The notes beneath the pieces are model-generated. The model saw nothing but the letters and a program-made list of their open reading frames with translations. It ran no database searches and was not told the origin of the DNA. A stretch of DNA of 64,000 nt from Hymenolepis diminuta (lineage: Eukaryota; Platyhelminthes; Cestoda; Cyclophyllidea; Hymenolepididae), in contig CAADRB010000053.1 of NCBI GenBank assembly GCA_900708905.1, forward strand, positions 881,721 through 945,720, read 5' to 3'. This document shows positions 1 through 64,000 of the stretch, piece after piece. Position numbers and translations under genes: made by a program. Every line of letters starts with the position of its first letter. Within the stretch, counting starts at the first letter, position 1.

Positions 1-3000
1 AAGTTCCGGATATCGCGAACATTAATTCAACAAGAAACATGAGATTAAACCATGAAATTTTACCTTTTAGGATATTAGAACGTTAAATAGTGGATTAAAC
101 CTCTCAATGCATTCAGAATTCAAATAAATTCAGTCTCTGATGCTCTGATTTCATTATCAAATTTCACTTGACTCCTCTTCATTTCAATTCTCATTGAACT
201 ATTTCGAAATTTCCCTTTTTTAGATGTTTTTCTATAAGTAATACTTGTAGAAGCCTCTTGCCGCATAATGGATGATAGTGATAATGCTGTTGTAGTTCAA
301 TGTCCGAGGTTAAAACTAAGTTTGTTTACAACACTTACCAATAGTCATTTAAATGTTCTTAATTAAATATTACCAGACTTTCCCATCATGTTATTTAGTA
401 ATAAAAATACCGAATTGTTTAAATCTGGATAAAATATTATCAGCCAATCTTAGTTTGCAAAAAGGGGCCTGAAAGTGTTCTCATACGGGCAGCCATTCCA
501 GTGAGGCCGTGAACTCATTAGAATATGTGATGATTCACATATTTACATGATTTTCTAACCAGTCTTCCTTGAGGTGTCGATATTTAACTTGATGGCCCAT
601 GATCCACATTAATGATCGTAATAAAGGTTCGAAGGCAGTGTTTGAGGTCATTAACTCACCCGTAATAGGTCACCCATCTGGCTGCTATCATTAACCTTTC
701 ATTTATCAATTTGGAGCTAATTTCTCTTGAGAACCCCCTTTTAGTAAAGGTTGAAAAATATAACCTTTAAAACGTAGGCAGACGAAAGAAAGATAAAAAA
801 AGCTACATGAAGCCTAGCTTAACTGTCAGGGCATAGTTTGCAGCCGATAAATATAATTAGAAATTAAAAAGCTATCCAAGTGGGGATCGGTCCATTTACT
901 CCTAAATGTTCGGCCAAATTTATTAATAGTCACTCAACCTCTTCTTCATTCTCATAATCCCAGATCTGAACGGATCACTTAAACAAAAGTGGTAATAGAT
1001 GATGACTCCAAGCTCATATTTGGCCAGTGGCAATAAATTAATGAACTGCTCATAAAGCAATGACGAAGATGTAGGTACCTTCGATTAGTCATCCGAATGG
1101 GAATACTTTCAAATATGGACCTTCACTCACTTCTAAAAATTGTAGTACTTATTCATAACTGATAATAATAACCAGGAACCAAATCAACATGACAAACTCT
1201 ATAACCCAAGATAATTTAATAAGAGAAAGTAATAAAATTACCACTTAAAATTCAAGATAGGTGGAAAATTAATGGTAAATGCTTTAGACCTTTACTTATA
1301 GCAATGTTAAGACACCTGATTTCTGGATATAGTAAACTCTTGGCTTGGTCTTCCTCTCTGACGTTTTTCTTTGGTGCCGTAATATACGAAATTGTAATCT
1401 AGTCAGGAATGGGTACCCTCGAGGTCTTTAAGTAGTTTCCAGTGCATTACACTTAAAAATCTCCACATTTAAAGAGGAATAAGGCAATTTGCTCTACTTG
1501 TATACTTGGTTAAAAATTAGTACATTATATTCTTACGAACCTTTCTGTTTAAGAAACAACATTTTCCTCAAGATTAGAATTGTTCAACGTGGGTATTTAT
1601 TCCAGCCAATGAATTAGTTATGACAGATCTAATTAACTACCCAAACGAAAACTCATAATTTATGCAACCAAATTAGATTAAGCTTCTGAACTAATAATGT
1701 GCAGGGAAAGTAACTACGAAAAAACGCCGCTACTCATTAGGAAACAAGTTAAATTAATAATACGTTGGTTGCCTATACGCACGAAATTACGATGAACTAT
1801 TTCGTCATCAACGCATAAGGTCAAGCTGAGGCCTACGTTAACCTAGGTTTCAGAATGACCTTATTTGGTAAAGTAAGTTGTACTTTAAGTTACGAAGCCC
1901 ACACTAAAAGTGTGGAAATAGTTCAGAAAGGCAGAGTTGTTTTAGGATATTCTCACGCCGATTAAATCAGAATCAAAGGGGAGAGGGTAGTGATCTGAGC
2001 TGACACGACCTACATTTTATTGTGTATATATTTCGTTTTACTTCATGTTATTAATTAATAGGACATTTGTTTGAGCCCCCAAACTTAATGAGAATTTTAA
2101 AAATTAAATGGCTTCGTCTATATTATCTGGTGGATGTTTGGATGAACAAAGTAATACCCATCGGTCTCTGCGTCTGCTCATACTTTCTACTCATCGAGTA
2201 CAATGGATACTGGTGGAGTTTTAAAAAGTCAGTGTATTCGAGGTGTTACCGCAAGAAACCAAGACTTGGAGATTAATAATGAATAGGTTTTCGGTAATTA
2301 TAGATATAATTATAGTAATTCCTTATATATATATAGGAAGTACAATATATTAGTATGTGATATGTGACTAAAAGAAGATATAAATGAAACGAGGTGCCAT
2401 GACCAACTGCTAAATTAAATCAACTGGTTTTAAAACTCCGAATATCATGGATATAAAACTAAAGGGAACATTAGAACGATAAACAGTGAAGTAAATCTCA
2501 TATGGGGAGCGGATTGCTCATTGTATACGGAATTCGAATATAGTACGATTTTTAATGTCCCGATCCCCTCCTGCTTCCTCCTATCTGTTGTACCTTATTT
2601 GACTTTATTCTGCTTCCCTTACTCAGGTGCTCCTTCCCATCACCAAAAGTTGTCAGATCTTATTGCTTTGCCATGGGCAATACTAACTGGTATGCAGCAT
2701 TATCATACAATGCTATTATTGAATGAATTTTAGTGAACTCTGCTATACTAAAGCATCCTAGCTATTAATAACAAGGAAATTGCCTGTTCGAAGAGGCAAA
2801 TAGAATTAATTGGGTTAACAAGTCCTGAACGTCTTGGAGATAGATCCTGAAGTTTGAACTTTGCAACATTGGGATGTGATACAATTGGTTGTACTCCTTA
2901 AATGGAAATTTGACAATCCGATAAATTTAGAATTCCAAATAATTTGGGCTCTTTTGATCCTCTGGCTCTACTTCGAATCAAAATTTGGACTGCTGTATTT

Positions 3001-4526
3001 GTTTCAACAGTTGATGCTTTCCCAAGGTAAAACATTACATTTTTTTCCACTTTCAATGGCAATAATATTATAGAGTAATATGCATGGTATATATCATAAT
3101 ACCAATTGAAGCAGCTATTTCAGAAATTTAATATTTTGAATATTGATAAAGATAAACTGATCTATGAAGGTTAGAATTTATTCCACTTTATCATAAATAC
3201 CCGTGAATTCTTTTTTCAGATGGATGAACACTTACCGTGTCCTTTTGTAAATCAATCAACTTGAATGCTATTAGGTTACCATCTCCAAGGTCAAGTACTG
3301 GTAAGGCCTTGTACATTTTTAAAGTGACGAAAAGATCACGTGCCAACTTTCCTTCAATGTGATTTAAAGTATATAAGCAAGAACTATTTTAGGTTCTTCT
3401 AAACATCACTTAGAAGCAGTTTCAAATAGTTTTGATAATATCATATTTGAGAAATTGAGAGAAGAGTTGAGAAAGCCATGGATAACTAGTAACAACAGTA
3501 AAGACTTTATTAAAAAATTTTATTCTTATAAACCACAAAAAGACAAAGACCATAATTTTAATCGTAGGGTAACAGTAAATAGTCCAATATGGAGTAAATG
3601 GAAAGGGATGGAATAAAATCAGGAGATCAAAGGGGTCTTGTTTTATTGAATATTTGGAATCGGATTGTACACTATTTAATAAATAGATGCATCATCGCTT
3701 CACTTTTCGAAATTCACAATTTGTGAATTGTCTCCTGAATTACTGCGCAAATTCCTGATCGGAATATTCAGTGGCGATTAATCAAAGGAAACTTTTCTTT
3801 CTAAGGGTCTAGAAGACTGAAAGCCACAAGCTTATATAAGTTAAATCGTAAGGAAGGATGAATCCCCATACTCCTCCCAAAATTATTTACGAACAATGTG
3901 CTAATATGAAGCTTTTTGTTTCCAGCTTTATTTTTATATTCGAATGCTTGCCTAAACCGAGTGGAATCACTCTATTTCAACCCTCCTTCTAACCAAATTC
4001 AAACTGCAAGCATATCAATCTTCACTAACCTCTGTCTCGCGGTGACCCAGTTAATTTGCTCTTGTTATACGCACTCTCCACCGTTTACCGTCATCCTTTC
4101 TCGCTATCTCGAGTTCTCATTACTGTCCAATAATGTGCTTTGACTCTCACTCAACTTTCCCCATTCTCATTTTGGGAACAGTATTTGGTTAGTGTTAGCA
4201 GCTGCGACATTACAATTAGCCCCTAATATATTCTTTACTCCACATCGTCGTTTTGAGTCAAAGGATAACTTTCCTTCGAATTCAATCTCGATTTCGATAT
4301 TCTATCAACCGTTCATATTTATGACTATTAACAAAAGACCTTTTTTGTTTTAATGGATGACGTTGAAATGCTTATCTAAATTTATCGGCTGTTGCCTGAA
4401 GGGACATCAATGAAAAATAATGACAGATGAAATCGGATATAAATCAACCAACAAGGCGTAGAAAATAAACTTTTACTGGTAAATTTCCGTGATGCGTTTT
4501 TTCCAATTCCAAAGATAAATAAATTA
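1..4526. other. Gene-free AT-rich DNA
   Basis: Only short chance frames. A weak match to the pyrimidine-rich repeat lies near 4030-4160 (GTCCAATAATGTG, CTCACTCAAC). No motif recognised. Confidence 0.7.
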
Positions 4527-4592
4527 CATATAAGTGCAAAATCAAAGGTTGTATAGTTGACATAAGTCAACTTGAAGGACAAATTCGGCCAC
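4527..4592 (+). repeat. Short dispersed repeat X, copy 1
   Basis: CATATAAGTGCAAAATCAAAGG then GTTGACATAAGTCAACTTGA aligns with 6104-6168. Family unknown. Confidence 0.5.
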
Positions 4593-4984
4593 TTTAACAC
4601 GGCTAATAAATCACTCCGCTCGTCAGTGCAATAATGTAGTACCTTTTAAGAATTCTTAACTGAACGCATTTGATTTCGACTATGGATAGTTAATGTAATT
4701 TTAAATGTTCGATCTCAATCACATTGAGAGTTCTTTATTAAAATAAATCAAATTTCTCGAACTCTTAGAATTGTGCAAGTAGAAAAAATGCACTAATTTA
4801 TTGTTCCACACGCACAGTTGAAAATATCTTAGTTTTTGTTTATAGTCACACTCTGCATTTTCATCTTTAGTGTAGTAGATTTGAGTTTGAGTTGTTGTTG
4901 CTTGAGTTATTAGGGATCTGTTAATATTTTAAGTATATGGCTGCGGTATCAATGACAAACTCTCTTTAAGACACAGTGAATTGA

Positions 4985-5094
4985 GTACGATTACTTCCCT
5001 CTGTCGCGAAGTACACTTTATATATCTCTGAATAGTTGTAAAACACATAATATACTAAGACGTGTTCTCTCTGGGTCTTCTCTGGATCTTTGTA
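4985..5094 (+). repeat. Local duplication Y, copy 1
   Basis: Contains ACTAAGACGTGTTCTCTCTG and TCTGGATCTTTGT. It aligns with 5287-5409, about 312 bases downstream. The upstream part (ACTTCCCTCTGT) also aligns, less well. Confidence 0.5.
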
Positions 5095-5286
5095 TGTAGT
5101 TCTCAATATGCTTGATGTTCTGAATGATAATAGAAAAAAGAAATTAATAAATTGAGTGAGGCAACAGAGATAAGGGAAATCAAGAGTAGAGGAAGAGAGT
5201 ACAGAAAGTTTGAGATATGCGGCAGATAGTACATAAGTAGAGTACAAACTTGATGGTTGCTTGTGCATACATAAATATTTCCCAAG

Positions 5287-5409
5287 AGCTCGATCACGTA
5301 TGATTGACTTCCCTTTGTTAGCAAGCGTATCCCCTTCGTTTATCTAAATAGATGTAATTGAAACAATACTCTAAGACGTGGTTCCTCTGGGATCTTGTGG
5401 ATCTCTGTG
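5287..5409 (+). repeat. Local duplication Y, copy 2
   Basis: Contains ACTCTAAGACGTGGTTCCTC and TGTGGATCTCTGT, matching 4985-5094. The pair could be two LTR fragments or a tandem repeat. Confidence 0.5.
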
Positions 5410-6103
5410 CTGAAAAATTATATATGTATATCTGCGTGCTATTCCTTTATCTATTCTCTTCAGAAAAATGAAGCTGCATTTTCTAGGAATACGCGGTACA
5501 TCTTGGTGTTATTTATAATCGATCTCAGGCTTATTGTGCTCAAATTCTGTTTGGTTTGTAAATACATAGGGACGTCTTTGGTGACCAGTGACACTCAGCA
5601 GTAGAAAATCCTTAAACCCTTCAACTAACGCTTCTATTTACTCTATATGGATTTTCCTTACCCTTAAAGTAATAAGTTGTCTGAATGAGCTAATATATGG
5701 TCATAAAAACAGATATGCTGACTGAGTAGCTCCGGATCGTTCCAATACGTCAAAAAAAAAACAAAAACCGAAGATAAATAGGATGAATCTTAATTAACAC
5801 ACGATTGGTTCGGACAATTTAACTGTTTATTAACTGAGTTGACATTTATGTCTTAATTAATTTCCATGGCTCTCTGTGTCTGTGAAGCATCCTCATTATT
5901 CGTGTTTTATTGCTACACGTTTAACGTATGAAATTGGCATTCTGTTTATTCTTACCTGGACAATCCTCTTTATGAAAAGAATGACGAATGAAATTAGTTA
6001 GGTAAATCTGCTGACCCTCCCTGCTTCGGAATAAACTTTTCACGGCTTTTAAATAACATCAATACCGCTTTTCAAATGCTAAAGTGAGGCATGATGGATT
6101 AAT

Positions 6104-6168
6104 CATATGCAAGTGCAAAAATGAAGGCTATGTTTGACATATGCCAACTTAAAGGACAACTCCAGCTA
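6104..6168 (+). repeat. Short dispersed repeat X, copy 2
   Basis: CATATGCAAGTGCAAAAATG then TTTGACATATGCCAACTTAA aligns with 4527-4592. Confidence 0.5.
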
Positions 6169-7226
6169 TAATGAAGGTGTGTGGCGAAAGTTAATATACT
6201 CTGTAAGTTTATTTTTGACTGAATGTGGTCGTTTAAAAGTAAATAACTATAAATGCTTTGAATTGCCAAGCCTCTACTTTGGTATGCCATATAGTTTAAG
6301 TTACATCCATATTCAATCAGTGGTTCCTCTCCGTTACAATGACCGACTGAAGAATCGGTTTTGTCCAATACTTTGATATTCGCCACCGCCAAAACTCATC
6401 TTCTGAGTAGGGTACGAGATGCAGAAAGGTAATGGCTGATTGAGATCTCTTTTTGGCACATTTCCTGCAAATTAATGGGAATTAATTTGGTATAAATGAG
6501 GCTTCATTTTATGATAATATGAGAAGGCAAAAAAATTCGAATTTAATTTCAAGTTGATTCCCATACTTATAATGATAATCGAATATCACCGAACTCGTAA
6601 ATCGATCGAGCTAAACATTTGAGGAGAAATTTTGACAGGTAGTTAAAAAATAAGGTAAATTAAACTACTATCATTTAGGTTTGTCTTTGCCATCTCATGT
6701 AAAATAAAGAAGGAAGATTCACGGTCTTTCAAATTTTGTAATATTTTTCTAAGTATTTCATCAGTCAGTTTTGGAATAAATTTTTTCCCTTTAATCAAAT
6801 GTCAGACTTCGTTGCCCAATTTAAAATAGACAGCACTTATCATCAACTGTTACATATAACATCCCAACCATTCTCATAGTTGAATTTTAATGAAAAATGA
6901 CTTTGATGCGTTGACGTATTACATTAGTATCATCGATTTTTTACTTTTTGACAGTTATTACTACTCTTTAAATTCCATACATATAACCTAAAGTAGCACT
7001 AAATCCCCTCAGTAGAATCACCACAAGCGCCTGACTAAGTAATGATCTTTCTAAGGGTTAGCAGAATACAGTAGGCGTTCTAAAATTAGAAAACTAAGAG
7101 TTGAGCTGGACCGAGGAAGGAAAGAGAAAATGAGTAAGGAGTAGAAAGAGAAATAGAGAATTTTGAAGCCAAATAATATGTGTCAACACTACGTGAGTGA
7201 AAACGGGGTTGTGATAAAGAGATTGT

Positions 7227-7285
7227 AAACTACCAAGCACGCTGCTACTGAGAAATTAGAAGAAGGCAAATATAGCGTCCGAAGT
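7227..7285 (+). repeat. Dispersed repeat Z, copy 1
   Basis: AAACTACCAAGCACGCTGCT is shared, with one change, with 57137. Similarity fades after about 60 bases. Confidence 0.45.
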
Positions 7286-8504
7286 ACACACGCCAGATCA
7301 CAGAGTATAAGCCAGCGCTCAGAGAATACTCATCTCCAGGTCCCATGCAAGTTGGAAGTTAATTATCATTTGGGCAAGATAGATGCTTTGCCTTACCCTC
7401 ATACTCTTTAATTCTTCTTGGTTCATCTAACATCCTCTTATAGATCTCTATCCCCTTTCATATTACCTGTCAGACTTTCATAAGTACGGACTTATTTGGA
7501 CCACTTTCCTTCCAATGCTAAGAGAAATTGACAATTAAACGTCATTCGTTCATTTGACGAACATTCAATAAAAATTAACATCTGAGAAATAGAACAGTGC
7601 AGAAATATGAGCCTACGTGTGCGCTTGATAGAATGCCACAAACATATCTGGCACCAGTATGACGTCAGTGATCATGCATTTACGTGATTAAATGTTAACC
7701 ACAGATAATTCATTTTTCCTTCCACTCCTTGACCGAACTTCCGTTCCTATTCATCTTAATTCAACTCTTCTCATCCAAATCTTAGGTTTTTATTATCTTG
7801 TTTCACAGCTCATTGCTTTTACAATTGTGACAAAGTATTTCTATATGCTTGAACTAGTTATTTGCATGGCAGATATTTAAATAGATCCATATATATCATG
7901 CATTGCATTTCGCTAAAATATTACCAGATTTATCGTATAATTCAAAATAGTAGAGCGTAAATGTATTAATTTAGTCTAAAAGGGTAGAACTATCTCAAAG
8001 GGTCACATCACCTTCCGTTTGGCGGATCTTGGCTGCAAATTAAGCGGAAAGTATTCAAAGTATTTAAAATCACTGAAAACTTTTCCAACTATTACGAATA
8101 TACCGCCGGTAATTTCCATTATGCTACTAGTCGTTTAGTTGCATCAAAATTTCAGCTATTATTGTGCCGATTTACATAGTATCACAGATTGTGCCAAGTA
8201 TGCCAATTAATCCACATTATTATTGTACTTGAGTCGGTAACTCATTTTTCTTCTGTGCACAGTTGTTGCTGTGATTAATAATTTCGCAGTTGGAATTATA
8301 TGACAGAATATACCACAAATGACTGAGAAGCATTTCCCAATTTTAAATATTAAGTAATTAACCTATCATAAAATGAAACGTTGCTGAAACACATATGAAA
8401 TGCAAATTTTACTTAAATGTTTATTAAATTGGTTCTAAACCTATTAGAAAACAGGGTAGTATGAGCCTTTCTGATGAGAAAATCGCTTTCCGCCACCCAT
8501 TTGT

Positions 8505-8616
8505 TAGACAGTCTTAGCCATTCCAGTTGGTCATTCCGCCCACTGGATGCGGACTAATAGGCATCGGATCTGTGAGTTCTGACTTCGCAGATAAGCATTT
8601 TAATCGTTGAGCCATA
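8505..8616 (-). repeat. tRNA-derived SINE, copy 1
   Basis: The complement begins TGGCTCAACGATTAAAATGC, like a tRNA A-box, then CTGCGAAGTCAGAACTC and AGATCCGATGCC at the B-box position. A tail with GGGCGGAATGACC is shared with the copy at 17915. Confidence 0.62.
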
Positions 8617-8689
8617 CATTCTTTGTGGAACATGTTGAAAATTTTTGAAGACAAAAAGGATGATATTCTACTTTTTCCAACCAAATTTT

Positions 8690-8795
8690 AGACCAGTCCA
8701 TTGAGTTCCAATACGATTGAGCATTGCGTTCATTGGATATGGACTGATGACATCGAACCTGTTGACCTCGCAGAGAAACATGTTGACCACTGTGT
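8690..8795 (-). repeat. tRNA-derived SINE, copy 2
   Basis: The complement has CTCTGCGAGGTCAACAGG followed by GGTTCGATGTC (B-box) and TCCATATCCAATGAACGC in the tail. It lies about 75 bases from copy 1 in the same orientation. Confidence 0.6.
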
Positions 8796-10039
8796 ACTGG
8801 TGTGCAAGCATTTGCCTGCAGCTTCTCAAGCCTACTGAAACTCTATTGTTTAGATATTCAATACTGTTCATCAATGAACAACGAACGCGTAATCAGTCAA
8901 CCACCCTATCGTACCTTATTTATCCAGTTCTTCACAAGCAGGCTCTCCTCGCTCAGGGCTGATGACTCCTCTTTCTTCCCACTTCCTTCTTCTACTCCTT
9001 CCTCCTTTCCGCTCACACTCATTTCTAATTGTTCAATGTATACGTTTGTTATTATTTAAATCGTCGGCTTACATAATCCGAATGAATGTTTATTAAGTCA
9101 AGTGCTTGAGAAAGACAATTTGGCCAATATATTGTTATTGTTTTATGCCTGCCATTATTTTTGTCTTTTTGTATATATTCTGAAATATTTATGATGTTAA
9201 ATATGCTATCACAGTAATTAATCGTAAAATACTGTTTAAATGTACAATCTGTTACTTTCGCACTTATTTAATGGTATATTGCAATCCATCTAATTTCAGT
9301 TTTTTCCCATTCCTTATGGTTCGAGTAAATAGAAATAGACGGATAAAAGACTTAACAGAATTTAAAAACTAGGACCATCAGTGATAATCTAATTTCTCAT
9401 GTTAAAAATAAACTAGCTTCAGGTTAGACATACTCCCAGCTTCTCCCCCTGGCTAATGTTACTAAAGGGCACTGAGGATGTGACAAAATAGCACTCTCTG
9501 TGACCTGACGAGAATGTGTTCGTTGGTGCTTCAAATGTCCCGAGTAAGGACGTGGCCGCTAACACAACTCATTATTTGAGTGGACGTCATTTTCAGGCCC
9601 TGAAATGGACCTAAAATGGCCTCAGAATTTTCACACATTCGCATTGTTGGAAAAAAGAGGGAACGGAGCTTCTGAAATAGACGGGTTTGCGACGAAATAG
9701 CATGAGAGGGGTTTTAGAGAATTAAAATAGGATAATTTAGTCATAAGCATAATAATATTTGAAAAAAAATGACGGAAATATTTAAATCCTGAAATGTCTT
9801 CCTGCAATTAATAACGAATGCAAAGTTGAGAGATCGGACTCCGATAGGAGAGAATGCTATACAAAACATGACTTACTGTGAATAAGACTGAAACGACAAT
9901 ATTGTTGGATTGCATCGTGCGATGTGGCCGTAAAGGTCGGAATGAGATGAAGATAAGTGGAATGAAATTAACCACTTTAACGTAGAGCGCACAGGATGGC
10001 TCACAGATCTACTTGTCACAATTTTTATAACAGGATTAA

Positions 10040-10245
10040 ACCAGTCAACTTCTCTTATCATTATTCCACTCCCTATCATATCAAATTCGCATACACGCTG
10101 TTTAAGCGTTTTCACCTACTCTCTTTCCCTCTCATTTTTCTAGAATTGTCCAATACATCAGTGTTCAACTCGGCTGAAGGCTTTCAGAAAGGCTGTCGTA
10201 TCCTGTCAACCTTTAGAATGATCACTAGGAGAGTGACTCATTGCC
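10040..10245 (+). repeat. Dispersed pyrimidine-rich repeat, copy 1
   Basis: A pyrimidine-rich head is followed by GTCCAATACATCAGTGTTCA and CTGTCGTATCCTGTCAACCT with TTTAGAATGATCA. It shares these in order with 30950-31145. Confidence 0.55.
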
Positions 10246-10268
10246 AAATTTGGACCGTTAAAATACGT

Positions 10269-10294
10269 GTATATATATATATATATATATATAT
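10269..10294. repeat. (TA)n simple repeat
   Basis: About 13 TA units at the end of a pyrimidine-rich repeat copy. Confidence 0.95.
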
Positions 10295-13200
10295 AACAAT
10301 AAAATATGTACAGAACTTACCGATCTTAAAGCATAAATCCTCTACATTTGCACGGTTACATGGACAAGCATATGATTTCATTTCCTAACTTGGGCTAGAA
10401 TGAACAAACGAATGAATACAAATCCGAATGTTTATAGTTTGAGCCGTTAACGATCGCAAACTCTTAATTAATTATGACACAAGCCTTGAAATGTACAGCA
10501 GATGATCACTCTAATTCCTCCAAGCAACAGGATTTAATTTTCTAGATCTTTCTAGAGAATATGTCTTCATGACTTACTATAATGAGGAAATGTAAGCATA
10601 TCTTTCCCTGCTTAGACACTCATAAAAATAACTACGCCAATGCATAAATACGTAGTCACTAAACGATCGGTTAGAGAGACACTAATCGGATGTGGGATGG
10701 AGACACTGGAAAACTGTAGTGACGTGCTGGCCAATTAATTAATTGACGAAATAGTTCAGAACGTCATGTGATTCAATTAGTGTAAGCGGGGAAGATTACA
10801 ACTCTCCACATCAGAAAACGTATATATGCTCTTCGAATAGGTGAAATTCTCTTAAGGGTCTACATAACTGCGAAGATTCTCACATGTGGGAAGCCCCCTC
10901 TCATAAATTCACTCAAGGTGATTTTGAGTTTAAGACTCATGTGTGTGCGTAGTATTCCATGAGTCATATGACGTCAGAGCCAAAATAAATATGGGTTAGG
11001 AAACATAATATGCCACTGTACAAATGAAAAGTTTATCAGACCTCAGAGCATTTCTGCGCAACAGTGCTCCATTTAATGCTAAATGAACTATAATATCTAA
11101 TATAAATAAAAAGAAAACATATTTTCCATTTCCCAATTTCATCTACTTGCTTATGACTGTAAGAAAATTCATATGAATTGAAGCGGCGTGACCAACTCTG
11201 CATTAACCCGTCAACAAGTCTTGAATATTGCGGAAACAAATTTACCTAGAAACCCGCAGATCAGGTCGTGAAGATTGGGCTCTGGAGTATTAGGACATTA
11301 CAAACTGAATTATGAGAAAGTGGACAACTCAATGCACCGTTATGAGTAATAATAAAAACCAGAGAGCATTATTAGCCATCTTAGAGGTAAAAAGAGGACG
11401 CATTTTTATTCCAACGTTTAAAACTGGCTGTTGGATTTGTCCCAGAATGTGGAGTTCCATAGTTTAAGACTTCAATCATAACAAAGAATTTCAGTTTTCT
11501 TGATTTTTTTAAGCTAAAGTGATGGAAAAATGCCTAATATTAGGTTGAAACTGCATAAAAGTCAGTGAAATTAGTGAAAAGTTAGGGGTATAGATATGCT
11601 ACTAATCTCATATTCGGTGACTCCATACAAAAATTCGATGTTATTTAAGGTATTGCTTGGTAATCAAAATGATACGAGAAGTTAAATTAACCGACAATAC
11701 CTAAACCTAAATTAAACGCTGATGGTATTTCATCATTTTGTTATAAGCGTAGTCACATTCATACACACATGTTGCACTCACGTGTAGAACCAGATTTTTG
11801 CGAACTTGTGGAGCTCATTAAAGACGAATTCACTCATTCTACTCAAATGCATTTAAGCGTTCCTCACTAAATTTTTGTCTGTAATACTCCCCACATCCAC
11901 ATGTGTTGCGATTATAGACGTCCCGTGAATCAGAAGATATACAGGCGGGCGATCTAAAAATATACTTGGCACGTGCCTCTTGAGAGGAAATATTTGTGTT
12001 CTAGAAAATAGGTTTTTTAGATTGAAGAATATAACGTGGTAAGTATTAGTGACTAGTCTATTGATTTTCACAGTAAAGCAGCAACGAAAAAAGAAAGCCG
12101 CACTATCATTATTTATACCCATGGAAATGCAAAATTATCGGTGCAAGTTTTAATGAAGGGATAGAATATGAACACACTCCCGTAAGGGATGAACCGAGGG
12201 TTGAATTGGTGCACATAATAAAGTCAGGGTGTCAGAAGTATTAATTTATTTGAATTTTGAGAGCATTAAGTCGTCCAATTTCTCGTAAGGAGTATATTTG
12301 ACTTTGTAATGTCCAAGTGTTCCAAAATTTAGTGGTCAAAATTCAACCTCTGGATATCTGGGTGAGCTAATGTTCGCAAAATTCAGAGTTCATTGATCGG
12401 TTGATTTAAGTATTGGCAGCCACCAAGTTATTCGTTTTTTCGTGGGAGCCGAATAGCGTTACTCTTCATCCAGAATATTTATAAAAAATTTTTTGGGTGT
12501 TATTTTAATGTTTTTTTCTAATTTAGAGCAATCTTCTAATTAAATTTCAAGGGGTTGCCCAAAAATGGTTAGATCTTGCAATCAAATAAAATGAGTTGAT
12601 ACACTGAACGACCAGCATACGATTCTGCACTTTTTATTAGTAAGGTACTTTTATTAGATGTACTCCACATCTGATTTGATCTATACCAAGTGAGCTGACA
12701 GCAAGCTTAAACAAATGCCATACTTGTGCTCTTACAAAGGTACGGGTATAATCTGTTGCCAAACGCAACTTTTTAACCAATCAAAAGTGGATTTTTTTAA
12801 ATATCTACATTCTAGAAAATCTTAAGGGCAGTGGAGTACTGACCTCTAAAAGAAATGTCTGCTTTCCAGATCGAATTCATCGAACTTTACTTTCCTAACT
12901 TTTGAGATCTATAAGCCTGATATCCTAATTTTCCAGATAAGATAGAAAAGGGAAAGAATACCAATCCGCTAGACACACTACCAATTAAATTATGAGCTTG
13001 AAATATACAAACGTTCAGTAATATAGATATAAAGTAAATTTAGGAAACATGAATATTAAAAATGCAGTTTTTTCAAGAGTAAATATTTAATAAAATATTT
13101 TTCTCTCATAAAATAACCCTCCTGAAATGTTTAGTAATGGCCACCATAAGGCTTCACGTCAGAGGAAAGAATATCGATCGAAGAAACTTGACAGAGAAAG

Positions 13201-14729
13201 TGTGTATTGGAACAACTTAGGTAAATAGAATATTGGTCTTCTTTTGGCAAGGTCAGTATTTATTATCTGTGCAAAGGCCCCGCTAAATTACAGAAAACCA
13301 TTATGAGTAATGTTCTTTGATTTTTGACCAATTTGATTCAGTTGTCATAATTCACATATTAATATTTCCTTTCCTAGGCACAGCACACTCTTCCATGCAT
13401 GCACCTTTCAGCCTACTATCTAAGTGATGTATGTCTTTGTACATTTCTATTACAAGAATCCATGTCACATTCTCTGTTTCTTCTCTATTCTTGTTGTGGT
13501 GTAGATTTGTAAATTAGAGGAATGATGGCGTAGAAAGGTCCCCTATCTTCCCTAAGAGATTTTCACATCGTTTCCTACATTTAGTGGACTATTTTCATCG
13601 ATGCCAACCTAATTATTAGTGCGATCTCTGAATGATAAATGGCTTCACTTCCCTGCTATCGAATCCGTTTTATTTAGATCCAGAAGACTGACGTCAACCA
13701 AAAAATTTATTATTTTGCATCTGTTTAATGCAATTTTATAAGCTACATAAACATTTGTCAATTTTGATGTTATTAAGATTAATCTTAGATGCAATTTCTA
13801 TTCAGAATTTGCAAGTTCTGAGCACATTTTTTTAATTTTTTTAAAATAATAAATATCATATAAAATAATAACAATAAACATTTTATATAATGAACATTAA
13901 ATTACTCTGGGAGACCTACTGGTTTCTCAGTTGAAGATATGTTGTATCACCGTACATGTTTTGACAATTTACGATGATAAGGCATCTAAAAACTTCCATG
14001 TGCAATATATGTTTGTGAGGCTTTTGTCAGTCTTACAATCGACATCTATTTGTTGTTTCTCTCAGACAGACACACCTTAAGAGGCGTTGCGGTAGAGGAG
14101 ATCCCATATATTTTTAACCTTTTCCCCTTAAACGGAGTTATGTGTGGAATATCCTACTAGTATCACATAGCATTTGGTTAATTTCTAGAAACTTAATGCG
14201 GGAATTAACAAATGGCTTTGTCACTTTGACCGGAGACGCACCGAGGCTAAATAGATGTCGATACTTAGCTTTAAGATTCAAGAATTGTAATAATAATTAA
14301 TATTCAATGGTTATTTTGAATTTTAAATAATCATTCAGGATACTTTTATTTTAGTACAATACCTCTTGGACAGGGACTACACCAGATGTGGATATTTTGA
14401 AATTTGAAATGGGTAATTTACTTGACCGCCTATTTGTTTATTGCATCCAGTGTGTTAGTTAAAGCGGCATATAACAAATGAAAGTTGAGAGTTGTCCAAA
14501 ACCGAAGTTGAGAGAATTCAGACGTCCTGAATTTAGGAATACGGATATATGCGACCGAAGGAGGAATTACTGTTGACTGGTCGCGGGCAGGGATTATTTT
14601 GAAAAAAACTATTCAAATTCATTAGGAAGGTGTTATCAACACTTTATTTGGGAAGAGAATTTGTTCTGGGTCCGTCCTTTGAGAACATCGGATTCTAGCT
14701 CTAGTCTTGTTTAATATATTACTATGTGA

Positions 14730-14815
14730 TCACCCACGTCATTAATTATACATTAATGAGCATCGAACTCGTAACCTCTGATTTGGCATACCCGCGTCAC
14801 CGGCGCGTGTTTGTA
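14730..14815 (-). repeat. tRNA-derived SINE, copy 3 (head only)
   Basis: The complement reads GCCAAATCAGAGGTTACGAG then GTTCGATGCTC (B-box). The tail is diverged. Confidence 0.5.
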
Positions 14816-16393
14816 TACAAGTGTGCTTCTATAACTATAACACATGGAATCGTCTCAACCACACCAGCTATTTGATTTTTTCAAATCTCCGGGACTCCAT
14901 CTTACTTGTGTAACAAAAACAATCTAAATCTTCCCAAGGAGAAAAAAGTTTTTATTTGAAAATATCTATTCTACAAATATTTTATCGGGTTCAGTTATTC
15001 ATTTTTTAGGAAACTGTAAAGTTACTAAAATTATTACAAGCTGAAATACTAGGTGATTATTTCCTTGTAATAAGTCACACCATTCATAATTAGTATAGTA
15101 AAGGGATAGCAAGATGGTTAGATTATTTATCGAGCGCTATCTATCATTTTATATTACTAATGTTATAGTTCAATATGCAATCGCACTGTCGAAGAGAAGC
15201 TGCTGATTTGCCCAAATCTCTTAATTACGGGGATTGCTATATTTGAGCTTGAGTTATCTGTAGTCAGGTGTGCCGTGTTAAATATATCATTGCTAGTCTT
15301 ATCTACTTACTCTTGGCTGTGAAAAAGATACGCATAAATTGAGTTTGCATGACTAATTACGGAACTAAACTAATCGTGAACACAATGTCAACTATGAAGT
15401 AGAGCGTGAAATGACGTAGACCGAACATTACATCACAAGGTGAACTATTCGCTTAAAGAGAGTAGGCCAAACAATGTTATTCAAATTCCCAGATTCAAGT
15501 AAACTGAAACCTGAAAACTGAAACTTATTGTTAATTCCATTTTCTGTTTCAAATCTTTTTGGGCATTTTTGTTGTTGCCTTTAGCCAGATGCTTTTCCGC
15601 AAATGAAACCTTTAAAAGTTTATTTCTGCCCCATGGGCAATGACAAACAATGACAAACTTCACTGACTGCTGAGTGACTTTATGTTTACTACTTATAACA
15701 GAAACCATGCTTTTTATAAAACCGACAACTATATATTACATCATGCTTATCGAAATATCGGCGAATTTTTCCGTCCGCTCAGGCGTGAGGCGAACTATTT
15801 TAAGAAGCTTCCCCTATATATTACTAATAAAGTTTTTTTCTGAACAAAAAAGACCGTTACTTCATACTCTCTTTGTCCTGTTTGTTTTTAAGCCTTCCAT
15901 TAGGCCTAATCGGAACATCATCAGTCGTTCGAATCGGATTATTTTCTTCCAGACATGGGTGTGTATTTCGTTTATTTATCTACAAACCGTCAAATGTGAA
16001 GCAAGAGCACCATGACAAGCTTTTAAAGTGTCATAATGCTTGTCGGCGAATTTTAAAATTCCAAAATTTGTTTCTTAGATTCCTGAATATGCAATCCTGA
16101 ATTGAAACAACCTAAATAAAAATTTTTTGCACCTTAAAATACTGAGAGCATTAATAATCAAGTTTGAAAGTTCGCTATAAGAGTTACAACAACATGTCAT
16201 ACATATCTCCCTAGGTTGGTTTATATTCAAGTGAGATTAAATAAGAGTATTCTATTAAGAAAAAGATGAACCTTCAGGAAAGCTGACCCTCTTATCTCCT
16301 TTTCTCTGCTACGTTTTAGGATTCGCATGATGATACAATATTGACCATCAAATGTTTGCCAAAATGACTGCTACATTTCCTTCGACTTAATAA

Positions 16394-16810
16394 TTATACA
16401 AAATAGCGATTGGTTTCAGAGTAGCTGGAGAGGTGGTCCTTTGTGTTCATCTGCAACTTTGGAGAAAGGCACTGGATGACCGACCCTTCCGGTATGATGC
16501 ATTGACAACTTCTCTTTAGAAAATCGGAGAATTTGGAGAAATCATGATCCACGGCATAAAGTATATTCCGAAATACTTCATCCACATGCTCTTCCCAAAC
16601 TAACTTCTGAAGTCTATTCTTCTCTTCCTCTGTTTGGCTCGGCTTGATTCGCAATTAGACGTCTTTGATCACCTTGATGACACGGATCATATTGAGAAAT
16701 TGATGAAGAGCATTGAGATTATCCATGAATCACAAAGAAGGTATCTTCCTCAGGACCTCCGAGTTTTCCGAAAGTTATTTGGCTGCCATTTTGTGGTAGA
16801 GATTTAAAAG
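16394..16810. other. Unidentified protein-like patch
   Basis: GC-richer than its surroundings. The minus strand is open at 16394-16654 with TEEEKNRLQKLVWEEHVDEV. The plus strand is open from an acceptor-like TTAG at 16659 to a TAA near 16805, with TDHIEKLMKSIEIIHE and LPQDLRVFRKLFG. Only one strand can be coding, and upstream plus frames hold stops. I do not recognise either protein. It may be a relic of a gene or transposon. Confidence 0.25.
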
Positions 16811-17914
16811 GCTACATTTTTTGCATTCGAGGATACAGGTAAAGTAGTTAAAATCATTCAGAGAAAACATATACTAAATGCCAAAGTCCCATGTTTTGGA
16901 ATATTCAAACAAAGTAAACGATTTTGGGTTTTCATCTAGCAGTTGATATTAAAAGTGAATTATATTGTTGTTATGGGAAAATTTTAACATTACTTTGTGA
17001 CCTTACAAATTCTGTTCATAAAATATCAGAGATCTGAATGGTACTAACGCCCTAATTTGTAATTTACAAGCAGTTGATTCGGGCACGTGTGTTGTATTGT
17101 TGATTAGAACTAATAGATAAGAAACGAGGAATTTTGAAAAAGATTAAACTATTATTGAAAAGCTTGTGATCTGTTCTTTTTTAAAGAGGCATTTTTTTAT
17201 ACTTAGATGACTATTTCTGAAAGCAGTGTTCATGGTAAAAGTCTTAGATGAGATGTTGAAGTCCGTGTAACTCACAGCTGGATTATAGCTTTCAGATTGA
17301 AAAGCACCACTTTCATATTTTGGCTATTTTATCCCATATTTAAGCTAGTACGTGGAGTATGTTTTTGATACTCTGCTTTTGTTCTGATGGCCATTGATAG
17401 CTGCCCGTTTTAAGCAGATTATTGAGAGGGTCGACCTATAATACAGCCTAAATAGAAGTATCCTTTTATTTATAATGCTTGAGACCTGTTAGTGGCTCCG
17501 AATTTAATTCCAGTTACCACAGACTATCTGTTAGTAACTGAATACTGTGTATATACTGTGCAGTGACACACGCGTGGGCGTACTATGTTAATACCATCCA
17601 CTTGTCGTCTCTTTAACCGTTCTCTTTACTCTGATGTTTGATATGATATCCTCGGTAAAATAATATCAATGGTGTCTGACCTAACCTCGGTTTTTCGTCA
17701 TTAATGGCCATCTAGATGTTAACTGTAAGTTTGAATTGGGCCCACCCACTTACCCCACCTGTCAGCTGTTTACACGTACCGTTTCTGATCTCTCCAATAA
17801 AAGAACTCCTAACCCGATTTAGAAAAGTGTTTTTCAACGCTCATCATGTACTGAAAGGTAGCATCATGGAGTCTACCCCGTGAATTTTACCATCTCTTTT
17901 ATCACCCTCACTTA

Positions 17915-18003
17915 ACCAGCGTGATTGGCCATTCTGCTCACGGGAGTATCTAACCTGTGACCTCTGGCTACGCAGACGAGTATTTTAACTGTACGCCTTC
18001 AGC
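17915..18003 (-). repeat. tRNA-derived SINE, copy 4
   Basis: The complement reads CTCGTCTGCGTAGCCAGAGG then TCACAGGTTAGATACTCC, with the tail GTGAGCAGAATGGCCAATC shared with copy 1. Confidence 0.58.
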
Positions 18004-20579
18004 TTAATAAATCCTCATTAACTGATCGGCAAACGTATTCATATTGGCTAATGAGACCAAACATCACACAAGTCGGATGAAGATTGCACGTATTATTAAA
18101 GACCAGATAATTGTCAAATTCAATTTAGGTAACAGAAAAACGCTAATAGATAAGTGCGATGACATGTTACATCAAAGCACAGGCTAGCTAATTTCCTCCT
18201 GACTCGGAAGTCGACGAGAACAGAACAAGAACAGACAGTGTCGAAATAGTGGATGTTATCGCCAATCGGAGTAATGTTTACCTTCATTCCCTATTTCACA
18301 TTTTGATCCCTTAACTTGCCTTTATTGTAGTATAGTTTGCTTAGGGCACCATGTATACTGTTGCTTAATAAGTATAAGCCCTCTACCACGCTTCAGCGTC
18401 ATGGTATTTTCAAGCCGCATTTTATACACAACATTTCCCATCTCTGATCCCGTATTTTTAGCTTGTACTAAATGCATGTGATTACTTGTATAACGATGGA
18501 TTACAGTAGTTCTAGATAATAGTCTTATCCTGTGCAGATAAAAATGAATGCAAAAAATACATTTTATCATCCATCTTAGGTCTTCCAAATTAATCTCGAC
18601 CGACCATCAAGCATTCCAATTCATGAAATTTAGGATAAAATATTGACTGACAACTATTTAAACTTATGAAAAATTTCAAAAGCTTAATCTCATGATAGGA
18701 ACTTAACAAATTATTGTTTCGTTCAAATGAAATTAATAATGTTACCAGATGCGAACTTGTTTATCTAGATAAGGATAAAATCCACACACGATCACATCTT
18801 AAAAAATATTTTGTTGGAAATAATCACGTATCAGCATCAACTTGACGCCTCTTTTTTAAATTTAATTTATATTTATCAGGATACTTCCACCATGGAAACA
18901 TAAACAATATATATGGTGTGATGTACGTCATGCATTTTTGCATAAAAAGTAGTATATTCTCATCGTAAGATTGTGTTTATGTATTTTTATGGGAGTGGCC
19001 GTTGGCAAAACACATGAATAGCATAAATAAACGTCATTCCGAAATTTTCAAAAAGGAAGTTTCAATAAGTGGGCTGTGGGTAAAATCCACAATTTTATCA
19101 ATAAGCAGTATTGTTTTTACGCAGTTGCATGCGTGTTTTTTGTCCATGAATATGAACACGTCTCGACGTTACTTATACTTCATTGCTAACTCTACGTACT
19201 GTGATATTGTCTATATATACTCCACTTTACTTACATAGGTTTTATTCTATTCCTCACATTTCTATACTCGTTTAGCGTATCGCAATGAGTAGCTATTCAA
19301 TAGTTTCCACCGTCTATATGTACAGAATTAGAAGGCTATTTGTAGTGATAGCATATGCAGTAGAAAGTTCGAACTCTAACATACTGAAACCATCAGCTAC
19401 ATCTGAATTCGACTAACTATATATATACTGATATTATTAAAGTAGAGAACTTGGTCCATACAGGCATATTGTGAGTGGCAGCTAAATTTATTTAAAATAT
19501 TTTATCTCTAAATGATTTGAGAAGAAGCTGCAGCTTAGAATAAAGAAAAGTTTGCTAAATAATCTACTATTTCAAGCAAAAGACCGAAAAGAGACACAAA
19601 CATGAATATTTGTATGAACAGAAAACAAAAAAAGTTGTGCTCACATTAAGGGTGATAATAAGTATAGGTGACAAAAATATAAGGGAGGAATTAAAGCAGC
19701 TAGGGATAAATCGGATACAATAACCTTTCTCGAGTGCTAAGACCAGGAGTTAAGTCGGATTGTGTGTATATTAAAATAATTGAGAATAAATTGGATAGGA
19801 ATGGAAGAGTAGGAAGGGAATTAGGAGGAAAGATGAGGGCATCAGTATTGAGCGAGAGCAACTGAGTTGTTCGAAACGCGTAAAATAAGATACACCTAGA
19901 GAGGCGGTTTGGTTTTGTCTCGAGTAATTTATTATGCGATTTTTAGAACGAATAGACCTATGAGTTAGTACGTGTAATAAAAACTAAACAAACGGGTGTT
20001 TGATAACCGAGGTAATTAAAAAAGGACTAGCCATAGGTAGAACGGAGTGAAGACTAACATACAGTAGGTCGTACCAGGATATGTCGAAATAGTTAACAGG
20101 GAATACTTCGCTAAGTCATCACAGACTCTTGAATGACAAATATGTCTTGTTCGTTTTATCCAAATGAAAAAAGACACAAAATTATTACAAAAACAGCTAT
20201 TAGTCAAAAAGGTAATTATCAGATATTCCCCTTCGAGCCGTTACATGGGAAAGGGGCCATTATGTCAAGAAAAACTGGTTGTAAAGTAGAAACTTCCGGT
20301 ATGCATCAGTTAGTAATATTGCAGAAACATTGCTTGTTCAGCAGAGCCTCAGACTCTGAAAATGACAGAAAATAAATGAACCGGCCACTTATAAAATATT
20401 AATTATGCAGTTAATTTCCACATTAAATGAATACTTCACTTACGGTGGTGTAACATTGTGAGGGTAACCAATCAAAAATTCAGAAATATATAGAATTGAA
20501 TTCATCGAATACAATTGGTATAGGGAATGACTTCTAAAAACATAAATTAAAGGTGAGTTTTTATCTGTTGTGGGCTAAA
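18004..20579. other. Gene-free AT-rich DNA left of mariner
   Basis: No coding signal. A purine-rich stretch at 19780-19870 could be a repeat fragment. Confidence 0.65.
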
Positions 20580-20581
20580 TA

Positions 20582-20614
20582 ACACATGTGCAGAAAAGTC
20601 CCGGGCCTAACACA
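20582..20614 (+). repeat. Mariner left terminal inverted repeat
   Basis: About 33 bases that pair, with a few mismatches and one indel, to the complement of 21925-21957. It directly follows the TA target. Confidence 0.92.
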
Positions 20615-20759
20615 TAGATGGCGTTAGTTTTATTTCAGTCACCTTTTTTCAGTTAATACTAACCTTCAAAAGACACCTGTTAAAATTTCATGATATTCTA
20701 TTCATTAGTTTGTGAGCTATTGTGCTAAGAGTGACGCTACTTTTGTTATTTTCAAAACA

Positions 20760-21896
20760 ATGCATCAAAAACAATTTCGTGTTTTCATTTTACACTGCTT
20801 CTTGATGGAAAAAAATACCGTTCAAGCAAAGCAATGGCTTGAAAAGTGTTGTGGGGACTCCGCTCCATCAGAAACAACAATAAAACGTTGGTTTACTGAC
20901 TTCAAACGTGGTCGTAGAGACACTGACACCGAGACACACAGAACGCAGTGGACGTCCAAATGGGGCGGTAACACCAGAAAACATAAAAAAAATCCACAAA
21001 ATCGTTTTGAATGATGAAAAAGTGCAGTTGCGTGAGTTAGCTGACATCGTAAAGATATGAAAGAAGGTGTTGGCTTTATATTGCATGACTATGCATTTGA
21101 CTATGAGAAAGCTCTGTTCAAANNNNNNNNNNNNNNNNNNNNNNNNNNNNNNNNNNNNNNNNNNNNNNNNNNNNNNNNNNNNNNNNNNNNNNNNNNNNNN
21201 NNNNNNNNNNNNNNNNNNNNNNNNNNNNNNNNNNNNNNNNNNNNNNNNNNNNNNNNNNNNNNNNNNNNNNNNNNNNNNNNNNNNNNNNNNNNNNNNNNNN
21301 NNNNNNNNNNNNNNNNNNNNNNNNNNNNNNNNNNNNNNNNNNNNNNNNNNNNNNNNNNNNNNNNNNNNNNNNNNNNNNNNNNNNNNNNNNNNNNNNNNNN
21401 NNNNNNNNNNNNNNNNNNNNNNNNNNNNNNNNNNNNNNNNNNNNNNNNNNNNNNNNNNNNNNNNNNNNNNNNNNNNNNNNNNNNNNNNNNNNNNNNNNNN
21501 NNNNNNNNNNNNNNNNNNNNNNNNNNNNNNNNNNNNNNNNNNNGCCGAAATTGCAAAGAAACGACCGCATATGGCAAAGAAAATAATTTTGTTTCATCAA
21601 GACAACGCACCGTGTGACAAGTGAATCAAAACAATGGCAAAACCACATGAACTGAACTTCGAATTGCTCCCACATCCACCGTATTCGCCAGATTTGGCTC
21701 CCAGCGACTACTGGCTGTTCACAGACCTGAAAAAATGCTCGCGGGTAAGAAATTTGGCACGAATGAAGAGGTTATCGCTGAAACTGAGGCCTATTTTGAG
21801 GCANAAGATAAATCGTTCTACAAAAGTGGTATTGAAATGTTAGAGCGGCGCTGGAATGATTGCGTTGCTCTTGATGGAGATTACGTTGATGAATAA
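20760..21896 (+). pseudogene. Mariner transposase, broken
   Basis: Starts at ATG 20760 with a paired-type helix-turn-helix region (VQAKQWLEKCCGDSAPSE, then TTIKRWFTDFKRG). A frameshift near 20925 moves the reading frame before RSGRPN. A TGA follows VKI at 21057-21059, and after the N gap a TGA at 21622-21624 sits just after HQDNAPC. A further frameshift near 21735 is needed to reach the end (LDGDYVDE, TAA at 21894). The second and third catalytic aspartates, in HQDNAP and LAPSDYW, are 34 residues apart (DD34D). The first aspartate falls in the gap. It cannot make a functional enzyme as read. Confidence 0.95.
21123..21543. other. Assembly gap (421 N)
   Basis: Run of N inside the mariner transposase. 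A family member of normal length has about this much sequence here, so the gap size is probably near the truth. A further single N is at 21804. Confidence 0.98.
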
Positions 21897-21924
21897 AGTT
21901 AATTTTGAACCAAAAAACTGTTTT

Positions 21925-21957
21925 CTTTGTTAGGCCCGGACTTTTCAGCCCATGTGT
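21925..21957 (-). repeat. Mariner right terminal inverted repeat
   Basis: Complement begins ACACATGGGCTGAAAAGTCC and matches the left repeat; followed by the TA target at 21958-21959. Confidence 0.92.
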
Positions 21958-21959
21958 TA

Positions 21960-23289
21960 CCAGTGTCACCAAACGTAAAGCTACAAAGAGCAAGAATCAA
22001 ACAAAGAATATAGTTAAAATAGTATATTAATGAGATTGCTACAGAGATAACTAAATAAGGGGACAGCAAGAACTGAAGAACCTAGATGTAGGACATTATC
22101 AGCAAGAGCTGGAGAGGGGGAGCCCAGTAGATGTGTGTGAGAAACAATGGGAAACGTCGAGTTGGGCCAGAAGAAAGATTACACCTGAGTATAAGGTCAA
22201 TTAAAATAGTTGGTATTCCGCCGACATGACGTTTAAGGAGATTAAGAGGGTGGAGTAGTGTTTAACGGCCGCTTGAATTTAGATCGACCTGCCCACGAAT
22301 AACTGATGAAAATGTAAGAGAAGATTTTAGCGTTTCAAATGAATAAGTCTTTTATGTCTTCACAATCGTCTCCTAGTTCTCTACCACTCAGGTTGGCTAA
22401 TGTTGATTGAATAATAATCTATCCCTACCTCTTTGTCTGTAACCTTTTACCAACTCTTATTTATTCTCTTATTTGTTTTTATCTAATCATTGTTAATCTC
22501 CTTATTATAAACATAAAATGCTGATGCCTGATACTCATAACGGCTAAAAATAAGTTTCCCTACTGATTTATGCCTTTATGGACCATTATAAAAAACCGCC
22601 TTGCCAATATCTTCCTTAGTAACAAAAATACCTCAGTTAGAGATAATTCTTAGTGTCTTCCCACAGTTCAGGGCAAGTGCTTAAAGATAAATAATTAGTC
22701 AAAAGGAAGTCTAATTTCCTAGAAATCTACACAATAACGACAATGACATATGCCAAACACCCTGATGGAAAAAGTGCTATAAATATTTATGGTGTGCATA
22801 AAGTATCTCTGACAGATCGAGATATACGTGCGAACGACTTTGAAAGTACTGATGAAATTACGAATATTGGAGCAGATTAATGATTTCATATGTATAGAAT
22901 ATGAAGTCGAATGCGAAATTTTTGTGATCTAAATGATGTTGTTTCTCATGAAATGACTAATCCCGTGAATTGTATACAATGGATTTTAGGGTTCAATAAG
23001 TATAAAGTGCAAAAAGTTCCCTTAATCACGTATTCATTTACTCCATTCAGCAAAACGAGCAATAATGACAGCTAATTATTTTTGTAGAAGTATTACTTTT
23101 GGATTACTAAGGTTTTATTCAAAGATAATTTATGATACTACTAAGATGTACCAAAGCATGGTTTAGCTTATCAGCTGATTTACCGTTCTTCTAATTGAAG
23201 CTGTCTCATCTATGCTGATGAGATCATAACAGGTGCAGATAGTTAAACCTTCTTACTAAACGAAGAATGAGGTAGTCGTACTCCTCAGA
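21960..23289. other. Gene-free DNA between mariner and Gypsy remnant
   Basis: The rest of Gypsy pol (RNase H, integrase) would be expected here on the minus strand, but no block could be recognised. Confidence 0.6.
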
Positions 23290-24330
23290 TCCTGTTACTT
23301 CCAAAAATGAAACAATGAAAACCATAATCGCCAATGTGTTTAACCTGACATTCTATTCGATCCAGGAGTTATTTTTTCCTTTCGCCCAATTACTATGATA
23401 TCATTATTATTTGCATTATCTGTTGGAAAATATCAGAGGGCATTTTCACTCTCAACGGACGTCGAGTAAATTGGTATAGACCCTGGTGCGTGTTGATGAT
23501 CAGAAATTCACGCTATTCTGGTTCAAATTCAGCTTGCAGATATGTCTGATAAATTCAATTTCACAAAAGAAGTACCCCCGTTGAGCGTTGTAAATATGTC
23601 TTCGGCAATAGGCTGATGGTGTTTATCTCCAAGAGCTGCATTCGGACCAGTAAAGGAATCAGCACACTGACATTCTGTTTCCATACAACTAATATTGAAG
23701 CAGCCCATTTTGAGTAGGACACCAATTCTTTTCAGGTGTGATAGCTCTGCGTCTGCGCCTTGTACAGCGGGGAAGTGAAAGGGGGACTTCAGAAGGAAAG
23801 CTTATTTTTCATTTTCTTTCAGGTGCAGATTTGCTTTCATTATTGTGTGTGGAAATAGACTATTTCTGAATCTGAAGAAAATAGTTTAATAATGTTCTGT
23901 TTAATTTCTGTTAAATGTTCCAATAACGGATTCGCGGCTCACTTCTATTTATCAAGAGGTTCGTTGAAATTCTTCCGTCCGGTTCCGTCCTTTGTGTAGC
24001 AGGTGATTTGTCTGCAAAGGAATGGGTGATCTCCTTCATCTACTTCAATTCGTCTAACCAATCAAGACTCAGAAAATTCAAGTTAAGTTGATTTGCAGTG
24101 GTTTCTCCGTCATCATACCATATCATACCTGGCAAACAAGTTTATCTTCCAATTTAAAGACGTCATCAGAAAAGTTTGGAGCTTCATGGTTTGTCAATTT
24201 CAATGCTGAGCAGCTCAAGACCCTCCATGTCCTTTTTTGAAATCAGGATGACGACATATAGACTGCTTATCCACGTATTCACAAATTTCATGCGAATTAT
24301 GCATAAAAAATGAAAAAATTTCACATTCCA
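23290..24330 (-). mobile_element. Gypsy-type LTR retrotransposon remnant (gag-pol)
   Basis: Decayed minus-strand coding in Gypsy order. A possible CCHC zinc-knuckle remnant (ICEYVDKQSICRHPDFKKGH) lies near 24240-24310. A protease-end block LNFLSLDWLDELK lies near 24050. Reverse transcriptase blocks run from about 23770 to 23300: VQGADAELSHLKRIGVL, GPNAALGDKHH, AEDIFTTLNGGTSFVKLNL, INTHQGLYQFTR, IFQQIM, NNDIIVIGRK (the YLDD box with its first residues changed, 23379-23408) and DYGFH. Stops and frameshifts are frequent. No RNase H, integrase or LTR could be recognised next to it. Old and inactive. Confidence 0.85.
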
Positions 24331-27300
24331 TATTTGAATAGGTGGGAGTCCATGAGACGGTGGGTCTTGGCTTATGTGGAGAGATATGCGGTGGGATGAT
24401 CCGCATTCGGATTGTTTATCGTAGGCGTCTTCTCAGATATTTACAACGGTGTACACACCCTCTACACCCAGAAAGACTTTTTCAGGCCGCTGAGGCAAAC
24501 GACGCGACCTATGAATTACATAGTGCCACTACTTAATACTAGATTCGGATATGGGGCAGATTTGTAAACGTCATTACATATGGTTTTGTTTAATCGAATA
24601 ACAGAACGAGGTGTTAAATGACGCACGGCGTGTGAGCTGAACTATAGAGGCGGACGCCAAATCAGAGAAATTCCAGTCGCAAATGTTTTTACACTTTCAT
24701 ACGTAATGGAAATGGTTTATGAAGTCTTTCAAATTTCGCCACCAGTAGTAAGCTTTCTTATATCTCTCAGAATTCAAGCCTGCTCTGGAGAATACAAGAT
24801 GAAAGAAAATGAGCATCCCTGTAAGCGCTTCTATAAATATGACCTTTAGAATGAAATATTTCTACTAAATTTAGGAAAAATGATATCTGACGATGAGACT
24901 GTTTCTGCAGATGGCTCTAATCATTTTATTAAATCCGAAAGCTATGCTTCCTTTTGTCCAATTTGTATCCTGAATACGATCTATTAATAAACAAATTTAT
25001 TATTTCGAATGTAAAATTGCTAAAATATTTTCTGAAATTAATCTACATCCAGTTCCTCCAAATTTCGAATATGTAGTGGGGAGTCTGTCTTCTGATTAAT
25101 TTCCCAATGTTTTCCCACCTTTCTATGGAGTTTTTTTACCTTTAAGGCATTGGAATTTGCGATATTTATACTAGAATAACGCATTCGGCATCGCTTACAG
25201 ATCAGCACTCGAATCAAGGTGGTTATGTATTAACAATCGCAAGTGCAAGCGAGCGTCTTTTAACTTTTGGTTATTGACCTATCTAACTGGACTACTAACT
25301 TCTAAATATTTTTGAAAATTGTGACTCTCTTACATTGTTATAATATCAAGAAGTCTACTTTCTGTCGCTATGTGATATATTCTTACGATATATCGCTAGG
25401 CAACAACTGACCTAAACCCGGAAAGAGATAAGTTAGGAGTGAAATTACTCCAGAACTGTTTATTAACGTAACAACGGCTATAATGTAAATGAAGACAAGT
25501 TATCTTCATATTATTGACGTTTGGAGGTCAAAACACCGCCAGACCGATAGCATCTTATGTCCCAAATATCCTTCAGGCTGTTAGGGGCGGCATGCGTTCG
25601 CAATATCGATAGGACTGAGGGGCGGCTTAGAAACAACCTGCAGGAATTGTTCATCTCGAGACTAAGCACTAGCACTGCGGCTTTGAGCTTTGTTTTTCAT
25701 CTTTCTATCACTGAGAGCGACTTTATCATAATTTTTAAAGTAGTATTATTGCCCAACTATAACATACTAGCTAAAAAGGTGTCTTGTTCGTTAATTAGAA
25801 CTGCAATGAATTTTGTCAAAATTGTTATAAATATCTCAAATTAAAATAAAATACAATTAACATACAATAATACATTTCTAGAGTAGGTTAACCCTGTCAA
25901 AAAAGGATGCGGTTAGATCTAGATTAATAATTATCTCTCGGGCTTAACTAATTAGTTCCTAATATCTAGTTTTTCCATGCAAGTTATCAGGTATGAATAT
26001 TAAAACTCAGTGCAATTTACTTTCTTAAAAATTCCAGTACATAAAATAGTCTAGATGAGAATAGCAAAACCATACACCTATTTATATCGGAAATTACGTC
26101 TCTTACTATTTAATACTTTTAAAATTATTTGGAATGAAAAGGTTTTCTCAGTAGTCCCAAAGTAGATCGTGGATATTGCAAAATCGAATCAGTAACAAAA
26201 CCAGCAAAACATTGTTGTTTAACTTTAAGGAAAAATGCTACTTAACTAAATTACACCCAGATATCTTTTTATAATTTCAAGATTGGCTAAAGCAAGCCTT
26301 TTTTACTAGAGGGATTGATTCCAACCTGTACGCATATGAGATATTGAAATTAAAAACTGTAACAAATTAGCATCAAAAGTCAAGTGTTTCGCAATAGTAA
26401 TAAGAAGAGGATTTTTTTATTACTTTTGTTTTTTCCAAAATCACTCAGATAAGTCTTTTATTTTTAAAATCATAAACGGCACTATGACTGATTATGTTAA
26501 ATAAGATTTTCATTTCCTGGGATAGCGCGTTGACAATTCCCATTCCGTGCTGGAGTCTAATCATTGAAAGTCAATCTCCTTTTAAGTTTATACTGTGATG
26601 AATAAGGATTTCAAAATACAATCATCGTTCTCAGTGATTAACTATCCGAATCTGGTCCACTATTTCAATGTTGAGACCTGCAACTTAATTCTAACCATGT
26701 TCAAATCCTTTGCCTTATAGTTGATATAGGGATTAGATGGAGTACGGTGAAGAATTTTTCAAATATTTGCTTTATAAACGCAAATTAATTTGCTTGATAT
26801 GAGGTCACATATCAAATTGTTTTTTTTATGGTTTACACAAAAAGACCTGTAAGAACTTCTAAAATGAAGATTATAATTTTGATATTTACTAGCCAAAAGA
26901 GAAATGAGTGAGAGAATGCGACTTTCTCAAAAGAAATCGTATTTGGATGCCACACTTTTGCTCAAGATGAGTATTGAAAGGCATATTCTTCAAGAAATTT
27001 TATAAATATTATTCTTTTTCAGAGACAAATGACAAAACAGCCAAACTTTCCTTTAAAGATAAGTTCTTAAGAAATTTTTGTGAAAAATAGGCATAAATAT
27101 ATAATAATCGCATCTGGATAAAAAGGAGGGTGAAGATAATAATTTGATAGCATTTTCTGAATTAAGGAATAATAGATGTCACGTCTTGACGTTAAAGTAA
27201 ACTGAACTGAATCTCGAAACGGAAAATAAAACGAATGCGAATCTGTTTACATGACGAAATATTTCATGATAATGGGCCAATGGGTTCAAACTGAGCATGG

Positions 27301-30300
27301 CTGCGACCATTAGGTATTAGAGAATTTTGGAAGGTCTTTTACTGAAAGTTTACTAGATTGTTTTAGGGATTATGCAATAGTAAACATTAAACTGATCTTT
27401 ATTCCGAATCGATCAAATTTTATCGATGTGTTAGCAATATTAAAGATATATAATTTTTATATCTTCCATTAAAGAAAACCAACCATCTAATATTGGTGAA
27501 AAATAACAGATTCTTCGGAGACCAAACATATTCTTCAATATTCAATGTGATTGAAAAGTAACTCCACGCCTAGGTATTAAGGTGCTCGAATTTTCCTGCA
27601 TGTGCTAAGCTATTGATACGGTATAAAATTTGGAAACCAGTCGTTCGAGTACAAAGAAGAGGATGAATAATTTCTGAACCGTATACATCGACCGATACTA
27701 AGACTGCTAAAAGTTATCACGGGATATTCAAGGCTATTCGATTTATAATGTATTCCCAAACAATTTTTTGGGTTCTCCTCCTGTTCTATCCAATAAAAAG
27801 GTTTATTGAAGATGAAAGAGCATTATATATATATATATATATCTTTGCATAACGATTACCGGGTTTTGTATTATATTAAAGTCAATTAACTGCGTCAATA
27901 GAAATTCCCCTCTAATAATATATTTATGTGGTGTATATGAATGATTGTGTTATAGTTCAAGACATGGAAATATGAAAACTTGCTCCCAAGTCAGTTAAAA
28001 GCTAAGGAATCATTAATTAAGTACGCAATAAGGATTTGTCGATCCAACAATAAGATTTAATTGCAAATGGCAATTAGTATCGCTAACTGACATGGAAGAA
28101 TTCCCGTTAAGAAACTGTTTTGTTTTGAAATTTTTTGTTGAAATCATTGGAACATTTACGTCAACCACCATCTTTGTTTTAAAAGGAAACAATGAACCTT
28201 TAAAATACAGCAACTTTAAAAACATACGTCACTCAAGGAACTGTACGCGAAATTCTAATGTACTTTTGGGTACAAAGAGCGTCACGGGATAATAAAGTCA
28301 GAAAGTGCCGTCTGTGTGTCCTAAAAAATGCATACAACTCTTTAAGCTTACAAAATTGAAAACAGTATTGCAGTCTCTGAAAGTAATAATTGTCTATATC
28401 TGCTACTCATAAAATGTTAGTAAACTGCTAATTGAGAGATGCCTTAGGGATACATCAGCATTCATACACAGATTAATGTAGATTTGCTCTCACGCTATAG
28501 AAAATAAATTGTTCCCCGTTTATTTTCTTAAAAATTTCTTCCCAGGGCTATACTGTGATAGAATCTAAATTAAAAATCGAGCTATTATGTCATTTTATGA
28601 CCAATAGCAACGGAATCCTCTGTAAAGTTCTGCTGATAATTGGTATTACAAAAATCTATTCTTTTCTTGTACACTCTACCAATTTTGTCCATAAGACCAA
28701 ACCACGGTCTATCTGAGTTCATTCAAGGTTACCTAAGCAGGACTTAAGCGAGCCATAGATCGCCTAATTTAATAATCCCAAACTCAATATTTAGTACCAC
28801 TTAAGGTTTATATAAACTACGTTTATTAAAATTTTCCGTATCAGGTCCGAAAAAGAATTAAAAAATCAAGAATTTTCTATACGGGTGAAAAGTAAGGCAC
28901 AAAACTCATATATTCAATTTGTATTAATGAATAACCATTTAAACATTTTAATTCGATTGAAAATGTTAAATATGTACCAATAAGAAGGGAACCAATCGAA
29001 TTGTCAAGACTGACCATCGTAATTAAACGATCAGTCAGTAAGCAGTGGACATTGTAGGCAAGCATTTGTATGCAATGAAGTAATGTACTTTGATACACTG
29101 ACATCGCTCTCAGCATCTTCTGACTCCCCATTCTTATCATTTGTCAGACTTACTGTTATTTAATATCCGTTACCCTTCACAGTTATAAATTGTAAAATTC
29201 TTTTATATTACAGTGAGTAATAATAACAGATAAATATTAATATATAGATAAGTATCAGAGAAAGAAATTTTATAATTAACAAATTAACATGTAATAATTT
29301 CTCTCCCGAAATAAAAGGCAAACCTCTCAGCCTTAACTAAAAGTCTTTTTGTTAAAGAAACTGAACAGTGAAGATAGGATGAAGGAACATTTTAGGACCG
29401 ATGTAATATAGACCACCTCATAGGTCGATTGCGTTGAATTACAACAAAGACATGGTTGTTAGTAGCCTAATAAGTGATTGAGGTTGTCGAAATTGGAATT
29501 CCGTGAATAGAATAAAGTAAGTGGATTACCCATGATGTCTTTGGTTGTTAGGGATAATCATCAAGTAGTTTGTAATATTATGACTGGATTTATTTGCCTA
29601 ATTTGTGTGTGCTTTCCATCATCTAAAAACAAAGTATTTATTGATTATTTAAATAAAATAAATATAGACTCAGAAAACAGGGAACACTATCAAACGAAAT
29701 GGTAGACCATACCACAGAAGTGAAGTATTGCAAAAAAACATGAAGACCAAATTTTCTAAGGCAATTGATAACTTGGTTTCACTTCTACTCGATCCCTTTT
29801 CTTTAACCCATACTAAACTGCTATAGTTCATAGCATTTAGCTGTTTTTCCACAATTAAAAATTGTAACACGATCAGCCTGGCTGCGAGTAGAAAATTATT
29901 TAGGTAAATTTCCCAAAAAATGCGCAAATGTATTCCTCGAAAATATTAAAGGCTGTGAAGGGGTAGCTTGATCTTAAATAAGGATAGTTGTACTTAAGTG
30001 AGTGTAAAGAGATTTCAGTGTTTAGAGAGATAAGAATCATGGGCGAGTTTGAAGGTCACTTTACTGATACATTTACGATTTCTAAGGACTAATTTATTTA
30101 GGATACTACCTAAGATCTGTTCAAAATCGACGGATGTATATTTATCAAAAACATATTAACTGATACACACATCTTTCTGATCCCGTTATTAAAGAAAGTT
30201 GGTCTGCTTTATTGCACACTAATTACATCGAGTCTAATGATAACGTTATGCAATTATGGGTACTTGAGAGCTAATGCCGAATTTTTTTAACTTTCCTATC

Positions 30301-30949
30301 TTTCAGCTTTCTCACATTCACTATAAAAAATAATTGCTAAGGTATGTAAAAATCTTTTATAATTTTACCTAGTAATCCACATTTGGTATTTTCAATTTAA
30401 TTAATTTGGTCTAGGTGCGGGTTGGAAATGACCATGACTAATAATATAAAATAACGAAAAAAAATAAATCAGGGGAAAAAATAAAAAAATATTAACTGCT
30501 TGAAACTTATCGCAAATCTCTTTTTCTGAATTTGGATTTGCGATAGCCACATAAAATATAATTACCTAATAAACTATATTTAATGCAAAATAATATGCAT
30601 CAAATCGATAAAAGTTAGACTGAAAATGGAAAGAAGGCAATTTTGAAGAGAGAATGCCCTGTAAAATTTTAACTATTATTGGCAGGGATTTACAAGATTC
30701 CTTGATGATTATTAGCAAGTAACTTAATTCGCATTGAATATCGAGGAGACCAAAAATACCAACAAGTTGAGTTAGATTATCCAGAGATTAATATGGACAG
30801 TCGTTCTACTAACATTATTATAGCTTTTTCTCTCTGAGTTGTTCTAATTGACACATAGTGAATTTCCTATTGGTTGTTTATCGAGGAACAAAGGAAGCAG
30901 TTGACACCCCATTGTACCTTAATTCGCCTCTCTTATCACAACCCGGATT
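24331..30949. other. Gene-free AT-rich DNA
   Basis: Only short chance frames and the AT tract at 27824. No motif recognised. Confidence 0.65.
27824..27842. repeat. (AT)n simple repeat
   Basis: About nine AT units in AT-rich gene-free DNA. Confidence 0.95.
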
Positions 30950-31145
30950 CCACCAACGCAGCGTTAATATTCTTCTTACCTCTCTTCCAATTCTCGATTC
31001 CTCTTCTTACCCGTTTTTTCTCTTCCTCTCTCATTACTTTACGACTGCCCAATACACTCATGGTCAAACTCAACTCTTGGCCTTCTGATATTGAAAAAAA
31101 CTGTCGTATCCTGTTAGTCTTTAGGAAGATCATCAGTTTCGGAGG
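30950..31145 (+). repeat. Dispersed pyrimidine-rich repeat, copy 2
   Basis: Shares GCCCAATACACTCATGGTCA, CTGTCGTATCCTGTTAGTCT and TTTAGGAAGATCATCA with the copy at 10040, and CTCAACTCTTGG with 58051. The short open frames here come from low stop density in pyrimidine-rich sequence. Confidence 0.55.
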
Positions 31146-34100
31146 GATATATCTCTAAACCTAATGTAGCCAGGATTTTAAGGTACCTTTGACAAATAAT
31201 AGCAATTAGGATTTGAAAATAGTAAAATGACCGTACTAAATCAACTTAGAATAAATCCAAAATCCTAGACTTTATAGCTGGGTTATGGGAAACATTATCA
31301 TTGGTGAATCATAGACTTAGAGAGGAAAAAAGGAAGTAAATAAGGATTAAAAATCCAGAAATCTTACATCACCTAAAATTCGGCTGTCCGTTTCTTTCTT
31401 AAAAGATTAGTGCTGATTTAATCATTACATTGAGAGGGATTGGTCGTGTCCGTCTTAGTTTACCTATTTCTTCGAAAAAGTAGAGAAAAGGTAGTTGATA
31501 CTATCTGAGATGGGCACTGAGCACGAGTTATAGACTAACAAAAATCAAATCATTCTTATAATCAGGCGGCAACAGTGTCATTGTATATTAAGCATTTTGG
31601 ATAATAAAATTACACCTAAATCAAAATCAGTTTGAATACAGATTTTTCGTTGAGCGGGATCTTAGTAATCACATACCTGCAGGAGTAAACATGTTATATT
31701 CCCAACCCGCAACTAATTACACATTCTAATTAAGAAAACTGAGTTATTTTTTGTTATAGAAACCTACACTGGGAAGATTAAACTTCCCCCTAATATTGTC
31801 CTATTCAATTGATGTGATAAGAGAAACTTAAATAAATAGAACATATGATAAAATTTCGATCTTCCAAATTAAAGGAAACATGGCAAAAGTTACTCATTTC
31901 AAAAAAATAAGTTTAGGAAAATTTAAATGGTTATTGAGAAGAAAAAAATAAATCATTCGTTTGAAATTTTGCAAAGCAAAATCTCAAAAATTTCTAGTGA
32001 ATTAGTAAAATTCTACCCCAATTGATATATGTTAGAACGAAAAATATCAACGAATCCCATATTCTCATTGACATTTTGAGAGTATTTAATAAAAAACATT
32101 ATTTATTACAAATCGCATCTATAAACGTGATATAACAAATATATACTTTAAATCCACTTTGCGCCCTGCCAATCCGAGGTAAATTTTTTGTGACTTTGCT
32201 TTCGGGCTTCAAATTCTGACTGTTTCTAAAACACGCTGTGAGTGTCACTTTAGCAATTTTCCCTCCTGAACTGAGATTTCCCCTTAAGTGTCAATGCATT
32301 TCATAGAACTGTTTGGTAAAATCTTGATAATATTGCTTGATATAGCAGTTCAGCTACTCGGAAAACCATGGAAAATAACGTCTAAGATAGTAAAATAATT
32401 CTTAGCTAAAACAAATTAATCTTCCATAAAAGCAGGAAAGCTTTTCACTTTTCAAATCATATTTTGCACACTAGCTTTAAACGATAATAACCTGTTTTCT
32501 TTTTGAAGGTTATATTTGCTTTTGCTTTTAATGTTTAACAACACCAAAAACACAGATCCGTCTAAATTTAAATTTAGACAAATAAACAAATTGCGACGAG
32601 AAAATTGATATTCTGCTTCTTTGCCGAAACCGAAATCTGTACAGCTGTGTTCGGTTATTACTAATTGGAGTGGGGTAAGCCAGAATTTTTACTCTATTTT
32701 GAAATTTATCTTGATATGATTTCCATGCTACTGCCGAATAGTGTACTCATGTTTATCTTAAAGGTATAAAATTCAATATATCTTGAATTGGTTTGGTTTC
32801 TGACCGAAAATTTCTAAATTTATCATAACGCATCTACTTTTTTTCACTTATCCCTCTTCTTCCAGTGTATATCGTTTATGTACCATAATAATTGTCACTT
32901 CACACAGTACGTCAAGCTATGGGATAGTCAAGACTTGTTGTCTCAACGCATGAAGGTGGAAGGACATTTCTGCGATCTGCTCTTCTCTGAAGGATACTGC
33001 AATCGACTCTTAGATTTCTAAAGAACTTGCATTAGTCATAAATAGTACCCGAAAATACAAAACGGCCAAGTCAAAAACAAGACGCACGATTCGTACCGAT
33101 AGGTGATATATATTATGCACCACTTACAAATGTAATGTAAATAAACCTTATATGTAGCAGATATTTTCTTCCCTCATACTTTAGCGATTTCTTTCACATT
33201 AATAAAGGTAATAATTGAAATTAAAATAATGCTATATATTATATACTGATATTGCAACAATAATATTCGAGTTCACCTTGACGGAAGTCTCTACTATGTT
33301 AAGATCATTTAAACTGCTGTCTTTGCGGAAATGAACTGAAGTTTTACAACCGACAATTACAATTAAACAACCGATCAATATGTACTGGATCAGTATTCAG
33401 GAGAAAAATTATGAAATTTGTATTATGGAACATGAATTGCTCAATAACTGAATATTCTGCCATCCGAATTCCTAACTCAAATGAAGTAATTGTTTTGACG
33501 CTCTCTTTTCGATCCTCTCTCCTCTTACTCCCACTTTATTTTTCTGATTTCATTAAAAATATGTTCAACTCTCCGCATTGTTATGGATTGTAATATAATA
33601 TATATATATTATAAGTATTATAAATCAGATTCTGTATTTTATTCATTATTTCCTTCTCCCTGGCGACGTTGTCAATATCTTTTCCTTTTCTCAAAAATTG
33701 GGGAGAATTTAAATTACAAATTTGTTTCATATGCCACTTTAGTTCGAAAATTCATATCACCGCTAAGGTAAACTAGTCAGATTGCTTTGCTTCATAAGAA
33801 AACCTTCATCGACATTTACTGCAAGACGCTCAAACTCAGAGCAACTAAATTAAATTTCAAATCACTTGAACTTTAACTCGCAAAAATACTATCCGCCTGT
33901 GTTTTGTACCTCTTGATGTTATCTGTATTATTTTTTTAATAAAACTTAAACAGGTAGGCAATAAAAAGTATGATTAAGTTATCTGATTTTAATGAATAAA
34001 ATGCCGGGTGCTGCTCATATGATTAAAATGGCCCTACTGTTTCGTACTTTTAAAAACTTGTCAGGGATTTCAAATCGATTAATCTTAATAAAATAAACAT

Positions 34101-37100
34101 AAATATTAAGGAACATATTTAACTCAAAGGTCGACACTGTAAGACAGAATATCGCTGACGATTTCAGTAACTTCCACAAGAAGTTTATTTTTCTCTATCA
34201 AAAAAAGTGTTCAAATGTGATTTTATTTCTACTCTGGTGAAGTTATTTCATTTTATAACATTTTATTGGCGCTCGAGACAGAATAAAAAACACTTTGGAA
34301 AAGTGCAAATGCAAATGTGCTAAAAGAAATGAAAATGATTTACTTAGGTTTGGCTGTTACTAATAGTGAGAAATTATTGTTGGCTTTTCACTGATTTCAA
34401 TCTATTGTTTGTGTTTAATTTAAGAAAAGTTTTGCTAACTTAGCATCTCTGTAATTAAACGGATTTCATAAAGCTATTTCAAGTTTTTAAACTGCTCACC
34501 TAACTTAGGTTCTTGCTTAGGGATCGTTAATGTATGATAGAGAAAATTAGCTATGGTGTTGCCCTTTATGGACTACACTATCACAAAAATGGAGGAGTCA
34601 GAGAAGGTGATACACTAGTCACTTTACAGGAGAAGACATATAAAGCAATACTCCCGAATTAGATAACCGAAAAGTGTTAAAATAACGGTGTTTATTTAAA
34701 TGTGCCAGAGTTAAACAAAATAGCTTAGAGTTATGAGGAAGTAAAAAAAATAAGCCGATTCGATAAACAATTCGAGTAGGTCCTAAAATGGAGGGTGCTC
34801 ATTTCTATACAAATTTAGATAACTTTACTTAGGTCCAGATTCATCTCGAATCACGATTAACGTCATTATAAATCGAACATTCTTAAATCATGGTAGTTTT
34901 GTATTTAATTAATTACCCAAATCAATTGCTTGGAAATATGATGTTTTTAATTAATAATTTGCAGCTTTAACATTTACAATCTCTTCTAAAATATTGAAAC
35001 AAAAGTTACAGGCTTAAAGTTGAGAAATAGGCTTTTTGAAAACTATAAAAGTGAACATGTGAAGAAATAATAACGTATGTATGGGGATTCACGTGGCTCC
35101 TATACCAAAGATTACAGAAAGTTGAGACTAACTGTAATTTGTAAGCACTTAACCTGAACATAAAGATTGTATCTACTAGCTTAGAATTTACACTGACAGA
35201 CATAGATAAGCACATAAAAAGTCAGCTGGAGATAAAATCAAAATTTTCAATTTATCCCCTTCCAAATCCCACGACCTTTATTAATCATATCTAGAAATTA
35301 ATTTGATAAATAAATACTTATAGAAGATTATTTTTCTGAGACAGAGTTACATGCAAAGTTGTAATTCCCCGAGTCAATATTTTTGTATCAATTTAAAAAA
35401 TTAATACGCATTTTATGAGCTTGGGAAAAGCAAGAAATCAAAATAAAATGCAAATAATCTACTTCTGGCGGTGAAATGTGATGCTGCTAAATTTATTATC
35501 GAGATGCTACAATCCTTCCCACAACTATAGCGATCCAGACGATAAGCCACTCTGCTAATGAAAATGTATTTGAAAACTAATTCTATGGAAGAAAAATGCA
35601 TCTTGGGATACAATGAATTCCTATTAGGTTTAACTTATGGTAAAGCTTAAGACATTTGAAAATGTTACAATGTTGTTTTGAATGTTTGGGAGAGAAATCT
35701 AGGACTTTTTAAGGTGTTACTCATTTTATTTGTGGCGGTCTCTTGAGTTGATAAGCCTTTTCTTCTTTTGGCTTTACGAGCTCTGTTTTAAAATGAGGAT
35801 GGGGAGTAGGTCCTTCTATTTCTGACTTCTTCACCTCTTGTTTGATCTGTCTAATTCTTCCTCGCGATTAGATACTTCCGAAGCTAATCAAATCTGTAAA
35901 CTACGCTTAGCTTTGACATCAATAATCTTTACAAAAGCGAAGGAATTTATTTTAATTTCAATTATACATTTTAAAGTATCTTATTCGGGACCCGTATTTA
36001 GCGATACTAAAACGTGAGACCAATTTTGCAATAAAATCGATAAATCTTGGTCGCTTCTATTTAGGTTCAGTTATTTCGAATAGAGAGAGCATTAACAATG
36101 GTATATTTTTCAATTTATGTTCTTCTATTTTTAACTTTGACTTATCTGCCTAAATATTCATTTAAAATTGATCAGATTTCATACGCACTCCCTTCACAAA
36201 GTTCTCTGATCCTTCCGTTTATAAAAGAAAACACTCGATAATTAACAGACTTTCTCATGACCTAATTGTGATTATGAGATATAAAATTTTCCTAATAATT
36301 TTACGAAATTCTCACATTTATTTTCTCTATATGGTTAAATATCGAGTTTCCAGGGCCTAGATTTATGTATAGAGACCCGTTTTATAGGCTACACTGACTT
36401 ACGCATGAGACATGATAAACTTTCCCAATACAGTTTAGTATGGCATTAATTTAAGTTAATCTTTTACTTAGTTTAAATATCCAACAGAAAATTCACGATC
36501 AGATTGCATAATTATAATGTCTAATTAACGTCATTAATTTGTTGTATTTACGAAGTAAAACTTTTAAATCCTTTTTACTCTAAATCTCAAGGACCAATAC
36601 GAATAAGACCTATGTAAAATTCGGTAAGCAGTACAGAGCGTTTTAATTGGTCGGCATCAGCCCGCAGGCGTATGTATAAAATTTGGTGAAAATCAATGAC
36701 ATCTTGATCATCAGAATGGACTTAAGAAAAACCTAAATATACGTAATGATGAGGAACTTAATTTGTAGGATGTCGCTACTTAGAAGGCAAAATCGTTATT
36801 GCTGTAATAATTCCCCAATCAGGTATTCGATCACTTCGTAGTGATCCGAAGTTGTATAAGCAAACACATTTCCATAATTAGGAAACCACTGTTTGAATTA
36901 CAGATTTCAAGCTTTCTTCTTACTAGGCTAACGCAACTGTAGCCATAGCAGATATAAATCATCCTAGTAACAGCTTTGCTATTATGAGCTGCTAACTGCT
37001 AACTTTATATCACTAACTTTAATAGAACTCCTTGTTTAATCAATAAGATACGCTGTATGAAATCGTTGGAACACTAATGGAGGGAAAGCGATAATTTCAG

Positions 37101-40100
37101 TCACTACTCCAGGGGTTACGTTCAAAATCTTTGAGCCCACTATTCCATCACTTTGAATTATTTTCCCTTGTATGGACAAAAGATACCCCTCTTCAAATTA
37201 ATTAGATCGTGAAGCCATTTAAAGATGAGAATGTGCATTTAAGTAGCAACGTCAAAAGCGGCATGAGCAAAACACAGTTTGTTGTGCTACTATTGTTATC
37301 GTCGTCAAGTTCTGATAAACAAAACAATTCAACACATGACTGTACAATGTGAGGGTGGGTTATGAGGTGCTGCTTACGCTAGTTTTAGACAATTACTGTG
37401 GTTAAGTTCAATGTATAATTAGACAACCATTGTGTGAGCAGACGAGTGAAGACATAAAGAAGAGGGAGGGGTGGATGAAGATTTATAAGTTGTCCAGTTG
37501 TCTAAATAGGTGATTTAATTCATGGATTTGGCATAGCAAGCGGCGTAAGAGTCATCGTAAGCCTCAGCTATGCTCAACTGATTCGCATGTTCGAAGATGC
37601 TCGATTGGACTTCGTTCCTCCAGAGCTTGTGTCCATTGTGTCCGACCAATTCTGAGGCGACTTGGATTACGGGATCTATGGAAAAGGGGACAAAGAGAAT
37701 ACGTGTAATATGACAGTTTGAAAGAATAAATTGAAAGAGAAACAGACATCAACGTAAATGGCAAGGAGAGCTTAAGGGGGAAACATAGTTGGTGCCACCT
37801 AAAAATTTCAAGAGAGAAGTAAAGATAATTGTGGAAAAGAATGAAAGAAAGTCAGTAGCAAATAATCCAAAAGTAAAAAATTAGTCATGCCAATAATAAT
37901 TTACCTGTCTCCCTATGCTGGTTAGATCTTTAAACAGTATTTTTAACAAGTCCTTAATAAGTGGATAAGTGAATTTAGAGATACATTTGTGGTTTTTTTA
38001 AATATTTACTATAAATCAAATTGTTTATTCACCCAACTTAGCTCGCTTGAAGCCACGATGGTAAATGTCTTACATTCAAAATGACCAAATGCTTGATAGT
38101 AGATAAAATTTAATTCTTATTTTTTCAAGAATAAGATAACATTTTGGCATTCAGTAGACCAACTGATGGTCCTTTTGACTTCTTAAAGTGATGCCGTAGT
38201 CGACTTAGCAGTCATTCACACAACCGTCATGACATCCTCCAAAACACGAAATCTTTTTCCAAAGGAGGTTTGAGTTGATATTTATTTTCTAGTTCTGTGA
38301 AACATCAGTCCCATCGAAACGGAAGTTCCCAACGGCAAAATCCATTAGAAAATCTAATCGTCTAACCTTTGAAAAGTTTTATCCGGTACCAAGGCTTCCT
38401 TAATGAGCTTAATTTTTGGCATCTGCTTATCCGAATATTTGCAACCGAATGTCATTATGATCTGTCATTTCTCGGTACTCCGCTTTTTGCTGAAAATACA
38501 TTCTTCTTTCAAAGTACCATTATTTGAGCATTTCAATGCTACCGAGAACCGACTGCTTCTACCAAAGAAGCGGGTAATGGCTGAATCATATCCGTGGATT
38601 TAATGCTACTAACGAATATTTAGGAAGAGGGGTAAGGTGTACTCCAGGTCTAGTCTTGTTTCACACCTAAGTTGTGGGGCACTAACTTCATCGGAATTGG
38701 AGAATAGAATATTTAGCTCTGAACCGGTGGTGGATTATCTATTCAACATCATTTCGAAGCTTATACACACTGATTCTGATCTTTAAATACATAACCAATT
38801 TGTTGCGTTTCTGACTCATTTGGCATTTGACATTAAACCCTTTCATCACGTCTGCGTTTCTCCTCTCCCCTAACGGGAGTACGAAAGGATCTCTTATTCT
38901 GCAGGATTAGAAAAGCATAATATTAATACTGGTATCCCGCATTTAGGAATGTCAAAAGGTCACTTTGGGCAAATTGGGCCATATAATGAAATAGATGGTT
39001 GGTCAAATACTGGACTACAATATACATTTCAGTGGTTCCAGAGAAACCATTAAAATTATTCTTAAATATGCTGCACTTATCATTATCATGATGGCTTTTA
39101 GTTAAGAAATTTTGTAATTAAATAAAGTCAGTTCATGAAAAGATCGCTTGTCAAAACAGTTAATCCTTGTATACGTTGTCACTAATATATATCCTGTTCT
39201 TCATCGCGATTCAATCGTTTGGATGGTTTTTTGAAATTGTTATAATTACAACATATAGGGACCAGGTAACTACTATTGGCATTGCTTAAAGTGAAAAAAA
39301 AGTAATATAGATGGGAATTAGAAGAAACTTAGCTTATGAAAGAATGAAGATCATGAGAAAAATTGAAGGCGAAAAAAATAGGAATCTAGAATACAAGGCT
39401 TTCACTGAAAGTTCTAAATTTCTTACCGAACTAATATGAAAATACATGGGATGAGAAAATCTGCTTCAAATCTACCTACATTTTCCTTAGGCTTATGTAT
39501 GTACTCCAAAGTCGGAATGAACAGACATTCTCAGCCCTTTGAAGTAGGTTTCTTACCACGACAACGATATGCCATAAAAAATTTTGCGAATATTACAATT
39601 TTGCTGAAAAAGACCAAGTGACATCTTGCATTTTAAACGCAGAGAGTTGTCACAACCTTTGGAAATAATCCATACATACTGTGAGTTCTGAAGAACAAGG
39701 AAGTGGAAAATTCCATTGGATGGGAAGCAGGTAATTATGCGCGTCCATTGATCAAATTACACGATTTCTCACGGAACTAAGAGAATAGGTTAAAAAGATT
39801 AACATAGAGCTTGAAAATTAATATCAGTTAATCTGGAAAAGGAAACTTTATCCAGAATTGTATCCGGTGGTTCGCATTGCACAGTCACTATTTCTAAACT
39901 ACCATATTTCAGTGCAAAGAGGGTTAGCAGCAGTGAGTGCAAACCCACGTTGACTTGATTTTGAAATTACGAAGACATGGATCTTCCTAAAGGAAAAGAA
40001 CACAAGTGTCCTTGAAGGACAGAGACTGGAGTTTAGAGAAAGCCTAATTTGTAAAGTAAGGTTGACAGCGATACCTATCGGTTATCTGTTTAATAAACAC

Positions 40101-41279
40101 ATCAGGCGACACCTGATGATACGACTAAGGTATTTATAAATAGATTCTCCAAAGTACTTTTCTTCCCTTGAAAACAAAAAATGGATTTGGATAATTTGTG
40201 ATAAATCGAAAATTTGCCTTTATTTTTTATCTAAAAATTCTTAGCTAGCATTCTAAATTTGGAAGTTAAAAAGACAATTTACTACTACAGAATTTGTAAC
40301 AGTCAATCTATTTAATTATCTTAGCACGACTTGGAACCATCAGATTCTTTCCACTATCTTCCTTCCATTCAGTGACTAAAAAGGGCGCCCCATTATCATT
40401 ACGATTACAACCACTAACCTTGAGCTTTAAGCTCAGATTGGAACATTTTGGAAGGAAAGATTTTGAATGTTATAACGCTCCCTCAACATCTGTGTTGTAT
40501 GACCCTTCTATCGAAAGTAGTACTAATAGACCATGTAAAATTCACATTGTCATAAGCATTCAACATTCAAGAAACTCTGACGCTCAAATTTGTTTTATAT
40601 CATTTTAATCAATGCTCAGCGATTCTTCCAGCACGGAACGTTGTCAGCTTTCATAGGATAAAGTAAAGCTGATAGCTTTATCACGGAAGCCCAAAAATGT
40701 TTCTTGAAACGCTCTTAGCAGAAGGCTATGTATTTTCTATTTTGTTTTTTATTATTCCTCCTAGGGCGCCACTTCCCAGTCAAATTTAGATAAAACTATT
40801 ATGCAATCTATTTTCTATAATAATTGTTGAGGAAATATCTAGAATAATACAACAATTTTGAGCTTGAAGCCCAAATTTATCTTGAATCTTCATGATGTCC
40901 AATCGAAATCGATGTTTCATAGAACACAATTAAGGAATGTTTTAACCACATCATTGTATTAGCCGCACACGGGCAGGTTTTCCATTATAATTCAGGATTT
41001 ACTTCTTTATCTAACTCAGAATGAGGAGAAAGACTTAGATGAAAGAATAATCTGATAGGAAAATGAGAAAAGAAGCAAAATTTAGAAATGAATTAGAAGG
41101 ACAAAAGTGAAGCTGGTGGCACCAGCTGTAGACAAATATAAAGACTTGGGAACTGAGAGCAGAGCCACACAACTACTTAAAAATTAGTATTTTGTATATT
41201 TTCAGTGAGTGCGTGATTCATACATGGGTTCTGACAGGGAACAATTTTGGTGTTTTCGAAGAGTTTTGTTTTAATGACC
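31146..41279. other. Gene-free AT-rich DNA, 10 kb
   Basis: The 20-bp palindrome at 32560 is the only clear structure. A GC-richer patch at 37560-37700 and a 43-codon minus frame near 38430-38590 (ITRFFGRSSRFSVALK) were seen but not identified. Confidence 0.6.
32560..32579. repeat. 20-bp perfect palindrome
   Basis: GTCTAAATTTAAATTTAGAC equals its own complement. No element boundary is seen around it. Confidence 0.8.
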
Positions 41280-41307
41280 AGCTTTCTTACCAGCGCCATA
41301 GAGCGCC

Positions 41308-41328
41308 GTAGTAGTAGTAGTAGTGGTA
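41308..41328. repeat. (GTA)n simple repeat
   Basis: Five GTA units plus an imperfect one, at the edge of a GC-richer patch (41280-41540) that also has three CCAAT/ATTGG motifs. Confidence 0.9.
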
Positions 41329-41714
41329 GCAGTTGGAAGATTGCTGCCACAGACTCCCTCTCAGCCAATCACTATGCGAGACTTGCAGAAGATTGACTTT
41401 GATTGGTGCATCGACCACCCCAGCTTGCAGCCAATCGGCGCTGTTTGTGAGATAGACACTGTTGGCATTGTCGATTTGCGATGTTTTAATGAGGCAATTT
41501 TTGCATCTTCCTTGCTTCTTTGAATCTCCCTATTTATGTCACTCTTTGAGTGTGATATAGGCTGAAGAAAACGATTTAGCAAATTTATTCCACCGTACTG
41601 GCACCAAAAAATGTAACAACTGCATCGTTCATTTACTAGCAAACTGCAAGAATTATATGATGACCCATAAAATCGGCAAGGGCAGAATGCCCCTGTTAAT
41701 TCCAAATATAGAAT

Positions 41715-41993
41715 TTAAACATTTCCGAGCAGGTGCATCTTGCAGGAAAAAGAAATACATTTAAAAGTTACTTTAATTCTCATTGGTCGAAGTGGGAGGA
41801 ATCATACTGGTTGGCTCAACAACTCGCCTTTCCTGTATGTGAAAAAGGAAATCTAAAAATATTACCCTGGACTGTGTCTCATTTAATCCCATCAGTGGAT
41901 TGGGAAATTTTTGTAACATTTACTGATAACGATCAAAGAGCACAGGTCGCACTACTGAAATCGATGTGCCATTTCAGTCATTTAAGTCCTTGA
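41715..41993 (+). other. Open frame of about 86 codons, unidentified
   Basis: Reads SHWSKWEESYWLAQQLAFPV and continues to DNDQRAQVALLKS before TGA. An AG (GCAGG) at 41743 could be an acceptor. No family recognised. Composition is less biased than in neighbouring chance frames. Confidence 0.2.
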
Positions 41994-43025
41994 TATGATT
42001 GTGGAGTTCTCTGGAGTTCATTAACCCCGCTTAAGTATTAATTAAGCTTTCTCATGATAAGTGCTCTCATCGGATGAAATGTCTCACCCCAAATACATCG
42101 ACCTATAAGTAGCACAAGATGGTGCAAAAATATAGGGGCAGAGTGCTCCTATCAAATTCGATTTTGAGGAAAAGGACCTTGAGTAATATTTTTTGTGCTT
42201 TTACCTATTTAAAGACGAATAATACTACCGATAATGGTGTTGAAATAAAAAATCTGAAGGAAATGATCAGATACAGTTTAGCTTACCCTACATCTATTTG
42301 AACGATGCACTTGTCACAAATATGAATAAGTTTGAATAAGAATATTCCAAACCAGACAAAAGATAGGGAGAAATTTAAGCACACAGTATTAACAAAATTA
42401 GTAGAGCCGTGCGTAACAATCGGTACCCTTTTTAATTCACCTAACTAATCTAAAAGCATTAACCTATTTATTTTTTGTTTATTATATTTTTATTAATTTA
42501 GAAGTCTGTGGTGGTTCGTGGTTCATTGTGACTGGATGCCTCATTAAAAATGCAGTTTAGAATATTCTGGAGATCTAGAGCTAAATACTCTTTCTAAACC
42601 TAAAGAAAATAAAAATGGAGACAGAATGAAGTCTTCCCCTGCATAATCATTTTGAATTTTTAAGGGAAATAAACAATTGGGACTATGCGGTGTAGGCAGG
42701 AGGATGAGATCACAAAAAAATAAAACATTAACAAAAACCCTTTATGCCCGTAGTCATCGACACATTAATATAAAGCAAAATTGTCTTCGGTAAAATTGGA
42801 ACATAAATTATGTTAAAATCATGTTGGCTAGTTTCACGCTGCATGATTATTAGCTAGCAGAACAGGAACTTATGACAACGGTCTAATCAACCATCCAAAT
42901 TAATGAACTGGGGCTATTTGCCTCCTAACGTTATTCTCAACTTCTACTTGGTCTCCTAACTTTTATACCTTATTTATTGTTTCCAATGTTCAGACGCTTA
43001 CTCAAGGTGAAAACTTCTCTAGGGT

Positions 43026-43346
43026 TGCTATAGCCAGCAGATGTCTATCATCATCTAGCGATTAGAAATGATTGACTGGCGATAAGATCTCTACTACGGT
43101 GTCCGCAGGCGGTCCTGCTGTGTGTTTGCGTGTTTGAACACAGATACCTAAATGGGTGTCTATCATCACACCGAGACTCCGACAGCGAGACATGACTGAT
43201 GTCCAACGAAGAAATGTTTTGTATATAAACCTACTTTACTAATTAATAAATTGGAGATGGCTTGCCTGATCTGACGACATGAGTGACTTGACTTATTCCA
43301 TCTAATCGATCGATGTGACCCCGGTAGATCTTTCAACGTTATAACA
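43026..43346 (+). mobile_element. Solo LTR, family 1, copy 1
   Basis: Begins TGCTATAGCCAGCAG and ends GTTATAACA. A perfect 5-bp target-site duplication AGGGT flanks it (43021-43025 and 43347-43351). It contains GTATATAAA at 43221-43229 and AATAAA at 43245-43250 and aligns with the copy at 54369. No coding region of the parent element is adjacent. The parent family (Gypsy, BEL or other) cannot be told from the LTR, but a 5-bp duplication fits Gypsy- and BEL-type integrases. Confidence 0.87.
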
Positions 43347-43763
43347 AGGGTAATAATTATATACATGCTGCAGTAAAAGACATTATAAAATCATATTTTA
43401 TTCATCATTAATTAACTTATTTCATAAAATGCAATCGCTTGGTTTAGACGACTTGGAAAGTCTATTTGTAAACTCCAAAAATATCCATGAATTCACTCTT
43501 GATAATCAAATGGGAACATTTTAACAAATGTGAAAAAATAAGACGGTAAACTCAACTACTTTCATTTGTAAATTATGAATATGCCTTTCTTGATTTGTGA
43601 AATTAACAAGAGATAAACTAATCCAGGTATGTACAGCAGTATTTTAATCCTAATATAAGAAGATACTGCGAGATATTTTGCAATGGATACTCTTGAATAA
43701 TGGGAAAGAATGAAAGTATGTTTCTCACGGATGAAAAAATAAATATAATCCAAAACAATTAGA

Positions 43764-43917
43764 TGGACAATTTATCGTTTATTATTCATGAAATCGCATA
43801 TTTGTTAAAATGTGCTAAATTACAGGGCCGTTGCTTTACCTAATTTTGGAGTGAAGTCTACCATTATGTTAGTCCTTACTGCTATTTGCGGCCATTTTAG
43901 GAGACTGATGAGGCGAC
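43764..43917 (+). repeat. LTR-like repeat, family 2, copy A (isolated)
   Basis: Starts TGGACAATTTATCGTTTATT and aligns through TTTGGAGTGAAGTC to GCGGCCATTTTAGGAG. No coding sequence is next to it, so it may be a solo LTR. A matching target-site duplication was not found. Confidence 0.6.
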
Positions 43918-45196
43918 AACAGTTACCTGACCTAAGATAACTAAAGATTGACTAAAAGCAAAATATTCCAATCGCACAGACAGTTTTTTCCATTTACAAA
44001 TATTTGAAACCAATTTGTAAGACCCCGTGAATATCACGTGATCGTTGCTAGGAATGTTCATCTTTGCAAAAGCTAAGTTAATAATTAAGGTAAAATCAAA
44101 CTAAAATGAATATCTGAAACACCAATATTAGATTTCTGAACTCTCTTTATATCCCTTTTCTTCCCAGACCCTCAGTTTTTGATAAGCATATTAGGCATCC
44201 TTAACAAAAAATTGATCAAATTTCTTAATCTCATGCCCATTTTTCTTCTTCGTCCCTCCTGTAAATCAGAACAATAAAAAACCATGTTTCTTACAAGGCT
44301 AAACAGATCTACGACGACACTGATTAAAAATAATTCAAATATTCCATTCAAATTTTCATTAAACCTGGTTTTAATAAATGCTCAAGCTATTCATCTAGAA
44401 TGTAGAAAGGATATTCTAGGGACATTCCTTTTTTGTGAACTCAAACAGATATAAGAATTTCATGCTTACTCATCTTTTGTTGATGCATAATAACCTACAT
44501 GATTGATCATTTTGAGTTTCAGCCATGTGACCACTTAATTCTCAGACGTGCATAGTGCACAGTCTAGATGGTTGTGTTAACAACGGATAAACCTACCCAC
44601 CCATATAACAAACTGATGAATTTCGAAAATCACGAGTAATGGATGATGACTCAGTATCTAAATTGGTTATGGTGGGTTTATGTAAATTTTCATTTCTTTA
44701 ATACTTCATTTCGTTGCCATTCCATGGTATCTTCTAATACGATACGATACTTCTAATAATCTTAAATAAATTTAATTAAATGAAAATGTTTCAAGAAACA
44801 CTTATCATTTCCACAAATAAGGCCACTAGAAATCCGATTAGTAGCATCTCGAAGCATTCAATGTAAGTGAAAGTGAAGCAGAAATTAAACTGAACAGAAA
44901 ATCTATTTATAGAAAAAAAATCCTACAAGACGGTAACCGAATATTCGATAGTATATTCAACCGTATTTAAACTATATGAAAGAGTCTCCCAAGTGAATTA
45001 GAGTTCTTCGTGAGAGATGGAGCAAAATCCACCGAAACTAAATCAATGAATCAATCATCAAAACATTAAATGTACGGCTCTGAAGTCTTATAAATCTTAA
45101 ACAGATTGAGCAACCTATTGGCAACTCTATTCTTTAGTATCTCATTAGGTAAATTTAAAATTTTGGGATTAAAATCTTTTAATATCTAAAAACAAT

Positions 45197-45660
45197 ATGT
45201 TAAAAAGAACACACGACCATTTTAAAACATTTAAATTTTCGGGGAAGTTACTATTTACGGTAAATGAAGATTTATTAATAAGAATATCGGAAAAATACCC
45301 CTATTTCATGAAACAAAACGGGGTTGATAAGTCAAACGGATGCCTAATGCATATCTCCATAATGACAATTTACGAGATGTCTCAAGATCTACAAAAGATA
45401 AATTGATTTAATTGAAATCCAAAGACGATAGTCAATTAATCCAACCGCTGTTGACCAAGAAAGCAATGACCATGAAAAAATATCTTAGCAGACTGGATTC
45501 TACCCCGAAAGGATATAAAATTAAATTTCCTTTGAATGATGTTTTTATTATCCAAGGATTAGTTTATATATTCTCAGCCATCAAAACGCAAAATATTAAC
45601 GCCAAAACTCAGATTAACTTAATGAAATTTAAAGTGCGCACGTTAATGGATACTTGTTAA
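45197..45660 (+). other. Two adjacent open frames, unidentified
   Basis: 69 and 82 codons in different frames separated by five bases, both Lys- and Ile-rich (e.g. SKDDSQLIQPLLTKK). No motif, domain or splice site that I recognise. A single frameshift would nearly join them. Chance in AT-rich DNA is possible. Confidence 0.2.
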
Positions 45661-46574
45661 GACCCAGAATATGACATCAAAAATTTTCAAAATCTGACAA
45701 TCGGAATGCAAAGGCGAATGCAACTGGTGGGGGAAGTAATCCCCAAAAAATGCTTTTCTTTTTCCTTTTGCTAGAATATTGTTTACCGAATACTTTCTTT
45801 GTAATAAATATAGAAACAAGCGACACGCACTTTGTGGTGTGTGTGTCGTGACAACTGTGTGTCTGTACCACTACTAAAGGAGGCATCCAATCACCAAGCC
45901 ACCATGAGCCCACGCACTTCATGGTTAGGGTATTGAACAATCTAACGAAGTGAGAGGAACTTCCTCCGATAGAAGATCAATCTAGGTAAAACAAATTAGA
46001 ATTTAACATATTAATAATAGAATGGAAAGCCATGAAAATTTAGTGCTATTTGCATCTGGAAATCGGATTAGCTATCTGCTTAATAAAGTGATTTAGACCT
46101 GCTAATTCTGATACAAAATTTTCAAAAGATCAATCTGCTAATTCCGCTGATTAATATCGACTGAAATAAATTAAAATGGAATTTAAGATTCAATAAAACA
46201 ATTAATTTTTCTTGAAAGAAACAATGCAAATAATTTATTTTAATTAATGATGTTGAATTATCTAACTCAGGTAAGATTTACAAGCTAACTCATTGAATTT
46301 TAATCGGAACTTAGCTTAAACATTTAGAAGATAATAGAATTGAATTCTGATTAATAAATCGCCAATTAATTGCACGGCGTTTTCACCTTCTTTCTGTGAT
46401 AGAAAGTCTGCTTTTAGCAGGATAATTAAGCAAGCTTGAATTTATTAATCGTAAACTTTGAGTTATTAAAGATAAAGCAATTATACATTCAGTGGAACAA
46501 CAACAGAACAAGTTATTGGCTAATGGGTAAGTCAGTTAGATTAGATTTGTTTCTCATGTTTATCCTTCAATGTA

Positions 46575-46710
46575 TGTTTCCCTGGGCGTGGTGGTTCACA
46601 AACATGTCTTGTCCAATCAGGGAATCTTTGGCTATTTCCAAGCTTTATATAAACGCGAAAATCCTGTATGCAGCTTGGGAGCGCTTTAAAAACACGCGCT
46701 TTGCGCACTA
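46575..46710 (+). promoter_or_regulatory. Promoter-like patch without a gene
   Basis: GGGCGTGGTGG (46584-46594, Sp1/KLF-like), CCAATCA (46613-46619) and TATATAAA (46646-46653) follow each other with spacing typical of a core promoter. Local GC is higher than around it. No coding region follows within reach. An unrecognised LTR is a likely source. Confidence 0.3.
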
Positions 46711-47528
46711 TATTTATCCTTCTAACCACTTCTTTCAAAACAACTCAGACTAATGTATTTCGTTGAACGGAATGGAGACACTGTATTATCAAGCGGACAC
46801 CACAAAAATCATATATTTGCTGACAAAATGGAAAGGTGTTATCAATCCAAAAGGGTAGATGGACTAATAAAACACAAAAAGATTATGAGAAGACAGGTGT
46901 AATATTTCTAAAACCTTCTCTAACTTACTTCAATTAGTGCTCAGGGGGTTGCCATTAGGTTACCTTATAAATCTAAATATATGGTGGTAATATTATTTTG
47001 AATAATTGCCAGTAGTTGAAAAATGTCAAAAATTTAAAGATTTAAACTCCAGTCTGAAATTAAAATTTGACATAGATTTAAAGACTGGTCGATTTGGAAT
47101 ATCAACAAGTTGTGGGTTTGAAAATCAGTGAACACCAAATGACCGGAACAGAAGAAGAGCCAATAAAACTGCAAAATATTACGCCTCTACAAGAAATATA
47201 TGTTTGGTAATTGATAAATTAACGTATTTAGGATATAAAATACGCGGGTCAGCATGACAGACTTGAAGTCTAAGATTGGTGCCACAGAATTTCAAAGAGG
47301 TTTTTAATAATTACACCTTATACTGTATTAAGAATAATATTTGATTTGACCTAAAAACAAAGTGAATGTTTGGTTTTCATGATTAAACTAATGAAGATGA
47401 GATAGAGATGAAAAAAGAGTAATTTTTTTTGAAAATATGCAACTACTGCCTAAAGAATTTCTGTAATTTAACAACATTATGGTACAAATTTGTGGAAGCG
47501 TGTGTTTTACACAACAAGAAAAATCAAA

Positions 47529-47650
47529 TGAACAATTTATTGTTAATTATTTATAAAATTTGCTTATTCGTTAAAATATTGGAATTAGATCTACCATTGC
47601 TGTAATCCATGCTATTACTGAGCTCAGGAATTTGCGACTATTTTGCGAAG
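47529..47650 (+). repeat. LTR-like repeat, family 2, copy B (5' side)
   Basis: Aligns with 49033 and 43764 from the TG start to the TTTGCG...TTTTG block. It lacks about 35 bases in the middle that the other two copies have. Confidence 0.7.
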
Positions 47651-48399
47651 TCAAAAAGTATTCGGCTTCTCAAGAGATAGTGGATTGCTCGATACTTAAC
47701 AAAGTGTTTTGAGAGCTTGCCTACAAAAATAAAGATTCTTTCTGCAAAAATTAAAAACAAATATTCTCATGATGTTTCTGTCAATTCTACTGCCAATGTT
47801 TCTCATAATTTTACTAAAAATTGTCCTCCATCTCCTGTTATACTATTATCTCGTAAGGCGCTTTCTAATGCAACTCCTATTGAGGCGGCCAATGATGACA
47901 GAAATTTACTCATCAGTTATATATAGTGCAAAATAACGAAGTTTATGCACTCTATGGAATCATCTATACCTAAAGCAGTTCCAGCACGATTTACTTCTGA
48001 GCCTACCGTACGTAAGCAGCGATCAGTCATGAAATCCTGTCTGTTTATTCACCAGACAAATCAAAAATGCCGCCTAAAGGGACAGAAAGAAGGTTGTTCT
48101 CCTCTTGCCTCTTTCTCAATGTTCGAACAGTCTACCATGATTAAGTCTCCAAAATGTCCTGGTCAGTGCAACCACATTTGAGCTAAACCATGCTCGTTCG
48201 CTGTCCTAAATTATTGCCACTGATGGACGATAAACGCAAGAACCCAAGGAAATCGGTCTTGCTAAACCTGTTTCTCTCGCAAATGGAACAGTGTTAAAAG
48301 TGGTTATACAAAATACAGGCGAGGCTGCACTTCTAATCATCAGGATCTTATATGCTCTCAAACTTAAGTCCCTTGGTCATACATTGATCTCAGTCTCGT

Positions 48400-48770
48400 T
48401 GAGTCAATTCAGGAAATCTTGTCTTATCCTGACGGATTCATATTCAAACTGGCCTGAGACTATAACCCTTAGGTCTGCCACAACCGCTACCATCATTAAC
48501 AGCCTCCGTCAGGTATTCGCCAGTGATGGCCTACAAAATTATTGTGTCCTGAAATGTCACTCGGTTCTCCTTTACTCAATTTGAGGACCTTTATCGCGAT
48601 CTAGATATCTCACTTTCGCACTATCCACCTTATCTTAATGGTCTGGATGAGGAACTTGTTGACAAAGTGAAAAGGCAACTTCTCATTTCACAAAGGGAGG
48701 AGACAATGGAAGAGATTCCTAATTCTTTACAGTCTAGGTATCAGATGACGCCCCACGTTGGTGTTTAAAT
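48400..48770 (+). pseudogene. Gypsy integrase core fragment
   Basis: LILTDSYSNWPETITL (48423-48470) carries the first catalytic aspartate in the TDSYSNWPE block, followed by SATTATIINSLRQVFASDG. A frameshift comes near 48530. Then a stop (TGA) falls where the second catalytic aspartate of the SDNG block should be, followed by FTQFEDLYRDLDI, a PPY-LNG block and VDKVKRQLL. The order and spacing are those of Ty3/Gypsy integrase catalytic cores. Inactive. Confidence 0.85.
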
Positions 48771-49032
48771 CTGGATGCCCTGGTACCAACATCTCCGCTC
48801 TCGACACACAGCCTTGACCTTCAAATCGAAAAAAGATCCAACAAAGATTTATCTGGACACATGTGACCTCCCTCCGCTTTGGAATCTCGAACTTCTGGGA
48901 ACCCAGAGCATTAACTGATCCGACCGTTACTCCGAATGCTTCAGAAAATCCCGAAAAAGAATCAAGGTGGATCCAAAGCTCAAACGTATTGATAGACAAC
49001 TTTCGCCGTGGAGTGTTGGATGAAAAACTAAG

Positions 49033-49186
49033 TGAACAATTTATTGTTAATTATTCATAAAAATTGCGTATTTACTAAAATGTGCTAAAGTGAAGAGTAG
49101 TTGTCTTGCAGAAGTTTGGAGTAAAGTCTTCTATTATTGTAATCCGTGTTATTTGAGATTTGCAGCTTTTTTGGAAGGCTAATAGG
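49033..49186 (+). repeat. LTR-like repeat, family 2, copy C (3' side)
   Basis: Follows the integrase remnant. Shares the start, the AAAATGTGCTAAA block, TTTGGAGTRAAGTC and the TTTGCRG block with the copy at 43764. Confidence 0.7.
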
Positions 49187-50872
49187 GTTTATAACAAAAA
49201 GCATTATAATAAGTAACTAAAATAAAAGTGGTGAATCAGAACTTGTTGGAAGATCAATTTCTAGCGCCGTAAAAAGGAGAGGATGGGAAATAATGGTATA
49301 ACACAATCGAATCACCCTTTAAATCGAACTAGAAAAATTAAAAAAGATCTAGAAAATGGTGGAAATCTAACATACGATCCCATTCCTTCAAGGAACTTAT
49401 AATTAAAGTAACGAAACTTAAGTAGCGTTAATTCCAGTAAAGATATTTTTATAATATGATCGGAATCTAATGATCTTAAAAGAGGAAAATGAGTTGTAAG
49501 AAAGAGAGCTCGTTAAGTCTGAACTGGGTAGGTGAAAATTGTAGTGTGATAAACGCTAAAGTAAGGTACACCTGGGAAGGCTGTATGTTTGGTTCCCTTT
49601 GTGAGTCACTACGTGGCTGTCTAGGGCTGGGAAGATCTACGCAAAGTCATTAACTAGACTCAATCGCAATCAATGTAATTCTTTCACCAGAAGAGCTACA
49701 GTGAGGCTTCCCTCTAAAAAAGTGAGCAGTGGGAAAATGAATTATACAAAAATGAATTATAGTCCGCTCATTGTTTAATAGGTTTAGACATTGCCAAATG
49801 TGTCATTGCGTTGAAGGATCTCCCAAACATTAAAAATTTTTGTACAACATTAATTGATTCATTTTAATAAAAAATCATACTTACATTTTTGCATTTACTT
49901 AAACTGTTTTCAAACGTTTCAGTTGAAGAATCGTGGTCAGCGATTTGTACTCCCATTTTTCGCGATAACTCAGTTTTAGCCTCTAAAATCTAACGCCATA
50001 TTGGTTACAAGGCACTTAACAAGTGTTAGTGCTGACACTTAATTCTCAAGCTCTCTCCAAATTCGTCTACCCTTACCTTCGCTCTGTTTTTCATTAGTGT
50101 TCTCCTGCTTTCGCAATTTCTCTATCTAACTCAATTGTTGTGTTCAATAAATTCTGTTTCACCCTCGACCCAATCTTCTGGATCTCTGGGACTGCCGTTG
50201 TCTGCAATTAGCTATTAACTGATACTCAGAACAGTTTAATGACCCTGCAAGAATTCTTAGTTTCAACAGTCTCATAATTAAATTTGATTTCAAAACAAGA
50301 ATGCGACATGAGAAATTCAAATAGAGACCCATTGTATAACAAATAAATCCGTAGTAGTATGATTGATTGGACACCTTCAAAGTTGGTTCTGACACATGGT
50401 TCTTTTAGAAAGGAAGTTAATTCTCCAAGATGTTACTGTGAAAGGTAGCAGTGCATAGGAAAACACTTCCATAAAAGCAAATCAGACGTGCTAAGCAATT
50501 TGTAAGACACTATGGCTGTGTGAGAATACCCGGAAAGATTATATTCCAAGTGCTATTGAACTCGGGTGAACGGAGTGGTAATTAATGTTAATTATTGGCA
50601 GCAAACTTGAGAACGAGGGATACTACGAATAAATGGAAGGGAAAATTTCATTGTAAGAAATTAGTAAAAACGGTGGACTAAAATGGTTTCAAACCCATCG
50701 GTGAATATCGATTGACTGGAATAATCAATCATGTCGATTGAATCTGATTAAAAGGAATAGCGGAACACTTAATTGACTTGTAAAAACTTCCCAAGTCTCT
50801 TTAGGCAGGTGGTCATAACAACTGATTTGAAGCGAGAGGAGGAATTCTTATGAGAAACTCGCATTTTACTAT

Positions 50873-50885
50873 NNNNNNNNNNNNN
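50873..50885. other. Assembly gap (13 N)
   Basis: Short N run touching the end of a SINE copy, probably a collapsed repeat join. Confidence 0.98.
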
Positions 50886-50995
50886 TGACCATAATTATCC
50901 AGTGCAGTCGGCCATTGGATGTGCATTGATGAATATTGATCTCTTGACCTCCGACTTGGCAGACATACACTCTAACCAGTCACTGATGCATTTGT
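50886..50995 (-). repeat. tRNA-derived SINE, copy 5
   Basis: The complement has TGACTGGTTAGAGTGTATGT (good A-box), CTGCCAAGTCGGAGGTC, AGATCAATATTC (B-box position) and ACATCCAATGGCCGACTG. It begins directly after a 13-N gap. Confidence 0.62.
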
Positions 50996-52156
50996 TGAAT
51001 TCTAGATGACATTCGATTTATTATTTGATGTTCCAAAGAATTTTAAAATTCAAATTTTGATTTATCCAAAATGGCATATACTGAGGATCCATGAATAGGC
51101 CTTATTAGATAAGGTTCAACGGTAAACTTTCTTAAATAATCTTATCTGAAATTATTATTCATGATATTATATTAAGTACTTGTCAGTTATAAAATGTACG
51201 GTGAATATGACTGTCTCGGTTTGAAATATTACTCCATCAAAATAAGACGAATGTTGGGACAAAATAGATTGAAATTTGTCAGTCCATCTCTGATACCCAA
51301 ACGTTAGAATAGAGCAATAAATCCTTACATAAAATCAAAACAATTCAGGTGAGTTGATAGCGAAACACTGATGGTAAAAAATACCGTAGTATGAGTGTAC
51401 TCAAATATACGTGATGTAAAGTGCCATTAAGCACTCAAACGGAGCAGGTTTCCACGTGAATAGAGAAGTAAACAACTTTTAGTTGGCGACGATAGCCTCG
51501 AAAGAAATCATTTATTTTAACAAAGTAGGCGTTTTAAACACATAAATGCTAACAAATATTGTGATCTGTTTGACTGAACGCAGGCAAAAAGTATTAATTT
51601 CATACTTTAAAGCATAATTATTCCACAATTTCAACTACTAAAAATATATTAGAGTTATACCGCAAAAATTTACCGTTATAATATATATGGCTTTTTAATC
51701 GAAACGTTTCAAAGGATCCTATCACAGATAAATAATTAAACAACACTATAATTTCGAAAATACCTTAAAGATCGCGAATTCATAAAAATACGTCTAATCC
51801 TTAAGAATAATTAAAAATTAAGTACAACAGAGGAATAAAAAGTTTATAATTATACCATAAAAATCCCCAAAAGCTATCTACACAAGCGGTAATTCATAAT
51901 CTGAATATTCAAATTGTATCAAGGGAAAGTCCTTGAAGGAAACCTACCAAAATAAAGATATCCCATAAATCAAATTTGTTTTAGTTACTTTATAGAGGAT
52001 CATTTTAGCCAAATTATTATCTTAATGACATCTAGTATAGTTGCATTAGAAAAAAACCTCTAAAGCATTATGGCAAACATTAGAAGCGCAAACTGAGCTA
52101 AACCTCTTCTGTCACGATCGAATAAAGGCAATAAATTCAAGAGGATTTTAGAGGGT

Positions 52157-53198
52157 TTAACATACCGCTGTTACGCCGGCGTCTATGTGCGCTCGAAAAT
52201 GAGGGATATGCAAATGAGAATGCGCACAGGGGAGGAAGAAGAAGAAGGAGAAAAACACACAAAAGAGGTTTACTATACTTACCCGAAAAACGCAGTCGTT
52301 TATCAGAAAGGTCTCCGTCAAGAGTGCCCACCGTAGCAAGACTATCTCTTGACCGCTTACATGAAAACATGATATTACTATTGGTGTCCGTGTTGTTGTT
52401 CTGCGGAATCTGATTCTCCTGTTTCATAATACGATTCGCCTCATTCATGATGGAGGAGAATGTAAAATGTCCATTGATAGCGGCAGTTTCAGAAGCCGTG
52501 CGTTTATAAAAATTGCGGATACTAAATAGAAGTGTATAGAGGAGGAGAAATCAAGACCTTACTCTGTGCAAGCACCAGCTTCAAGTAAGATTTTCATGCA
52601 TCCTACATAACCCTGTCTAGCCGCTTTATGGAGAGCTGTATCGCCAGTTGAATCCTGAGTGTTAACACGGGCTCCACTCCTAATGAGAAGAATCACGCTA
52701 TCTTCGAAACCCATTTCAGCTGCTACGTGGAGTGGTGTAAGAAGAGATCGCTGGGCTGCAACATCTATAGCTCCTGCACGTGCCAAAACTGTGAGACAGT
52801 CAAGCTGATTAGCTGAAGCTGCCCAATGAGCAGGAGTCCAGTAGTTGAGAGTATCTACATCGAAGGGGCTGAAGTTGGTTCGAATGAGACATTGTTCAAG
52901 TCCGATGGCATCTCCTACGTGACTGAGATAATGAATAGGATATTGACAGAGAATCTCGTTCTGAAAATCTGATGTCTAAATATGTATTAAATAATGATTA
53001 ATATTAAATTAGCAATTTTAAGCAGAATATAACATTTATATATGATATATATGAAACATAATTAGGCATATATTACACTTTTTAATGTAACATTGCACTC
53101 TCAAATTAATGAAATTGTGATTTTTATATGAGAAAGTGTCTTTTACAAGGACTACAAGGTACTATAGATGATAACAAAAAGAGAACCTGACTCACCAT
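52157..53198 (-). CDS. ANKRD10: ANKRD10-like ankyrin repeat protein
   Basis: Spliced model: possible exon 1 ending in ATG at 53198-53196, exon 2 52960-52563, exon 3 52521-52283, terminal exon 52182-52157; 221 aa in total. Exon 2 (398 nt) is certain: CAG acceptor, GTAAGG donor, no stops, and ankyrin repeats around WTPAHWAASANQLDCL, LTPLHVAAEMGFEDSV and TGDTALHKAARQGYVGCM. Exon 3 joins in frame over a 41-nt intron, continues a fourth degenerate repeat (DIRNFYKRTASETAAI) and has a basic CKRSRDSL...DKRLRF stretch at the position of the basic RKR region in human ANKRD10. Its donor is GTAAGT. The last exon (CATAG acceptor, eight residues, TAA) and the ATG-only first exon (ATG followed at once by GTGAGT) are inferred from splice sites alone. 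Human ANKRD10 has a much longer C-terminal tail. Its molecular function is poorly known; a scaffold role is only a guess from the repeats. Confidence 0.82.
52522..52562 (-). other. 41-nt intron in the ANKRD10-like gene
   Basis: Donor GTAAGG at 52562-52557 and acceptor TTTAG ending at 52522. The flanking reading frames join (phase 2) into a continuous ankyrin repeat, which supports removal of exactly these 41 bases. Such short introns are known in flatworms and some other compact-intron lineages. The donor and acceptor regions must nearly touch. Confidence 0.85.
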
Positions 53199-54368
53199 CC
53201 TAGAAACTTTCCCCGAATTTACTGAATTTGACTATTGATGTTGAGCGTTAATTCGCAAGGACGAATAAACGTTTTATTGCATTGATTTGGTGTAGTAAAA
53301 CATAAATTTATGGAATTTATAAATAGGCGAAAATGGATTATATTATGAATATATGAACTCGAACAATTTAAATTTATACATGTGATATGCATTTGGCCAG
53401 ATTTTCTTGGCCAGAAATATATTATTTCACATGTAATATTTCCGATAAACTCAAAGCTATAAACGAATGAACTCAATAATAGCTTAACAAATGTATTTTG
53501 AATTTCTTTTTTATCGTAATTTTACTACTATAAACATGGTCAAATAGATTTCTATTTTCAAATAGAAATCTGGTATTCCCCTTGATTTAACTTTGTTAAT
53601 CAAATAGTGGAAGATTCAGGACTTATTGAAAGCACAAAAAAATAGGCAGCTAACCACTAAGATTACTTCATTACCACAACAATATTCTCCAACAGAATAA
53701 ATTATTCAGTTTTGGCATTTCAGATGAAAGATTATAATATTGTCAAATGCGATCAAGACATCTTTATGTACTCATCGATGCTGAAAACTTGAAGACCCCT
53801 TCCAATTTTGCTCCGAATCTTCCCACTTCTACAACTTCACATTCGCTTTACAATATCAACAATAAAAAACAAGTTTATAGCTGTCATAATGAACGTTATA
53901 ATAGTATCACATTATAATACAACGTTTAAATTAAAACAAAAATCTCTGACGTAATTTAATCAACCCCTGAAAATGATTATCCTGGTATAATTTAAGAATG
54001 TACGTAAGGTTCAGCAACAACTGCTATCTTGGCCATAAAATCCTGTTTCTCCCCTTCGCTGCCATGAGTTTGAGTAAGTGTCAGATGTGTTTGGACTGGA
54101 GTACGACCTAAAATTAACGTAAAATAGTTTAGATGGGCTTTAATATCGTGTATTTGATGACATCAAGTTAAGCTAAAACCCATTCAAAAGAATGGACTAT
54201 TATTAAATCCCTTGAAACGCGGTGTCATAGCAAACCATATTGCAGTGTCAACGTCCTGCTCTGGAGTCCTCAATCTATTTTTCATTTTCCAATAGAATGA
54301 TGGCATTAATGGAGCCGCGGCATGCAAAGTATGAAAATGAAATTATATGGTTTAGAGTATAAAATATA

Positions 54369-54681
54369 TGCCATAGTCAGCAGCTGTCTATCAACACCTG
54401 ACGATTAGAAATGATTGACTGGCGATAAGATCTCTACTACAGTGTCTGCAGGCGTTCCCGCTGTGTGGTTGAACATAGACACCTAAACCGATGTCGATCA
54501 TCACACAAAGACACAGACGAAGAGATATGACGGACGTCTAATGAAGAACTGTTTTGTATATAAATCTAATTTACTTATTAATAAATTGGGGTGGCTTGTC
54601 TGCCACCTCCGAACTGATCTGGCGACATAAGTGACTCCATCTATTTGATCGATGTAGCCCGATAGATCTAATGTTATTACA
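54369..54681 (+). mobile_element. Solo LTR, family 1, copy 2
   Basis: Begins TGCCATAGTCAGCAG and ends GTTATTACA (TG...CA). It is flanked by a perfect 5-bp duplication, ATATA, at 54364-54368 and 54682-54686. It aligns along nearly its whole length with the copy at 43026. It carries GTATATAAA at 54556-54564 and AATAAA at 54580-54585, as expected for an LTR promoter and polyadenylation signal on the plus strand. No internal region or second LTR is next to it, so it looks like the product of LTR-LTR recombination. It lies in intron 5 of the DHRS12 remnant, antisense, 44 bases from exon 6. Confidence 0.87.
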
Positions 54682-56139
54682 ATATACACTGAAATTTATG
54701 TAAGAATAATTATGCTGCAAGGGACGACCAGCAGGTGGAAATGTGACAGTTGAGAGTAATTAAATCGAGAATGTTACATCCAAAGAATATGGTTGAGCAA
54801 TACTTAATAAATATTCAGTTTGGCAGTTTGCAACTACCATAAATTAAAAAGAATAAATTCAAAGATAATTAAATCAATTCTCGACGTTAAAACTTCAATA
54901 ATTTTTAATCAAATATCAAGTTAGTATGAGGGTATGCTATCAAGAATCTAAAAATACCATCTTGACAGTGGTTAAAAATCTTTTCTAATGCACGACTAGG
55001 AAAGAAAGGATTGAATAACGGGGAAAAAATCTATGAACAACTCATGGTTCGAAGGAAGATTCATAGACACAACTGGGTGAAGAAAAAGCTGGGTTAAAAT
55101 GATAAGTTCCAAGGTAATCACAGTTTCGCATGTCATACAACATAAAAAATCTATTCAACTAGAATATGACTAATTTAAATGATCGTATAAAAACTCTGAT
55201 CAGATTTGACCACTCAAATCGTGTAACTTATTCCGTTGGGGTTTTGAGGTCAAGTGTTTTGAGAGGGGAAAACTATCGTGGATATATTTTTCCCGACAAA
55301 AGATTATGTTTTTGTCTTATAATTTAAAATGAAATCTATAGAGGAGTGGGGGGTGGGAGGGGGAGTGGCTTTAGCTAAGAGAGATCAACGTAGGATGGAG
55401 GAAATTAGTTAAATTGTAGCTCCAATTGTACGAATTCAGCCACCACAAGATATTGGAAAAGGACAGAAGGGAGGCGGCAGCTTTACAATCAATAAGTAGA
55501 GTGAATCTCAAAACACGAGCATTAGATAGCGAGTGGAAATCAGTAAACCACTTAAAGGACGAGGGAGGAGTCACAGGCGGGACAAATTGAAATACAAATT
55601 GCTAAACGGATCGAAGTAGCAGTTCAAAGTGGGGTAGGGAATTAAGTCACAAATCTATGAATGCAATTTAAAATATCTGGCTTTTCTAATGAAATTACTT
55701 TTTTGAGTCACCTTCAGGATAATCTCTATAGAATTGAAATAAGCAGTATACTATTACAGGTATATCGGCCCATCCTGGATGCATAGTGGCGAAGAGGACT
55801 TCTAGACTTTCCTCGGACCATATCTCGGTCATCACAACTTGCTGGTGCTTGTTCTGAGCATAGACAGAGGTTCCATCAAAGTCGCCGTTGGCAATTGGAT
55901 TGTGGTGAAGTTCAGGGTCATGAGCATTGGGTTTCCAAGTTTGCATACCCCCTGAACTGACTGCGATCACCGGTGGTTGGAGAAAACATAAAAACATATT
56001 TAAATAAACTTTAAATTATGTGGAAAAATAGATATCAAGGATTAAAGTGTTTAAACTCTTAAGCTGTATTATTTTATTACGCATCTTTAATGCCCAAAAT
56101 ATTAAGTACTGTCTTTAATAATGTTAAGACTCTAAGCCA

Positions 56140-56160
56140 CTCGTCATAAATCATGACGAG
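56140..56160. repeat. Small hairpin, 8-bp stem
   Basis: CTCGTCAT and ATGACGAG pair perfectly around a 5-base loop. It lies inside an intron of the DHRS12 remnant and has no known role. Confidence 0.6.
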
Positions 56161-57134
56161 CATGAGTCCAAAGAAGAAAGTATCAGCTGTTATAGTGATA
56201 TAGTCGGTCAGACGCATCGGTTACCACTAGGTAAAAAGAGGATGGTAGAATGCGGGATTTTTATTTGAGTGGATTCAGAATATCTCCACTCTGCTCAAGT
56301 CAAGTGTTTCTAACATTTAATTTTTAAAGTATTCTAAAAGGGAAAAGTCTAGAAATGTCCCTCTTTGAATAAATCTGAAAGACAGCAAATATCAATAACG
56401 AAATTATCCTGAATCTTTTGTAGACATCAGGAGCATACCTCCAAGGGCTTGAATTATATAGTATATCAAACCGCACAATAGCACTTTTCGTTGAAAAAAA
56501 CTAAAATGGGTTCATTCCTTTCTTCAACCAGCTCAATAGAATGGAATAAGAGGACACATCGAAAGACGAAAAAAATGACGATTAAAACGAATTTGAAGTA
56601 TCACTGCAGTTAGATTAATAATATATCAAATGAATATGTACGTTATAAGTAGGTCCACTACCTAGTTAGCCAAACCGAAGTACACAGGTATCACGGGTGC
56701 AAGGTGTGAACCAATAGGGAAGCAGAACATGGGAAGTTATTGTGGCCATTGGCTAGATCAGGACACATACTCAGCTTCATGCCGCTCACTTAACGTGAAG
56801 GATCGTGATCAAGTCTCAAGATTGCCGCTTCCTCTCGCCCTTTGTAGTCATGACTTCCGTATTTTACATGAATTGTACACTTAATGCTCCTTTCATATCA
56901 ATTGCCTAATCTATATGATATTTCTTTAACAAAGACTAATCCAGACCACGCTATATTTCCGCTTTTACCAAGAGCTTTGAATTTTTTGTCTGTCATGACC
57001 GTCTGAACTAAAGCAAAGCACTTTACCAAAAAGTACATCACATCCAAGATGTTCTTATTTATTCAACCTTGAAAGTCAAACTATAATTAACTATCACCCG
57101 ATAGATGTCATTTAAATCATAACACTCGTTTAGT

Positions 57135-57195
57135 GCAAACTACCAAGCATGCTGCTACTAAGGTCTTGGAAGCGGGCTAAGCTAGCGACCTTGCC
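57135..57195 (+). repeat. Dispersed repeat Z, copy 2
   Basis: AAACTACCAAGCATGCTGCT matches 7228. The next 100 bases are GC-richer than their surroundings and share CCAATAGGGAAGCA with 56710-56723. Confidence 0.45.
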
Positions 57196-57779
57196 AGCCA
57201 ATAGGGAAGCACTCTCCTTAAGCAAAGGGCTTAGCAATATGGGTCCAGCGAGAACCAATGAGAAGCTTTGATCCTAGGTATATTCAGCTACAATTTCATG
57301 GTGCTGGAGACAGAATTAGTCACTACGACAAAATGGATGTTTCCTAGCATTCTTTTATTCTTTAATATTTCTTGTTACACTTTTATACCTTTTTTACTTT
57401 TATAAACCTTAATATCCTTCCATTTTATCTCTACCCGTCTATAAATGTTCCACAATAAGTCATTAATTAGACAATAATTTTTGGCAAACAAAAGAGATAG
57501 ATGAATTGAATGACTAGGACCCACCTCTTAATTATATCTTCTGGTAATTAAACAATGAATATTATACAATGAATGAAATACAATGAACAAAGACTACCAA
57601 GCAAGTGAAAGTTCAATTAAATTGGAGCTCAGATACTTTAGTCAGGAAAATAGGACCCTGAAGGATAACTCTCTGTGCATTTTCCAGAATTACCTTTTAT
57701 TCGCATTCTCCATGATAATACCTCAGTTTTTCAGCCCACGAAGTTGGAGCGACCTCATTTATGTCCCTATGACGCATAA

Positions 57780-58140
57780 CCCCTGTCTGACATGTCTAAA
57801 CGCGTCCATCGATTTCCCCTCTTCTCTATAACCGCCTCGCTTCACATAAAAAGCACATCTACGCTCATGCTCTGGCGTGGCCTTACCCAAGTGACTCATA
57901 TAAAGCTACTCTTGTTTTTCCAGACAACACACACTGGTCAGTGTGGACTCCTACACGTCCTGTTCGTCTCCTCTCTTCCACAGCACGCTGCTCTCTCTCT
58001 CTCTCTCTTCCTCTCTCTGTTACTTGTTGTGGTTTCCTTGAATACATGTTTGGTCTACTCAACTCTTGGTGTTCTGCTTCACAATTGTTGTTAGCTCTTA
58101 CTCAAACAGCTACAAATTGGTTGTCGTAATTAGTTAGCTG
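57780..58140 (+). repeat. Dispersed pyrimidine-rich repeat, copy 3 with CT tract
   Basis: GGTCTACTCAACTCTTGG near 58050 matches copy 2. It contains a CT simple repeat at 57991-58018. The GC-richer head does not align well with the other copies. Confidence 0.4.
57991..58018. repeat. (CT)n simple repeat
   Basis: CT units with one TTC interruption. Confidence 0.95.
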
Positions 58141-59074
58141 CAAACCGTTGGTTTTTATCTAACTCCAACAAACCGTTAAACACCCTAGAAATTTTTTCCC
58201 GAAGTTTGTAGTCAATCTCTTAAGCAAAAAAGTAGATAATCTGATGAATTTAAGGTTCAGCTGAAGCATGGCTATTTTGATTTCTTCGTTCTTTTCTTAT
58301 CGTTTAATTTCTCCTCCTATTGCAATTATTTTATTATTCTTTCATTTAAATTCTATACAGATAATATTATAAAATTATAAAAGCAAACTACCAGAGAGTG
58401 CTTAAACTATAATCACTTTCTCTTTTCACTGAAAATTTAGACGTGGAAGCTCATCCTGCATTTTCAATCAAAGTAACTTTTGACGGAAGAATACAGCACT
58501 GAAACTACTCTGATAAGAAACTCGCATTCTTCCTTCACTCTCAATATTAATCAGTACAATAGGTCGCAAGAAACCTGTAATCTTTCACCTACCAGTCGTG
58601 CTGCGCTACCGATGCACACATCAATAGTAAATTTAAAGATGCCACAATAACACAACCTACATTTTCAGAGATACTGAGATCAGATAGTAACGGTTTATCG
58701 ATGATGTATGTGCCTCCGAGTATTAGTGACAAAATTGGTCTCCATGCCCTCTGAATTCAAGATTCAAGTGTTCACCATACAGCCCGTGTTGTTTATCTGA
58801 ATTGGAAAAAAAATCAAAATGGCAGTTAAACGGTTAGAATCTTCAATTAAAATGTTTAGTCGATTGTAACGTGTCATTTTAATTTGAAGGCATTTAAGTG
58901 GACTTAAGAGATTTTACATGATACAATTATGGCATCATCATAAAAGGTATTTGGTTTTCCTTATAAGAGTAGTGCAGTCTTTCCACATGAATCAATATTT
59001 CATCAATTCAGATTTATGGGTAATATATAATGACTCCCAAGTTCATTCAAGAAAGGGTTTTCCAAAGCCCACCT

Positions 59075-59205
59075 AGGGTAGAGAGATAGCATAATGGATC
59101 CTCACTGGTGAAAAACCTGAATGCGGTTGGCAATTCCTTTCACTAGGTGTGCACCGATGGACATAAAACTCGTAACCTCTGGATTTACAGACGAACATGT
59201 CAATA
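59075..59205 (-). repeat. tRNA-derived SINE, copy 6
   Basis: The complement has TTCGTCTGTAAATCCAGAGG, then TTACGAGTTTTATGTCC and GGTGCACACC. It lies in intron 3 of the DHRS12 remnant. Confidence 0.55.
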
Positions 59206-61344
59206 TTAGATCAATATCACTACTTTCCCTTTTATATTCAACATTTTTGCATGTGCACGATAATAGACAAGTTACAACACTAAACATTTGGATATTTAGA
59301 CGTCTTGATTGACATAAACCAAAGACTGCTCATAATTCGTTTGAATTAACAAAGACGACTGTTTAACCCGATCAAAAATGCCAGCATATTTGTCATTCTG
59401 ATTGGATCACGCTTGTTGTTAAAGCTATGCCAATAATGCTAAAGTTTGTCCTGTAACTGGGTTCTTTCGCCAAAAACTGACAACTTGTGTAAGCATTCGC
59501 AAAAGAATTACTGTGAATTGCACAATATTGCAAATACGGTAATAGTATTAGGAGTACATTCTAACATCGTTGGAGGGAAATTAAGGGTTATTTTCAAACC
59601 TTCTTGTCTAAGAAATTCTTATTCGATAAATAGTAACTAATATGAATGCTATCAAACTCGCGTTATCTAGGAATTCAACTTACCAGAACGCTGAGTCTTT
59701 GTTTTTTCTTCTAAGCTCTTTGCAGAATGCAGCGAGACATCTTGGTTCTGATATATCCACATGAACCTGAACATTCTAAAAAAGGAAAAATTAGACAGAA
59801 TTTACATAAGACAGCTAAACTATTAACTAATAAATTCAAAAAATTAATCTATAAAGTTCGATATATTATGCGGTTTCATCAGTTTTCTCGTCTAATTTAA
59901 CTTCTGCCTTGAAGGCTCTTAGTACAGAACGTGCACTCAAAAATAAATTATATATTTGGTGTTTGGAAAAAGGCATTTTGGCTTTAAAACATCCACAAAC
60001 ATATATCTATTAACAAGTTCACAAAGACAAGATATGCACTTATTGGATTCTGAAATTAATTATTAACTTCCTTTTCGCAAGCACGATAATGCGCACGCAC
60101 CTATTCGCGCATCCACAGACATAATTATCGATCGATTAATTTGCATCCTTTGGTGTATGCATTATCAGGTAAATTACTGATTTTTTCAGACGCGGTCAAA
60201 ATAAAACACTACAATGCTAAAATTTTCATGCAGTCGAAACGACTGTTTTGACCGTCATTACGTCAATAATGAATATAAGATAATTAGAGGGCACTAAATG
60301 ACTTGTTGACAGCTACCAAAATACTCTTTTTAGTCTCTTCAGCACGTTGGGAGTTTCGACAGATAACATGCACCTCAGCTCTAAAGCGAGCCAGCGCTAG
60401 GGAGCAGCAGTAGCCAATTCCCGAGTTAGCTTCGGTCACCAAGGCAATGCGACCATCCATGCATACTTCATCAAGTTTTCCAGGAACAAAACGCTTAGAT
60501 GCGCTTATGAAACCCGATCCAGATTAAAAAACAAAAAAATGTCACCTATAATTCAGAATTTCAAACAATAATAATCTCCGAGCCAATAGAAATGAAGTAT
60601 GACGCGCAACTCGTGTAAAAGAAGGGTATCCTGGAGAAAATGCAATAATAAATTCACATTCCACTTCTCTTGTTGACCAGTATTAATCAGTATGTTTGGC
60701 CATGTCTATCTCGTGACCAACGACTTAACAGACTTGCTTAACTACAGTATTCTTCCCTAGAACAAGCAGACAATCGTAATCAAGCCTCTCTAAATGGTAA
60801 ACTATCCCCAAAGCACAGCATAAACCAGGAGAATTGGCCATTCTACCCAACGTATATTCGTAAACGGGTTTAAAACCCATGACCTTCAAATGCGTAAACA
60901 GTGACATTATTGCTACCACTTAAACGGTTATTTGAGGCTATTTAGATAGTCACAACCCAAAGTTATAAAACTGAAATAGATATTAACCAACTAGCTGTTT
61001 TCTGAACTGGTTAACCAGACCTCAAAACAGAATGACATTCTGTGTCCCCAAAGGAAAAATACAAAATTCAAAGTACAACCAACAAACAAACTTTGTAAAC
61101 TCCTTCCGATAGAACGACAGAGTTCTGAAAGAAATGGAAAAAGTACTAAGAACTAGCAGGTGCATGGAATTCGAGTAAAACATCAAAAATCGATAACGGG
61201 TATGACCACTCAGGTTAGATCAAACCACTAGCACGCACTATGTATAACTCTAGGACAAGAGAAAAATACACTGCAAAGGTGAAACTTTTTTATATAAAAA
61301 AATCGATCACAAATACAATGGAGAGGGAAATAAACCATTTGATT

Positions 61345-62379
61345 TCAAGATCCAAGACTAGCTAACATCTTTCGAAATTTTGCAAATGAATAGATTGCAG
61401 AACGAGAAAGACCGGCAGAAAATAAGCCAAGGACGGTTTGTCTATAACTAGCCCAACGAACAATGGATGCAGTCGAATGTAACAGCCTCTTTCGTCTCTC
61501 CTCATAACTCATTTCGGCTAATTTGAGTCTTGAAGATATCAAGGAATGTTCCTGAGCAGCAAGTTGACAAATCGAAGCTGGTAGGCAATCAAGAAGTTCT
61601 TTAACAATCGCCTCCTTCATTTGAGAATGAATGTGCAAATCCGAATTCAAATCACACGGGACTTCAATGGAGAAAAGAGAGGAGAATGGTTGGGAGGAGA
61701 AAATGGGAAGATAGAGTTCGCGGAAGCCTCTTCTTCTCGGTTCACCAGTGATAAGTCGTTCAATTTTTTTCTTGTCCTCCCCGAAATACAATCTCCAATC
61801 ACCGCGATAGGAAATAGATGCTATGGAATGGTACAAAGCGTCTTCTTTCAGCAAAGGAAAATCAAGTTGCAGAAGTGAAAACGCCAAAGCTGAACGGAGA
61901 TTTTTGTTAAAAGAAGAACTCAGGTTTCCCTTGGGCTCGTATTGGGGTACAAATACGACAGGCTTTTGCAGCCGACCACTGATATATAAATCAGACCAAT
62001 TGTTGAGGTCCGTCAAAAGCTGACCAACACCAACAACACCGTATTTGAGCACTTGAGAGGGAAATGACTTAGTGGGATCATGCCAGGTAACAAGAGGATT
62101 ATAATAAACAGCAGGATGGGGCCATTTGCAAACAACATCTTTAAGAAGGGAGCCTGAATTAAGAGCCGCAAGACGGCTGTAATGCCTTGGATTAAGTTGG
62201 AGATTCGCAGTATGCCATTTTAAAGGGTCGTCCACAACTAAAATTATATCTAATTGGGAATTCGAAGTCGTACGGCCATGTTGAGGAACAGCAACAGAGC
62301 CGTAGCCAAAGGCAGAAACTAAACCGCAGTTTTTGGGGAATAGACTACGGACAATGAACTGTAGAAGTTTTGCAGCCAT
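61345..62379 (-). CDS. TAMM41: Phosphatidate cytidylyltransferase, mitochondrial (TAM41)
   Basis: Intact single-exon 344-aa protein. TAM41 makes CDP-diacylglycerol from phosphatidic acid and CTP on the matrix side of the inner mitochondrial membrane, the first committed step of cardiolipin synthesis. The nucleotidyltransferase signature is present: FGYGS at residues 24-28, the acidic strand LDIILVVDD at 43-51, then DPLKWHTANL (51-60) and HYS (66-68). Further conserved blocks follow: VYYNPLV, KYGVVGVGQLL, LYISGRLQKPV and, near the C-terminus, SIVRWASYRQTVLGLFSAG. Length is as expected for the family and no internal stop is seen. The ATG at 62379 shares its A with the TAA of SDHAF1, so the two could be read from one transcript. 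The family usually shows FAYGSG; here it is FGYGSV, a mild change. Downstream, 437 bases separate its stop from the DHRS12 remnant on the same strand. Confidence 0.95.
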   Translation of the reverse strand: MAAKLLQFIVRSLFPKNCGLVSAFGYGSVAVPQHGRTTSNSQLDIILVVDDPLKWHTANLQLNPRHYSRLAALNSGSLLKDVVCKWPHPAVYYNPLVTWHDPTKSFPSQVLKYGVVGVGQLLTDLNNWSDLYISGRLQKPVVFVPQYEPKGNLSSSFNKNLRSALAFSLLQLDFPLLKEDALYHSIASISYRGDWRLYFGEDKKKIERLITGEPRRRGFRELYLPIFSSQPFSSLFSIEVPCDLNSDLHIHSQMKEAIVKELLDCLPASICQLAAQEHSLISSRLKLAEMSYEERRKRLLHSTASIVRWASYRQTVLGLFSAGLSRSAIYSFAKFRKMLASLGS

Positions 62380-62666
62380 TATCCCTTATCTTTGGAAGGG
62401 AATGAGACGGTTGATATTCCCGCAATGCGTCCCTCGTTGAGGTCTTCAAGTCGTCGCTGACCCTGTCTGAGTAGAGTTTCGATTCTCACAAAGTGAGTCC
62501 TTTTGAGAGAATAAGCGTTCTTGCGAAACTCCTGCCTAACCACCTGTTTGATTTGGGGTTTTGCTGATTCTTCGATTTTCCCTGGACTTCCTGGACGAAG
62601 TGCTATCATATAATCCTTGTAAAGTTTCAACACTTGTCTTTGTAACTGACTATAAGGACGAGACAT
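62379..62666 (-). CDS. SDHAF1: Succinate dehydrogenase assembly factor 1 (LYR family)
   Basis: Single-exon 95-aa protein. Members of this family help insert iron-sulfur clusters into the SdhB subunit of mitochondrial complex II, in the matrix. The N-terminus LQRQVLKLYKDY (residues 8-19) carries the LYR-type motif as LYK at 15-17. A following helix with VVRQEFRKNA and then RIETLLRQGQRRL matches the order of conserved blocks in animal SDHAF1, which is of similar length (about 115 aa in human). I chose the ATG at 62666 because MSRPYSQLQRQ aligns with the family start; an upstream in-frame ATG at 62705 would add 13 residues encoded by a pyrimidine tract that looks like a splice acceptor. The TAA stop overlaps the start of TAMM41 by one base. 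LYK instead of LYR is a conservative difference. Identity by motif, not by database search. Confidence 0.93.
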   Translation of the reverse strand: MSRPYSQLQRQVLKLYKDYMIALRPGSPGKIEESAKPQIKQVVRQEFRKNAYSLKRTHFVRIETLLRQGQRRLEDLNEGRIAGISTVSFPSKDKG

Positions 62667-62690
62667 AACTACATGAGGTAAAAAAAAACT
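62667..62690 (-). promoter_or_regulatory. Acceptor-like site just before SDHAF1 start
   Basis: Read on the minus strand, a run of nine T and further pyrimidines ends in TAG at 62671-62669, and the SDHAF1 ATG follows after two bases. This is a good 3' splice acceptor (polypyrimidine plus AG). A second AG lies just before the T run. It could receive a spliced leader or a 5'-UTR exon. No upstream exon could be recognised, so which of the two is open. Confidence 0.5.
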
Positions 62691-64000
62691 AAGTGAAAAT
62701 AACACGTGCAGTTAAAGTAATGTGAGCACAGCTTATAAAAAGCTACGAAAACAGAGAAACGACTTAAGAAGCATAACTATGCGAAAAATTAACAGAATTT
62801 GATTTAAAATATATATCATAATCTACAAAATAATTGTCAATACTTCTTCGAAAACCAACAAACTATTTAAGATATTTTGCAAAAAAGAGTAACCAATTTG
62901 CAAAATAATTCTTACAACCAAGGCGCCAATTAGTAAAACAGATAAAGCAAAGGACATATATTAATTAAAATGAATACGCCAAAATCGTTGTTACTGGCAT
63001 GTATTTGAATCAAATAATAAAATAAAAGTATCAAATTTCTATTTTTAGACTTGAAATTAGATATTTTCGCATCGTCTATTGTCTCTACCGTTGTTGCAGT
63101 TTATATTATTGGGAACAAACAGTGTGATTATTGCAAAAAATATTATTAAGCCCGTATAGGACCTCTATTTTAAATTGGAAAGATACAATATTCTTTAAAA
63201 ATGCAGAATGAGCTGTGATGTCAGCGGGTAATCCGCCAATGTGGAGTCCGTGTGCACGTCTGCCAAGTCAAAGGTCATAAGATCAATGCCCAACCGCGTA
63301 AATCCAACGTACCCTTATTAATTCTGGTTAACAACAGAGATGGAAAAAGGGAAGTTGCTCGTAAGTGCTGCTTCAGAATAAGTTCCCTCTACTCCACTGG
63401 GCTTAGGACGTGTATCCTCTTGCACCCAGGATGATTGTTAATGACTATCCAAGATTTGTTCTCTGATCAATAACTTTTCCGGATTTCTGAGACACTGGTC
63501 TTATTCCGGACAGAGTAGGAAAGAGACAGATTATATATAATTCCGAAATCTTTACGAATTCGACATTCAAGGCTGAAGTGAGTACTTCGAACAAAATCGT
63601 TTTACATTGAACCACGCTGTTCATCCGAATTCAAATTAATTTTGCGCACTTAACATACATCAAATTCTTGTGTTTACTCGATAAACAATATTTGGAAATG
63701 AAGATAAACCACGAAGCTGACGTAAGTATATTCAATTCAAAAATTCGTGGTCTTAATGATACTCTTGAATGCAACTCTCATTTAGGACAAGGAGGTTTTG
63801 GAGATACAACAAATCATTCGTCCTAATTTGCATTCATCTACATAGTCTATTTCTCTCCCATACCCATTTCTAAATTCAAGGTGAACTAAAAATTGTGAAA
63901 TTGAGAAAGTTACGATCCGGCTTTTGTGGGGTAAGAAATATGCGTTGTTCACCTTTGAACTCCTACTTCAATTCAAACACAGAAACAATCTCGTTTCTCC
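62691..64000. other. Upstream of SDHAF1, no gene seen
   Basis: AT-rich, with SINE copy 7 near 63225. A 60-codon plus frame at 63252-63434 overlaps the SINE and is not taken as a gene. No TATA or CCAAT arrangement for SDHAF1 was clear. Confidence 0.6.
63225..63300 (+). repeat. tRNA-derived SINE, copy 7
   Basis: Plus-strand CACGTCTGCCAAGTCAAAGG then TCATAAGATCAATGCCC matches the head of the family. This is the only copy seen in this orientation. Confidence 0.5.

What the first reader, a model, noticed from the sequence alone, without database searches (positions are those of the whole stretch)
62376..62384. SDHAF1 and TAMM41 overlap as TAATG: a possible dicistronic mitochondrial pair
The TAA of SDHAF1 and the ATG of TAMM41 share one base on the same strand. 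Both genes are single-exon and intact, and both act at the inner mitochondrial membrane (complex II assembly and cardiolipin synthesis). Either a dicistronic mRNA is translated by stop-start reinitiation, or a spliced leader enters at an AG within the end of SDHAF1 (pyrimidines ending AAAG about 10 bases before the ATG).
Basis: partly seen in the sequence, partly recalled or inferred. Interest (0 to 1): 0.78.

Follow-up and report, generated by a model that had tools for sequence, protein, structure and literature searches.

The report
Overlapping tapeworm mitochondrial gene pair
[quoted passage not shown] the two genes also appear joined or neighbouring in other tapeworms and flukes, so this is probably one more flatworm operon, unusually tight, whose RNA processing is still to be measured.

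Summary
On the minus strand SDHAF1 (95 aa, 62666-62379) and TAMM41 (344 aa, 62379-61345) are intact single-exon ORFs overlapping by one base as TAATG. No other same-strand pair of ATG ORFs of 90 aa or more lies within 30 nt in the window, and 60 simulations gave none. The genome is a Hymenolepis tapeworm (closest named TAMM41: H. weldensis, 96%). The linkage looks old: six flatworm gene models fuse the two genes (Taenia, Paragonimus, Schistosoma), and 5 of 7 SDHAF1 hits share a contig length with a TAMM41 hit. Fused models are a known footprint of flatworm spliced-leader operons (PMC12582326), so a conserved operon is the best reading. How TAMM41 is expressed is unresolved. None of 14 polyadenylation hexamers lies in the SDHAF1 ORF, and start-codon contexts also allow translation of one dicistronic mRNA. 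No RNA data were available.

The parts
62379..62666 (-). SDHAF1 ORF, 95 aa, single exon (first cistron)
   Evidence: Pfam PF05347 E 1.4e-7; homologs P0121-P0127 at 69-98% identity in alignment A3; one match in own genome. No PDB relative at E 0.001 (best 0.99, unrelated). The name SDHAF1, as against another LYR protein, rests on recalled similarity to known SDHAF1.
61345..62379 (-). TAMM41 (mitochondrial phosphatidate cytidylyltransferase) ORF, 344 aa, single exon (second cistron)
   Evidence: Pfam PF09139 E 1.8e-69; PDB 6ig4 E 5.8e-31; one match in own genome.
62377..62381 (-). TAATG stop-start overlap, one shared base
   Evidence: Read directly. TAMM41 AUG context A at -3, G at +4.
62669..62690 (-). 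candidate 3' splice acceptor 2 nt before the SDHAF1 ATG (T-run, then CATGTAG|TT ATG)
   Evidence: 97.5th percentile of 7174 AGs on both strands of the window by a home-made score of motif and pyrimidine content. Cis or trans use not tested.
   Evidence: Tract 98.6th percentile, but 0 of 3 informative motif positions; combined 69.8th percentile. SL AUG would be out of frame.
62359..62368 (-). alternative acceptor ACTTCTACAG| seven codons inside TAMM41; an SL ending in AUG would be in frame
   Evidence: 2 of 3 motif positions, combined 77.0th percentile, tract 54.2nd; in-frame ORF of 338 residues. Residue able to end in AG (Q or K) in 12 of 15 cestode or cestode-like rows, not in P0004, P0009, P0013.
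61289..61294 (-). TATAAA, the nearest polyadenylation-like hexamer 3' of TAMM41
   Evidence: Of 14 hexamers none occurs in the SDHAF1 ORF; AAGAAA, AATGAA and TTTAAA occur once each inside TAMM41. No AATAAA or ATTAAA on this strand 60300-62800.
60847..60907 (-). possible first exon of a third same-strand gene (SDR, DHRS12-like), 437 bp after TAMM41
   Evidence: Exon read by eye. Next exon 60290-60523 hits SDR models below their curated cut-offs. The DHRS12 label is recalled.

Best explanation
SDHAF1 and TAMM41 form a two-gene flatworm operon whose linkage probably predates the split of tapeworms and flukes (inferred). One promoter upstream of SDHAF1 gives a transcript covering both ORFs (inferred). 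SDHAF1 is translated as the cap-proximal ORF of an RNA that probably keeps TAMM41 as its 3' part, since none of 14 polyadenylation hexamers lies in the SDHAF1 ORF or in the first 150 nt of TAMM41. TAMM41 is made mainly from RNAs cut free by spliced-leader trans-splicing at an acceptor close to the junction, inside coding sequence of SDHAF1 or of TAMM41 itself (inferred from how flatworm operons work, not shown here). The one-base overlap is then extreme compaction of a known kind of operon.
For: Overlapping intact ORFs. Fused SDHAF1-TAMM41 gene models in T. solium, T. crassiceps, P. heterotremus, P. westermani, S. haematobium (cluster of 16) and S. mattheei, 6 of 35 flatworm or flatworm-like TAMM41 rows. 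5 of 7 SDHAF1 hits (P0122-P0125, P0127) share their longest-contig length with a TAMM41 hit. The fusion junctions differ between species, and in P0023 the junction skips the conserved FxYGS motif, as expected of annotation errors over a tight pair rather than true fusions. PMC12582326 (sections and passages): cestodes have a median of 448.5 operon candidates, genes in operons are often annotated as chimeras, and 81% of predicted S. haematobium operons come from chimeric models. PMC7653826 (passages): three SLs in H. microstoma, all ending in ATG. No PAS hexamer in the SDHAF1 ORF.
Against: No RNA evidence. Both acceptors just before the TAMM41 ATG are weak and would put the SL AUG out of frame. 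At the in-frame acceptor 62359 the codon cannot end in AG in 3 of 15 cestode or cestode-like rows. The genomic ATG sits at the same aligned position in 10 of those 15 rows (window and P0001-P0009; the other five, P0011-P0015, start 3 to 11 residues earlier), which leans towards use of the genomic AUG rather than the SL AUG. All 45 S. mansoni operon pairs with UTR predictions and SL sites had at least 5 bp between cistrons (PMC12582326). My remembered SL fragment found no match in this genome. 29 of the 35 TAMM41 rows are stand-alone models that say nothing about the neighbour.
Confidence: 0.55

Rival explanations
1. One mature dicistronic mRNA is translated twice: ribosomes end SDHAF1 at UAA and restart at the overlapping AUG, or skip the SDHAF1 AUG and scan to the TAMM41 AUG.
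For: UAAUG is the arrangement used for termination-reinitiation in influenza B segment 7 and the retrotransposon SART1 (PMC5972666, passages). TAMM41 AUG context is strong (A-3, G+4), SDHAF1 AUG moderate (G-3, T+4), and the only AUG between them is the weak in-frame Met19. None of 14 polyadenylation hexamers in the SDHAF1 ORF. The genomic ATG keeps its aligned position in 10 of 15 cestode or cestode-like rows. Drosophila has 159 annotated dicistronic pairs, spacing -34 to 319 nt where only polycistronic transcripts exist (PMC4528330, passages).
Against: No UGGGA motif in the 102 nt ending at the SDHAF1 stop. SDHAF1 is 95 codons, long for ordinary reinitiation (recalled). Lack of out-of-frame ATGs is forced by the codons in use: shuffle mean 0.0; with pooled codon usage P of none = 0.15. 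Only a 6-bp hairpin next to the stop, not compared with shuffles. Flatworms have an SL system that makes this unnecessary.
Confidence: 0.22
2. TAMM41 has its own transcription start inside SDHAF1, so the pair is not a functional operon.
For: PMC12582326 discusses internal promoters as a source of trans-spliced RNAs, shown for specific cestode genes.
Against: Only SDHAF1 coding sequence lies directly upstream, and the genes are linked in both cestodes and trematodes. No promoter test was possible.
Confidence: 0.13
3. Sub-case of the best explanation (its probability is counted inside that 0.55): the TAMM41 mRNA gets its start codon from the spliced leader; SL joined at 62359, seven codons in, supplies an in-frame AUG and the genomic TAATG is not used.
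For: Flatworm SLs end in AUG (PMC7653826; PMC12582326). Of seven acceptors tested only 62359 opens the TAMM41 frame. CTACAG fits 2 of 3 motif positions.
Against: The right frame comes up by chance about 1 time in 3 per site, and several sites were tested. Weak pyrimidine tract (54.2nd percentile). The codon cannot end in AG in 3 of 15 cestode or cestode-like rows, while the genomic ATG keeps its place in 10 of the 15.
Confidence: 0.1

Closest known systems
Flatworm spliced-leader operons (PMC12582326; PMC3254664; PMC5832876)
   Same: Same-strand, tight, mostly two-gene loci; often annotated as chimeric models; found in cestodes and trematodes; 23% of S. mansoni polycistronic units reported as monoexonic (PMC5832876, passages).
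   Different: ORFs overlap here by one base; 45 of 45 S. mansoni pairs examined had at least 5 bp between cistrons, and gene models that overlap were left out of the published distance analysis. SL use on TAMM41 not shown.
Ciona operons and C. elegans SL1-type operons
   Same: No intercistronic sequence: in Ciona the median distance between cistrons is 1 bp (PMC7986045, passages).
   Different: There the boundary is a polyadenylation site abutting an SL acceptor; here the coding regions themselves overlap and none of 14 PAS hexamers lies in the first ORF.
Drosophila dicistronic mRNAs (PMC4528330)
   Same: Two ORFs on one mRNA, spacing can be negative (passages).
   Different: Spliced-leader operons are not part of that description; the organism here belongs to a group with SL trans-splicing.
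UAAUG termination-reinitiation (influenza B segment 7, SART1; PMC5972666)
   Same: Identical stop-start overlap (passages).
   Different: No UGGGA core upstream here; cellular genes, no evidence of coupling.

Membership tests
Flatworm SL operon | Same strand and at most 300 bp apart (or a chimeric model), as in PMC12582326 | tested here: met
   Overlap of 1 base; fused models in relatives.
Flatworm SL operon | Organism has SL trans-splicing | tested here: inconclusive
   In print for H. microstoma, with SL-RNA loci in H. diminuta; my own pattern search with a remembered fragment, up to 3 mismatches, found nothing.
Flatworm SL operon | SL reads on the second gene | not testable with these tools
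Flatworm SL operon | Acceptor motif UUNYAG near the second start | tested here: inconclusive
   None of five AGs from 62390 to 62319 fits fully; 62359 and 62319 fit 2 of 3, 62345 1 of 3, 62390 and 62385 0 of 3.
UAAUG termination-reinitiation element (TURBS type) | Overlapping stop-start | tested here: met
   TAATG at 62381-62377.
UAAUG termination-reinitiation element (TURBS type) | UGGGA core upstream, complementary to 18S helix 26 | tested here: not met
   No TGGGA in the 102 nt ending at the SDHAF1 stop.
TAMM41 / Mmp37 family | PF09139 over cut-off, full length | tested here: met
   235 bits vs 24; profile 12-322 of 322.
SDHAF1 (LYR family) | PF05347 over cut-off | tested here: met
   31.8 bits vs 24.8. 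Assignment to SDHAF1 within LYR proteins rests on recalled sequence; NCBIfam gave no hit.

The most novel reading that the evidence does not exclude
A nuclear animal gene pair kept together since before tapeworms and flukes split is translated from one dicistronic mRNA by UAAUG stop-start coupling, tying complex II assembly to cardiolipin synthesis at the level of the ribosome, in an organism that could have used a spliced leader instead.
Probability: 0.12. Interest if true: 0.65.

Novelty: new member of a known kind. Interest (0 to 1): 0.35.

Why it matters
It adds a probable ancestral operon linking complex II assembly with cardiolipin synthesis, and a clean place to ask how a flatworm separates two ORFs with no room between them. 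It also has a practical side: none of the 7 SDHAF1 hits in the protein search carries a source name, while SDHAF1 appears inside fused TAMM41 models, so SDHAF1 seems to be missed or fused in at least some public flatworm gene sets.

Tried and rejected
Leaky-scanning signature: no out-of-frame ATG in SDHAF1, but the synonymous shuffle also gives none, so it carries no information. TURBS motif: absent. Real fusion protein: rejected, because junctions differ between species and P0023 loses the FxYGS motif. SL-RNA gene search with a remembered Echinococcus leader fragment: no match. Tricistron with Cwc15 as in the T. crassiceps model P0129: in this genome the one Cwc15 match lies on another contig (C150, 42,885 bases), so not supported here. 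Third gene downstream (SDR): kept only as a lead; models hit below cut-offs, and the 55698-56015 ORF, which I thought a later exon from recalled DHRS12 sequence, has no hit in Pfam, NCBIfam or PDB. Rfam scan of the window: no match at gathering scores. Literature: TAMM41 together with SDHAF1 in a flatworm or operon setting not seen in the listings (1 paper; 40 of 1,645 listed; 7 papers); this is not proof of absence from print, since the supplementary tables of PMC12582326 could not be read and most subscription papers are not held.

Full report
What is there. On the minus strand the last codon of a 95-aa ORF (62666-62379) and the first codon of a 344-aa ORF (62379-61345) share base 62379 as TAATG. 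The second ORF is TAMM41 (PF09139, 235 bits against a cut-off of 24, nearly the whole profile; solved relative 6ig4, E 5.8e-31). The first is a LYR protein (31.8 bits against 24.8) that I take as SDHAF1 from recalled sequence; it has no PDB relative at E 0.001 and no NCBIfam hit. Each has a single match in the 170.6 Mb genome, at this place. An in-frame TAA starting nine bases before the TAMM41 ATG (read from the sequence) rules out an earlier start in the genomic frame.

Chance. With ORFs of 90 aa or more on one strand and at most 30 nt between stop and start, the window holds one pair, this one; 60 Markov simulations of two 64 kb strands hold none. The pair is real. Whether -1 exactly is selected cannot be said from one genome.

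Organism. The best named TAMM41 hits are Hymenolepis weldensis (96%) and H. microstoma (86%). The genome is a Hymenolepis, probably H. diminuta (inference).

Conservation. In the TAMM41 search (128 hits, 120 listed), 5 of the 27 best rows (P0001-P0027) are fused models; rows P0028-P0120 list only PF09139. A second search with the five fused models adds P0129 and seven further rows that group with flatworms (P0128, P0130-P0135; four of them unnamed), so 6 of 35 flatworm or flatworm-like rows are fused (that search scored only the 7,995 candidates sharing most words). They come from Taenia solium, T. crassiceps, Paragonimus heterotremus, P. westermani, Schistosoma haematobium (16 members) and S. 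mattheei. My Pfam scan of five of the six put the LYR domain over its cut-off in three (P0010, P0019, P0129), just under in P0023 (23.5 vs 24.8 bits) and well under in P0026 (15.5 bits), where the SDHAF1 part is read from the alignment with P0023. P0025 I did not scan; its precomputed Pfam list holds PF05347. The other 29 rows are stand-alone TAMM41 models and say nothing about the neighbour. Independently, 5 of 7 SDHAF1 hits have the same longest-contig length as a TAMM41 hit (20076, 6526, 2754, 5620, 6337); P0121 and P0126 do not. Order, strand and distance on those contigs were not visible. Together this places the linkage in both cestodes and trematodes.

Meaning of fused models. PMC12582326 (abstract and sections 9, 10, 14, 15 read; first parts of 5 and 16; passages elsewhere) reports that genes in flatworm operons are often annotated as chimeras, that 81% of predicted S. 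haematobium operons came from chimeric models, and that some operons are shared by cestodes and trematodes. It recognised chimeras with SL reads, which I do not have. Gene models that overlap were left out of its distance analysis. The junctions here fall at different places in different species, and in S. haematobium the junction removes the conserved FxYGS motif, so I read them as annotation errors over a tight pair.

Mechanism, leader entry. The acceptor 2 nt before the SDHAF1 ATG ranks in the 97.5th percentile of 7174 window AGs by a home-made score. The sites before the TAMM41 ATG do not rank well: 62390 69.8th, 62385 42.2nd. 62359, inside TAMM41, is 77.0th. Flatworm leaders end in AUG. 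Joined at 62390 the AUG opens a 15-codon wrong frame, at 62385 a two-codon frame ending in the same TAA, and at 62359 the TAMM41 frame. Against 62359, the codon there cannot end in AG in 3 of 15 cestode or cestode-like rows (window, P0001-P0009, P0011-P0015; the fused P0010 was left out of that alignment), and the genomic ATG keeps its aligned position in 10 of those 15, while P0011-P0015 start 3 to 11 residues earlier. Starts in these rows are those of gene or ORF callers. Joined at 62669 the SL AUG would be out of frame with SDHAF1, so that acceptor may serve a 5' UTR intron.

Mechanism, one dicistronic mRNA. None of 14 polyadenylation hexamers occurs in the SDHAF1 ORF, and the first in TAMM41 is TTTAAA at 62224. 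There is no AATAAA or ATTAAA between 60300 and 62800 on this strand. AUG contexts are moderate for SDHAF1 and strong for TAMM41, with only a weak in-frame AUG between. Against: no UGGGA motif, and the lack of out-of-frame ATGs carries no information. Drosophila shows that such mRNAs are annotated in animals (PMC4528330, passages).

Verdict. A new, very tight member of the flatworm operon class is the most likely reading. The overlap forces a choice between an acceptor inside coding sequence and translation of two ORFs from one mRNA, which public RNA reads should settle.

Noticed in passing
60290-60907, minus strand: SDR-like gene (DHRS12-like by recall) whose first ATG lies 437 bp after the TAMM41 stop on the same strand; a possible third cistron.
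   Followed up: partly
P0129 (Taenia crassiceps); C150:23288-24085 in this genome (L002): One Taenia gene model runs Cwc15-SDHAF1-TAMM41; in the window's genome the only Cwc15 match is on another contig.
   Followed up: partly
P0121-P0127: None of the seven SDHAF1 hits carries a source name, suggesting SDHAF1 is missing from or fused in named flatworm gene sets.
   Followed up: partly
52562-52975, minus strand: Ankyrin-repeat exon (PF00023 E 5.8e-20).
   Followed up: no
L003:8900-9457, plus strand: Rho-family GTPase-like ORF upstream of the pair on the opposite strand (seen, identified by eye).
   Followed up: no
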